A DNA stretch of 64,000 nucleotides. It comes from Liolophura sinensis (Eukaryota > Mollusca > Polyplacophora > Chitonida > Chitonidae). The stretch covers positions 16,807,501 through 16,871,500 of the forward strand of contig NC_088303.1 in the NCBI RefSeq assembly GCF_032854445.1. The letters are read 5' to 3'. Made by a program: the position numbers and the translations under genes. This document shows positions 1-64,000 of the stretch, piece by piece. Every line of letters starts with the position of its first letter. Position 1 is the first letter of the stretch. The notes below the pieces were generated by a model. That model saw nothing but the letters and a program-made list of their open reading frames with translations, had not been told where the DNA came from and ran no database searches.

Positions 1-672
1 GGATGGACACCTCTGACTAGACATCCACAACACACAGAAAACAGGGATCGACACCTCTGACACTACATCTACACCAGTACACAAGACAGACCACTGGGAT
101 GGAAATCTGTAACAGTACATAAGACAGAACACTGGGACAGATATGTGTGACAGTACACAAGACTGATCATTGGGATTGACACCTGTGACAGTACAAAAGA
201 CAGAACACTGGGATGGACACCTGTAACAGTACACAAGACAGAAAACTGGGATGGACACCTGTAACAGTACACAAGACAGAAATCTGGGATGGACACTTGT
301 AACAGTACACATGACAGAACACTGGGATGGACGTCTGTGACAGTACATAAGACAGAACACTGGGATAGACACGTGTGACACTACACAAGACAGAACACTG
401 GGATAGACACGTGTGACAGTACACAAGACAGACCACTGGGATGGACACCTATAACAGTACACAAGACAGAACACTGGGATGGACACCTGTGACAGTACAC
501 AAGACAGAACACTGTGATGGACGTCTGTAACAGTACACAAGACAGAACACTGGGATGGACGTCTGTGACAGTACACAAGACAGAACACTGAGATGGACAC
601 CTGTAACAGAACACATGACAGAACACTGGGATGGATATCTGTGACAGTACACAAGACAGAACAATGGGATGA
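1..672. repeat. 38-bp minisatellite array
   Basis: About 17 copies of a 38-bp unit run from the window edge to about 672. The unit core is ACAAGACAGAACACTGGGAT. Copies differ by scattered substitutions such as GTAACAGT/GTGACAGT and GGACACCT/GGACGTCT. Open frames across it are repeat artefacts. The array probably continues to the left of the window. Confidence 0.95.
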
Positions 673-798
673 ACAATGGAGATTTAGGTACACTGAACAG
701 AACAGCTGAAAAGATTAGGAACAAAGACAACGGAATCAAAATTTTCTGAATTTCTTTTTGTGTTAAGTTCATGTTTGAAACTCACACAGCTTCAGGAT

Positions 799-946
799 TT
801 AAAATATGGTAAACATGTTTTTATCATTTTCATACCCATGAACAAAGTTCTTTGCTTGATAGCGTAACTTGTCCGGATCGGGCATTTGTGCCATCACACA
901 CTGGTTAACAGAACCAATCAGAGTTGATCCTTGGAAGGATACTTCA
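799..946 (-). CDS. possible terminal coding exon, unidentified
   Basis: On the minus strand a good pyrimidine-rich acceptor (ctgttctttcccaag, ending at 947) opens a frame of about 48 codons to a TAA at 799-801. The peptide contains GSTLIGSVNQCVMAQ followed by MPDPDKLRYQAKNFVHG, which looks protein-like. A second acceptor ending at 969 (exon start 968) keeps the same frame and would be phase-compatible with exon 5 of the BtpA gene. The peptide does not resemble the expected BtpA C-terminus (no GSGVT motif), and I do not recognise the family. It could be an alternative last exon, the end of another minus-strand gene, or chance. Confidence 0.3.
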
Positions 947-1341
947 CTTGGGAAAGAACAGGAATGATCTCAAGTAGAAGGTATATACTTATCTGGAAAC
1001 TTCAATTTGATTGACACGGTCTTAATTGCTTACCCACTATCTGGATGATTTTAATATTTGTTGATGCCTCTACATTCAGCAGGGAAATTAAGATGAATCC
1101 ATCAGATATTAGGAAAAATTGATCCTAGTACACGAGAATAAATCTGAAAGGTTAGCCACTGGATGCTAGTGAGGGGAGAAGTATGTCTGAATCATTAGAC
1201 TCTACTGAACACGGACATTGGCAGCAATCAATTCCACAACAAACACCCTGATATCAACACGGTCAACTCAAAAATCTCTATGAACAAATTGCAAAAGTGT
1301 AAAATGGCATGCAATAATTCTTTGGTATCATCAAGCTAGTG

Positions 1342-3994
1342 GAAAGGAATCAGAAGAACATCATGGCTCATAATATGTATGAAATAAATAATAAAAGGGT
1401 AAGAGATCAGCATCAGGAAACGAGTACAAAGGAAACAGAAAAACATCATGGTTCATAATATGTATGAAATAAATAACACAGGGATGAGAGACCAGCATCA
1501 GGAAACGGGTACAAAGGAAACAGAAAAACATCATGGTTCATAATATGTATGAAATAAATAACACAGGGATGAGAGACCAGCATCAGGAAACGAGTACAAA
1601 GGAAACAGAAAAGCATCATGGTTCATAATATGTATGAAATAAATAACACAGGGATGAGAGACCAGCATCAGGAAACAGGTACAAAGGAAACAGAAAAACA
1701 TCATGGTTCATAATATGTATGAAATAAATAACACAGGGATGAGAGACCAGCATCAGGAAACGGGTACAAAGGAAACAGAAAAACATCATGGCTCATATGA
1801 TGTATGAAATAAATAACACAGGGGTGAGACATCAGCATCAGGAAACGAGTACAAAGGAAACAGAAAAACATCATGGTTCATAATATGTATGAAATAAATA
1901 ACACAGGGATGAGAGACCAGCATCAGCAAATGACTACAAAGGAAACAGAAAAACATCATGGTTCATAATATGTATGAAATAAATAACACAGGGATGAGAG
2001 ACCAGCATCAGGAAACAGGTACAAAGGAAACAGAAAAACATCATGGTTCATAATATGTATGAAATAAATAACACAGGGATGAGAGACCAGCATCAGGAAA
2101 CGGGTACAAAGGAAACAGAAAAACATCATGGTTCATTATATGTATGAAATAAATAACACAGGGATGAGAGACCAGCATCAGCAAATGACTACAAAGGAAA
2201 CAGAAAAACATCATGGTTCATAATATGTATGAAATAAATAACACAGGGATGAGAGACCAGCATCAGGAAACGGGTACAAAGGAAACAGAAAAACATCATG
2301 GTTCATAATATGTATGAAATAAATAACACAGGGATGAGAGACCAGCATCAGGAAACGGGTACAAAGGAAACAGAAAAACATCATGGTTCATAATATGTAT
2401 GAAATAAATAACACAGGGGTGAGACATCAGCATCAGGAAATGAGAACAAAGGAAACAGAAAAGCATCACGGTTCATAATATGTATGAAATAAATAACACA
2501 GGGATGAGAGACCAGCATCAGGAAACGGGTACAAAGGAAACAGAAAAGCATCATGGTTCATAATATGTATGAAATAAATAACACAGGGATGAGAGACCAG
2601 CATCAGGAAACGGGTACAAAGGAAACAGAAAAGCATCATGGTTCATAATATGTATGAAATAAATAACACAGGGATGAGAGACCAGCATCAGGAAACGGGT
2701 ACAAAGGAAACAGAAAAACATCATGGTTCATAATATGTATGAAATAAATAACACAGGGATGAGAGACCAGCATCAGGAAACGGGTACAAAGGAAACAGAA
2801 AAACATCATGGCTCATAATGTATGAAATAAATAACACAGGGGTGAGACATCAGCATCAGGAAACGAGTACAAAGGAAACAGAAAAACATCATGGTTCATA
2901 ATATGTATGAAATAAATAACACAGGGGTGAGACATCAGCATCAGGAAACGAGTACAAAGGAAACAGAAAAGCATCACGGTTCATAATATGTGTGAAATAA
3001 ATAACACAGGGATGAGAGACCAGCATCAGGAAATGGGTACAAAGGAAACAGAAAAGCATCATGGTTCATAATATGTATGAAATAAATAACACAGGGATGA
3101 GAGACCAGCATCAGGAAACGGGTACAAAGAAAACAGAAAAACATCATGGTTCATAATATGTATGAAATAAATAACACAGGGATGAGAGACCAGCATCAGG
3201 AAATGAGTACAAAGCAAACAGAAAAACATCATGGCTCATAATATGTATGAAATAAATAACACAGGGGTGAGAGATCAGCATCAGGAAACGGGTACAAAGG
3301 AAACAGAAAAACATCATGGTTCATAATATGTATGAAATAAATAACACAGGGATGAGAGACCAGCATCAGGAAACAGGTACAAAGGAAACAGAAAAACATC
3401 ATGGTTCATAATATGTATGAAATAAATAACACAGGGATGAGAGACCAGCATCAGGAAACGGGTACAAAGGAAACAGAAAAACATCATGGTTCATAATATG
3501 TATGAAATAAATAACACAGGGGTGAGAGATCAGCATCAGGAAACGAGTACAAAGGAAACAGAAAAACATCATGGTTCATAATATGTATGAAATAAATAAC
3601 ACAGGGATGAGAGACCAGCATCAGGAAACGGGTACAAAGGAAACAGAAAAACATCATGGTTCATAATATGTATGAAATAAATAACACAGGGATGAGAGAT
3701 CAGCATCAGGAAACGGGTACAAAGGAAACAGAAAAACATCATGGTTCATAATATGTATGAAATAAATAACACAGGGATGAGAGACCAGCATCAGGAAACG
3801 AGTACAAAGGAAACAGAAAAGCATCATGGTTCATAATATGTATGAAATAAATAACACAGGGATGAGAGACCAGCATCAGGAAACGGGTACAAAGGAAACA
3901 GAAAAACATCATGGTTCATAATATGTATGAAATAAATAACACAGGGATGAGAGACCAGCATCAGGAAACGGGTACAAAGCAAACAGAAAAGCAT
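1342..3994. repeat. 85-bp minisatellite array, about 31 copies
   Basis: The unit is 85 bp and begins near GAAAAACATCATGGTTCATA. It repeats about 31 times with few differences, mainly single-base variants (gggatgagagacc versus ggggtgagacatc, cgggtac versus cgagtac). The same variants recur in different copies, which suggests recent expansion or homogenisation of multi-unit blocks. No coding signal is present. Confidence 0.97.
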
Positions 3995-4185
3995 AATAGC
4001 AAGTCATCTGAAATATGAAAAACTAATACGTGAAAAGTAGATCTCAACACAAAACCTTTCCCCAATATAGTGTTCAGTATGTCATACACTGGGCAGTTTG
4101 AAAGCAAATGTAAAATCTGCATCATTGGGCAACTATACGTGGAACAGAACAACATAACAGCAAGTCGTCTTGATATGAGACCACT

Positions 4186-4340
4186 GCAGCTGCGTGATGA
4201 TTAGAGCATCTGCCTCCAAGTCAGGAGACCTGAGATCAAACTCAGGCTGGGTCGTACCAAAGACTTTAAAAATGGTACTAGAACAAAGAAATTGGGCTGG
4301 TTGGCCCTGTGTCATATGACTGAAAACCCCCAAGTCTACA
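4186..4340 (+). repeat. tRNA-derived SINE fragment (family C)
   Basis: A tRNA-like stretch (gattagagcatctgcctcc, then gagatcaaactc resembling a B box) is followed by the GTCGTACCAAAGAC segment. That segment is shared with the fuller copies at 22636-22935 and 50068-50375. The 3' part is truncated. Confidence 0.6.
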
Positions 4341-7300
4341 TACATATCCATGTAACAGCTTTGAAGTAAATAATAAGCAGGTAGAAGATCTTAAGTGCAA
4401 CTCCTTTAACAAGGAATTAGAAAACCTGCGTTAATGTTGCAGACAAAACATTATTTACATATAGTATATGCTATATACACATACCCGTATCAGGTAAATG
4501 ACAAGCACTTAGTGTAGTATACAAACCACCAAGTTATATAACAACAATCAGAAAACCTAACAACAAAATGTTTAATATGAAGTAACTAATAAGGTAAGAA
4601 GAGAACTAGCAAACCGTCAGTATGGCCAATGACATGGGAATAAGAGAACCAAATGACAAACTACATATCATCAAGTTCAGGTAACAGATAAAGGAATGAG
4701 GTCACTTAACCATCAAGAATATCATCATGTAACTGATAACAGTAAAGAGAACTTAATGGTTAAGCCTCCAGCAATCCACCTGCATTATCGACTGACTGAC
4801 GAGGAAAATAACAGAACCTGTGACAACTAACATCTTTGTGTAGTCTTACAAAAGGAACACATACGCAGACAATAGTAAAACCTTCAGCTTCAGCATTACC
4901 AATTTGCTGAAAAGAAAATGAGGAAAACGTATAATACTGTAACTGATAAGTGAGCAGCAGAATGGAGAGTCAAACCACATGGCGGCTTCAATAAGTAACT
5001 GATTTAAGAATAGGCTTGACCTGACAACATCTGCCAACAAATACGCCTCCTTCAAGGAGACGCATTAAAACAGAACTGAAATAATTTGTTTCTAAAATCT
5101 AACCATGCATGTTGACACAGTTTCACAATGTTCATAAGCAAAGGAGGAATAACGTGTTCTCAGCTAAGTGGCGAATTCTTTAGGTAGAGTCCTATATTAA
5201 TTTCTCTGTCTCTCTCCATCCCTGCTTCTTTTCCTAGCCCGAGAGTCTAATAAATCAAAAATATTTTTCAATACCATTTCCTAGGGTTATTAAAGATTAG
5301 CCCAGTGAACCAGGCATAAGACACCAGGATCAATAATGAGCTGCCATATGCTGAGGCCGAATGAGCTGCTGACACATATCACGAGTGGAAGGCCCCAGTG
5401 GACAGACATAGAAACTGTTATATTAAAAGCTGTTCATAAAACAAAGGGGACCGAAAAAAAAAATTAAATAAAAAATCAGTAACAAGAACTGATCCCAGAA
5501 GACAGAAAGCAACATGTGACTGTATATGAAACACACAAAACCTGCCCATAAAAGTACATGTAGGTATCAATGGTAGCGGTATATCCTAACGCTACCAGGT
5601 ACACATACCAGATAAATGTATATATACAAACACAACATGTATGTCATTTCTCCCACCATTTTAACACATCATTTACCTTGAGTATTAAAAAAAACACATT
5701 GACAATTTTTAAATTTCAGTGTAGATGGTTACTTAAAATGATTTAAGCACTGGTATTTCCAATGATGTAATAACAAATCTTAATAAAACTTGCTAGTATG
5801 TGAAATACTGTACTCTGTCCCCAAAACTGTGAGGACTCCACATGACAACAAACAATTGTTCATTACAGTGGTTTATTTATTTAGAACCAGCAATGGCTGA
5901 CAGCCATGGTAAAGAACAACAACAACTAATTTTAAAGTAACACATACAGCTATTAAGGTTATTTTGACTATTGTTTAACGCCTTACTCAAGATTGTTTTC
6001 CTAGTTCAATGGCAGTTCATTTCACAGGTGGAGAAAACTGCCCTGGGTAAACCTGGCAAGTTACTGACAATTGTTCCCAGGTGAGACACACAGATCTGTA
6101 CACCACATTGGTAAAGGATAGGTAATCTTCAAAACTTCAAACTCGGATATTAGACTTCAGTAACTGCCACACATGTAAGTGTTTTAAATCACTTACTGTG
6201 ATCAAGGCGTCAAGGACAGAGAGATGGGGAAGCTATACATTCCCTGCCCAAGGACAGATTTCAAACCAAAACCCGGGCGCTCTAGCAACTGAAAGACATG
6301 CTCATGACATCTAACCACATACTGTCACTGTCCCAATAAAGGGATGCATATCAAGTAAAATTAGCTCAGTGAATAGAAACACATAACACTCGCACACAAA
6401 ATTTACTGAAATCATAGGAATTGCATAAAGAAAAAATACACACAGACAATACAGTTTACATTGAAAAGGTCTATAGCTCTGCAAAATAAATTAACATGGC
6501 AAATTCCACTGATGTGGAATGTGCATCAAAAAGTTTTTTGCAGAAGTACGTAAGACAACAAGATTTAAACTAGAAAGGTTGAGATTCTATGTATAAAACT
6601 TCAATCAAACCCCAAAACCCTACATTTGTTTCCTGAAATCCTCTGACAAAAACTACATGCAACAAAAAAGTACATAATGATATGGACAATGTGATCTAAG
6701 CTGAAAAAGGCATATTTAGGCCTAACCCCTGGTCATATTGCTGCGACATTTTTGTCAACAGCAGTCTAAGCCATCTGGTTTTTGTTTTTTTAAATACTGT
6801 AGCTAAGTTTATCACATTATCCACATACATTACATATTAGAGAGTTGTTAGCCCGCTCCCACAGCGCTTGCCTACAAGACTGTCTAGGTTGTGGAGAGTG
6901 AACATATTTATCCAAACAATGACATGCATTTGGCTTAAGTCTTCATCATCTCTTTTTTAGTCATTAAACCATTCAATACAAACACAGTTACATTAACTGT
7001 TCTTCCTGTAACATAGTCAGTCTGAACCCACTTCTCAAAAATGTTCAGAATTCATATTGGAGGCATAAATATGTAAATGCTGTTTCTGACATGCAGTCAA
7101 ACTAGGTTAAAGTAGAAACACCAATCTCAGTAAATATACTACAATAACCTGGTGATATAGGTAAATAAATGAATAAATACATGAATGTAACTGTAACAGG
7201 AATTACAAATAATGGTCCTATCAGGTGGACTTTTATTCTAATTATTTATTTTACGTTTGTATAATGCCATACTCAAGAACTTGTCACTGATGCCACTAGC

Positions 7301-7864
7301 AATCAACTCAGTATTATGAGTTCGATGTCTTATCAAGTAGGACCTACACGAATCATGGACTGTTATAGTAAAGAACACTGTAAAATTTATTGTTTTATTT
7401 ATGATAAACGCTCTTGACTGTGTCCTGTGTCATCAGCCCTAATCTTTTGTTTCTGCCATACCTAGCCTGATCTTTAATATATCCTCATCTCAACAGCAAT
7501 TAACTGTCATCTGAAATAATCTCTTGTTTGGGGTTGTTTCACCTCGTCCTCTTCACTTGATTTAAGTCTGGTTGATTTAACTTTAGTCCGGTTGATAGGG
7601 CACTCATATATTTGCTCATTCATGCATTCCAGGATTATGTACAAAGCAATCCATTTGGACCTATTCACACTATAAAGGGAAATAACTCTTGCAAACTACA
7701 CATGAAGGTTATTCCCCTTGGTTCACTTCAGGTTTTTGTAGGCATTTCTAAATGGACTACAAACCTCATTTCACTAAAGTTACAGTGATTTTAAAACCTT
7801 ATGTTATCACAATAAGTTGACAAACAAACAACCAAATTTCAGAAAAATAATTAAAATCTGTTAC
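4341..7864. other. AT-rich non-coding stretch
   Basis: This is low-GC sequence with short open frames only. It lies downstream of the last placed BtpA exon on the minus strand. I looked here for the missing BtpA C-terminal exon (a GSGVT-like motif) and did not find it. A diverged repeat fragment (cacaggtggagaaaactgcc) occurs near 6020. Confidence 0.6.
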
Positions 7865-7992
7865 CTGTCACTTGCTGTGGATTGGTCTCTTGTCCTGTGG
7901 TGGAGCCTGTTACTATAACACCATCACTTTGGAAAAACTCTGCAGCCTTGGCAGTCTCCACCAAACTCACATCCTCTGTAATGGCATGTGAA
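7865..7992 (-). CDS. BtpA-family gene, exon 5
   Basis: Acceptor gccaacag precedes 7992; donor gtaaca follows 7865. The 128 nt begin with the third base of a serine codon split with exon 4 and end in phase 1. They encode the conserved helix and strand TAKAAEFF...DGVIVTGSTTG, the family's signature phosphate-loop-like region. Confidence 0.9.
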
Positions 7993-10900
7993 CTGTTGGC
8001 AACACATAAAATGTGCTTTATCACTATTCATCATATAGTACTGTTCTACTTTACTTAAGTCGAATAATACTCAATAAATACGCAACTTTGATATTTAAAT
8101 TTACTCCGCACTTGCCATAACAGAACAGTACAAGTACTGGTCATCCCCTGTTAGTATGCTGTGACTGAGTAGGCATCATACCTGGTGTCTTCAGTATGTT
8201 GTTCATGTGAGGCAGCGTTATAAGTCTGTCATGCTGAAAGAAGCCTTCTACAAGTAGGCGGTGTAGTGATATGGCCACAACATAATGCTGTGGTGTTAAT
8301 CCGCAAACAAACACTTCTCAACATGGTGAGTGAATGAGTGCTTGAGGTTTAACGTCGTACTTAACAATTTTCAGTCATATGACGATGAAGGAATCCTTAG
8401 AGTGCATGTAATTTGCCTCCTTGTCGCAAGACAGATTTCCATCGCTCGTTTACCTTGTGCAGCCTCGCTGAGAAGCCTTACCGAAGGCAAGTAATTTGCC
8501 CTGCCCAATACTGATACGGGTCAACCAGTCGTTGCACTATCCCTTCCATGCTGAACGCCAAGCGATGAAGTTACAACTTCCTCTTTTAAAGCCTTAGGTG
8601 TGACCTAAGCCAGGATTGACCCTGGATCTAGTGATCCCGAAGCGAACCAACGGTGCTATCAGGGCCAGAGTCTCAACATGGAAAATGTTTTTTGTTGATT
8701 TTTTTATCCATGGGGATGAGGTTATTAATAGTAGAATGTACCAATGTACTTTGACTGACAAGGTAAATCTTTTATGGAGAGAACAGCATCAACAACTAGG
8801 GTGGCTATTAAGAATACCCCAATAAAAGCTTATGACAGTCCTCATATTTCTTACCTATGTTTTTTCTTGATATCTGTGAGTACCTGTACATTGTCTGCTC
8901 CAATGTGTCTTCTGTACCTGAGTAGTTCTCCTGCACAGGAGTTCATCAAGCCCTCGTCAGCTATATGAGAAAACACAAACCCCTCTGCACGGAGAAACTG
9001 AAGGCCTGATGGATGAAAGGGCACAAAATTTCATGACAAAGTCATTCAGATAAATAAAACCTCATAACTCTTCTGCCAATAAAAGAAAACAGTTTAGATA
9101 ATTTTAAAACTACATTCAGTATGTCTCCAGACCTCCTAACAGTTCGGAAATACAGATGTATTTTGTGAATGTTCTGAGTGAGTACACTTAAATAAAAGAG
9201 GAAATAGAAACAATACCACAGCCCTTTGGTGTTTTGTCTTTTACGCCGTATTCAAGAATATATCACTTATACGACGGCCACAGGCAATATGATGGGAGGA
9301 AACTGGGCAGAGCCCTGGGGAAACCCACAACCGTCCAGAGCTTGCTGGCAGACTTTTGCAAGTACAGCCAGAGAGGAAGCCAGCATTAGCTGCATTGGTG
9401 AGAGGCTCTCGAGTCATTGCACTGGCACACTAACCACCTCGGCCCCAGTCCTTGTTAGTACTTGGGAATAATACCACAGCCATTGGTGAAACTTGGAAAC
9501 AATACTACGTTACATGGTGGTATTTGGAAAGAAAATTATGTTAAATGGTGGTACTTGGAAACCATACTATGTTACATAACGGTACTTGCAAACAATACCC
9601 AGTCCATGGTGGTACTTGGAAACAATACCCAGTCCACGGTGGGTATTGGAAACAATACCCAGTCCATGGTGGGTACTTGGAAACAATGCCCAGTCCATGG
9701 TGGTACTTGGAAACAACACTATGTTACATAACGGTACTTGCAAACAATACCCAGTCCATGGTGGTACTTGGAAACAATACCCAGTCCATGGTGGGTATTG
9801 GAAACAATACCCAGTCCATGGTGGGTACTTGGAAACAATGCCCAGTCCATGGTGGGTACTTGGAAACAATGCCCAGTCCATTGTGGTACTTGGAAACAAT
9901 ACCCAGTCCATGGTGGTACTTGGAAACAATACCCATTCCATGATTTGTCTGGTTTAGCTGAGGGATACTGGAAGTATTTGTATCTATAATATAGCTATGC
10001 CACCCTTACACTATGAGAAACTATGAACAACAGTTGTCAGCACACCAATGTACAGTCAGGGTAAGTGATCTGGAGGCCATACGTACATCTAGATATGAGC
10101 TCACCTTAAGATCACCTAAATGTAACCCAGCAAGAAACTACTTGCATGTGAGCCCATGACATGAAGGCCACTATTATGTGGACCTGTGTAGAGGCCATTT
10201 ACTTGTATATGTGAGACTGTGTGGAGACCATTTACTTGTAAATGTGAGCCTGTGTGGAGACCATTTACTTCTATATGTGACTCTGTGAGGAGACCATTTA
10301 CTTGTGTATGTGACCCTGTGAGGAGACCATTTACTTGTATATGTGAGACTGTGTGGAGACTATGTACTTGTATATGTGAGACTGTGTGGAGACCATTTAC
10401 TTGTATATGTGAACCTGTGTGGAGACTATTTACTTGTATATGTGAACCTGTGTGGAGACCATTTACTTGTATATGTGAACCTGTGTGGAGACCATTTACT
10501 TGTATATGTGAACTGTGTGGAGACTATTTACTTGTATATGTGAACCTGTGTGGAGACCATTTACTTGTATATGTGAACCTGTGAGGAGACCATTTACTTG
10601 TATATGTGAACCTGTGTGGAGACTATTTACTTGTATATGTGAACCTGTGTGGAGACCATTTACTTGTATATGTGAACCTGTGTGGAGACCATTTACTTCT
10701 ATATGTGACCCTGTAATGAGACCATTTACTTGTATATGTGACCCTGTGAGGAGACCATTTACTTGTATATGTGACTCTGTGAGGAGACCATTTACTTGTA
10801 TATGTGACTCAGTGAGGAGACCATTTACTTGTATATGTGACTCTGTGAGGAGACCATTTACTTGTATATGTGACTCAGTGAGGAGACCATTTACTTCTAT

Positions 10901-13900
10901 ATGTGACTCTGTGAGACCATTTACTTGTATATGTGATCTTACTAATAAGCCACAATAATATGGAGGAAACTTTCTTCTATACACAACCACTTACATCTAC
11001 TTATATACATGTAGGTGAGACCATGCACTTACATGTGAGTCTATTTGGAAATAACTTACATGTTCCTCCCAATAGCTTGCTGCCATCTTATAAGTGAAAC
11101 ATGCTTGAGTACGGCGTAAAACCCCAATCAAGTAAATAAATAAATAAAATGTGTGGGGGTCTCCGTGGCTGAGTTGGTTAGCACGCCAGCGCCATTCAAT
11201 GACCCAGGCGACTCTCACAATGTGGTCTCTGTGAGTTCAAGTCCAGCTCATGCTGGCTTCCTCTCTGGCTGCAAGTGGGAAGGTCTGCAGGCAACCTGCA
11301 GATGATAGTGGGTTTCCCTGGGCCCAGTTTTCTCCCAACATAATACTGGCCATGGTCGTATAAGTGAAATATTCTTGAGTACGGCATAAAACACCGATCA
11401 AATAAATAAACAAGTATATGTGAGCCCGTATGGAGATAACTCACATGTACTTGTGAGGCCACATGGAGACCATATACTTGTACATGTGAGCCCATGATGT
11501 GGTAACCCTACACTTACATTTTACATATCAGCCCACATGGAGACCATTTACATGTAGATGTTTACCTGCAGCCTGTGCCACAGCCAGAGATTGTTTGTTT
11601 GCCCCAGCCAGGATTTGAACTCCTACTGGACCTCTTGTGAAAACCTGGCGGACACTGTAACAGATGGTTGTCATGGCAGCAGTTATCTCTGGTCCTACCC
11701 TGTCAGTGAGTAAGTACGGCATGTCATGCATGTTCTCCACCAATACCGCATCCTAGAAATAAATCAAAATCAAAATCTGAAATCAAGACATAAACAGCTT
11801 AATTCCATATTTCACCTACAGTCTAGTATGTAAAAATGCATTTTCAGAGGACCATTTTTATTTGTTATATATATATATCGATCTTCAATTATCACCATAA
11901 AAAAGACTGCTTTATTTATTTATTTAATGATTTATTTATTTCATTTTTGATTATATACATGTATGTACTCAAACATTCCAAAGAGAAGGTACAAATTACA
12001 TGAATGGCTGAAATAATTTATAAATGATTGGGCCTAATGCACACATATGCGAGTGTAGTTATGAAAGTATGCCTATATTAAAGACCATCTACTAGTTTAT
12101 TTTGCAGTGTACTGGTAGGTACACCAATCCAGCTCAGCTGAACAGACCCATTTAGTCACCACATTTCCAATAATGCATATGTAAGTACATGTCGTAATAA
12201 CCCAGACAAATCATTCCGAAAAAGTGGAGGCACTGGGTCAGTAGGCCACATGTAGAAAACAGCCTCTAATAGATACCAGCATGCCCCACCCCCAACACAG
12301 ACACACAGAGGCTTACAGGCTTACAGTGCATGAAGTGTGTAGACTCACACAGGACATAATCACTTCAACACATGTTACAGTGATACATGTACTCATGGAA
12401 GGCAAATCTGCCCAGATGACATTCAAGTTTTTTTTCACAAGCTGACAAAAGTCTAAGGGTTAAAGTAGCCACCTCAAGCTACAAGTAAACACTTGCCATT
12501 TACTTAACTACCTTTTTAAATGATATAGTCTAGTTTGTAAGCTTAAGTACCATAATTCTTCAACGTTTTCAACCGCCTTTGTGACCAATATTTGGAAACA
12601 TTCTCAGAGTACTATGGTGTGTAGAGAAATAATCTGTACAGTTTTATGAAGCGTGCATCTTTAGTGACACAAAGGAATCATTTTACTGTCATTTTTATAA
12701 TAATGTAAGCATAAATTCCACCGCAAAAGCAATTTAGAGGTTGTAAATTTTGAAGATCTACAGTGTATAACTGAATGTGTATGTCTACCATACAGATGTA
12801 TATATATACACCATATTGGTGGAACATTATAAGGCACACATGGCTATCCACACAAGTGTCATCTAATACTGTCAGCAAGATCCCACAAGCAGTGAGAATG
12901 GGGGAATCTACCAAAATTCCCTGTTCAATGCTAGGCCTGAAACCACACCTTGTGTGTCCTGACAGACAAGTGCCTTAATCAGTAGGCCACGATCAGCTCT
13001 CACTTGGAAAATGATTGAATAGTTCAGCGAGAGATTTTAATAAGAGAATAATGTAATAGTTGATGTATATGTAGTACCTGACATACCATTTCTTTAGTTA
13101 TTATTTGATTTAATTTACAAATATGTAGCTATTTACATGTACAAGTGAACTATTTGTAAAAATTATATAAAGACGATGGCATGCATTTTTTTTTATTTGA
13201 TGGCTTATCTGTTTATGTGTGGGGGCGTGGAACTGAAAAGAGGCATGAAAAAGCTACAATGAGTCACCACATACCTGACAAAACCAGCCAAAAATGATTG
13301 GAAGTCAAGCAAAACCAAATTTGTTTTTGGCCTGCACCAATTTCAGTTCCCACCACTATGCAACATGTGGGGCTGTGACCAAATGATGCTGAAGATAGAG
13401 ATCTCTGTGTAACTTATGTAAGACCCTGGTACCATACATAACCCAGTGTCATACTGAACAGCTAATTGCCCCCAAGCATCTGGGCCTAATGAAGGATGCA
13501 GAAGTAGGTGTCCCCTCAGTGTTTGGGATTTTAATTCCACTTGAGTAACACAACTAATGATAAGGTCCATCAGTAATGTGGTGAAGTGACTTTCACACAC
13601 ACACTTCTACAGCTAATTAACAGATACTCAATTTCCACCCTTTTTGTTTAAATTACTTTCAAGAGGTTTCACTGATGGGTAAAGCGATGATGCATGCACT
13701 AAACAGGTGCCATAATTACAGAAAGCATTTCTGCCAAGTCATTGAAATAACTGCTTCTTTTTATCTCATTTTTAATTATAACAATTGTAGAAATGTGAAC
13801 TTCTTGTATCTCTATACGGGGGGTCTACATACATGTATACCTCAGACGTGTCAGCGCCTATCTTCACCTGCTAGATGCATATGCCACTCATAGAAAGCAC

Positions 13901-16900
13901 ATGCTAAAAAGCATCTTTAGAATTATATCTCCTGGAGTTCACCCTTCTGTATTTTTGACTAGTTGTTCTAAACACATTTGTACTTTACTCTTATTTGGCT
14001 CACCTGAACTAAGCGTGAATAATAATCAGTTGACCTTAAAATCTGTACATAATTTTATAATCAAGTCCAATAGATTCACCATCCAAGCCCAGCGGTAATA
14101 TGATTTGATTTTGATCTTTCTTTGTTCCCATCACTTTATTCTGTACATGTACATGTCGTTTGTTCTCTTTGTTGTCTATGTTATTTTATATATATAGGTT
14201 GATTTTATTGTTGAGGAGATCCCCTCGTGGCTATAGATCTGTGGGAAATCCTCAATAAACAAATAAAGAATTACAATAAAAGGTCATATATGTGCATATC
14301 AGAGGTGACAATTCAAACTCAACTTAAAAAAGAAAAGAGAAGAAAATAAAAATAAAAACTCATCCCATTTTTGTGATATGATACTACATGTACGTGTACT
14401 ACCAAAACTCATCCCATTTTTGTGATATGATACTACATGGACGTGTACTACCAAAACTAATCCCATTTTTGTGATATGATACATGTACGTGTACTACCAA
14501 AACTCATCCCATTTTTGTGATATGATACATGTACGTGTACTACCAAAACTCATCCCATTTTTGTGATATGACAATACATGTACGTGTACTACCAAAACTC
14601 ATCCCATTTTTTTGATATGATACTACATGTACGTGTACCACCAAAACTCATCCCATTTTTGTGATATGATACTACATGTACGTGTACTACCAAAACTCAT
14701 CCCATTTTTGTGATATGACACTACATGTACGGGTACTACCAAATTTGGAGTAAAGTTATATTCATGTGTTAATAAATGATTTGAATTTTCAATTGGTGTA
14801 CTTAAACCACTACAATCCTCAATCCCAGTCATGCCATGTGGATGACTTCCCCAGTTTAACACTTTTAATTCAGCACAGCTTCTTGCTCCACCTGGTACAT
14901 CAATAGCACATCACTGGGTTTACTTCAGATAAGTAGACTGATTATCCTGGCACTGTCATGTAGCACCTGACAGTTAGAGTTCACTACCCCTTCAGGCTCT
15001 CCCTGGGGTCACATTGTGCCCTGGTCGGGGGGGGGGGGGGTATTATGCAAGCCTATGTCCAGATGAGTACTAGTTACAAGCCTTAGGGATGAAGTTGTGA
15101 AGAGGGCAACTCTTAACACATGGCACACAACCAACTACAGATACAATTCACAAAAACTTCGTTGCAGCTACATGTATGCAACTCTTATAAGAAAGTATAA
15201 GGGACTTACACATTTTCAACAAAAGTAAAAAATTAATAACTAATATTACTAATTGTAAACAATCAAATAATATAAGGCAAAAGAAGAAAAAATGTAATTT
15301 AGAAACATGCAATTAAAAAAGTTCATTTGTACAGTTAGAAAATCTTGGGATAAAAACTACTGAATATTTTGCTATATCATACATGTATATAGGTGAGTAA
15401 CATACACAATGGCCAGTGTGAAGAGTAGTACCTATTAAAGAAGTTGGAAATAATAACTTTTACCAGCGTTTTACCATAAATGACATTTTAAGGTTGAAAT
15501 TGACCATTCAAGGAATACTTTAAAATAACAGAGTAAAAAAAACCCTGAACAAGGTTTAGAAGTTTGTTTATGTCTCTTATACAAACAATGCTTCCCCTTT
15601 TGTGAGGATTACCAGTATTTCATTCTGAGCTACCTTCAGAGCTCTCATGGGGTCTGAGGCAGATGGACTAGGAGAGGAGGAGCAGTCTGCTATCTGACAC
15701 ACACAGTGAATTGTCACCTTGAACATCACTGCTGGTGTTCCACAAGGTGTCATCCCACCACCAGGGTTATTACACTAACAATTAATTACCAGCCTACCAT
15801 ACTGCAGACTATATCTTGTAATGTCCTACAGCATCACAAAGTAACACAATCCTTGTCTCCATCATACTAAGTTGTGGTCATCCTCAGGGTGTCTATCTGA
15901 CATCTTGTGACACATAGGCCTTGAAGAATATTGATTTGTACAAGGTGGTGGAGACACCAGAGGAAGAGGTAGATTTATTTAGTCTAAATGTATCTTAATC
16001 ATTACAAAGACCTTGAAAAAATATGTTACTGAAATCATGCAAAAGCATAAAAAAATTACCGCAGTAAATTACTATTGGGACAGCTAATAAAGGACCAAGT
16101 AGATCTGACTGATTGATTGCTTGGTTGGTGTTCAACAGCCAACTCAAGACTTTTCCACTTTTAAAACTGTGATCAGGTTCAGGAGAGGAGGAAACCAGAG
16201 TGTCCAGAGTAAACCACTGGCCTTTGGCAGGAACTGACATACTTTCTCATGTGTGAGGCATAGACATTCAGCCATTGTTCAACCTGTATGTGTATACTGG
16301 CAGAAGGCATGTGATCTTCCCATGGATGCTGTCAACCTCTATTTGCAATTTATGCTTTCAGAACCGTGGAGGAGAAAATTGTGAAACTACCTGATTGAGT
16401 CTAGGATGCAACAAATACCTTGAGTCTCTGGGCAATTAAAAGACAGACTGCATGGATGGATTACTATTTGTTTATTTACTTGATGGTGTTAAATGCTGTA
16501 CTCAAGAATACTTTGCTTTTATAACAGCGGCCAGCATTATGTTGGGAGAAAACCGGCCTGAGCCCAGGAGAATTCATGGATTACAGCAAAATTAAGTCCT
16601 TTACCAGACAGTTGTGTCACCCAGATCTCGATCTGTCGATATTGCAGATCTGTACCAGGCAGTTGTGTCACCCAGATCTCGATATATCGAGATCACAGAT
16701 CTTTACCAGGCAGCTGTGTCACCTAGATCTCGATCTATCGAGATCACAGATCTTTACCAGGCAGTTGTGTCACCCAGATCTCGATCTATAGAGATTGCAG
16801 ATCTTTACCAGGCATTTGTGTCACCTAGATCTCGATATATCAAGATCGCAGATCTTTACCAGACAGTTGTGTCACCCAGATCTCGATCTGTCGAGATTGC

Positions 16901-19900
16901 AGATCTGTACCAGGCAGTTGTGTCACCCAGATCTCGATATATCGAGATCGCAGATCTTTACCAGGCATTTGTGTCACCCAGATCTCGATCTATCGAGATC
17001 GCAGATCTTTACCAGACAGTTGTGTCACCCAGATCTCGATCTGTCGAGATCGCAGATCTGTACCAGGCATTTGTGTCACCCAGATCTCGATCTATCGAGA
17101 TCGCAGATCTTTACCAGGCAGTTGTGTCACCCAGATCTCGATCTATCGAGATCGCAGATCTTTACCAGGCAGTTGTGTCACCCAGACACCACTTCACCTC
17201 CTCCTTGAACCCAACACCACATACGCACTGCCTCCATATACGTGTGTGAGAAATATCTTATGAATATGTGCTCCATCACTAAAATTTACTGAGAAAGAAG
17301 GAAGAAGTTTAGTGAAGTAGGAGGATTCTAACTTACCACCCCACATTGCTGATAGAGACTGGCTTCCTGGCAAGCTTTCTCAACGATTTCACTCATACTG
17401 AACTTCTGGGCTGGTGTACCTGCAACATACTAACACAGTCTCATTCAGTTTGAGCTTTTGGCCCTGTGTGCCTGCAAAACCTAATGCAGTCTCATTCAGT
17501 GTGAACTTTTGGGCCAGTGTGCCTGCAACATAATAATACAGTCTCATTCAGTGTGAACTTTTGGGCCAGTGTGCCTGCAACATAAAAATACAGTTTCATT
17601 CAGTGTGAACTTTTGGGCAAGTGTGCCTGCAACATAATAATACAGTCTCATTCAGTGTGAACTTTTGGGCCAGTATGCCTGCAACATAATAATACAGTCT
17701 CATTCAGTGTGAACTTTTGGACCAGTGTGCCTGCAACATAAAAATACAGTTTCATTCAGTGTGAACTTTTGGGCCAGTGTGCCTGCCACATACTAATACA
17801 GTCTCATTCAGTGTGAACTTCTGGGCCAGTGTGCCTGCAACGTAATAACACAATCTGACTCACGCAGAACTTCTGGGCCAGTGTGCCTGCAACATAATAA
17901 TACAGTTTCATTCAGTGTGAACTTTTGGGCCAGTGTGCCTGCAACACAATAATACAGTCTCATTCAGTGTGAACTTTTGGGCCAGTGTGCCTGCAACATA
18001 ATAATACAGTCTCATTCAGTGTGAACTTTTGGGCCAGTGTGCCTGCAACATAATAATACAGTTTCATTCAGTGTGAACTTTTGGGCAAGTGTGCCTGCAA
18101 CATAATAATACAGTTTCATTCAGCGTGAACTTTTGGGCCAGTGTGCCTGCAACATAATAATACAGTCTCATTCAGTGTGAACTTTTGGGCCAGTGTGCCT
18201 GCAACATAATAATACAGTTTCATTCAATGTGAACTTTTGGGCCAGTGTGCCTGCCACAAACTAATACATTCTCATTCAGTGTGAACTTTTGGGCCAGTGT
18301 GCCTGCAAGATAATAACACAATCTGACTCAAGCAGAACTTCTGGGCTGGTGAAAATGTAACATAATTACTCTATCTCACTCACGAGGAACTTCAGGGTCT
18401 GTGCACCTGTAACATAATCTCATAATCTCATCCATGCGGAACTTCAGTTCACCTATAGCATAATCCCATAATCTCACTCATGCGGAACTTTTGGGCCATT
18501 TCACCTGCAACATAATCCCACAATCTCACTCATGCTAAACTTCTGGGCCAGTGTGTCTGTAAATGTCTGTAAGTGTGTCACAATAAAGGGTGGGTGGTCA
18601 CCCAGTCATCAATGTGTCCTGAATGTTGTGTGAATGTCACAATGAAGGGTGGGTGGTCACCCAGTCATCAATGTGTCCTGTATTATGTGTGAATGTCACA
18701 AAGAAGGGTGGGTGTTCACCCAGTCATCAATGTGTCCTGTATTATGCGTGAATGTCACAATGAAGGGTGGGTGTTCACCCAGTCATCAATGTGTCCTGTA
18801 TTATGTGTGAATGTCACAAAGAAGGGTGGGTGTTCACCCAGTCATCAATGTGTCCTGTATTATGTGTGAATGTCACAAAGAAGTGTGTGTTGTCACCCAG
18901 TCATCAATGTGTCCTGTATTATGTGTGAATGTCACAAAGAAGTGTGTGTGTCACCCAGTCATCAATGTGTCGTATATTATGTGTGAATGTCACAATGAAG
19001 GGTGGGTGGTCACCCAGTCATAAATGTGTCCTGTATTATGTGTGAATGTCACAAAGAAGTGTGTGTTGTCACCCAGTCATCAATGTGTCGTATATTATGT
19101 GTGAATGTCACAATGAAGGGTGGGTGGTCACCCAGTCATCAATGTGTCCTGTATTATGTGTGAATGTCACAATGAAAGGTGGGTGGTCACCCAGTCATCA
19201 ATGTGTCGTATATTATGTGTGAATGTCACAAAGAAGTGTGTGTTGTCACCCAGTCATCAATGTGTCCTGTATTATGTGTGAATGTCACAAAGAAGGGTGG
19301 GTGTTCACCCAGTCATCAATGTGTCCTGTATTATGTGTGAATGTCACAAAGAAGGGTGGGTGTTCACCCAGTCATCAATGTGTCCTGTATTATGTGTGAA
19401 TGTCACAATGAAGGGTGGGTGGTCACCCAGTCATCAATGTGTCCTGTATTATGCATGAATGTCACAATGAAGGGTGGGTGGTCACCCAGTCATCAATGTG
19501 TCCTGTATTATGTGTGAATGTCACAAAGAAGGGTGGGTGTTCACCCAGTCATCAATGTGTCCTGTATTATGTGTGAATGTCACAATGAAGGGTGTGTTGT
19601 CACCCAGTCATCAATGTGTCCTGTATTATGTGTGAATGTCACAAAGAAGGGTGGGTGTTCACCCAGTCATCAATGTGTCCTGTATTATGCGTGAATGTCA
19701 CAATGAAGGGTGGGTGTTCACCCAGTCATCAATGTGTCCTGTATTATGTGTGAATGTCACAAAGAAGGGTGGGTGTTCACCCAGTCATCAATGTGTCCTG
19801 TATTATGTGTGAATGTCACAAAGAAGTGTGTGTTGTCACCCAGTCATCAATGTGTCCTGTATTATGTGTGAATGTCACAATGAAGGGTGGGTGGTCACCC

Positions 19901-22900
19901 AGTCATCAATGTGTCCTGTATTATGTGTGAATGTCACAATGAAGGGTGGGTGTTCACCCAGTCATCAATGTGTCCTGTATTATGTGTGAATGTCACAATG
20001 AATGGAGGGTGGTCACCCAGTCATCAGTGTGTCCTGTATTATGTGTGAATGTCACAATGAAAGGTGCGTGGTCACCCAGTCATCAATGTGTCCTGAATGT
20101 TGTGTGAATGTCACAATGAAGGGTGGGTGGTCACCCAGTCATCAATGTGTCCTGTATTATGTGTGAATGTCACAATGAAAGGTGGGTGGTCACCCAGTCA
20201 TCAATGTGTCCTGTATTATGTGTGAATGTCACAATGAAGGATGGGTGGTCACCCAGTCATCAATGTGCCCTGTATTATGTGTGAATGTCACAATGAAGGA
20301 TGGGTGTTCACCCAGTCATCAATGTGTCCTGTATTATGTGTGAATGTCACAATGAAGGGTGGGTGGTCACCCAGTCATCAATGTATCCTGTATGGAGTTA
20401 GAATGTCACAATGAAGGGTGGGTGGTCACCCAGTCATCGTCCAGTGTCCTGTATGTTTTGTCACAACAGGTGGGTCAGGCAAACATTTTGTCCTATATGG
20501 TGTGTGAATGTCACAATGAAGGGTGGGTCAGGCAACATTTTGTCCTGTATTGTGTGTGAATGTCACAATGAAGGGTAGGTCAGGCAACATTTTATCCTAT
20601 ATGATATGTGAATGTCACAATGAAGGGTAGGTCAGGCAACATTTTGTCCTGTATGGTGTGGGAATGTCACAATGAAGGGTGGGTCAGGCAACATTTTGTC
20701 CTATTTTGTGTGTGAATGTCACAATGAAGCAGTATGGTTATCACCTTCCAGACTTCTGTACAACTTACTTGTACTTAAATTCAAGTAACTGAGAAGAATC
20801 CTAAATTTTACAATAGAGTTGATTTTAGACAATGCTACCATTGTTTAATTTTAGACCATTGGTGACCGAGACACGACTGAGTCATTATGTTAGAACATGT
20901 TAGCATGCTAACCACTTGGTTAATGAGTCCCCATTTTTTAATCAAAGACTTCCCGTCAAAGCTTGATGTAATATACATGTACTATTGCTATTACAGTCAA
21001 AGCCTACACTGTCTCTTCTCTCACTGATACATTATTACACATACCATTGCCACTAGTCAAAGCCTACAGTCTCTTCTCTCACTGATACACTATTACATGT
21101 ACCATTGCCACTACAGTCAAAGTCTACACTGTCTCTTCTCTCACTGATACATTATCACGTGCCATTTCCATTACAGTCAAAGCCTACACTGTATCTTCTC
21201 TCGCTGATGTACCATTACATGTACTAATGCCACTACAGTCAAAGCCTGCATTGTCTCTTCTCTCACTGATACACTATTACATGTAACATTGCCACTAGAG
21301 TCAAAGCCTACACTGTCTCTTCTCTCACTGATACACTATTACATATACCACAGCCACTACAGTCAACACCTACACTGTCTCTTCTCTCACTGATACACTA
21401 TTACATGTACCATTGCCATTACAGTCAAAGCCTACACTGTCTCTTCTCTCACTGATACACTATTACATGTACCACTGCCATTACAGTCAAAGCCTACACT
21501 GTCTCTTCTCTCACTGATACACTATTACATATACCATTGCCACTACAGTCAAAGCCTACACTGTCTCTTCTCTCACTGATACACTATTACATGTACCACT
21601 GCCACTACAGTCAAAGCCTACACTGTCTCTTCTCTCACTGATACATTATTACACGTACCATTGCCACTAGTCAAAGCCTACACTGTCTCTTCTCTCACTG
21701 ATACACTGTTACATGTACCATTGCCACTACAGTCAAAGCCTACACTGTCTCTTCTCTCACTGATACACTATTACATGTACCTTTATTGATCAAGCCAGGC
21801 ACCCTGAAATGACCTTCGACTTTCATTTCCTCACGCATGGCAGGTTTGAACTCAACGTGCCATGAACAAAACAGAACATATATTGATAAAATAAAGTCCC
21901 GCTTTTGATGTCTATTCAAACACACTTGTTCAGAACAAATCGTACTGAAGCTGAGGCTGGGTATTAAAGAAATCGCAAAAACATCATCAAATGTTCAAGG
22001 TACAACAACACAAAATGACCAATCAAGTTTGACAGGGGGTTAAGAGCTCTACTTGAAATATTGAATAGTACAGCATATGTATACTCACTTCTTTATGCAT
22101 TTGACTACATACTGTGTTATTGTTTGCTTGATAGGTCTAATGTCATACTCATAAATATTTTGCTTACACAAAGAATGCCATGCATCTATATCAGGAATGG
22201 GAACAACTGAGCTGTTTTACAGGGTACTCAAACATATTTCCAGTCAGAACAAGGCATTTGCTTCTGGATAATAACTTCTTATTTATTATACACGACATTT
22301 CAGTTAATGCAGATACTAGCATCAATATTGCATTATTAACATTAGTACATTATATTTAATATACATGCACTGTATACTGATGTTAATAACTTGATGTAGC
22401 ATCAGCAAAATGAAATCGGGTTCAAGGGACAAAAAGGCGTCCTCCATAACCAAATTGCCTTGCTCTAATTCTTCTTCTGATGTGGTCTTTCCTGTCTATC
22501 AGTACGACAGAAGCCATTGTTGTGGGTGGGGAAATCAGGGTAGAGCCCTGAAAAAATCATACAATTGTCTGACAGCTCAGCCAATGGGAAGTGGGAAGTG
22601 GGAAATGAAGCATGTGACCTCAAGGGTCAAATTGACCGCTTTGGTGGCCTAACTCTTACAGTGTCCACCTCGAAGTCGGGAAGCCCGGGATTAAGCCTGG
22701 GTCAGGTCATACCAAAGACCTTACAAATGATACTTTACAAATGATACTTGTGTCAGTATCATGTGACTGGGTGGGGTGTCATATGTCTGGTGTCTTCAGC
22801 ATGATACTTCAGTGGCGCCAGCACTTTAGCAGCATGGTCTCGCCCTGCCACAAGAAGACACAGTATATGTACACACACCTAACGAATTGTCATATTACAG

Positions 22901-25900
22901 AAAAATTGTTAAATATGACGTAAAACCCCACCAATACATTACATTAGATTAAATTGGTCAGACTGGGCTTGAGGTACTAATTGAAGGCTTGTGGCCCATC
23001 AATAAACAGCCATATTATCGAGATCAAATAAAATTGATTTCTTCGTTCACTTGTTTGCTAAGTGAGAGTATAATCATTTTGGGGGATTACATTTTTGCAG
23101 CACAGACTCTAGTGCTGAAAATTGGCTGAGACCACTCCAGGTTTTGAATCACTGACCTCAGAGTCAGCCAGCAAATACATGTCAACCTGCCAGACCACTC
23201 ATCCAATGTGCCTTCCTCCAGAAAGTGGAATCCCTAATAACGATAATACTGTTACTTAAAAATCCACTTTCTAAATGACATTCACCACTCTGATGTATTT
23301 AGCTAAGGGAGCTGTGTAATTTCTGATCATTTGAGGGGTACTGGAAGTCCGTCATAAAGTCTCTCAGTCAGCTGACTCCCATTTTTGTGAGAGGCCCATC
23401 AGTCATACAAGACTGGATACCTATCATTGGCAAGTTCCAGAGTGTAAATGATGTGTAAATGTTGTGAAACTTGTTCATTCATATAAAAAGACTTATTCAA
23501 ACAATTTTTCCATTATTTATTTATTTATTTTATTGATGTTTTATACAGCACATACAACCATTTCACCTATGTGATTGCAGATATGTTATAATACCTAATC
23601 TGCATAGCCAGGTACAATTCCAAAAAGCAAATAATAAACATAAACATATCTCTGAGCTATTCATATATATAAATATAAATCTTCCAATATCTACAGCAAA
23701 TATTTATTTATTTATTTGATTGGTGTTTTATGTCGTAAAGAATATTTCACTTATACGACAGCAGCCAGCATTATGGTGGAAGGAAACCGGGCAGATCCTG
23801 GGGGAAAACCCACGACCATCCGCAGGTTGCTGGCAGACCTTCCCACTTACGGCCAGAGAGAAAGCCAGCATGAGCTTGACTTGAACTCAAAGCAATCGCA
23901 TTAGTGAGAGGCTCCTGGGTCATTACGCTACACTAGCGTGCTAACCAAATGAGCCACGGACGCCCCTCTACAGCAAACGATAAACAGCGACATAATTCAC
24001 TGAGATAACAGGGTGGTACTTTTGATGTCTCTAACCACTGCATGTGCATGAGTTTTAAACCTGTATTTATTTACACCTGCTCTTTTATGATCATAATTAA
24101 TTTTAGCTTATCTCTTATGACTACATGTAAAATCCTTGAGAAGTGTCCCACTTGTTTACATTCATTTGCCCATTACAAGCCCCTGTAAAAGCAATGACAT
24201 TGGACTTGAATCAAGTTTATAATTCTGGGCTGTTATCATAACAGGTTCATGTATAATCTAGGTCAGAGTCTGAAAATGAACTAGCTGTTCCATCAGATGT
24301 ACTCTCTCCTACTATCAGATTTTAATAACAGATATACTATGTCAAGGTAGTATAATAGTTATACATGGAATACCAGAGTCTAGCTACTAAATCAACTGAT
24401 CCTCTCTAATGATGAATGTCATCTTAACTGACTACCAATGTAGTCTTAACCACCTCTCTTAGAAGTTTGCCGGAGGTGAGGCTGGTGAGGAAATGTGTAT
24501 GAGTTTGTATCAGCATTACCTCACAATGGCCTATTAAAATTACCTCACCAAACTATCCACATTACCTCAGCAACATATCAACATTACCTCACCAACCTGT
24601 CAACATTACCTCACCAGCTTATCAACATTACCTCAACAGCACATCAACATTAACTCACTATCACCTATCAACATTACCTCGCCAACCTATCGATGTTACC
24701 TCACCAACCTATCTACAATACTGCACCAGAGTAACAACATTACCTCACCAGGCTGTGGACATTACTTGGCCAGCCTAACAACATTACGTCACCAGCCTAT
24801 CATCTCTCTAAGGCCTGTCAACATTATGTCACAAGCCTATCACCTCTCTAAGGCCTGTCAACATTACCTTACCAAGCTATCAATATTACCTCAGAAAGCT
24901 ATCAACAATATGGACATTACCTCACCTGCCTATCAACATTACCACATTACCTCACCACCCTATCAATACTACCTCACCAACCAACATTTGCACACATCTG
25001 TTTAAATCCAAAGTCTGGCTCACAAAAACAGAAACCTTAAATTTCACATTTAAAAATGTTTTTTTCTTGTCACAAATAAATGTCACAGTATGACTGAGCC
25101 ATAAATTTTCACACATTTACATGCGGTAATGTACTGAAATGATACGATGAATGATATAATGTCAAGCTTGTAATTGTGAAATGTTATGAGTCGGCATAAT
25201 GTTAAGCTTGTAATTGTGAAATTACAAACTTCATCCTGAGTACATGAATCAATAATTATTTCACCTAGTTTTGGCACCTATTCCAAATGAAAACACATTC
25301 ATGGATTGAAGGCTTTGTACCTGTACTCTACCTATAGCTTGATCATATTTATAGCACTGGGACCTGGATACTGGGCTCTGTAGAACTCTCCAATTGTAAA
25401 CAAGTATGTTGAAGGAATTCCTGAACATGTCTAGTCATGATGAACATTATCAGTGATCCAATGACACGACTCAACAGCCATTCACTGCCACTTGCTATTA
25501 TAGATCTCACAGTGTGTACACCTTGTGGAGTGCGCAGAGCAACATGTTCGTTCTCGTACAAGCTGTCCCAGTCAGGACTGGCCAATCAATCAGCCCAATG
25601 CAAATTGGCCGTAGCTGTTCTACAAGCAAAATGGTAATCAAATTTATGCAATGTGGCTTCAGCCAATGAATTGTCATTGCCTTGTCTCCTCGCATACAGA
25701 CATAGGTAGTTGTCACCAGTCACACAGAAACAGGAGGCACACTGACTATTTTTACCAAACTTCAACATGCCTTTCCACCACCAATCAGAGCCTGTACATT
25801 CTGAATACTTCACCAAGATAGGAAAACAAGAATTTTATTTTAACGGGATAACCCATGTTAGAATGCTTGCTGCTATTCTCACAAAGTGCCAGCCAATTTC

Positions 25901-26875
25901 TTTGGAAAATACTTGATGCTGAGACATTCTTCATTTGGGGACTGGTACATTTCCCACATTACACAAAAAAAGTAAGTAGCTAAGTTTGTTTTATAAATGT
26001 ACATGTTGTCTTAAACTTTAACTTTTCTATTGCTTCAAATATCTTCATAAAAGTAATCAATGTGGGTAGGTAATGATTCAACTATCCACTTAAACTAAAA
26101 TCGACTGTCAAATGTGAAATATCCCTATTAAAAAGTGGGAATCAGTAACGCTTTAAACGTTAAATGAAACAGGTCATGTTCAGATTAATTCTTAAACTAC
26201 CTTTATGCTGGTATGCTTATGTTTATGATCAATACCTTGTATGAATTTTCCAACTGTTCTATGGACAGATTTTTCTAATTGGACGTCTGATAACAAATGC
26301 ATGTGCATGGGTGTTTGTAAACAAATATGACATCATTTGTTTGTGATGAATATATGATAACGACTGATAATTATAACTGATGATAAAATAGCACAATGTC
26401 ATCAAAATATAAAGGCATGACGAGACAAGACGTCCAATTTATTTCTTGTGCAAGTCCCAGGACGGACCCAAAACAATTAAAAAGTAGGGCTCTATAGAAG
26501 ATAATTTTGCCAGGCACCAGGTAAGTTTAAGACTTGGCATTATTATCTGAAGGAACGCACGAGTGACAGATCCGATATTGGAACACATCGTGGCTTGGTA
26601 GCTACATCGAGTCACCAAAACATGTATCTAGTTAGCTTAATGCTGTTACTCATGCATGCCGTGGTGCACATGTTGTAACTTGCCACATGGCCACACACGT
26701 ACGTCGCCCGAACTAAACAATCATCACAGATCAAGTAAGTAACGTGACATGCCCAGAATAGATCGGCTCACCATGGATTGGTGCTATGATTGACATTACC
26801 TGGCAGTGCCTGGGCGTGAACCATTGCAATCACAGCCGGAGATATTCGCCCTAACAGAAATTGACAGGCAGCCAT
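7865..26875 (-). CDS. BtpA-family (F13E9.13-like) protein, 3' end not found
   Basis: Five exons join in phase: 26875-26800, 17419-17337, 11752-11566, 9005-8855, 7992-7865. They give 208 residues. Family blocks in order: VIAMVHAQALPG (residues 14-25), DAVLVENMHDMPYL (54-67), GPVGVQILAGAN (about 94-105), FLRAEGFVF, ADEGL, AGELLRYRR, DIKKKHS, TAKAAEFFQSDGVIVTGSTTG (near the end). These match the BtpA family, a TIM-barrel group named for a cyanobacterial photosystem I assembly factor. Animal members are annotated as F13E9.13-like, putatively mitochondrial, with no established reaction. About 60 C-terminal residues including the GSGVT loop are missing; their exon is unrecognised or left of the window. 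The start at 26875 has a strong context (AAGATGG). The frame is open upstream to 27043 and could add a basic, presequence-like extension. The gene is head-to-head with cyclin E. Confidence 0.9.
8326..8668 (-). repeat. tRNA-derived SINE (family B), near full length
   Basis: On the minus strand a tRNA-like head has an A-box match (TAGCACCGTTGG) and a B-box match (GGGTCAATCC), followed by a ~250-bp body ending in GACGTTAAACCTCAAGCACT. A second copy in the same orientation lies at 52596-52950, and a 3'-end scrap is near 29232. Confidence 0.8.
8855..9005 (-). CDS. BtpA-family gene, exon 4
   Basis: Acceptor ccatcag before 9005, donor gtaaga after 8855. The 151 nt start in phase 1 and end in phase 2. 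Residues FLRAEGFVFSHIADEGL and AGELLRYRRHIGADNV are classic BtpA blocks. A closer AG seven bases inside (cttcag) would break the frame from exon 3, so the outer acceptor is chosen. Confidence 0.92.
9224..9462 (-). repeat. tRNA-derived SINE (family A)
   Basis: The complement shows the family A order: tRNA head with B box, GCTGGCTTCCTCTC segment, GGTTTCCTCC core, and the CTTGAATACGGCGTAAAA end. This copy is diverged (about 80% by eye to the others) and lacks a clear TAAATAAA tail. The central domain resembles the Meta-SINE type seen in bivalves; that name is from memory. Confidence 0.8.
9468..9945. repeat. 30/31-bp minisatellite with 152-bp higher-order unit
   Basis: The unit GGTACTTGGAAACAATACCC + AGTCCATGGT repeats about 15 times. 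A block of five units starting at ACTATGTTACATAACGG (9566) repeats at 9718, giving a 152-bp higher-order period. Long open frames on both strands here are artefacts. Confidence 0.93.
10184..10938. repeat. 33-bp minisatellite array
   Basis: About 23 copies of a 33-bp unit (core GTGTGGAGACCATTTACTTG + TATATGTGAACCT). The unit length is divisible by three, so long false ORFs appear on both strands. Decayed copies continue at 10990-11060 and 11412-11560, on either side of SINE insertions, and reach the donor site of BtpA exon 3. Confidence 0.95.
11062..11148 (+). repeat. SINE family A, 3' end only
   Basis: A truncated copy: TTCCTCCCAATAGCTTGCTG, then ATAAGTGAAACATGCTTGAG, GGCGTAAAACCCC and a TAAATAAATAAA tail. 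It lies directly upstream of a full copy in the same orientation. Confidence 0.8.
11150..11412 (+). repeat. SINE family A, full length
   Basis: Complete element with A box TGGCTGAGTTGG (11166-11177) and B box GAGTTCAAGTCC (11233-11244). The central domain is GGTTTCCCTGGG...TTTTCTCCCAACATAATACTGG, and the 3' end is GTATAAGTGAAATATTCTTG plus an A/T tail. It is inserted inside the decayed part of the 33-bp array. Confidence 0.88.
11566..11752 (-). CDS. BtpA-family gene, exon 3
   Basis: Acceptor tttctag before 11752 and donor gtaaac after 11566. The 187 nt begin in phase 0 and end in phase 1. They encode DAVLVENMHDMPYL, VGPEITAAMTTI and GPVGVQILAGANKQSLAVAQ, the strongest family match in the gene. 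Decayed 33-bp repeats start immediately after the donor. Confidence 0.95.
11757..14355. other. BtpA intron 2, unique AT-rich part
   Basis: Low-complexity tracts (poly-T, TTTATTTATTTA near 11915) and a tRNA-like SINE scrap near 12890-12995 (minus). I see no exon with family similarity. Confidence 0.55.
14360..14745. repeat. 49-bp minisatellite, about 8 copies
   Basis: The unit reads AAAACTCATCCCATTTTTGT + GATATGATACTACATGTACG + TGTACTACC. Some copies lack three bases of TACTACATG. It lies in intron 2 of the BtpA gene. Confidence 0.93.
14750..16590. other. BtpA intron 2, unique part with SINE fragment
   Basis: Holds a poly-G tract at about 15027-15040 and a truncated family A SINE on the minus strand at about 16465-16570 (TGTACTCAAGAATA...GCGGCCAGCATTATG). 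A 60-nt stretch flanked by splice-like sites at 15634-15693 is treated separately as a weak cassette-exon candidate. Confidence 0.55.
16595..17188. repeat. 51-bp palindrome-bearing minisatellite
   Basis: About 11.6 copies of a 51-bp unit. Each contains the inverted repeat GATCTCGAT-CT-ATCGAGATC, flanked by further AGATCT sites, then TTTACCAGGCAGTTGTGTCA. The 17-codon period produces false ORFs up to 211 codons. It lies in intron 2, 149 bp from exon 2. Confidence 0.95.
17337..17419 (-). CDS. BtpA-family gene, exon 2
   Basis: Acceptor gttgcag before 17419, donor gtaagt after 17337; 83 nt, phase 1 in and phase 0 out. It encodes (G)TPAQKFSMSEIVEKACQEA and LYQQCGV, fitting the loop and helix after the PG of exon 1. 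Its first ~31 nt are homologous to the 52-bp repeat that starts at its own acceptor. The exon is sandwiched between two arrays. Confidence 0.92.
17389..18565 (-). repeat. 52-bp array derived from exon-2 splice acceptor
   Basis: About 22 tandem 52-bp units. On the minus strand each reads like the end of intron 1 (TATTATTATGTTGCAG) plus exon-like sequence (GCACACTGGCCCAAAAGTTC). The terminal unit (17389-17440) is the real exon-2 boundary, differing from the consensus at about 10 of 52 positions. Units at the far end (18350-18565) are more diverged. Each unit carries a potential 3' splice site. The length of 52 shifts frame once per unit. Confidence 0.93.
18570..20740. repeat. 59-bp minisatellite array, about 37 copies
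   Basis: The unit contains ATGTGTCCTGTATTATGTGT, GAATGTCACAAAGAAGGGTG and GGTGTTCACCCAGTCATCA. Three variant types alternate (gggtgggtgg, gggtgggtgt and gtgtgtt before TCACCC). The last units from 20455 change to a shorter form with GGTCAGGCAACATTTTGTCC. It abuts the exon-derived array directly. Confidence 0.95.
20985..21782. repeat. 62-bp minisatellite, about 13 copies
   Basis: The unit is GTCAAAGCCTACACTGTCTC + TTCTCTCACTGATACACTAT + TACATGTACCATTGCCACTACA. Copies are close to identical. It lies in intron 1 of the BtpA gene. Confidence 0.95.
21783..22635. other. BtpA intron 1, unique part
   Basis: No gene-like frame or recognisable repeat is visible here beyond AT-rich sequence. Confidence 0.5.
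22636..22935 (+). repeat. tRNA-derived SINE (family C), near full length
   Basis: A tRNA-like head (GGTGGCCTAACTCTTACAGT, B-box-like GGGATTAAGCC) is followed by GTCATACCAAAGACC, the TCATATGTCTGGTGTCTTCA body and a 3' end ATGACGTAAAACCCCA. The minus-strand copy at 50068-50375 shares this order. Confidence 0.75.
23700..23970 (-). repeat. SINE family A, full length
   Basis: A complete copy read on the complement: GGCGTCCGTGGCTCATTTGG head, CAAGTCAAGCTCATGCTGGC, GGTTTCCTTCCACCATAATG core and an A/T-rich tail. A short internal deletion removes part of the TGAGTACGGCG box. Confidence 0.88.
24510..24990. repeat. degenerate 22-23-bp tandem repeat
   Basis: About 20 loose copies of TATCAACATTACCTCACCAA. 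Spacing is irregular, and a longer doublet (CATCTCTCTAAGGCCTGTCA) recurs at 24800 and 24841. It is older and more diverged than the other arrays. Confidence 0.85.
24995..26799. other. BtpA intron 1, promoter-proximal part
   Basis: The minus-strand frame across 25349-25816 is open except for one TGA at 25586-25588. It includes WWWKGMLKFGKNSQCASCF and LRTPQGVHTVRSIIASGSEW. I do not recognise it, and it does not fit BtpA. It may be a decayed coding fragment. The rest shows nothing clear. Confidence 0.4.
26800..26875 (-). CDS. BtpA-family gene, exon 1 (coding part)
   Basis: Encodes MAACQFLLGRISPAVIAMVH then AQALP and the first base of a glycine codon; donor gtaatg follows 26800. VIAMVHAQALPG is the N-terminal strand of BtpA proteins. 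The ATG sits in AAGATGGCTGCC, a strong Kozak context and a YY1-type motif. In-frame ATGs at 26986 and 27043 give an alternative N-terminus rich in Arg, Lys and Ser. Confidence 0.85.
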
Positions 26876-26878
26876 CTT
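26867..26878 (-). promoter_or_regulatory. YY1-type motif over the BtpA start codon
   Basis: AAGATGGCTGCC on the minus strand matches the AAGATGGCNGC YY1 consensus, with the ATG as the start codon. Such overlaps are common in TATA-less housekeeping promoters with short leaders. Confidence 0.55.
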
Positions 26879-27353
26879 GAAATAGATTTCCTGGGAAATC
26901 ATTTTATTGGCTGAAGCCCTGTATCTAGGTATGCGGCGTCCCAAGCAACCAATGAAATTCTTTGTGGCGTTCGCGGAAATCAACATGGCCGATCGCGTGG
27001 ACAGATGTTTACGTTTCGATGTCTCAAAAGAATTGGTGCACACAACTTAAAATTCATACCGCTAAAATTTCACACAAACACATCTGTTTCAGGGATTCAT
27101 GCGCTTCTGTTTGATATGCGGCATGACAATATTTGTGGCCGTGGTGAAGAAATGTCAAAAATTTATTTCAGGTCATTTTGTGAGATGCACTCATCAGCTG
27201 GGCGACTGTAAGAAAACTTAAGTCTATTTATCGTTGTGCCGTAGGTCTCACCGGTACAGCATAAGAGTCAGAAAAGATTATGTCAGGGGTTAGTGATAAT
27301 TTTTGTGCACTTGTGGGTCAGATTAATAGCTCTAAAATTTCATAAAATGTTCA

Positions 27354-27363
27354 TTTTCGCGCC
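27354..27363 (+). promoter_or_regulatory. E2F-type site
   Basis: TTTTCGCGCC contains TTTCGCGC, an exact match to the E2F consensus TTTSSCGC, in the region between the divergent BtpA and cyclin E genes. Confidence 0.5.
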
Positions 27364-27574
27364 TCAAACGGGGATCAACATTCGGCAATGTTCGTTCGGA
27401 AGAAGTTCTGAACATGTCAGTTCACTTTCACTGAGTTTCATTAGGTTGGTAAAAAAGATAAAAACCGTTGATTTTTAGGAAATGTCGTCCTAGGTTCTAA
27501 AGCTTTTATTATCGGATTTAAAGAATGTTTTATTATTTAAATAGATCGAGGGATGTATATTTAAGAGGGAAATA

Positions 27575-27585
27575 TTTTGCGGGAA
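27575..27585 (-). promoter_or_regulatory. E2F-type site
   Basis: TTTTGCGGGAA; the complement contains TTCCCGC, an E2F core. It lies 31 bp upstream of a second E2F-type motif. Confidence 0.5.
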
Positions 27586-27615
27586 TTGATATGCGCGGAC
27601 TTCATGCGTCGTGAC

Positions 27616-27624
27616 TTTGGCGGG
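27616..27624 (+). promoter_or_regulatory. E2F-type site
   Basis: TTTGGCGGG matches the canonical E2F site TTTGGCGG. Together with the neighbour at 27575 it is the best candidate for G1/S control of cyclin E, whose vertebrate and fly promoters are E2F targets. Confidence 0.6.
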
Positions 27625-28150
27625 ATAGCGCTCAGTCCGGCCCAAGCTACGAGGGAGGCGGCTTTGTGTTTCAGTACTTCGGCAATTTACATCGAAATCC
27701 TCGGTCCTAATGCGTTCAAATGTTGTGGGATACATCTGAAAACTAATAGGTTAGGAAATCTTTTAAAGATCTGTGCGATATCCAGTGATAATAATTACTC
27801 TCGTTTAAGTGTCAAGTAAGCTCAAAGTAGAGCGGAGTCCATGTTGAACTGGCTGCTCAGTCGCCCTGCTGTTACGCTAGGGAGCGGGTGTTAGTCAGCT
27901 AGTGGTCTTGTTTTCCATGAAGTGCGTCTCAGAAAGTAGGAGCAGTGTTCTTTTCAGCCCAGTATTCATTGAGTTAGTGTTGAGACAACATGTAGTATTT
28001 TGAGGATTTTACTCGTTTGTGTGTGAACCGAAAATCGGGTGTCGTCGCAATGAAAAAATGAAAACCAGGTCTCGTTTCCTGTATATGCTAGGGTTATAAC
28101 TTTGTGATTTTGATTGCAGTCGGCCTGTGAAGCATCGGGACACAGAAAGG
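27625..28150 (+). other. probable cyclin E 5'UTR region
   Basis: No transcription start can be fixed. A candidate leader exon ends at donor CAA|gtaagc (27815/27816) and a candidate acceptor ttgattgcag ends at 28119, leaving TCGGCCTGTG...AGAAAGG before the ATG at 28151. Confidence 0.4.
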
Positions 28151-28164
28151 ATGTCAAGAAGGAG
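28151..28164 (+). CDS. CCNE: cyclin E exon 1 (coding part)
   Basis: Fourteen coding bases, ATGTCAAGAAGGAG, followed by gtaaga. They encode MSRR plus two bases of a serine codon. Confidence 0.88.
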
Positions 28165-31100
28165 GTAAGAAGGCCATCAAAGATTTCTGTTTTGTAAAAT
28201 TATTTTTCTCGTAAGTTTTCTAGCTTTACAAAAGCGTCGTGGACATTTTGTATGTCCGAAGCACTCAGTGACATTTTGCAATTTTATTATTTTCAGTGCG
28301 AGGTTGCAATCGCGTGGAAGAGAAAATGAAAATGAAGAGAACATCCGGATTGCATGCAGAAAACGGAAAGCTGATGAAGTAAGTGTGAGTTTTGCATATT
28401 TTCATATAAAGCTATGTCTAAAATTTGTTCGCTAAATTTATCCAGGAACCTGTGACGCTAGTTTGAGCTAACTGATATAAGGGCTTACATATGGGCCGGT
28501 AACAAATTATAAAGAATTTCTTCTCATGATATTCCAGGACGATCATCGAGATATGGAAGTATGTAAGCGAAGGCAACAGTTTCAAATCCAAGTGAGTGGC
28601 ATATTTCCTTTATTTTTGGCATTTTACTATAGGAATCTAGGGGATCTTTCGCGCCATCTTGCCCAGGTCTGTCGTCTGGGGACTTTGTGTCAGGTCCCCA
28701 GAAGAAAGTCAGTCCGCAGTTGTTGTGAGATCTGTTGGGCTGATTAGTACTAATGTGGTACATGTTTAAGTTCTTAAGAAGCTGTACACGGACTTTTTCA
28801 TTGATATTTTGCGTTTTTAACAGTTATTCGTGAATTTTACTTTGACCGAATTTTGACGTGAAACATCCGCCATGTTTTTTTTTTTTTGAGGATATGAATA
28901 TTTATGAGGTCACATGTTAAAACCCCAAAGTTTCCTTTGTTGAGAAGACCCCTAGAGTTTATACCCTCTCCAAAGGGTTTATAGTTTCATGAATCTTCAG
29001 TTTATCAACGATACTGTTAAGATAATGTTGAAAATTTTTACTTTGGTCACTTTTTTTCCCTGTCAGTATGTAGATATGTGTAATGCACAGAATACTTTTA
29101 TCTTGCTTTAAGGTAGTCAACTTTATTATCCTGTGCCCTTAATAATGTTTCTTATTTTGAGAGTTTGAACAAGCATTGCCTTGGTAGCTCAGTTTCTTTT
29201 GTTTTAAATTTATAGATCAATTATAGTTTTATGTGAGTGAGTGCTTGGGGTTTAACGTCGTATTTTATGTAAAAGTAGGTCAGATGTGTAGTTGCTTTCA
29301 TTTAATTTTTATATCTTTTATTATTTTGTAAAATTCTTTAAGCCAGTGACACGTGATTCCAATTCCCCCTCAGAATATTTTGGAAAATTGGTGCAGGAGG
29401 CAGAACAATTTTTATTCTTAATTATCATTATTTTGTCTATCTAGTAACAATCCCATGAATAAAACTAAATAATGTTGTGATAATGGGGATGAAACAGTGT
29501 GGGGACAGTGATGGGAAACTATGAATCTTCTCTGATTAGCCTTAAGATTATTGGTAGTGAGGATCTAAAATTGTTAAAGTTTCCAAACATTGTCATTATT
29601 ACGATAGCATAATTTAAATTTGTGAGGAATATTCTTAAATACGGCGAAAAACACCAATCAAATAAATAAATTTGTGAGGAACTCATTTTAATAGTTTGGC
29701 TTCGTTGAAATTGTTATGTAATAATGCTTTTTTTAAAATAAGAATTGGTATTTGAAGGTGTTTTTTTATTCATCCAGTCTTTATGAAGGGTAAGTCTATT
29801 GTTCATTAATGTGTCAAATGACTAAATTTTCAAATAGAAATGAATGTGATCCAGTAGCAGCAAAAGTTCAGATCATGCAGATTGGATGTTATTGATGAAA
29901 CAAATTTATTTTGCAAAGTTGATTAAAATAAAAAGTTTAAGATGACATAAAAAATGCAGAAAAGCAGAATGCAGAATTAGGGCAGGTTAAAAATATCCAG
30001 TGACCTAGTAAGTAAATAATGTAAACTATGATGTTTATGTTGTGTGAAAATGTGGAACTGCTGGGTTGCACAAGTGCTAGCTCTGTTTGCCCTAACCGTA
30101 AAGTAAGGATAACCCAGACCTGTTTTACCAGCCCTATTATGTTAGCAACACCTGTTCTTTAGGACATGGTCAGTACCATTAAGGAAATGTGGACCTGTTG
30201 GGTAACATGCTGTGCTAATGAATTATAAATAGTGCTGTGTAACCTCTGGATTTTTTCATTGTTTCTTTCGCTGAATGCTGTGGTATAGGTACACTTTAAA
30301 CAGTATCAGAGGCTATGCTTAGGTAAAGGTATTTCTGTTGAATTTAGAGTGTTATATCCTATGGTGATGTTAAAGCTATATCCTAACCTGAATGGAGTTG
30401 GTTTGAAAAGAGGGCAATGGTTGTATATTTTTATGCAAGTATGTTTTTTTTTTTAAACTGGAGTCCTCTTTAATCTTTTTTCTTTTTTATCCTCTTTGTT
30501 TCTTTCTTTTTAAGTATTTTTGGTAGTCTTTTGGCATATGTTGGTGAAGCTTAAAGTCTGAACATTCTAATTCTGTGAAAGGGCTTTGTTGAATTCCAGA
30601 AAGGAACTGAGGTGGCTAGTCTTGTTCTGAGACGATACAGTTTTACATGCAGCCTTTAACTTGTGATCTTTAACAGTAATAATGCTTGGAAAGAACACAA
30701 AAGTCCTTTAGGCTGAGTTCTTCTGAAACCAGAAGAAGGGGAGGTAGACAATAGTGGGGTCGTGTGCCAGCAGGGGCAGGCATTGTGTGCCTCACCTGGA
30801 TGCAAATTAACCTGACAGGTAGTAGCCAATAAGAGAGCTGCAATCCTCTGCTGTGAACAGCGGCACGTGCCTGCTATGCTGATTTTGTAATGTGCTTCAT
30901 GAAAGAGAAGAAGCTGGACAGTGAAGGCTGAATCTTAACCTGGCTGCCAGCACCTGACAGCCATTAGTAGATCAATAAAGGTGCCTGATTTGACCACTGA
31001 GTCACAGGTGTTTGGTGCTGTCTGTGCCTGATGGTATTTATGGGCTGACTTCTGTGGTAGTTAAAGAATGCTTACAGTTCCTCAACTAAAATGCATAAGG

Positions 31101-34100
31101 AATCAATATCTGTTCTCTAAATAATGTTTATCTTGTTCAAGTGTAAGTAGTTTTCTTTCTCTTGTGTATGTGTGCATTTGAAAATTTACTTATTGGATAG
31201 ATATTTATATTTTTGAGAACTTTTTGGGTAAATCACTTTGGTATATTTAATTTAGGTTATGAAATATTCAGATGTACATACACTAATAAAAAGACAAATT
31301 TGAATGATCATCATGTGATATAATGAATTGGAAATAGTCAAATGAAATTTTAAAAAAAATGAATAAATAAAAGATGTAAGTACGCCTTACAATTAGGTAG
31401 GAGTAGTGAATGTGACAAATCACATCTTGTGGTAATTTAATTTTTTTTTTCTATCCTGCACTTTATTGTTAAGATATTGCCTGATTTTTGGGTCATTCAA
31501 CACGCACGCCATCCTCTTCCTCCCCCCAGCTCTGACATGCACTCTTCTGCTAAGTGAGGTGCCTGTCAGTCTAGGGCTGCTGTAGCCCCAATCACTCACA
31601 GCTAGAGGGCAAAGGGGTATTGTCCAGGGGTTAGATCTCCTATCGCTGGTCTGTCCCCACAATCCTGGTCACCTGCAGGAAATTTCCCTCCTTTTGCACC
31701 CATTATTCTTAACTCCACTTTGCAGCTGTGTGCATTGCATGAATGAGATAGTTCTTTAAACATCTGTAACTGTATTGCTAACCTTGGGGGGGGGGGGATG
31801 GTGGGGGGGGAACCTCTTCCCCCCGGGTTACTTCCATTCAGATGCAAAATTTCAAAAGAACCTTTAATTGTTACTGTTAGGAGCTGTTTGTTTTGTGTGT
31901 TTATTAAAATGTTGATCTTACAAAAGGACATGTAAATAAATAATGAGATTAAACAGAAGCAATACTAATCAAATTGGTCAGATTTCACGCACACAAAAAA
32001 ATCTTTCCAAGTGAAATGTATTTTCTGTTTTTATGAGTGGAACTTTTGCAAAGTTTGATAGCTTAATCCCAAACAACAGCACACAGCCTGGGCTACTGTA
32101 CACATGTAATTTTGAAGTGGCCCCCAGCTATTTATTATATTATATGTGTACACTTATTTTCTCTTGTTTGTCAGCATAGAAGCATAAATGTACTTTCCTG
32201 TCATCCTGCTTTTTAAAAGGGTGTGACTTCATTGCACTTACATTTGATTACATGACGTAAAAAATGTTTCTTGTCCACAAAACTGCATGGCCCTGGTGAG
32301 TGACTTGTGGGCGGGTTTTACTCAGGTATGTAGAGATTTAAATCCCGAAGTAGTCTGCACTCTGTATTCACACCTATGTTAAAAGTGCCTTTTAATGTGC
32401 CACTGAGTTCCCATGCTCCCATTTCACCACCCATGTCTCACTGGCTGGTAAACCTTTCTGAACATTTGTAGTGAGACATGCATGAGCTTTGTGAATGACA
32501 ATAACCAATGGGAGAGGGGAGCAGAACAGAGCTGTCTACCCACATACCTTGACCTCATTTCACAGCTCCAGTGGAGAGCTAAGCCGAGAGATATTTTATG
32601 AGCAACATACAGGTACATGTAGATGCAAAAATATGATCAGTATGTACTTTATAGGGCTGGCTGCCTTGTGTTGATGTACGTGTATGTGCAGATTGAGGGA
32701 AATTAAAGATAAAAGAACACGGTGGAAGAAAATGAAGTACATAAAGCAGGTTTTGAGAACATAAAGAGAAAACAGCAAAAGAAAATATGTGGTTTTGAGA
32801 GCTTGGCCTCAGTATATCTGAGCTGTTAAACTACTCATTATTTTAAGGTCATGGTCTCATAATAAAAATGTAAATTAAAGATGCACAGGTTAAATAAAAA
32901 TAACAACATATTAACAAACCTGGCAATATCTTGTGAATATATCACTATCTTGTTGCTCTGGCCTTCTGCTGAGAATTTCACTCGGACATCCTAAATTTCC
33001 TTCAAACACCACATTAGTACCCAATATGCTGGTATGTTACACAACAAACACTCCAATATTTAATTTTTCAGATAGTCAATTGTTCATATTTAAGAGCATC
33101 TGGTTTATAATTTTATTGTCATAGAGCTTTATAATTGTCTGATCATAATTTTTTTTAAAAACTATCCACCCTTGAGAGAGTAGAAAGATATGCTGTGGCT
33201 TGCCCATACTTTGGTAACCGCATGTACTAGCTGTTGCGTAAAATTACTTGTTTTGAGAGGTTCACAAAGTGAAGTGTTCATGAAATTAGCTGCTGTGGCA
33301 TAGGCTGTCTAGGCTACAATCTGGACAAGGAGATAGACAGTCTTACTGACAGTGATATAGTGATATTAACAGATGGTTCCAATGACTTTATACTGCACAA
33401 CCTTGTAGGCAGCAGATGGCTGTAGTAGGTCCAGCTTTTCAGCCTGTCTGATCACCCTGATAACTATCTTTAAAGTTAGACTTCAGTCCCTAGCCAAGCA
33501 CACTGCCCCCTCTTCCTCAAATGTTTTGAGGTAGTATATGATAAGGTTGGTAAGACGGGTACGGGTATCCAAAGTAACTTACTAGTTAATGTTGAAATAT
33601 TTCTTCCATGCCATTTGCCTTTTTTTGATTCAAATACCATTATTTTCAAAAGTAATTAATTCAATCCACAATCCTTATTCTCATAACTTCAATACAAAAT
33701 GAACTTTGATTTTGATTGATTTTGTGTTTCAACACAAGTGTAATTTAGTTTTTCCACCAGAAAATGTACATTCCAGTGCCCTTTAAGTAGATTGGAATCT
33801 GTGTTTGAGAAAGCCAGAGTGTTCAGTCAGTCTGAAATCCTGTAAGAGTGTTAATGATAAAAAACCCATTTGTCTTATTCTGCCACTCAGTACTTGGCAT
33901 AGAGCAAAGGACATGGCCTGAATGGTTCTGTAGTGAACATGCCATGCACTTCTACACAAGTTGCTGGGCATTTGTGTGAGCAGGAGTGCTTAACGGTGTT
34001 ATATCACCTGAAAATGAATAGGTAGAACAGTATAAATAGTTACGGGGTAAATGTGCTCCTTTGCAGCACTCCTTTGGTTATGCTAAATGGCACATTAAAT

Positions 34101-37100
34101 CACTTTACTTAAGCCTGTCACAGGAAAGCAGTCAAGCTAAAAAGCCTTACAGTGAAACTTTCATTCATTTGTATGAGTTCATTCTACTATCTTGTTGTCT
34201 CTATTCCCCTTTTAACATTATATCAGCCTTTGTTCTGTTGTGTTTTTTTGTCTAGGGCTCTCCCAGGGAAGCCACTGTTTTTACAACACGCCCTCTGACA
34301 TAACCCATTATCCCCTGTCTCTTAACTTGCCCCCATCTGGCTTAGTTCCCACCAGGGCCTTCCCATCTGCCCAACAAGTTTAGCCTGTCTTGGACACCCC
34401 GGTGCATGGATGTAAAAATAGATCAGAGTAAATCTCACTTTATATGTAGATTTAAAGGTTACAGGACTGTGTATTTTTGATGTCGGTGTTGTACCTGTAG
34501 TTTCATTTTGCCAGTGTGCTGGAAAGTTCCTGTCTCACATGGAAATTACTGAATGAGCTCTTCCTATTTAGGATCAAAAAAGTCATGCATAATTTGAGGT
34601 TTAGGTACCATTAGAACAAATTATTAGGGCTGATATACATGTATATTGGTATGGCAATAGGTCCTGCTCATTGCCTAATTCTCCATTTTGACGGTCAGTC
34701 ATTTCAGCTGTATCCAGGGTTTGAATCTGTTGCAGTAAGTAGGTCATGGTTGCATGTGTTTATTCATATAATTAGTTATTTCCAAGATTTTGTGCATGAA
34801 GAGTGGTTGAAATGCCACAGAACTCAACTTGGGTGTCTGTCATTCAGAGAGTGGGGAACATTTTGTTCCAATGTCTGTTAACTCTAATACATTATCGTTG
34901 ACAAATACTGGAAGGTACGTGGACAAAACAATAGGAATTCTTCCTTCCCCTAGCAGTCATGGAAATTTTCCTTTGAGTGTTAGTACTTGTCTTAAAGATT
35001 CCTTCCAGAAACATTAAAATATGAATCATATCAGAGGTTCTTAAGATTTGCATGTGTGCAGAAATGCAAAGTCTTGCATAACTGCATCGGCGAAGGAAAA
35101 ACAGGAAGGTGTCTTTGGTTGTTAACATTCAGTTGGTTGTCACGTTAGATCTCGAACAGATCTACACATGTGATCATATGAGAAAATGTTCTGAGTTATA
35201 AGTTGTAGATTAAGTATCAGATGTGAGTATTTACATTTTCTGTTCACAGAACCAATGGATTCCCATCTCAGAAAGCACGTCTGTTCCAACATGTACCATC
35301 ATACCCACCAAGGACCAGACCCCACCCTCTTCCACCGGACATTCCACCCCACAAGAGTTCTTCATTGGCTCACAGTTCAGATTTCAGAACTACTTCACCA
35401 CCCCAGTCAAATCACGCCTCTCCCCTCTGCCCAAATTCAGCTGGGCCGACTCAAAAGAAGTATGGCAGCTAATGATGAAGAAAGACCTGGCATATACCCG
35501 AGATCACCAAATGTTTGATCGTCACCCGTGTTTACAGCCTCGCATGCGAGTCATTCTCCTAGATTGGTTAATAGAGGTAAGTTCATAGTTCCAGTAGCAT
35601 TGAACCACCTGTGGTGCGAAAGTTTTTATTATGCAAATATACCAGAGTTAACGCGAAACTGTTAAGAGGTATCCAAAGTAATAGTAAAAGCAAGATTACA
35701 TCACTAGGTAAGAAGCAATCAAAATCAAGTGGAGATTTCATTTTCAGTTTTTGAAATTAAATGTTCAAGTACAAATGTTCACTTTAAAGGAGTGTGTGTG
35801 TGTTTTTTTTTCTTTTCTTTTTTTTATTACAGCAGAGTAGAATTTCATCATTCTTGACAGCAGAACTCTTAGTAAAAACACACTGCAATATAAAATGAAT
35901 GTGCAAGATTCTTTACATTGTGTTTGATTTTCCAGGTCTGTGAAGTGTACAGGTTACACAGGGAGACATTTTACCTGGCTGTTGATTACATAGATCGGTA
36001 CCTGTCCACGCAAAGGAACATCATGAAACATCAACTACAGCTTATAGGAATTACTGCGTTGTTAATAGCTGCTAAATTAGAGGTAAGCCACAATGATGGA
36101 AGTAAATGATTTTGCATTAGCTGGTTTGTCTCAGATAAAGGTTTTTTTGAGTTCTTTTTTCTCTATAATTTAAACAGATGTCCTGTTTAATATGACTGGG
36201 CTGTATGTCTCCTCATATTGTATGTCGCTTAAGTAAACTTTCACTATGTCAGAACCGTAAGCCTGTTGAAATAGTTACTGGTTTCCCACAAAGAGACCTG
36301 CCATTTGATAACGCCAGATTAATGTTAAAACTCCTAATATTTGGCTTCCGCCTCTCTTGTTGTTTCCCATTTTGTAACATTTTTTGTGTTTGTGTTTTTG
36401 CTTCAGGAAATTTACCCTCCTAAATTATCAGAATTTGCTGATGTCACTGATGGTGCTTGTACAGAAAATGAGATTCTAACCCAAGAACTAGTCATGCTAA
36501 AGGTGAGTCAATGGATAGGTTCACAACTGAACATTTGACATCAGGTGATGCTTGCTGGCATAGTGGCAGGTGACAGTCACACTAGCTGGCATAGTGGTCT
36601 AAAGTGTGCACCTAGCCACTGGTCCGTTTAGTTCAATTAAAGCAGCTTTCTACCTGGTCAGGTATAGCTTTGCTTCAGTAAGTTTGTTTGATACTGCCAT
36701 TCATGCATGTAAGCCTTGAGGCCATTGCATCTGAAATCATCATGACTGCTAAGTTTACCATCAGGGAAATAATTAAATATTAAAGCCATCTCTTCAAAAC
36801 ATTTTCTTGATTTATTAAAGCTGAGATCTATGTCTTTGTTTTCCTCTCCACTGACTTTGTAACTCAAAGACTTCTAATTCTGTAATGTGTACAGTATTAA
36901 CTCACATTTGTGTGGTTTTTGTGTCTTTTCAGGCGTTAAAGTGGGGATTGTCTCCCATGACCGTCAACTCCTGGTTAAATGTTTACCTTCAAGTGGCCAA
37001 TTTAGAACAAATCACAGAAAGCGAACATGGATTTGTTTTCCCACAATACTCCGCACATGCGTTTGTTCAGATTGCTAGGGTAAGTTTTATATACTTTATA

Positions 37101-39053
37101 TTTTACTGTCTTCTGTGTGGTGGTCATTGTGATGCCATTTTAATAACATTTTGTGTAAATTTCTGGTGTGTAACTTTATTAAACTGAGAGTCAAAGCAAA
37201 TACAGAGAAAGTATCTAAAAATTGTCACTGACTCATTTCTGCCTGGGAGTGTGGATTAACATTTTGTTCAATAACTCAGGGAGCATTTAATTTTATGTAA
37301 TGTTCGAAGCTATATTTGTGATCCAATTTTTACTGCGAACTGCTTAATATGGCCAGTATAGCAGAACATTTGCCTTGTATCAGTGTATTGTAAGTAGTTG
37401 GGATGGCCTGTCCTGTGGTTTTAGTGAGGCAGCTTTTTATATACATATTGGCAGTTGGACTGGCCTGTCTTGTGAAAACATATTAAACCTCAAAGGCAAA
37501 TCCAAACAAAAACTGTTTGTGTATATTGTGATTTTTGTATAAAGCCAACTCTGTATCTGTTGTACTTGTCACATGTAAACTTGTCCAGTAAGCATCATGT
37601 TTTCTTTACACAGTTGACCGATCTCTGTATGCTGGATCTGGGCTCCGTTCAGTTTACAAACAGCGTCTTGGCAGCATCAGCTCTGTATCACATGTCTTCA
37701 GAGAGCATAGCATTAGCAGTCTCAGGTTAGTAAACATAGTAATGTCCACCAAGCACTCAATGAAGAACTTTCGGTAAATCCTGAACTAAGTTACACATTT
37801 TGCAAGCTTTGGAAATTTCTGTTGATTTTAGAAATTTTGTGTGAAGGGAATGACGATATCGCACTTGAAAGAATGAAGTACCAAATGTAATATTTTATGA
37901 TGTTTATTTTCCTCTGGAAATGGATTTTTTGTGAAATGTTTTGGTTTAGTTTTTTATTTCAGTATCAGATACACTTGGTATAGTTTTGAATTTTCAAAAA
38001 AAAAAAAAAAAAAAAACTATTGCAAAGAGTGCACTTCATACTCGTAATATGTGTGAATTACAATTTTGTACTTTTCAGAAAGGGTTTGTGCTCATTCCTC
38101 AACATAGATTCCATGATTTTACCTGTTTCATTATGATTTAATACCAAATGTAAAGTTATGGTGTATGTTCTTGTGTTCCAGGTTTGAACATGACAGACAT
38201 CATGGCCTGTGTACAGTGGATGGCCCCTCATGCTATCACCATAAGGGAAGCTGGATCCACAGAACTGAAGTTCTTTCCCACAATTCCTCCAGAGGATGCA
38301 CACAATATACAGACTCATGCTGTGGATGTGACTATGCTGGTAAAAATCCTGATTGCTCTTCCTTTGTTTACAGTTGTTCACATCCATTTCCATTTTGTTT
38401 TATCAGACAGTGTTTTTAACAGTTGTATGTTCATGTTTTTGGTTGCTAGAAGTTTCCAAAGGCCACATAGACTAAATTACCTTTAATTTCATGGAATTTT
38501 TCACCAAATGATTGCCCTGCTGTATAAATTGTAGTACAGAAATGTGATTAGTGTGTAAAAAAAATCATGTAAACTGAAATATGAACTGCCCTTAGGCACA
38601 TAACATTTCAACTGATTTAAACCGTCTTTAACACAACAGTGCGTGGGAAGTACAGGTGGATGAAAAATTACATGAAAGTACATTTGCTGTACTGTTAATA
38701 TTGTAACTTCATTTATTACCTTAATCAGATGTATAACCAGCATTGAACAAGTTTCAGTGAACATAAAGAGGGCATAGTTACTGCAACAGGGCAAACAATT
38801 TTAAATTGTGTTCACTTTCCTAGAAACTGCTGAAATGTCAAGTTTATTGTTTGCCAATATTTGAGGTTTTCAGACTTTACTTTTTTATTTGTAGGAGAAG
38901 GCACAGTCTCGAAAGGAAGATATGTTTGTGTTTGATAGTCAGAGAAGTAGTCCAGACTTCAGCACACAGATCCCTGGTATTCTTACGCCACCACAAAGCA
39001 ACAAGAAAGACATGGAGGAGCAGCGAAGAGCATTAAACATGAACTCCACGTGA
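28151..39053 (+). CDS. CCNE: G1/S-specific cyclin E, complete, 10 exons
   Basis: Exons 28151-28164, 28297-28378, 28538-28591, 35250-35576, 35936-36082, 36407-36502, 36933-37079, 37614-37725, 38182-38339 and 38895-39053 join in phase into 431 residues (human CCNE1 is 410). Cyclin E activates CDK2 to drive S-phase entry in the nucleus. Visible blocks: basic NLS-like RKRKADE (26-32), an N-terminal degron-like [10 protein letters not shown] (67-76), cyclin box with MRVILLDWL (149-157), [32 protein letters not shown] and [10 protein letters not shown], the C-terminal cyclin fold with LAASALYH and EDAHNIQTH, and ILTPPQS (408-414) equivalent to the human Thr380 Fbw7 degron. The start is the first ATG of the conserved basic N-terminus; upstream E2F-type motifs fit cell-cycle control. 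Intron 3 is 6.7 kb. It is convergent with URI1. Confidence 0.97.
28297..28378 (+). CDS. CCNE: cyclin E exon 2
   Basis: Acceptor tattttcag, donor gtaagt; 82 nt ending in phase 0. Encodes [20 protein letters not shown] then CRKRKADE, a basic segment matching the vertebrate RSRKRKA NLS region. Confidence 0.93.
28538..28591 (+). CDS. CCNE: cyclin E exon 3
   Basis: Acceptor atattccag, donor gtgagt; 54 nt, phase 0 both sides. Encodes [18 protein letters not shown]. Confidence 0.88.
28592..35249 (+). other. cyclin E intron 3 (6.7 kb)
   Basis: Mostly unique AT-rich DNA. It holds an E2F-type TTTCGCGCC at 28647-28655 overlapping a YY1-type GCCATCTTG, a family B SINE scrap near 29232, a family A SINE scrap at 29630-29675 and a poly-G tract near 31786. 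No coding exon or tandem array is seen. Confidence 0.7.
35250..35576 (+). CDS. CCNE: cyclin E exon 4
   Basis: Acceptor tgttcacag, donor gtaagt; 327 nt, phase 0. Encodes residues 51-159: the Ser/Thr/Pro-rich linker with [10 protein letters not shown], then [19 protein letters not shown] and the start of the cyclin box through [11 protein letters not shown]. Confidence 0.97.
35936..36082 (+). CDS. CCNE: cyclin E exon 5
   Basis: Acceptor gattttccag, donor gtaagc; 147 nt, phase 0. Encodes the cyclin-box core [20 protein letters not shown] through [16 protein letters not shown]. Confidence 0.97.
36407..36502 (+). CDS. CCNE: cyclin E exon 6
   Basis: Acceptor tgcttcag, donor gtgagt; 96 nt, phase 0. 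Encodes [20 protein letters not shown] and [12 protein letters not shown], nearly collinear with human cyclin E1. Confidence 0.97.
36933..37079 (+). CDS. CCNE: cyclin E exon 7
   Basis: Acceptor tgtcttttcag, donor gtaagt; 147 nt, phase 0. Encodes [20 protein letters not shown] (the human centrosome-localisation segment is SWLNVYMQVA) through [14 protein letters not shown]. Confidence 0.97.
37614..37725 (+). CDS. CCNE: cyclin E exon 8
   Basis: Acceptor ttacacag, donor gttagt; 112 nt ending in phase 1. Encodes [20 protein letters not shown] then [17 protein letters not shown]. Confidence 0.96.
38182..38339 (+). CDS. CCNE: cyclin E exon 9
   Basis: Acceptor ttgtgttccag, donor gtaaaa; 158 nt completing the split glycine. 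Encodes (G)[19 protein letters not shown] through [17 protein letters not shown]. Confidence 0.96.
38895..39053 (+). CDS. CCNE: cyclin E exon 10 and stop
   Basis: Acceptor tatttgtag; 159 nt including TGA at 39051-39053. Encodes the C-terminal tail with [20 protein letters not shown], carrying the Fbw7-type phosphodegron (Thr410, Ser414). Confidence 0.96.
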   Translation, partial: EKAQSRKEDMFVFDSQRSSPDFSTQIPGILTPPQSNKKDMEEQRRALNMNST

Positions 39054-41128
39054 AACATATAGGCCAGTTATAGGTTATCAAATTTCCATTTTCAGGCTCA
39101 GTTAAATGGAAATGCTGCAATACTATTAAGCAATTCCATTGTAAAACTGATGCTTGTAAATGCATAATGTGCAATCGCATTCCAATGTCTGACTGTTGTC
39201 AGCTGCGCAGATATTAACTCTGAAGGTAACAAAGCTGTCTTGCGGCACTTCTGAGGAACATGAAGGCAAAAGACAGTTGATTGGTTGTTTTCATTTGTCA
39301 GTTGTCTATACCGATGATTGTTCACAACGCAGAGGAAGTTGTCAAGTATTGGATGATGTGATCATGTGACAAAGTCCCAAAGACCGGCTTGAGTTGTTTG
39401 ATGTAAGAATTTATTACCCATGAGATATGGTCCAAGTTGGCTGGTAAAAGAACACAATGAAGGCTAGTTTTGTTTGGTGTCTTCCATGGAGTAATTACTG
39501 TATGTAGTGACATGCGGATGACAACACAAGGTGTGTTCACAGGTCTTATACGGCTGTTTTCTGTTTACAGTGTGAAGAAAACTTATTTCTACCAGTGTCT
39601 TTGTGGTTTTAATCCACCAAGTGTAATAAATATTGCATGAAATCATTTGGAGCAAAGAATCGCATCCTTTCTTGGATTTAATTTTCACATCATATAATCA
39701 AAAGGAAAAAATAATGTTTTTGTTAGGAACTTATCTAGGCACTGAAGATAATTAAAATGACCAGTATGAGAGTGGGAAACTTGATTATGAATTTAAAGAT
39801 GTACATATCTCATAGTCCACAATTTTTTTTTCTTATTTTACAAATTGAAACCGGTCAAATCAAATGAAACAAAACATTTTATTGTCTAATTGTAATTTTG
39901 GAATTAAACATTATTACGTGGATTATCAGTTTTGAACAGTTGTACGCGGTCTGATCGATTAAATCCTAAATCCGTAGCAGCAGTTATTCCCTCTACATCA
40001 CCTTCTACAGAAGCCTCTATTCATTTTTTTTTAACTACCCACCAGTCTTCATTTCAGTGTGTGCATGGTTTGTGTTTTGGATTTTTTTTTTTTTGCATGT
40101 GGTATTATTTTGTTTGACAGTTGGGTGTGTCTTCTGTTAGTATGGTGCAATGAGAGCTGAAGGACATGTAGACTTTCACTCCCCAGATTATCAGTCATTG
40201 CCTTGCACCAGCAGGTCATACAGACTTTGCTCTTAAGGCAACCATTATTTAGTATTTATGTCCTCCAAGTGTATATATTCATATTGATATAATACATTTA
40301 CAAAATAATATAATAATAAAAAAATGAAGTAGTGGGAATCATGCGTGTATTTGAAGGGAAGTAGTTGTGTCCAGTGGATGGCTTTGTCTCTTTTTTTTTT
40401 GTGTTTGTGAATGACCAGTGTTTACATAAAGATGTCTTTTCACTGGGCTGTGATTATCTCCCCTTCTAATCTGAACTTCCCAGTAATAAGTTTGAAGGCT
40501 CTATACTTGCCGCTTAGTTCATTTCCTCATGTAAAATATTCCAGCATTTTCTTTTGTACATTTTTGTCTCGTAAAAATGATTATCAACTTATTTAACAAC
40601 AAAGTATGTTTATTTAATGGAGAAATTCATTTATGACCTATGAACTTTTTTTTACACAGAATAACCTGTTATTTAACCCTTATGTTCAAGAGTTTAACTA
40701 CAACACAACTTGTGCTTATTTAATTTACGTGCATGTCTTCACCTCTTACCATTGTTTACCATTTATATTAAGCCCAAAAACGTTTCATTTGTTGTCATGA
40801 TGAAGGGAGTGATTACTTCATGCCCTGTATGTGTGCAGGCAAGCAGCATTTTATACGCATATTAAACCGACAAGTTAATTGTTAACCACTTTTATGTTAC
40901 ATGTTAATGTTGAAGACACAAACTTGTCATTGTTTTGCATATATCAGAACATATATGTTAAAGGTGTAGTTCATTTTTAATGCACATGTATTGATCTATT
41001 GGGGATAATGATAACCTGTCTACATCTTTCATTCCTGACATTCCACCAGGAACTTTTACTTCTGAACATTTTGAAGTGTGTCTCAATGTCAGAATGAATG
41101 AAATAAACCGTTATTCCTTGATATTATA
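39054..41128 (+). other. CCNE: cyclin E 3'UTR (predicted)
   Basis: AATAAA signals occur at 39625-39630, 40315-40320 and 41102-41107. The last is followed about 30 bases later by a T/GT-rich stretch (TGTTGTTGTTTTTCTTTTGT), the usual downstream element, so the longest 3'UTR is about 2 kb. Use of the earlier sites would give shorter forms. Confidence 0.6.
41102..41107 (+). terminator. CCNE: poly(A) signal AATAAA, cyclin E
   Basis: Canonical hexamer with a GT/T-rich downstream element; best candidate for the main 3' end. Confidence 0.6.
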
Positions 41129-41659
41129 AAACTTGCATCCATGTTGTTGTTTTTCTTTTGTGACTGAAGATGATACTGTGGACTGAAGACTTGTATTCTG
41201 TTGAAAGGGCCTATCACATCCTGAGTTCCTCAAGATGTTTGTCTCTGGACACAATATTAACTTAAGGTTGGAATACACATGACTGAAATTATTTTACAAG
41301 ATTTAGCAACCGGGGCCAGTTTCACATGGCCATTTTGGGCTTCAGACAAAGCCAAGTTGAACTCTTTAATATATGAACAAATCAGTAAAAGTTTGACGGA
41401 TGATTAATTACAGAGTATGTACAATTTGTTCCAAGTTTGAACATCTGGTTTCCAATACTTAGTTTTTGAAGAAGATTTAAAATTGTGGAGGTTAGCTCGA
41501 AGTGGCTTCGTGAAACAGGCCCATGCTTTTCACAGGTTCTGTTAGCCTGTTACATTACTACAGTTGTAATTGGCTTAACATCTCCACCGTGAAGTACCCT
41601 GGAGATTGTACCCTGAAGCAGGACACCTGGAAATATTCTGCACACTAAAATTGGCTGGG

Positions 41660-41884
41660 GATCCTCCTCCTCGAGAGCCTCCTCCCAATACGGTTGATGC
41701 AAGTTCAAGTCCAGTTTACGCTTGTTTCCTCTCTAGTTGTATGTGGGAAGGTCTGTCAGAAACCTGCAGATGGTTAAGGCTTTCCCTTGTATTCTGTTTG
41801 ATTTCCTCCCATCACAATGCTGGTTACTGTCAGGAAATATTCTTGAGTATGGCATAAAACATCAATGAAATAAGTAAATAAATT
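41660..41884 (+). repeat. SINE family A, 5'-truncated
   Basis: Retains the B box (CAAGTTCAAGTCCAG), the GGTCTGTCAGAAACCTGCAG segment, the TTTCCTCCCATCACAATGCT core and CTTGAGTATGGCATAAAACA with an A/T tail. It lies just past the cyclin E 3' end. Confidence 0.8.
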
Positions 41885-42608
41885 CGGCAAGGCTACATGT
41901 TGAAACGGATGAAGAAAAATAATGTAGTTTTCAAATAACGCACAAATAATGAGACCTACAAATACGTGGTTTGCTTTACACGTGCTGTCATTCCTCAACA
42001 CTTTTGATCAGGTGTCACCAGTGGGAAGCAGGACCGTAAGCCATTGTTACGTCAAGAATGCATTGTAGTCCAACTCCTACAAAATCAGCATAGGCTCTAT
42101 TTCATGCCAAGGCTAACATTTAACTCCAAATTTGTAGTTGCATTAATCCCTTGCAACTACACCCAAAAAATATAAAAATACAAGTAGCAAGGTATGTGGG
42201 GAGGGAGTTGAGCAAAGCCTGGGGGTGGGGATAAGGGTGGGAACAAGACTCTGTTCCCGGGCTTGAACATCAGACAAATGGTCTATTCAAACCCATGTTT
42301 TCTTTCAATCAGCTAATTCAAGGACATGACCATTCAGATTTGAGATAGCATCACACTGGGTCATTTTGGTGTTAACATTTCACAATCACAGGATTAAGCC
42401 ATGTTCTGATATAGCCCTCACAGTTGTAACCCAAATCTCTCAAGCTATCTTCCCATAGCCTTCCTACAGACTTTCTCCAACAATGTAACCTGCCCTTACT
42501 CCTGGTGTAAGTAGTATACAGGATTAGGTCTGAAAGTTTGCTGTGTGGCATTGGTATGTTTGAGACAAAGCCCCTTTTGTACAGGATATCAGCATATGTG
42601 ACACTTCA

Positions 42609-42872
42609 GTGCACTAAATAATGACTGGTTGTTTCACTGGTTATAACTCTTCTGTTTCAGTCACATACCATGGCATAACTAGAAACCATAACAGAGGTGC
42701 ACTAAATAATGACTGGTTGTTTCACTGGTTATAACTCTTCCGTTTCAGTCACATACCATGGCATAACTAGAAACCATAACAGAGGTGCACTAAATAATGA
42801 CTGGTTGTTTCACTGGTTATAACTCTTCTGTTTCAGTCACATACCATGGCATAACTAGAAACCATAACAGAG
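42609..42872 (+). repeat. 88-bp exact triplication
   Basis: Three adjacent copies of 88 bp beginning GTGCACTAAATAATGACTGG at 42609, 42697 and 42785. They are identical except for one C/T change (cttctg/cttccg) in the middle copy. A partial fourth start occurs at 42873. Confidence 0.97.
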
Positions 42873-43029
42873 GTGCACTAAGAAAACAAACAGAACTCCA
42901 TATCTGTATTTACCAATTTTATTAGATTTCCATTTACTATTTATTATGCTTAAACAGTCATTATTTTACAGTAGTAATTTATTTATCTATAAAACCTGCC
43001 ACCCTCCCCCATTTGCTCCCTGCCCCCCA

Positions 43030-43098
43030 TAGTATAAGTGAAATATTCTTAAGTTCAACATAAAACAACATATCAAATAAATAAATAAATAAATAAAA
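43030..43098 (+). repeat. SINE family A, 3' scrap
   Basis: AGTATAAGTGAAATATTCTT, diverged AGTTCAACATAAAACAAC and a TAAATAAATAAATAAATAAA tail. Confidence 0.75.
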
Positions 43099-43879
43099 CC
43101 TGAGTAATTTCATTTAGTCCTTCAACAAATCAGTCTAAATTTGCTAACTGGCAGGATGCTCATTCTAGGTAAATAGCTTTGGTAAGATTGTTTGGGTGAC
43201 TCCCCAATGTCTTCACTATAAACAGCCATTAAGCCTGCCTGTTGACTGATGTCCCCATCTGTCTGTCACCCAACCCATGTGTTAGTACAGGATGTGGCTG
43301 GTGTATCAGCACCAGAGGGAGGGAGTGGGGGTGTGGTGGTTCTCTATAGCCCTCATAGCACATGACCTGCGAAATTACCAGTCAGAAATGTAAACCTGTG
43401 GGTTTTAATTCCTCGGTGGTCAGCAAGCTGTCAAGGGAGGAAGAATTAAGAGACATTGCTGAGGGTGGGGGGAGGTTCAGTAGTGGGGGAAAGATTATGG
43501 GTGGGCATAGAAGAGGGAGGGGACAGAGGTGGCAGACATGGCAGCTTAGGAACTTTGACAAACAAGCTCAAATTAGTAGAGAAAACACTCACAGTAACTT
43601 GTGAAAACATGTTTATCACAATTTAAAGGAAAAAAACCTGTTCAAAGAAAGGTTCAGCTCTATTTTATAAATGCCGAGAAAAATAATGGTCAAACAATTA
43701 AGTTCATGAAAAAATAAATTGTTGGTTGGCATTAATGTTGAGTATATCTTGGAAGGGAAAATTTAACCCTGTTTAGTCAAGTTTAAAACTCAACTCAAAT
43801 TATAGGCACAGTACCACAGCAGCATATAAACTTCGCTGGCTCGATATTTGTCTGATTTTGGTACACGGTAATATTTTAT

Positions 43880-44112
43880 TTTATAGGTGTTACGCCATAC
43901 TCAAGAATATTTCACTGGTACGACGGCGACCAGCATTATGGTGGGAGGAAGCCGGGCAGAGCCTGGGGGAAACCTGCCACCATCCCCAGGTTGCTGGCAG
44001 ACATTCCCACATACAGCCAGAGAGGAAGCCAGCATGGGCTGGACATGGACTCATAGCAACCACATTGGGTAGAGGCTCCTGGGTCATTATGCTGCGCTAG
44101 CGCATTAGCCAG
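43880..44112 (-). repeat. SINE family A, near full length
   Basis: The complement shows GCGCTAGCGCAGCATAATGA, B box region, GGCTTCCTCTCTGGCTG, CGGCTTCCTCCCACCATAAT and CTTGAGTATGGCGTAAC. The A/T tail is absent. Confidence 0.82.
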
Positions 44113-44154
44113 CTGTACACAGTAATAGGATAACTGTCCTAGTATAAGGCTGTA

Positions 44155-44312
44155 TATTTATTTATTTCATTGGGGTTTTACGCTGTACTCAAGAATATTT
44201 CACCTATATGACAGCGGCTAGCATTATGGTGGGAGGAAAACGGGCGTAGCCCAGGGGAAACTCACGACCATCCGCAGGTTGCTGCAGACATTCTCACATA
44301 CATCAATCATGT
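44155..44312 (-). repeat. SINE family A, 5'-truncated
   Basis: The 3' half of the element on the complement, with tail (TATTTATTTATTTCATTGGG on plus) through the GCAGGTTGCTGCAGACATTC segment. It ends where the 35-bp array begins. Confidence 0.82.
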
Positions 44313-45292
44313 CCCTAGACTTACCTTACTACTAATATCAACCAGGTTCCCAGACTGACCTTACTACTTACATCTACCATGTCCCTAGACTGCCCTTACT
44401 ACTAATATCAACCATGTCCCCTGACTGATCCTACTACTAACATCAACCATGTCCCCTGACTGACCTTACTACTAATATCAACCATGTCCCCTGACTGATC
44501 CTACTACTAATATCAACCATGTTCCCAGACTGACCTTACTACTTACATCAACCATGTCCCTAGACTGACCTTACTACTAATATCAACCATGTCCCTAGAC
44601 TACCCTTGCTACTTACATCAACCATGTTACCAGACTGACCTTACTACTTACATCAACCATGTCCCCTGACTGATCCTACTACTAACATCAACCATGTCCC
44701 CTGACAGATCCTACTAACATCAACCATGTCCCCTGACTGATCCTACTACTAACATCAACTATGTCCCCAGACTGAGTCTACCGTCTACTTCAACAGTGTC
44801 CCCAAAATGAGGCTTTTGCTTACATCAACCATGTCCTCAGACTGAGCCTACAACTTACAGAAACCATGTCCTCAGGCTGAACCTACAACTTACAGTAACT
44901 ATGTCCTCAGACTGAACTTACAGTAACCATGTCCTCAGACTGAGCCTACAACTTACAGTTACCATGTTACCCCAGTTACCCCAGACTGAGCCTACAACTT
45001 ACAGTAACCATGTCCTCAGGCTGAACCTACAACTTACAGTAACCATGTCCTCAGACTGAGCCTACAACTTACAGTAACCATGTCCTCAGACTAAGCCTAC
45101 AATTTACAGTAACCATATCCTCAGACTGAGCCTACAACTTACAGTAACCATGTCCTCAGACTAAGCCTACAATTTACAGTAACCATATCCTCAGACTGAG
45201 CCTACAACTTACAGTAACCATGTCCTCAGACTAAGCCTACAATTTACAGTAACCATGTCCTCAGACCGATCCTACTGTTCACATCACCCATG
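44313..45292. repeat. 35-bp minisatellite, two subfamilies in series
   Basis: 44313-44780 carries TGACCTTACTACTAATATCA + ACCATGTCCCTAGAC. From about 44850 the array changes to TGAGCCTACAACTTACAGTA + ACCATGTCCTCAGAC. The two types share the ACCATGTCC core and period, so they are diverged halves of one array. Confidence 0.92.
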
Positions 45293-47230
45293 TCCTTATA
45301 CATTGCTTACCGCTTACATCTACATGTATCAATGTCTTCCTACATCAACCATGTCCCTTTTTTCTCCAAAATGAACATGTGGTGCGCATAAGGCCATCTT
45401 TAGACCCTCAATACATCAAGAGCTCCAAATGAGCTGTGAAATATGATTCTAGTACTAGCTGTATCCCATGATACATAATGTATCCAGGGAAAACCAAGGA
45501 CCAGTACTGGCCAGTCTACAATTAAGCCTACATTGTTTCTATATCAGCCTGAGTAAGGACCCTCCAGACCCATGGGTAGAGGGCCTGGTTGAAAGGGATA
45601 TCCATGCTGATCAATCACCCCCACAAGTTAGTACATAGACATCTAAAGCCATAATCTAACATCTCATGAAACTTCCATTTGATTTTATGGCTTTGCCAGA
45701 TGTGTTTATCTACAAACTGCTCACAGTGATAGGTTCAGTGTGCTTTCATCTTTGCACATATGTTCATCAGTCATCCTGACTAGACCTTGCTTTCAAATCT
45801 CCTGTAAACCTATTTACTGTTACACTATAATTTCCAAAGCATTATACAAAGGACATGACTCAGACAAGATTATCATAAATCTGTTGGGACAGTCTTTTCA
45901 CTTGCACTACATGTAATTATTTGTTCAGGTGACATGTGAAGGTTTAGTCTATAAGACTACTTCATCTTATCATCCACGTTTTGTCAGATGCAAAATGAGG
46001 CAATAATGCCTTGCAAACACTATATCCTGTTTCAAATGCACAGATGTTCTGCAGACCAATGTAGTTCAAAACAATGAATCTCTTGGAGTGCGGTAGTTTA
46101 GTACAGGTATACATGGTATACACGGCCATATCCAGAGTCAGTTAGGTTCATTTGGGCTCCCAAACTGTTGGAACGCCCAAAAGCTGTATTCAAACCAACA
46201 AGTAAGTTAAACAAAAATATGATGGTTTACCATTAAAAAGTTTAGTTTTCATATAAATTTCTTTCATTCAGAGACTTAAAAGCTCTTAGAAAGCATTGTT
46301 TTGAGTAGCATTTTTAAAATTTCTTTATGCAGTCACAATGTTACCATTAAAGTTTCGGATTAAAACCTTCAATGGTTTTCTAGATACGGCCCTGGTACAT
46401 TATTTTTAGCTTTCAGAAAGCACCTGTACTTTTGCTTTTATTAAGTGTCAGCTAGGTCTTTTAATGGATGTTTTCCATGGAAAGCTGTAGGCTACAAGGA
46501 CAGGAATCACAAAGCAATTCTGACTTCACTTTTTGTTTATGAGTAAGACACCAACATCAAAGTTAACACAAATGTATTTGGTGCATCTGAAGAGGTATCC
46601 AGCTGATAAAACAAATGCTACTTTTTTTCGCATTTGTCCAACATTAAAAAATGTTTCAAAAGGGGATAATCTACTACATGCCGTGTAAACTCACGCGGCA
46701 GAAGAGAAATTTGGACATGTACAGTGAATATACTTCTTACAACCAATCTGGACACAGGATTTTGTCTCAAGTTGGATAAACACCATGACAAGGCTTGTTA
46801 ACCATGGCATTTTTCACAGTCAAAGCTTTAAAGAGGTTATACCAAAGATCATTAGCAAAAAAATCAATACGATGTTAACTTGCTAATCAAATAAATATTT
46901 TCTGTATTTTCCAAGAATAGCTCAATTTATTGCCCTTCAGTAAACATCATCAGGCTCATACCTGTACCATTTATAGTGTTCAAATGAATCTAAAAATTGA
47001 AAAGTTACAACTGGAACACGTTACATAAATTATAGAACTTAATTATCGATTTTGAAGGGTAACACATTCACAGATGAGTTTGACATTTTGTAATCATTTG
47101 GGCTATTCTAAAATAACAGCCAAAATTCGATTAGACTTATGCTGCTCAACATTTTGCTAAAAATCTCCTTTTTAGCTTCTTTAATTATTGTTCTAGTAAT
47201 AAACAGAAGAATGCATGTCCTATGCCTTAA
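45293..47230. other. unique intergenic DNA
   Basis: AT-rich, with no gene-like frame or repeat that I can recognise. The URI1 3'UTR and poly(A) site probably fall to the left of 48115 but cannot be placed. Confidence 0.5.
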
Positions 47231-47232
47231 AT

Positions 47233-47410
47233 TTTGTTTATTTATTTATTTATTTATTTGATTGGTGTTTTACGCCGTACTCAAGAATATTTCACTTATA
47301 CGACGGCGGCCAGCATTATGGTGGGTGGAAACCGGGCACAGCCCGAGGGAAACCCACGACCATCCACAGGTTGCTGGCAGACCTTCCCACGTACGGCCGG
47401 AGAGGAAGCT
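47233..47410 (-). repeat. SINE family A, 5'-truncated
   Basis: Tail TTTATTTATTTATTTATTTG, GTTTTACGCCGTACTCAAGA, CGACGGCGGCCAGCATTATG through GTACGGCCGGAGAGGAAGC; the tRNA head is missing. Confidence 0.85.
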
Positions 47411-48114
47411 TAAATTTTGTGAAGAGCAACAAGATCCAGCACAGCAAAACACAGCATGGGTTGACAAAATCTGCATGTTGTCTGAGCTGGCATTAGCATT
47501 ACGTTCTTGTCATTGATAAAAAACAGTCAGATAAAATTACAGTAATTTTTGTGGTGCGAAGCTTTGTGGTGCAAAACTTTGGAACATTCAGCTCAGCTAA
47601 AATGTCAAAGTCCCAGGTCAGTAAATACAATGATTCAGTAATGTGGAAGTTACCACCCAAAGAGACGTCCACAACAAAACAACACGGCAAATTTATGTGA
47701 TAAATGAAAAAATCTGTTTTATCACAGTACAATTGATCAGTAGGGCAGTTCCAAAACAAACTTGACTGTTCTCATTCAGGTACAGTATCACATAGCAGTG
47801 TGTGGATTGAAAAATCTGCAAGTATTGCTAAATCTTCATTCTGACAATCATCAAATTTTCTGGAGACAGTGTTCACAACAGGAAGTCACATCCTTTACCA
47901 GCATGCAACTGTATAAATGACCCCACTGGGAAGAAAGAAATGTTACTCTGAGTTTTAAAAATCGTAGATTTCCACCTTCCCAATATGGAAGCATAGGGGT
48001 ACACTGTATCATCTCCTGGTGTAAGATGGTTACATCCTGTCCAAATAAGCTCCGCCTACACAGAGTAAAGGTAACATGATGCCCATATATAGAGACCCGG
48101 AAAATGTGTCTGGG
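47411..48114. other. probable URI1 3'UTR and downstream DNA
   Basis: No other gene or repeat is visible. I found no clear poly(A) signal on the minus strand close to the URI1 stop. Confidence 0.35.
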
Positions 48115-48276
48115 CTACCTGTTGGAATTCTGTTGTTTCTGTCGACCTGCTTTGAATTTAGAGACGCGTTTTGGAGGATTACCAACAGGCGCAGGAGTTG
48201 TGTCTGAGACCGAAGGTTCTGTTACCATGGGAACAATTTTACCCAAATCTCGCTCTACAATGGTGCCAGAAAATGC
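48115..48276 (-). CDS. URI1: URI1 last exon
   Basis: Acceptor tgttgttccag; 162 nt with TAG at 48115-48117. Encodes AFSGTIVERDLGKIVPMVTE and KRVSKFKAGRQKQQ, matching the human AFSGTVIEKEF and KRVSKFKAARLQQ ends. Confidence 0.95.
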   Translation of the reverse strand, partial: AFSGTIVERDLGKIVPMVTEPSVSDTTPAPVGNPPKRVSKFKAGRQKQQNSNR

Positions 48277-51200
48277 CTGGAACAACAGAATACCAGTTAG
48301 GCTGAATATAAAACATTTGAATAATAACAAGTTTCAGTTTAGAATAATCAATTACTTTTGCCTGACATTCACAAGGTAGAATCCATTTCTTAGATTACAT
48401 ATCAATCCTAATTTAGAAGATAAGAATATTTAATATAAACTCTGTCAAAAAAAAACGCAACCCCTGTCCTCGGATATCAAAAATTCGTTCGAATAAAGTT
48501 ATTGCTTCCAAACTAAATTTTAGCCAAATGTAATGATATTACACACGTTTTTAATGAAGATTACCGTCCAAACAACTGCCTTTTCTCTCCTAAGTGTATT
48601 TTATTGCTTATGACGTCACAACGCATGAACTGACCCTGTTGACGTCGCACACAGAACCATTCACATGCAAATCATGTCAATGGCAGTTATAGTGTGGGGG
48701 TGTATAAAAGCCCATGTGTTTTCGTATTTTATTCATTCATTCGTCGACGAAAGGCAGTCGGTAAAATGCCGCGACTGAGTGCTGCCGACCGAAATATCGC
48801 CATTGGTCGTCTTCAAGCCGGAGAAAGTTTTAGTACTATTGCACGACACCTAAATGTTCACAAAACAACGATATCCCGACTTTGGAGCCGTTACAACAAC
48901 TTTAATTCGACCAACGATCGCCCGAGAAGTGGAAGGCCAAGAATCACGACCCCACTTCAAGATCGGTACATCCGGGTCCTTCACCTGCGTAATCGGCATG
49001 CCCTACCAACCGTGACTGCCACACAAATACCAGGTTTGAGGAGAGTGTCGGCTCAAACGATTAGGAACCGTCTGAAAGAAGCGGGTTTACGTGCCTGTAG
49101 ACCAGTTGTTGGACCTGTACTACGCCCCTTACATCGACGCCTACGACTCAGGTGGTGCAACAACGTAAGGATATGGACTTTACAAAACTGGAGGCGCATC
49201 TGGTTTTCTGATGAATCCCGTTTTCTTTTGACACGTCACGACGGAAGACAGCGTGTGTATAGGAGACGTCATGAACGCTTTGCGCCCATCTGTGTCCGGC
49301 AGGTGGACAGATTTGGCGGAGGCAGTGTTATGGTTTGGGGAGCCATCTCGTACAACCAGAAATCAGACTTGGTGATCGTTCCAGGGAACCTGACAGCCCA
49401 ATGTTATATCAACCACGTGTTACAGCCTCACCTTCTCCCGATTATTGACCCACAGACACAGCTTTTTCAACAGGACAACGCCAGGCGTCACTGCACGTGC
49501 AACAATGAACTTTCTGCAGGATTCCAACGTCAATGTCTTGCCGTGGCCCTCTAAATCACCAGACCTCAACCCTACTGAACACCTGTGGGATACTCTGGAT
49601 CGACATGTGCGTCAACGTCAGCCACTGCCACAGACGCTTCAACAGCTCGCCGTTGCGTTACAGGAGGAGTGGAGGGCCATTCCCCAGGAGAGAATCCGGC
49701 GTCTTATCCGTTCTTGTCCAAGGAGAGGCCGTGCAGTGATTGCAGCTCGTGGTGGTCATACGAGATACTGAGGAAGACGCCCCCTGGTGAGCAACTGGTG
49801 TCTGTGAGATGACTTTTGAAAAGACAGTTTTAAACATGACCATCTTGATTATTATTCTGCCAAATTTCTGACTTCTGTCTTCAATAAGAAAAAAGTTGTG
49901 CCGTCCTAAAACTAAATATTAAAATCTCTAAAACATGGGGGTTGCGTTTCTTTTTTGACGGAGTTTAATTAAAACGTCATTAGGCAATCCTAACTTAACT
50001 GACATGTCATTCTTTTTTGGCTGTTTTAAAAAAAAATTATCTCCTGAGCTTGTATGTACATATTCATGGAGTTTTTTTTATCATACTTAAATTTTTCGGT
50101 CATATGATGACGAAGAGTCATTGGATGTGTGTATATATACTGTGTATCCTTGTGGCATGGTGAGTATATGCTGTAAGAGTGCTGCCGCCACTGAAATATC
50201 ATGCTGCAGACACCAGACATGACGCCCCACAAAGTTAGATTATACTGACAACGGGCCATTCAATCCTGCTTCCCTGTTTCAAACTCTCAGTGCTCAGCAT
50301 CAAGCAGCAATAAGTACCATTTTTACACTGTTTACTGACTTTGAGGTGGACATTCTAACCGTTAGGCCACCAAAGCAATAGACATGAGCTTGTAAATGTA
50401 TTAAAGTATGAAGACTATGTCTATCTGTCCTTGGGGTTGTGTCCAGGCCGGTAAATGTTCACTATAAAAACACAGCTTCACAATGAGTGATGTTTCCTTT
50501 TTCATTTTGCTATGTGTTTTTTGGCATCAGCTGAACACATTAAACAAAAAATACTTAATTTATTGCAACATAAATTAAGAACTCACTTCAGTAGGATGTG
50601 CTAAAAATGTGTTTTTCTCCACACCACTTTGTTCAGTGGTACTTTCCATCCCTGCCCCACCCTTTGACTTAAGAATGGACTTTGGATGTGTGGGCTGGAA
50701 GAGCTTGTATATGTCAGCTGGGCTGGTAATCTGGGGAGGGTCTGACACCACAGGGTTACTGGAGTTATCTCCTCCTGTTCTGCACAGCTGATCCGCTCCC
50801 TGTCACATGAAACACATCAACAAATAATGGATTATCATTTGGGGTGGGAATGGTTCAAGGATTTACCTGCTTGAGTTTAAGTTCATGTATGCATTTGTAA
50901 CTTGTCTGAAGCAAGTGCTGACTTACAAGGCTGAATGTTCACCTTTCTCACAGCTACACAAGTATTACTCCACCTGGTAGGATCAAAACCAGCAGAAAAT
51001 GGCGTAAGGACTACCTCAAAAATGACAAGTAAGTAAGTCCTGATCTTATTTACGAATACATGGCTAGCATTTCTAATATCTTATGATATGCAGACCTGGA
51101 GTTATCACTTTTTCTTTCAGCTTACAAGTGATTACCTTGTTCATTCATACCCTTGGAGGTAGAAATGCAGAGAGCCTGCAGCAAGTAGAAATGCAGCGAA

Positions 51201-54200
51201 GTATGGCAGTTCTCAAAATTGACAAAACTTTTATGTATGAAACACCTTCATACTTGCATAAATTAAGGGCATGTTCTGAAGTCTGATGAACAGAGAAACG
51301 GTTTGATTATTTGATTGTGCTCAAGACAGCATGATCAAGAATATTTCGCTCATATGATGGCATCATGGTGAGTGGAAAATGGTCAGGCCTGAGGAAACCC
51401 ATGACCATTAGCAGCCTGCTGACAGACCTTTCACTGTACCAGAGGACAGGAAGCCAGCATGAACTGTTCTCGAACTTAAACCGACCACATTGGGCAGAAG
51501 GTCCTATGTCATTATTCTGTACCCTATACAACTTAGATACATGAAGTCACATCCTATGTGTAGGTCTGACAGGTGTCTTTGACCTAAAATACCTGTACCA
51601 CTTAGATACATGAAGTCACATCCTATGTGTAGGTCTGACAAGTGTCTTTGACCTAAAATATCTGTTCAACTAGGCATGCACAAATCAAAACCGTACACTT
51701 CTATGTTTTGTACACTGAAGATTCAAGACTGAGGTAATTTCTCCTCTAACACTGAAAATACATTGTATTATATTTTCTGCGAAGTCTTCATGTAGCCAAA
51801 ACATAAATTATTAAAATTAACATAACCATTAAAATGGGAACAGGTTGGAGAGTGGTGTACCTGAAGTAATTTCTTTATTTATTTATCTGATTGGTGTCTT
51901 TCACCGTACTCAAGAATATTTCACTTAAATGACAGCAGCCAGCATAATTGTGGCAGGAAACCAGGCAGAATCCAGCGGAAACCCATGACCATCAACAGGT
52001 TGCCGGCAGTACCTGAAGTAACTACTAACCTGTGTATGCGTAAACCTGATGACCTTTGGCCTCTCCACCCCTCCCAGTTCATCCTCCACCTCCTCCTCAC
52101 CAGAACTGCTGATCTGCTCGCTGCCTCCATCTCTTTCATCTGCCCATCGTACAATTCTTTCTCTGATAGGAGATGGCTTTTTATCTATCCTGTTGTCTGT
52201 CATGGGAATCCTGTATAAGAACAAGTGACAAAAAAGATTTATAACGTTCTGATTATAAAAATAAATTAAAAGTCATGGGCAATACAAAGTCCATCTAGAA
52301 TTACCCTCAATTATCACCTACGAGAAAAGTAGCTACCACTCAAATATAATACACATCCTACCATACCACACACAGTCAGTTCATGTAGTAGCTGTGTTGT
52401 ACATACCCTTACTAGGTTTTCTTTAACATTTTTGTGTGTTTTTGTTTAACACCATACTCAAGAATATTTCACCTGATTTGATGATGGTTAGTTTTGGATG
52501 GAGAAAATTGAAGTCCTCTTAGTAATTCCCCAATCTTTTTTTTATCAACATTCATCAGAAAGTATATCAGTACTCTGTTAAAGACAGGCAATATTCTGAG
52601 TGATTGCTTGGGGTTTAACATCGTACTTAACAATTTTTCAGTCATATGACGACAAAGGAATCCTTACAGTGCATGTAATGTGCCTCCTTTTTGCAGGACG
52701 GATTTCCACCGCTAATTTATCTGGTGCTGCTTCACTGAGATGCCTTACCAAAGGCAAGTAAGTCGCCCTGCCCGAGCCATTATACTGATACGGGTCAACC
52801 AATCATTGCACTATCGCCTTCATGCTGAACACCAAGAGAGGAAGCTACAACTGCCTCTTTTAAGGTCTTAGGTGTGACTTGACCCAGGATTGACCCTGGA
52901 TCTACCGCTCCCGAAGGGGACGCTCTACCAACTGCCATTGGGGCAGGTCGGCAATATTCTGATTTTCTCAGTTTTTCTAATGTTAATCAAATGGGCCTTT
53001 TTGGAATTTTTATCACTGAATTTCTCTGAAAATATGCTTCTAACCTACAACTCACTTCAGCAGTTAATAGCTTGATATGTTATCTGCATTCACACAAAAT
53101 TTTAGATTTCTCAATTGATCGGAAAGAATTTCAAATTACGAAAAATTGTTTTACAGCACCATCTTTTTCAGATCACTGAAACAACTTAACCAGGACTTGT
53201 ACAGCTGTCAATCAAACATGTGCACATGGGTCATTTTATAAGCAATTTAGAACCGTTCTTGGTGAACAGCTTGTTACCGTGTACGTACAGGGAAAAATGA
53301 TACACAGCAGCAATTTATGTGTCCTTTGGAGAAGGCTTCTTTTCCGGGCGAGTCTCGCTGATCGCCGGTAACATACAGTGTACATCAAAGTGGGACAAGA
53401 CTGCATGAAGCCTTTTCATAACTCAATAGACCCAGCATGTAGTCGGCGGGTCAGTTAACTATGACCAGGCCCAGTTGTGCCTTCTTCTATTCTACCTCCA
53501 CGAATACACCATCATGCACCACTCTATGGTTAAAACTGAAACTTTAAAATATAAAGATACTCAGTGACCATATCACAACCCATATCATATTCTTATAAGC
53601 ATCCTGTTACCGTGACAACTCCTTCATCTCTGTTTCAATTCTCTCTAACTGGTCTAATCTGGCCCACAGCTCATCATCAGACAATGGCTTTTTGTGCTGA
53701 CTTCCGGCTAACTTTTCCCTTTCCTCCTTGTCTTTTTTTCTCTGCCTCTGAAGATTTCTTCTGTGTTGTTCTACATGTCAAGGATATAAGCAGCTTGTGA
53801 ATACATACCTTAATTCATCATTAAAAGATTAGCATTTTCACATGAAGATAATTTCAGATGATGAAATCAACTTTTCAAAAAGCTTGAACAAGAGATTTAC
53901 TATACCACTACTAACCCACTCATCAAAATTAACAGCTTTCAACTTGAATAGCTGAATTTCACCATGGAGGCACTGTGAGCTGCTTTAACAGTCTACAGTA
54001 TTCTGAGGCGGGTCATAGTCTGTCTTTTCCAATGTATTTTTTTCCCAATGAACTGATGTTTCAATCCACTTTCCTTCTGTATTGTTACCTGGGGGATAGT
54101 ATTAAATACACTTAACGCCAGTTTTCATAATTATGGACACAATTCTTCCATCAAAAGCTTCAAGTAAACAAGTATCAAGTTACTTTTTTAACCATATCTA

Positions 54201-57200
54201 CATGTAGTTACTTCACAAGTTAACGCCTTTATTTAAGCACCTTTCCACTTTTGTTCCTTCTCAGCATCGTACTCCTCTTGTATCTCCACCATACCATCTT
54301 TAGCCTGGTAACAGAACGTGCAAAGTGTATGAATTTTACTGGAACAAAGCTAATACATGTAAAAAAAATTTCACATTTCTAGCTAAAAACATCTCTTTTA
54401 TGTGGAAGACGGCTACAGGTGTATATGTATAATAAAAATCTGTTTCTCTGTAATAATACTGGTTAATATTCTGGCTACTGAAGACTCAAATTCAAGCCAT
54501 AAAACACTCATTCTACATGTAGTCTTTGACCCTGTAGTCAAACGAGGCTTTAACAATGACTGCCTTTCACGGCAGAAGGTTCATTTCATTTATAGTCTTC
54601 TTTTGTGTACCTCTGATATGTCCTGAAGCTGAGATGTGATGTCCACTCGTGGCTTCAGTAGCTCTCTCTGCTTCTCTAAATCTGCTATCTGCTTGTTGAT
54701 ACCTGCAAACAAAAGGTAAACAATGGCATGTTAACAAGCAAAAATTAGCATCAAACTTTCATCACATCTGCTGACAACACTTCAGAAGCAATAGTTAACA
54801 TTTTTATACATGGTATTATGCAAGCATCATAAACATGTAAGAACATCCTTCTTAAAACTTTGGGGTGAAGCTGTTCTTCTAACACAGCACTGATATGTAA
54901 AACCAATACATCACAAGACGAAGTACAACATAATGAAAGTTCATGAAGGATGTGACTCATTTTTATTAGGTTTCAACTGGTGGTAGAGACAAAAGGTAAA
55001 CAAATCATTTAACCTTAGGTGAAACAGTAAAGTGAAAAAAAAGTTTAAGGACTGACAATGCCACACCATAATACTGGAAAATTTCTGATAGCTACGTTTG
55101 AACAACTGTTATGGCAGTTATCAGAGAACATGTATCCATGTCTGTTTTCTGTCTGTTCAGTTATTCATGTCAGTACATAGCAATAACAAGTTTAATGCAT
55201 AACTCACAAGGTAAAGAGTCTAATATGTAGTTATATATTTACATGGAGATTCCCTCTGGTTTTGCTATGTTCCTTCTTCTGCACAAATCAGATAAGGTCA
55301 TCTGAGCAATACAATGTTATGTATACTATATTTCTTCGAATTTTTGGGACACCTGGCCTCTTCTTTTTAGTCAGTATACATGTAATTGTAGCAGGAGTAT
55401 TTAGTTTCTTCTTTCTTACACGGTTATATCATCTCATGAACAAAATATTCATATCTTTGATTTTCAAAAAAGCTTGTAAAGAAATAAAACATTTTGTTTT
55501 CAGCACTATTAATAACTGTCCCAAAATTAGAAGAATTAAGATAATCTAACGTAAATGATGTTGAATTGAGAGATCCAGACAATACTACTGACCCACAAGC
55601 CTCCTGTCAATGATCTCACAAGCCTGCTTTGCTGACCGCTCAGCAAACCAGTTATCTCCTAGAAGAACCAACACTTCATTTGTGTGTACCAGTTTACCAG
55701 GCATGAAAGCTTTGCTTCCAATGGGTACCTGAAAATATTTAAAGGGAGATAACTCATCTCACATACACCTGATCCTCCCTCACTTTTCATCTAAGGGAAG
55801 TCATACAAATAATGGCTTTACACCACAATATCAAAGCCATATCATAGTGAGAAAGAAAGTGGAGGACTGCTACTTAACAAAACTTATACTTATCTATTTC
55901 GTAAAGAAGCATGTTTTAGTGATAACAAGTAGTCCCTATTTCCTCTCACTTAGTCACACTGTCCTTTTACACGTCAACATTTCACAATGTTCTACTGTAA
56001 AGGGATACAGGATCAATTCTGAATGGCTGGTGTGAGAAATAGGCAAGTCCAGGCTATGCCTTGCGTAGTCTGAATTTTAGGTATGGTACATTTATTGAAG
56101 CATGATCATGGTTGCTGGATTTAGCCCCGGAAACCCTATCTCTGCTGTCAACTATTCAGCCTCGATTCTGTATTCTTATAAAGATAAAGGAAAAACTAAC
56201 TTGAAGTACACATATGTGTATTATTGGATAAAATAATGTTAAACACTGCCCAGGAAACTGGTTTGATTAAATTTATATTATAATTTTTTCAGCCCAGTAA
56301 AACCCATTTGAAACACTAGATTTTAGGGTGGCCTTTTCTGCCTATTGTGACAAGTGAATTCACATTAGATTTCTGCCTCTTGATGCACACAGGCTGATAG
56401 GTGTCTTCATTCAAATGCACATCCATAAAGACTTACGAATGTGTTCACTGAATGGACACTGAAATGATCTATTTCAAACACTGAGAGGTCAAACAACTTC
56501 ACTGATGCCCACTAGATCACTAAAGAATCCGATGTGTCAAAGTATTTTACTTGCATGTAATATACTTTATACTGCCATAGCCACTATACCCAAAGCAGAT
56601 TTCTCAGGGGTTGATATTTAAGTAACATCTGCTGCTTCAGAATCAACAATGTCAAGGATTGTATGTTGAGTTGGAGGCAACTGGGCTGAATTGCAGACTT
56701 ACAAACTTACCTTGTAGGGGTGGGAGACTTTATCAGGTAGAGTCCTCAACTTCTCCTGAACAGTGGTGTAATCAGTCTTAAACCTCTTCCTAAAAATACA
56801 AAAAACTTTTCGTTAAATTCAAATGATAATTAATGCATGTATATATCTGAGAATGACTTACCAAAATATACAATGAAAGAAAACTTGGGTCTTACTTATA
56901 TTTAACCAATGGCGCATTTAATCCCTGTCAAATCCTATAAAAATATATTATATACACATGTACATATGCATAATTCATTAAAAAAAAAATTAATGTGCGT
57001 GTATAAGGGCAGCATCAACTAGAACATTAAATCAGCTTACCATGTAGATAACTGCTCCTCTGTGGCCTGGATAGCTTTATCCTGCTCTTCTCTTAAGCGG
57101 CTAAGGTGTCTCCTCTCCATACTCAAATCATGGCACACCTTTTACGAAAGATACAATTCTATATTACACACACCCTATTTCAGATGCCTATATATATATA

Positions 57201-57992
57201 TATATACATGTACCTTGTATATAATGCTTATCAAATTTATGGGTGAGAGAAACCATGCACAGTGATGGGGGTGGGGGGGGATTGCAGGGGCAAACCTATT
57301 ATAGTGTTTAGTACATGTGTACATCTAATATGTTAGTGCACGTACACCTAAGATGTGTAACGCATTGTATGATGGCACAGGGAATGACAGTAAACGGACA
57401 TCGTGGCTCAGTTAGTTAGCATGCTAGCACAGCGTAATGACCCAGGAGCCTCTCACTAATGTGGTTGCTGTGAGTTCAAGTCCAGCTCATGCTGGCTTCC
57501 TCTCCAGCCATAAGCGGGAAGGTCTGCTAGCAACCTGCAGATGGTCGTGGGTTTCCCCCAGGCTCTGCCTGGTTTCCTCCTACCATAATGCTGGCCGCCG
57601 TTGTTTAAGTGAATATTCTTGAGTTAGGCGTAAAACACCAATCAAAGAAATAAATAAATCTTACACCAGTCAACGCTTCTGCGTTATCCTTATGTGCTAA
57701 ATGAAAACATGGCTGTTAGTTGCGGGCCATGTGCAAATGTACATATTAAACAGAGATGTCTACAAACAAAAGAATATGAATCTGTTTACTTGTTAGATTT
57801 GCTTTTATGATTTATATAGAGGCGAACTTTCAGAATTTCCTTCAGTGATAAAAGTGTTACCTCGCACAGTTTACAGATGTCATTTCTGTTTTTACATTTT
57901 TGATAGTTTACACTCAGACGTCGTGACATGGAAAAAGAAACATTTGTTTCATAACATTCAGATCTGAGCTCCGTGATATGATGTTCATTCAT
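48115..57992 (-). CDS. URI1: unconventional prefoldin RPB5 interactor 1
   Basis: Exons on the minus strand: 57138-57041, 56789-56711, 55728-55593, 54702-54611, 54304-54249 (or 54241), 53760-53611, 52210-52030, 50799-50587 and 48276-48115. A candidate first exon is 57992-57861. From ATG 57120 they encode 382 residues (human 535). URI is an alpha-class prefoldin subunit of the R2TP/prefoldin-like complex that binds RPB5 and helps RNA polymerase assembly. Blocks: LSRLREEQDKAI coiled coil (6-17), PDKV, then the prefoldin hairpin GKLVHTNEVLVLLGDNWFAE (64-83), DELWARLDQLE (177-187, RPB5-binding region), acidic SSGEEEVEDEL, VIRFTHT, ITSPADIYKLFQ, PKSILKSK, AFSGTIVERD and KRVSKFKAGR at the C-terminus. 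The human Asp-rich run is short here. The exon 6/7 splice is uncertain. A frame open upstream to 57992 may extend the N-terminus by 50 residues. It is divergent from MRPL3. Confidence 0.93.
48438..49965 (+). mobile_element. Tc1/mariner DNA transposon
   Basis: A 1528-bp element flanked by TA at 48436-48437 and 49966-49967, the usual target duplication. Imperfect inverted termini: AACTCTGTCAAAAAAAAACG at the left, and on the complement of the right end AACTCCGTCAAAAAAGAAAC, both followed by GCAACCCC. It sits in the last intron of URI1, in the opposite orientation to that gene, and carries one frameshifted transposase. Confidence 0.95.
48766..49771 (+). pseudogene. Tc1/mariner transposase, frameshifted
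   Basis: It starts MPRLSAADRNIAIGRLQAGE, with a helix-turn-helix (STIARHLNVHKTTISRLW) and a second DNA-binding helix region (RRVSAQTIRNRL). Catalytic motifs: FSDESRF (first Asp), FQQDNA (second Asp), and SPDLNPTEHLW (Glu) in another frame. Near 49490 the frame breaks just after QQDNARRH. The spacing in the two frames fits loss of two bases, which would otherwise give the DD34E spacing of Tc1. The first frame stops at 49554; the second runs to TGA at 49769-49771. Expected length is about 335 residues. Probably inactive unless the break is a sequencing error. Confidence 0.93.
50068..50375 (-). repeat. tRNA-derived SINE (family C)
   Basis: The complement carries GGTGGCCTAACGGTTAGAAT (A-box-like) head and the CATGTCTGGTGTCTGCAGCA body, with a 3' end ACCGAAAAATTTAAGTATGA. 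It is a minus-strand relative of 22636-22935. Confidence 0.72.
50587..50799 (-). CDS. URI1: URI1 exon with PADIYKLF block
   Basis: Acceptor tcatgtgacag, donor gtgagt; 213 nt, phase 0 both sides. Encodes ITSPADIYKLFQPTHPKSIL then KSK, aligning with human RTPADIYRAF...PRKSILKSR. Confidence 0.93.
50802..51305. other. URI1 intron, unique part
   Basis: No exon or repeat recognised. Confidence 0.5.
51310..51522 (-). repeat. SINE family A, diverged
   Basis: The complement keeps the B-box region (CGAGAACAGTTCATGCTGGC), GGTCTGTCAGCAGGCTGCTA and the ATATGAGCGAAATATTCTTG end. Confidence 0.72.
51528..51664. repeat. 69-bp tandem duplication
   Basis: Two adjacent copies of a 69-bp segment starting CTTAGATACATGAAGTCACA at 51532 and 51601, with one or two differences. 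Confidence 0.9.
51868..52010 (-). repeat. SINE family A, 5'-truncated
   Basis: Tail TTTATTTATTTATCTGATTG, CACCGTACTCAAGAATATTT through ACCATCAACAGGTTGCCGGC on plus. It ends about 20 bp from the donor of the next URI1 exon. Confidence 0.8.
52030..52210 (-). CDS. URI1: URI1 acidic-linker exon
   Basis: Acceptor ttcttatacag, donor gttagt; 181 nt. Encodes the basic stretch PSPIRERIVRWADERD, the acidic SSSGEEEVEDELGG and PKVIRFTHTQ, the last aligning with human TIYFSHTVEP. Confidence 0.9.
52440..52506 (-). repeat. SINE family A, 3' scrap
   Basis: GTTTAACACCATACTCAAGA ATATTTCACC followed by a short diverged core; no head or tail. Confidence 0.6.
52596..52950 (-). repeat. tRNA-derived SINE (family B), full length
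   Basis: On the complement the head has a very good A box (TGGCAGTTGGTAGAGCG) and B box (GGGTCAATCC), and the body ends GATGTTAAACCCCAAGCAAT. It shares its full layout with 8326-8668. Confidence 0.85.
52951..53610. other. URI1 intron, unique part
   Basis: Nothing recognised. Confidence 0.5.
53611..53760 (-). CDS. URI1: URI1 exon with ELWARL block
   Basis: Encodes RQRKKDKEEREKLAGSQHKK then PLSDDELWARLDQLERIE, matching human DKELWARLEELERQEE. Two possible acceptors (after cacag at 53761 or after cagaag at 53758) both need the upstream exon to end in phase 2. A third, cttcag at 53749-53750, would be phase 0. The donor is gtaaca. Confidence 0.88.
54241..54304 (-). CDS. URI1: URI1 exon, 3' boundary uncertain
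   Basis: Acceptor tctgttaccag before 54304. Encodes AKDGMVEIQEEYDAEKEQ. The better-looking donor (AAAG|gtgctt, end 54241) leaves phase 1, which does not fit the next exon. A weaker donor (CAAAA|gtggaa, end 54249) leaves phase 2, which does. A small unseen exon in between is the alternative. Confidence 0.75.
54611..54702 (-). CDS. URI1: URI1 exon, second prefoldin helix
   Basis: Acceptor ttttgtttgcag, donor gtacac; 92 nt. Encodes (G)INKQIADLEKQRELLKPRV then DITSQLQDISE, a coiled-coil helix. Confidence 0.92.
54703..55592. other. URI1 intron, unique part
   Basis: AT-rich; a plus-strand open frame at 55262-55549 is hydrophobic low-complexity translation with no recognisable family. Confidence 0.5.
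55593..55728 (-). CDS. URI1: URI1 exon, prefoldin hairpin
   Basis: Acceptor atattttcag, donor gtcagt; 136 nt. Encodes PIGSKAFMPGKLVHTNEVLV then LLGDNWFAERSAKQACEIID, the strongest match to human URI1 (PGKLVHTNEVTVLLGDNWFA). Confidence 0.96.
55999..56177. mobile_element. MITE-like element, copy 1 (diverged)
   Basis: Begins AAAGGGATACAGGATCAATT and ends CTCGATTCTGTATTCTT, imperfect inverted termini of about 15 bp. Interior motifs (AATAGGCAAGTCCAGGCTAT, CCATGATCATGC-like) recur in inverted order in the copy at 59986-60155. It lies in a URI1 intron. Confidence 0.6.
56178..56710. other. URI1 intron, unique part
   Basis: Nothing recognised. Confidence 0.5.
56711..56789 (-). CDS. URI1: URI1 exon, first prefoldin helix end
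   Basis: Acceptor tatttttag, donor gtaagt; 79 nt. Encodes KRFKTDYTTVQEKLRTLPDK then VSHPYK, aligning with human WKKVDNDYNALRERLSTLPDK. Confidence 0.93.
57041..57138 (-). CDS. URI1: URI1 exon with likely start codon
   Basis: Encodes VCHDLS-MERRHLSRLREEQD then KAIQATEEQLST(W). The ATG at 57120 has a good context (AGTATGG), and its product lines up with human VARLREEQEKVV. The acceptor tttcgtaaaag is weak. The frame is open from it. Confidence 0.88.
57395..57662 (+). repeat. SINE family A, full length
   Basis: Complete: A box TGGCTCAGTTAG, B box GAGTTCAAGTCC, GGTCTGCTAGCAACCTGCAG, GGTTTCCTCCTACCATAATG, CTTGAGTTAGGCGTAAAACA and an A/T tail. It lies in the first URI1 intron if the upstream exon is real. 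Confidence 0.88.
57861..57992 (-). CDS. possible URI1 upstream coding exon
   Basis: A frame open from ATG 57992 (second ATG 57929) ends at donor GAG|gtaaca in phase 0, in frame with the main URI1 frame at 57138. It would add SMSRRLSVNYQKCKNRNDIC and KLCE ahead of VCHDLS. It may instead be 5'UTR. The Cys-rich end (C-x6-C-x2-C-x2-C across the junction) is not known to me in URI1. Confidence 0.4.
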
Positions 57993-59379
57993 GTACAGTA
58001 CAGTTTACATTCCTACGTCACGCAGCAAGACACGACATCATACATATGCAGCTGTGAAGCATCTACATGTAGGCCAACTGCAATGGCCTAAGCTTGCTGT
58101 TGAATGGCCTGAAGTGCATGCCTCTGCACAGAGAGTGAAAGAGAACGGCATCGAAAATCTGCATGAAATGTGCCGTTTTGGCCTCATTTTCTTCATTTTT
58201 TGGAGTAGAATAGACTTCAACACCTTCATCTTGGTGTTTGTTGTGTTGTGTTTGACCAGATACGAAACTAGGTTCAGCAGTTACACAACAAACACTGCTA
58301 CGACGGTGTTAAAGCCTTAAACCCTCAGTACCCAGTGTAAGTAACCCTCATTTATTTATTTATTTATCTATTTATTTGAACTCAAGAATATTTCAATTAT
58401 TTTATCGATGGCGGCCAGCATTATGGTGCAAAAAAGGTGAGCAGATCCCAAGGAAAACTCACAACCATCCGCAGGTTGCTGAAGGGCCTTCCATCCTCCA
58501 AAAAGCCCCATCAATGCTTATCAGAAAGTCAAGATATAATACTATATCTACTATACCATGCACTCTTGGGACAGGTAGCCTATGTATGCAGCATGAACAA
58601 TCGGTATATATCCCATACAAAGAGAAAGCTCGAAAACACAATTTACTGGTTTCAGACACATATGTTAAATAAAGGAGTTAAATATTCAATTCGAACAAGT
58701 CAGTTAGCCTGTTCATGGCAATTTTCCCAGAAGTGACAGTCACATTGAAAAGGCTCTCTGCGTCTCGTTTCATGATTCCTGCCTCTGTTTTCCCAACCAC
58801 TATTAGCCAAGTCATGGACCCCTAAACCTTCAGTAAAGACACCATAATCAATTAGGCCTAGACATTGTGTACTGATGATACAACTTCTAATTCATTAGCA
58901 TACAGTAATGTCTGATCGACACAATTAATCACGCTGAAATGAAAACAAATGAAATGGCACATCAGATCACCCTTACTGGTATTCAAAATTAGTGTGAGCG
59001 TCTGTTGCAAGTTTCCTATTCAGAAAAAGGATGAATACGTAAGAAAAACTGGATGAGGCTGAATACCAATTCGGTGCAAATGTATCACAAATCAGACGAA
59101 ACAAACAGAAAACTGTCTATGAGAAAGTGCAGATAGAACCATGAAGCAGACGATTTTCACATGGCACAAATCTGCCTGTCCCTTCAAGCAATAAAAACAG
59201 TAGAGATATTTCCGGTCCTTCAGGTCCTTTATACTTAAAACCAGTGAAATTCTTACTGTATCATTATTTCTATTCATCGATTAAACGGTGGATCACCCGT
59301 AAACCATGATAGGCAATGCAAACTGAGAATTTATGTCAAACTGAGAGACTTTGATATAAGGGATGTGATCGGATCGAAA
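57993..59379. other. URI1-MRPL3 divergent intergenic region
   Basis: Holds a truncated family A SINE at 58347-58495 (minus). The remaining ~800 bp before MRPL3 should contain both promoters, but I see no TATA box or clear site. Confidence 0.5.
58347..58495 (-). repeat. SINE family A, 5'-truncated
   Basis: TTTATTTATTTATTTATCTA tail side, CTCAAGAATATTTCAATTAT, GATGGCGGCCAGCATTATGG and ACAACCATCCGCAGGTTGCT on plus. Confidence 0.8.
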
Positions 59380-59489
59380 ATGTCAGCGCCCGTCAAAGCA
59401 TGGGTGTCACAAGGATTAGTCTTTCTGCGTTCTGCTAATTGCGGTTTGGATAAAGGCTTGTTGAACAGAAAGGCCAACAATTTTCCAAG
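59380..59489 (+). CDS. MRPL3: MRPL3 exon 1
   Basis: ATG at 59380; donor CCAAG|gtacat. Encodes MSAPVKAWVSQGLVFLRSAN then CGLDKGLLNRKANNFP, a likely mitochondrial presequence. Confidence 0.85.
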
Positions 59490-62400
59490 GTACATACGTG
59501 TGCAGAACAATTGATACAGATGATAATTAACAGTGATGTCTCTTCCCTAAGGCTGGCAGAAGTTACTAAGGGCCCAGTTTTCGACAGTAGCAAAATGCGA
59601 CACGCAACAAAACTAATTGTGTATATCTACGTTTGGCTGGCATGTTGGTTGTGTTATGTACTCGCAGCTAGTCCTAATTTTCCAACCTCTGCCCAGTTTC
59701 CTCCCATCATAATGCTGGCCGCCGTTGTATAAGTGAAATATTCTTGAGTATGGCGTAAAACACCAATCAAATAAATAAATAAATAAATAATTTTCCGACT
59801 AGAACTTAATTACAGCAAATGTTGTGAAAATCCGGATGACATGCAGTAATAGAACTGTACCATGTTGTACAGTCCTGTAACAATATTTGCAGTTAATTCA
59901 AGTGAGAAAGTACGGACGAAAACATAGTGTCATATAAATGCCAACATCTATACAGAACTTGAAAAGATGTAATTACAGTTGTGTCAAAGGGATACAGAAT
60001 TGATGCTGATTGACTTACAGTGGCGAAAGGGTTTCCTGGGTTAAACCCTGCAACCATGGTCATGCTTGAATAAATAAAATTCAGCTAAGGCTAGTCATAG
60101 CCTAGATTTGCCTATCTCTCACAAAAGCAAATCACTGTTGATTCTGTATCCCTTTAAGGTCAACTATTCGCTTTTTGGATGATCTGAAGATGTGATTCTG
60201 CATGTAGATGCTCAGTAAAAGGAACGGTATGACCTAATGACCGGATAAAAAACCAGGATAGGTAGAAAACCCGGATGAGAGGGTACCAAGTCAACTATAA
60301 ATGACGATTGTATAAAAACTATCTCATAAATTGAGCTAAACTGGTTGAGCAATGATGGACTATCTCCCTTGATCACACACTATAGCAGCCTTCTCTTCGA
60401 GTGGCCCTCAACCAACTCTCATTGGGTCAAGATAAATGTACTAAAATAAATGAATCTTCTTTCAGAATCCGTTGAGTTTGGGTCGATGTATGGGATAGTT
60501 TTTATGCAATCAGCATTTATCTGGGTTTTCTACCCATCCAGGTTTTCCATCTGGTTATTAGGCCATACCAAGGAACAGGAGACCAAACCAGTAACCATCA
60601 TTTTATGTTTAGAATAGAAAGTAAGATTCTCTGAAATGTAATACTGGATTAAAGCTAAAGACCGGTGCAGTCAATTATGTCATTCTGAATGACATAAATT
60701 GTTACAAAGTGAAGGGTGTAACAGTCACAGCAACTGAGCGCAGACATCTTTATAGCTGTCATTTTTCTGTGTGACAAATACCATTTTGGTTACTGAACTT
60801 ACCAATGATACAAGACTTACCACATTGATATATTTAAAATATTTTGCTCCATGAAACTTATGGTTTGTTCAGTGTACAATTTGTTCCTTTGCACTGTCAT
60901 GGAGGCTGAATGATCTTATCATATTCCTGAAGTTTTATATGATTTCTTATGGCAGTACGTCATGTTTAAGTGAAAATAAGAAAAAAGAAATAGATGATTT
61001 TTTAAGACTGTCCAAAAGGGTTGCCTTTTTAGTGGTATATTTATGTTATTTCCTTTTCCTAAATTAAAAATACCCACTCTTGTGTAACATTTACTTAAGC
61101 TACATATATATCTGGTTTCAGAGCTTTAGGTAACCACCAGATAACCAGAGGTCGAAAGCGGTCAACTAGACACCCGTCATGGTTTGTTCCACAACAACCA
61201 AGTGAGACTGATGAAGACCTTACAGCTGAAAACCAGGAATATATCTCTGAGCTAGTGCAGGCTAGATATGCACAACAGAAGAGTCCATTGAAAGATGGGC
61301 CATGGGAACGAGGTGTATGGACAAGGAGGTAAGAATAAGTAGCCTGATCAAGTGTCCATTGATCTGTATTCAAATCCTAATTTTCTTAACTCTTCTTTCT
61401 CCAGGGCATAACCATATTGTCATTGTAAACATTGTAAAGTTGACTTGATAGAACGATACTGAAAGATGCAGTTCAAAAAATAATCTTCAATTTTAAAAAT
61501 ATTGACAGAGAATTTGCCCCACTCTCCCCCCACTCTCACTGTCCCTTTTGTGGGGCCTTGGTTACAATAAGGAGTCGATGAAGCTCATGCGGCCGTTTCA
61601 GCAGTCTAATATTGCTAGTATTTGAAGACCACTTGTCTATCACCAATATGGTGTGAATATGTGTACACCACAATATGGGAAAATTCATCAGTAATTTACC
61701 AAGGGTAGGTCGCATAAATTTAGCCAGACCTTGAAATCAGTGTGTCTCACTTGAATTTTAGAGCTAATTTGCCCCATCTCTCCCATGTTAATTTCATTAA
61801 AGACACTCCCAACCAGTAGGTGGTGGTTTTCCCTGACCACTGGCTTCCTCCACCCATAAAACTGACCACCATCATGTAAGCGGGTAAGATGTTGACTAAA
61901 AATAGATAAATAAACAAATAAGATTATTTACGATATGTCATTACGTTTGTTTTTTGGGGGGGAAAAAAATGCATTTTACAGGATTGTCCAATCCATCAGA
62001 TCTACAGAAATGTAAAAATAGATCCTTTTTATTTATGTCCTTAGTATTTATGTCCTTAGTGATTTGATTGAGGTTTTACACTGTAACAGCAGGAATATTT
62101 CCCCTATATGAAAGGCTTGTGTGTGGATGCAAACTGGTTAGAACCAAGCACTTTTCTATCCATATATTCTTCTCTGCTGAACATCAGCCAGACAAGGAGG
62201 ATATTTGAGATGTTATATTGTCTTCGCTTATATACATCTATGGGCTCTTCTACAGATAGAATATTTCATTAATCAGTTGTTTTTTTTTAGCACAAGGAGA
62301 ACAGGTGTGCTGGCGCTAAAAATTGGGGTTCTGCCACAGTGGACGAAAGAGGGTCACAAGTTTTACACCACACTCCTTCAGGTAAGATGTACTGTAGCCC

Positions 62401-63558
62401 AGAAGGCTAGCTTTTTGTCTGCTGATACTTAAATCTCTCGATCATTACAAAAAATGCCTTTAACCCTCAGAATTATGCTTGATTTTGTTAAATTCTGTTC
62501 CAGTAATGTCTGTATATGAATTGTGTCTGTCTTCTTTATTTGGTGTACATGTATAATATATTGGATTGTTGTTGCTTAATTCCACAATACTCAAGAATTT
62601 TTGGTGAAGAATGGTGGTGTGTTATAATACAATAGGGAAAAACAAGGGTAAAATCAGTAACTATATAAACATAACTGCTCATGCTGTCTTCACAGGTTTT
62701 GGACAACCATGTTATTCGGTACAATCCTCCAGAAGTTGTTCGGAACTCTTTTGGCTGGCAGCCTTACTGGGGTACAAAGTATGGCATAGTTGTTGTGGGC
62801 GCACTGAGCTGTGATCCCCATGAGGTGGGTGCATAGGGCCAACAGCATGCTAACACATAACGCTAGTGTTCTGAAATACCTGAATAAATTCAAATTGTAA
62901 CACTTGGCTTGGAAATTGTGGCCTTAAACAAACCCTTAGACGACGCCAAGATTAGACAATTCAGTTGCTAAAAAAAAGTAAACCTGCTTGTAAAATGAAG
63001 ATGATGAGGAAAGCAAAAAAAAGAGAAAAAGGCTTTCTCAGCATTTGCCATTGTACGTGTATTGAAAAAAAAAATTTAATAGATGAAGATTTATTGAAGC
63101 AGTGATCCTAAGATAATGAATTGGTCATACCAAGGTAATTGAATTCATAATCCTGGGGGTAAGTAGTAATCATGAGGTAATAAATTGGTGACTTTCAAAT
63201 AGGAATTCATTGACTCTGAGTTAATTATTAATTATTAGAGTTAATTATTCATCATCTTGGAATAATCATTGTCCTAAGGCGATGAATTATACGTATCTGA
63301 AAGTATTAATAAATAATAGGAGTAGTAAAGGTATTGAATGCATTATCAGAATGGGATACATCTTTTTCTCTGTGTGTTAGGCCTCAGCTTAACACTGACA
63401 TTTAATAAGACACAAGGTTGTGCACTCTATTAACTTTGTGTTTCAAATTTTTCCCCAGTTTTCTAAGGAATACAACAATTTGTTCTCAGAAGCATGTGTT
63501 CCTCCCAAGCGTCGTCTGACGCGTTTTCTTGTCACCCCTGAAGCTGCTATTCAGCCAG
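59380..63558 (+). CDS. MRPL3: mitochondrial ribosomal protein L3 (uL3m), 5' part
   Basis: Exons 59380-59489, 61122-61328, 62291-62381, 62696-62824 and 63459-63558 join in phase into 212 residues plus one base. The gene then runs off the window. uL3m is a core protein of the mitochondrial large ribosomal subunit near the peptidyl-transferase centre. The first ~50 residues are basic and almost free of acids, as in a mitochondrial presequence. Residues 48-100 (PSWFVPQQ...SPLKDGPWERGVW) match the animal-specific N-terminal region of human MRPL3. The uL3 fold starts at TGVLALKIGVLPQWTKEGHK (near 110) and continues with TTLLQVLDNHVI and CVPPKRRLTRFLVTPEAAIQPG (human [21 protein letters not shown]). 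The remaining uL3 barrel lies outside the window. Confidence 0.95.
59690..59790 (+). repeat. SINE family A, 3' part
   Basis: GCCCAGTTTCCTCCCATCAT, GCTGGCCGCCGTTGTATAAG, TTGAGTATGGCGTAAAACAC and a long TAAATAAATAAATAAATAAT tail. It lies in MRPL3 intron 1. Confidence 0.88.
59986..60155. mobile_element. MITE-like element, copy 2
   Basis: 170 bp with inverted termini AAAGGGATACAGAAT...ATTCTGTATCCCTTT (15 bp perfect). Interior motifs are shared with 55999-56177. It is too short to code. MRPL3 intron 1. Confidence 0.72.
60225..60570. mobile_element. foldback/MITE-like inverted repeat
   Basis: Left arm GGTATGACCTAATGACCGGA...GGTAGAAAACCC (60225-60280) matches the complement of the right arm ending GGTTATTAGGCCATACC (60517-60570). 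Inside, GATTGTATAAAAACTATCTC (60305-60324) pairs with the complement near 60491-60511. The ~345-bp unit can fold into a long hairpin. MRPL3 intron 1. Confidence 0.75.
61122..61328 (+). CDS. MRPL3: MRPL3 exon 2
   Basis: Acceptor ctggtttcag, donor gtaaga; 207 nt. Encodes ALGNHQITRGRKRSTRHPSW, DEDLTAENQEYISELVQARY and SPLKDGPWERGVWTR. Confidence 0.92.
61329..62290. other. MRPL3 intron 2
   Basis: Contains a diverged family A SINE tail region at about 61800-61922 (plus) and a scrap on the minus strand near 62052-62125. Otherwise unique. Confidence 0.55.
62291..62381 (+). CDS. MRPL3: MRPL3 exon 3
   Basis: Acceptor ttttttttag, donor gtaaga; 91 nt, ends in phase 0. Encodes (S)TRRTGVLALKIGVLPQWTK then EGHKFYTTLLQ, the start of the uL3 fold. 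Confidence 0.96.
62696..62824 (+). CDS. MRPL3: MRPL3 exon 4
   Basis: Acceptor gtcttcacag, donor gtgggt; 129 nt, phase 0. Encodes VLDNHVIRYNPPEVV, GWQPYWGTKYGIVVVGALSC and DPHE. Confidence 0.95.
63459..63558 (+). CDS. MRPL3: MRPL3 exon 5
   Basis: Acceptor atttttccccag, donor gtaagg; 100 nt ending in phase 1. Encodes FSKEYNNLFSEACVPPKRRL then TRFLVTPEAAIQP(G). Confidence 0.94.
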
Positions 63559-64000
63559 GTAAGGAAGCCACCATAAACCCTTTAAGCTCTTGATCATACC
63601 TGGGATTATTATATATGTGTTTATCATATACCCATGGCTGTTACCCACATAATGGCATCCTATATTCTTCCACGTATGCATGCTCTGAAAATAGGCACTA
63701 CTTTCAATGTTTACATTCAAAACGCCTTCTGCCAGGGAAACCCCTGAACTAACATAGAATTCGGTGTGACGTAGCTTCAACAACAACGAGTGGTACGGAA
63801 AACACGTTTAAGGCCTTCGTGTTGATCAATCCCATACAGTCGGTGATGTGATCTCGTTTCACTCTAGGTCTATGAAATTTGTCACCTGGATTCGAAATTT
63901 ACGGCTTCTATGAACTTGACGTCTTTCATATTTTTGTCTTCCCATCTGCTTAATGTAATCAGTAAAAATAGGAAATGTATTTGGTGGTTACACACTAACA
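63559..64000. other. MRPL3 intron, runs off the window
   Basis: No further exon is visible to the window end. Confidence 0.6.

What the first reader, a model, noticed from the sequence alone, without database searches (positions are those of the whole stretch)
17389..18565. Minisatellite built from a gene's own splice-acceptor boundary
The 52-bp array begins exactly over the intron 1/exon 2 junction of the BtpA-family gene. The junction unit and the array consensus agree at about 42 of 52 positions. They align across both intron (ATGTTGCAG) and exon sequence (GCCCAGAAGTTC versus GCCCAAAAGTTC). More than twenty candidate 3' splice sites therefore lie in tandem just upstream of the real one. 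Use of the nearest repeat would shift the frame (52 is not a multiple of 3), and longer read-through meets a TGA. The array could lower correct splicing or create copy-number-dependent decoy use; that part is inference.
Basis: partly seen in the sequence, partly recalled or inferred. Interest (0 to 1): 0.78.

Follow-up and report, generated by a model that had tools for sequence, protein, structure and literature searches.

The report
Minisatellite copied from a splice junction
In a chiton gene, the stretch where an intron ends and an exon begins has been copied about 22 times in a row inside the intron, giving a row of look-alike splice sites; the same kind of array turns up at splice junctions of some other genes in this genome, a phenomenon described before in lancelets.

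Summary
On the minus strand, the 52-bp array (about 17386-18575) is in register with the intron 1/exon 2 junction of a BtpA-family gene. Junction and unit agree at 40 of 52 positions; shuffles reach 28. Of 22 intronic copies 21 keep AG; 12 of 22 match or beat the real acceptor on a rough matrix. Bacterial relatives align through the exon 2 head, so exon gave rise to array. The gene has a second such array, copied from its exon 6 acceptor. The genome is very probably that of the chiton Liolophura japonica. Of 208 exon edges in three other families, 7 carry junction-spanning arrays. Such arrays are known as 'mirages' in amphioxus, where RT-PCR suggests that splicing is undisturbed. This is a new member, in a new phylum, of a known kind. 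Decoy splicing is possible but unshown: no RNA data. An excess over intron-born arrays is only suggestive: 7 against 1.9 expected, P 0.002; without one gene 4 against 1.7, P 0.084.

The parts
26800..26875 (-). BtpA exon 1, coding part from ATG (ends ALP|G, donor CAG|GTAATG)
   Evidence: stitched protein
17337..17419 (-). BtpA exon 2 (TPAQKFSMSEIVEKACQEASLYQQCGV), the source of the exonic part of the unit
   Evidence: bacterial relatives align through it
17420..17421 (-). true 3' splice site AG of intron 1 (TTAGTATGTTGCAG|GTACACC), itself part of the terminal array unit
   Evidence: inferred from reading frame and homology, no RNA data
17386..18575 (-). 52-bp array: junction unit plus 22 intronic units, each about 11-15 nt of intron tail plus about 37-41 nt of exon 2 head
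18303..18575 (-). degenerate outer units, with a part that resembles the KFSMSEIV codons of exon 2; one unit is 46 nt
11566..11752 (-). BtpA exon 3
8855..9005 (-). BtpA exon 4
7865..7992 (-). BtpA exon 5
   Evidence: ends read from that sequence
1..700 (-). in-window part of the second junction-born array (44/38-bp units; whole array from about -1061 to about 688). Its source is the exon 6 acceptor at -1039 (C9:16806461), outside the window in L001
10175..10936 (-). 33-bp array in intron 3 whose unit resembles the first ~50 nt of intron 3 including CAG|GT of the exon 3 donor (score 26; 300 shuffles at most 17). It holds at most three exonic bases, so it is not counted as junction-spanning

Best explanation
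The array is a 'mirage': a minisatellite born by tandem duplication of a short segment that straddles the 3' splice junction of intron 1 (about 11-15 nt of intron tail plus 37-41 nt of exon 2), which then expanded inside the intron. Shown: the register, the resemblance, the coding nature of the source, a second case in the same gene, further cases at acceptors and donors of other genes. Inferred: the duplication was tolerated because the copy joined to the rest of exon 2, the last one, still serves as acceptor, so the extra copies are removed with the intron; the upstream acceptors are mostly silent, with at most rare decoy use that would give transcripts with early stops.
For: Register and 40/52 identity with shuffle controls. 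Seven bacterial relatives align through the exon 2 and exon 6 heads, with a one-residue gap in the first, so the exons are ancestral. Unit found only at this locus in the genome: 10 places, all in the array. Second array with unit = 13 nt of intron + 31 nt of exon 6; the copy nearest the exon matches 31 of 31 exonic bases; its 26 places all lie at that locus. Sample of other genes: 7 junction-spanning arrays at 208 exon edges (chaperonin 4 of 94, DEAD 3 of 74, AAA 0 of 40), each read base by base. Same anatomy published for amphioxus Adh3 and globins, with regular splicing by RT-PCR (PMC3087553, passages), and for TnC and PGBD5 (PMC3902484, passage).
Against: No RNA evidence that the last acceptor is the one used. 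Twelve of 22 upstream units match or beat the real acceptor on a rough matrix, so silence is not explained by strength at the AG. In the duplicated part of exon 2 only one residue (P28) is invariant across the eight aligned proteins. The third-position excess expected of a coding source is weak: 5 of 8 differences in 38 nt between exon 2 and the commonest bases of four outer units. None of 40 AAA edges has such an array. The first duplication is not seen.
Confidence: 0.8

Rival explanations
1. The repeated acceptors act as decoys: part of the transcripts use an upstream AG, giving a frameshift or premature stop, so copy number tunes the amount of correct BtpA mRNA.
For: 21 of 22 upstream units keep AG; 12 of 22 score at or above the real site (10.3), though the nearest one scores less (8.8); all 21 correctly phased units lead to a stop.
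Against: Amphioxus mirages with AG/GT in many copies are reported not to disturb regular splicing by RT-PCR. No expression data here.
Confidence: 0.2
2. The array came first and exon 2 took its start from it (an exonised repeat).
For: The true acceptor and the 52 nt upstream of it are array sequence.
Against: Seven bacterial relatives align through the exon 2 head (one-residue gap; MSEIV identical in one of them) and through the exon 6 head.
Confidence: 0.03
3. Junction arrays are not a special class: tandem duplications strike everywhere, and those over junctions survive because one copy keeps the gene working.
For: The sample held 35 arrays, 28 of them not verified as junction-spanning. Without gene g5 the excess is 4 against 1.71 expected, P 0.084; in DEAD and AAA alone 3 against 1.01, P 0.071.
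Against: With all loci, 7 against 1.93 expected, P 0.002.
Confidence: 0.5
4. Assembly artefact or wrong copy number.
For: Array copy number can be wrong in any assembly.
Against: The published assembly used HiFi reads averaging 8,347 bp (14x), longer than the 1.2-kb array; the degenerate outer units lie in order next to homogenised inner ones.
Confidence: 0.02

Closest known systems
Amphioxus 'mirages' (Adh3; globins BflGb6 and BflGb9; TnC; PGBD5), PMC3087553 and PMC3902484 (passages seen, not the whole papers)
   Same: Tandem repeats whose unit spans an intron/exon boundary, at 5' or 3' junctions; many copies carry AG/GT; inner copies homogenised, boundary copies not.
   Different: Chiton, not cephalochordate; two acceptor cases in one gene with 22 and about 40 copies, and further genes affected (7 of 208 sampled edges). 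Splicing, polymorphism and somatic instability not tested here.
Human internal tandem repeats in segmental duplications (PMC2812944, abstract and passages seen)
   Same: Minisatellites at exon-intron boundaries that can alter splicing.
   Different: There half the repeats lie in coding exons, and those at boundaries can form novel introns in recent paralogues; here the copies lie in the intron of a gene found once.
Human IFI6/G1P3 minisatellite with repeated splice donors (recalled, comes from no call)
   Same: Tandem repeat supplying many splice sites.
   Different: Donor repeats used in alternative splicing; recalled, not checked.

Membership tests
Mirage (minisatellite-like tandem duplication of an intron/exon boundary) | Repeat unit holds both the intronic and the exonic side of a splice junction | tested here: met
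   16 of 18 intronic and 24 of 34 exonic positions shared
Mirage (minisatellite-like tandem duplication of an intron/exon boundary) | Copies in tandem in the intron, ending at the authentic junction | tested here: met
   22 copies at 46- to 52-nt steps up to 17420; the junction is called from frame and homology
Mirage (minisatellite-like tandem duplication of an intron/exon boundary) | Many but not all copies keep AG/GT signals | tested here: met
   21 of 22 keep AG. In array 2, 9 of 32 listed 44-mers keep AG at the matching place
Mirage (minisatellite-like tandem duplication of an intron/exon boundary) | Does not disturb regular splicing (reported by RT-PCR in amphioxus) | not testable with these tools
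   no RNA data for this species on hand
Mirage (minisatellite-like tandem duplication of an intron/exon boundary) | Length instability between haplotypes | not testable with these tools
   one haplotype held; the BtpA search found exons at one locus only

The most novel reading that the evidence does not exclude
In chitons, splice junctions are a preferred birthplace of minisatellites: by extrapolation from 7 of 208 sampled edges, thousands of exon edges may carry junction-born arrays that lengthen introns, offer ready-made duplicate splice sites for new introns or alternative exons, and vary in copy number between individuals, having arisen independently of the amphioxus mirages.
Probability: 0.35. 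Interest if true: 0.72.

Novelty: new member of a known kind. Interest (0 to 1): 0.5.

Why it matters
Mirages were put forward as a route to new introns from a handful of lancelet genes. Finding them at both kinds of splice junction in unrelated genes of a mollusc suggests a general way for introns to grow and for splice sites to be multiplied, and gives a genome in which the effect of tandem acceptors and donors on splicing can be measured directly with RNA-seq.

Tried and rejected
Chance resemblance: rejected by shuffles and by the best match elsewhere in the window. Exon captured from array: disfavoured by bacterial relatives (7 of 191 matching plasmid records, 20 of which were listed). Dispersed repeat family: units found only at this locus (the tool warns that a missing match does not show rarity). 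Codon-position test of direction: weak, 5 of 8 at third positions; an earlier run had one unit phased a base off and gave 6 of 11 (P 0.088). First placement test, counted 8 of 32 arrays against 1.59 expected (P 6e-5); it included a false case and is replaced.

Candidate junction arrays dropped on reading the bases: the g5 27-bp array begins about 12 nt past a donor (same-strand score 106); the L107 array abuts a donor without clear exon sequence (score 57); the g8 51-bp array stops short of the acceptor. L101 (scores 29-31) is a whole-exon tandem duplication, a different thing. Two weaker same-strand scores, g7 28 and L069 24, belong to no array found at that edge.

Samples: PF00118 gave 50 matches, 47 used, in nine genes; 3 left out (two long open frames at C5 and C6, and a further row at C5). 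PF00270 gave 49, 37 used; 12 left out: four with three or more stops, three in open frames over 600 residues, two near-identical neighbours, one match beside a taken one, two weak rows. PF00004 gave 20, all used. The exon edges are edges of Pfam matches, not annotated splice sites, and exons that the profiles missed count as intron.

Solved structures: three weak matches, none a BtpA protein. Exon 5 was scored one base off, so its matrix score there is not used. Papers on earthworm metallothionein introns and on C. elegans intronic minisatellites (PMC12783039, PMC4039745; passages) did not describe junction-spanning units in what I saw.

Full report
What is there. The window lies at C9:16807501-16871500 of a 609-Mb genome. 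The genome carries eight molluscan haemocyanin units in a row. Its contig count (632), the length of C9 (37,343,639) and of C1 (96,433,062) equal the scaffold count, N50 and longest scaffold printed for the chiton Liolophura japonica (PMC11068029, abstract and passages). The total length differs by about 31 kb (609,464,459 here, 609,495,693 in the table), so the identification is very probable, not proven. The BtpA-family gene is on the minus strand with six exons, five in the window and the last from C9 16806461 downward. The stitched protein matches Pfam BtpA over residues 14-267 of 271.

The array. Reading the minus strand, 22 units lie upstream of the acceptor at 17420, and the junction itself is the last unit. 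Each unit is a short intron tail ending in TTATGTTGCAG or similar, then the head of exon 2. The central units are homogenised; the outer ones (18303-18575) are degenerate but four of the five outermost keep a stretch close to exon 2 around AAGTTC and TGAGTGAGAT. The junction unit and the central unit agree at 40 of 52 positions; shuffles reach 28 at most. Exon 2 alone scores 24 against the intronic array, shuffles at most 21; the highest unrelated exon-array pair scores 22.

Direction. Seven bacterial relatives, taken from 191 matching plasmid records, align through the exon 2 head (with a one-residue gap) and the exon 6 head, so the coding sequence is old and the array is the copy. Conservation inside the duplicated stretch is moderate. 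A codon-position test was weak (5 of 8).

Other arrays in the gene. Exon 6 begins after TGTTGTAG; a 44-bp unit made of 13 nt of intron and 31 nt of exon 6 is repeated, with 38-bp derivatives, over about 1.7 kb. The copy nearest the exon matches 31 of 31 exonic bases. Of 32 listed 44-mers at 27 or more matches, 8 keep TAG at the acceptor place and one more keeps AG. In intron 3 a 33-bp array resembles the start of the intron including CAG|GT.

Other genes. Of 94 edges of 47 chaperonin exons 4 carry junction-spanning arrays, of 74 edges of 37 DEAD exons 3, of 40 edges of 20 AAA exons none. Three of the four chaperonin cases are in one gene, g5. Five are at donors, two at acceptors. In the g5 acceptor case only a few exonic bases are included. 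Same-strand scores of these cases were 68 to 120 in the chaperonin and 78 to 118 in the DEAD sample. Opposite-strand controls stayed at 22 or below, below 20 and below 24. Against random placement 1.93 were expected among 35 arrays and 7 seen, P 0.002; without gene g5 4 against 1.71, P 0.084; in DEAD and AAA alone 3 against 1.01, P 0.071. Exons are richer in G+C than the upstream flanks (0.480 and 0.367), which might favour array birth; that is inference.

How it may work. A tandem duplication across a junction leaves one copy joined to the whole exon, so the gene can still be spliced, and the extra copies become intron. That step is inference, supported by the published results on amphioxus (passages). 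On a matrix made from 68 acceptors that a script picked near 84 exon matches of this genome, the real site scores 10.3, 12 of 22 upstream units score as high or higher, and the nearest unit scores 8.8. For comparison, 126 AGs of an intron 2 stretch have median -1.8 and maximum 11.7. This is rough. Use of a repeat AG would meet a stop (21 correctly phased units). Whether it happens is unknown.

What is known. Amphioxus 'mirages' are the same kind (passages of PMC3087553 and PMC3902484). Of ten literature searches one was for the species; the other nine showed no report from a mollusc in what they listed. Several listings were capped (12 of 13,673 papers, 15 of 33, 10 of 47), and the library holds only open-licence papers, so this is not proof of absence.

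Noticed in passing
window 18576-20729: Two further arrays (59 bp x 31.6 and 52 bp x 5) follow the junction array almost without a gap; their units share TGTCACAATGAAG and flanking letters. No splice-junction source was found for them among the six exons.
   Followed up: partly
window 17780-18360: Rare unit variants recur at a distance of 468 bp (nine units), as if a nine-unit block had been duplicated; the best 300-nt identity at that offset is 0.977, against 0.967 at 52.
   Followed up: partly
L101 400-832: An AAA exon is duplicated in tandem, 261 nt apart. The first match is open; the second holds one TGA, which lies past a likely donor. Possible mutually exclusive exons.
   Followed up: partly
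L049/L050 (gene g5, C8:53.40-53.41 Mb): One chaperonin gene has three junction-spanning arrays, one that starts about 12 nt past a donor and one 123 nt past a match edge. One donor array has a 66-nt unit that, read by eye, would add 22 residues in frame if its donors were used.
   Followed up: partly
window 48643-49771: Long open frames resembling a Tc/mariner-type transposase (by eye; no family search).
   Followed up: no
G000:C99: COX1 recurs seven times at about 15.5-kb steps on one contig, and once on C632: C99 is probably a mitochondrial concatemer left by assembly.
   Followed up: no
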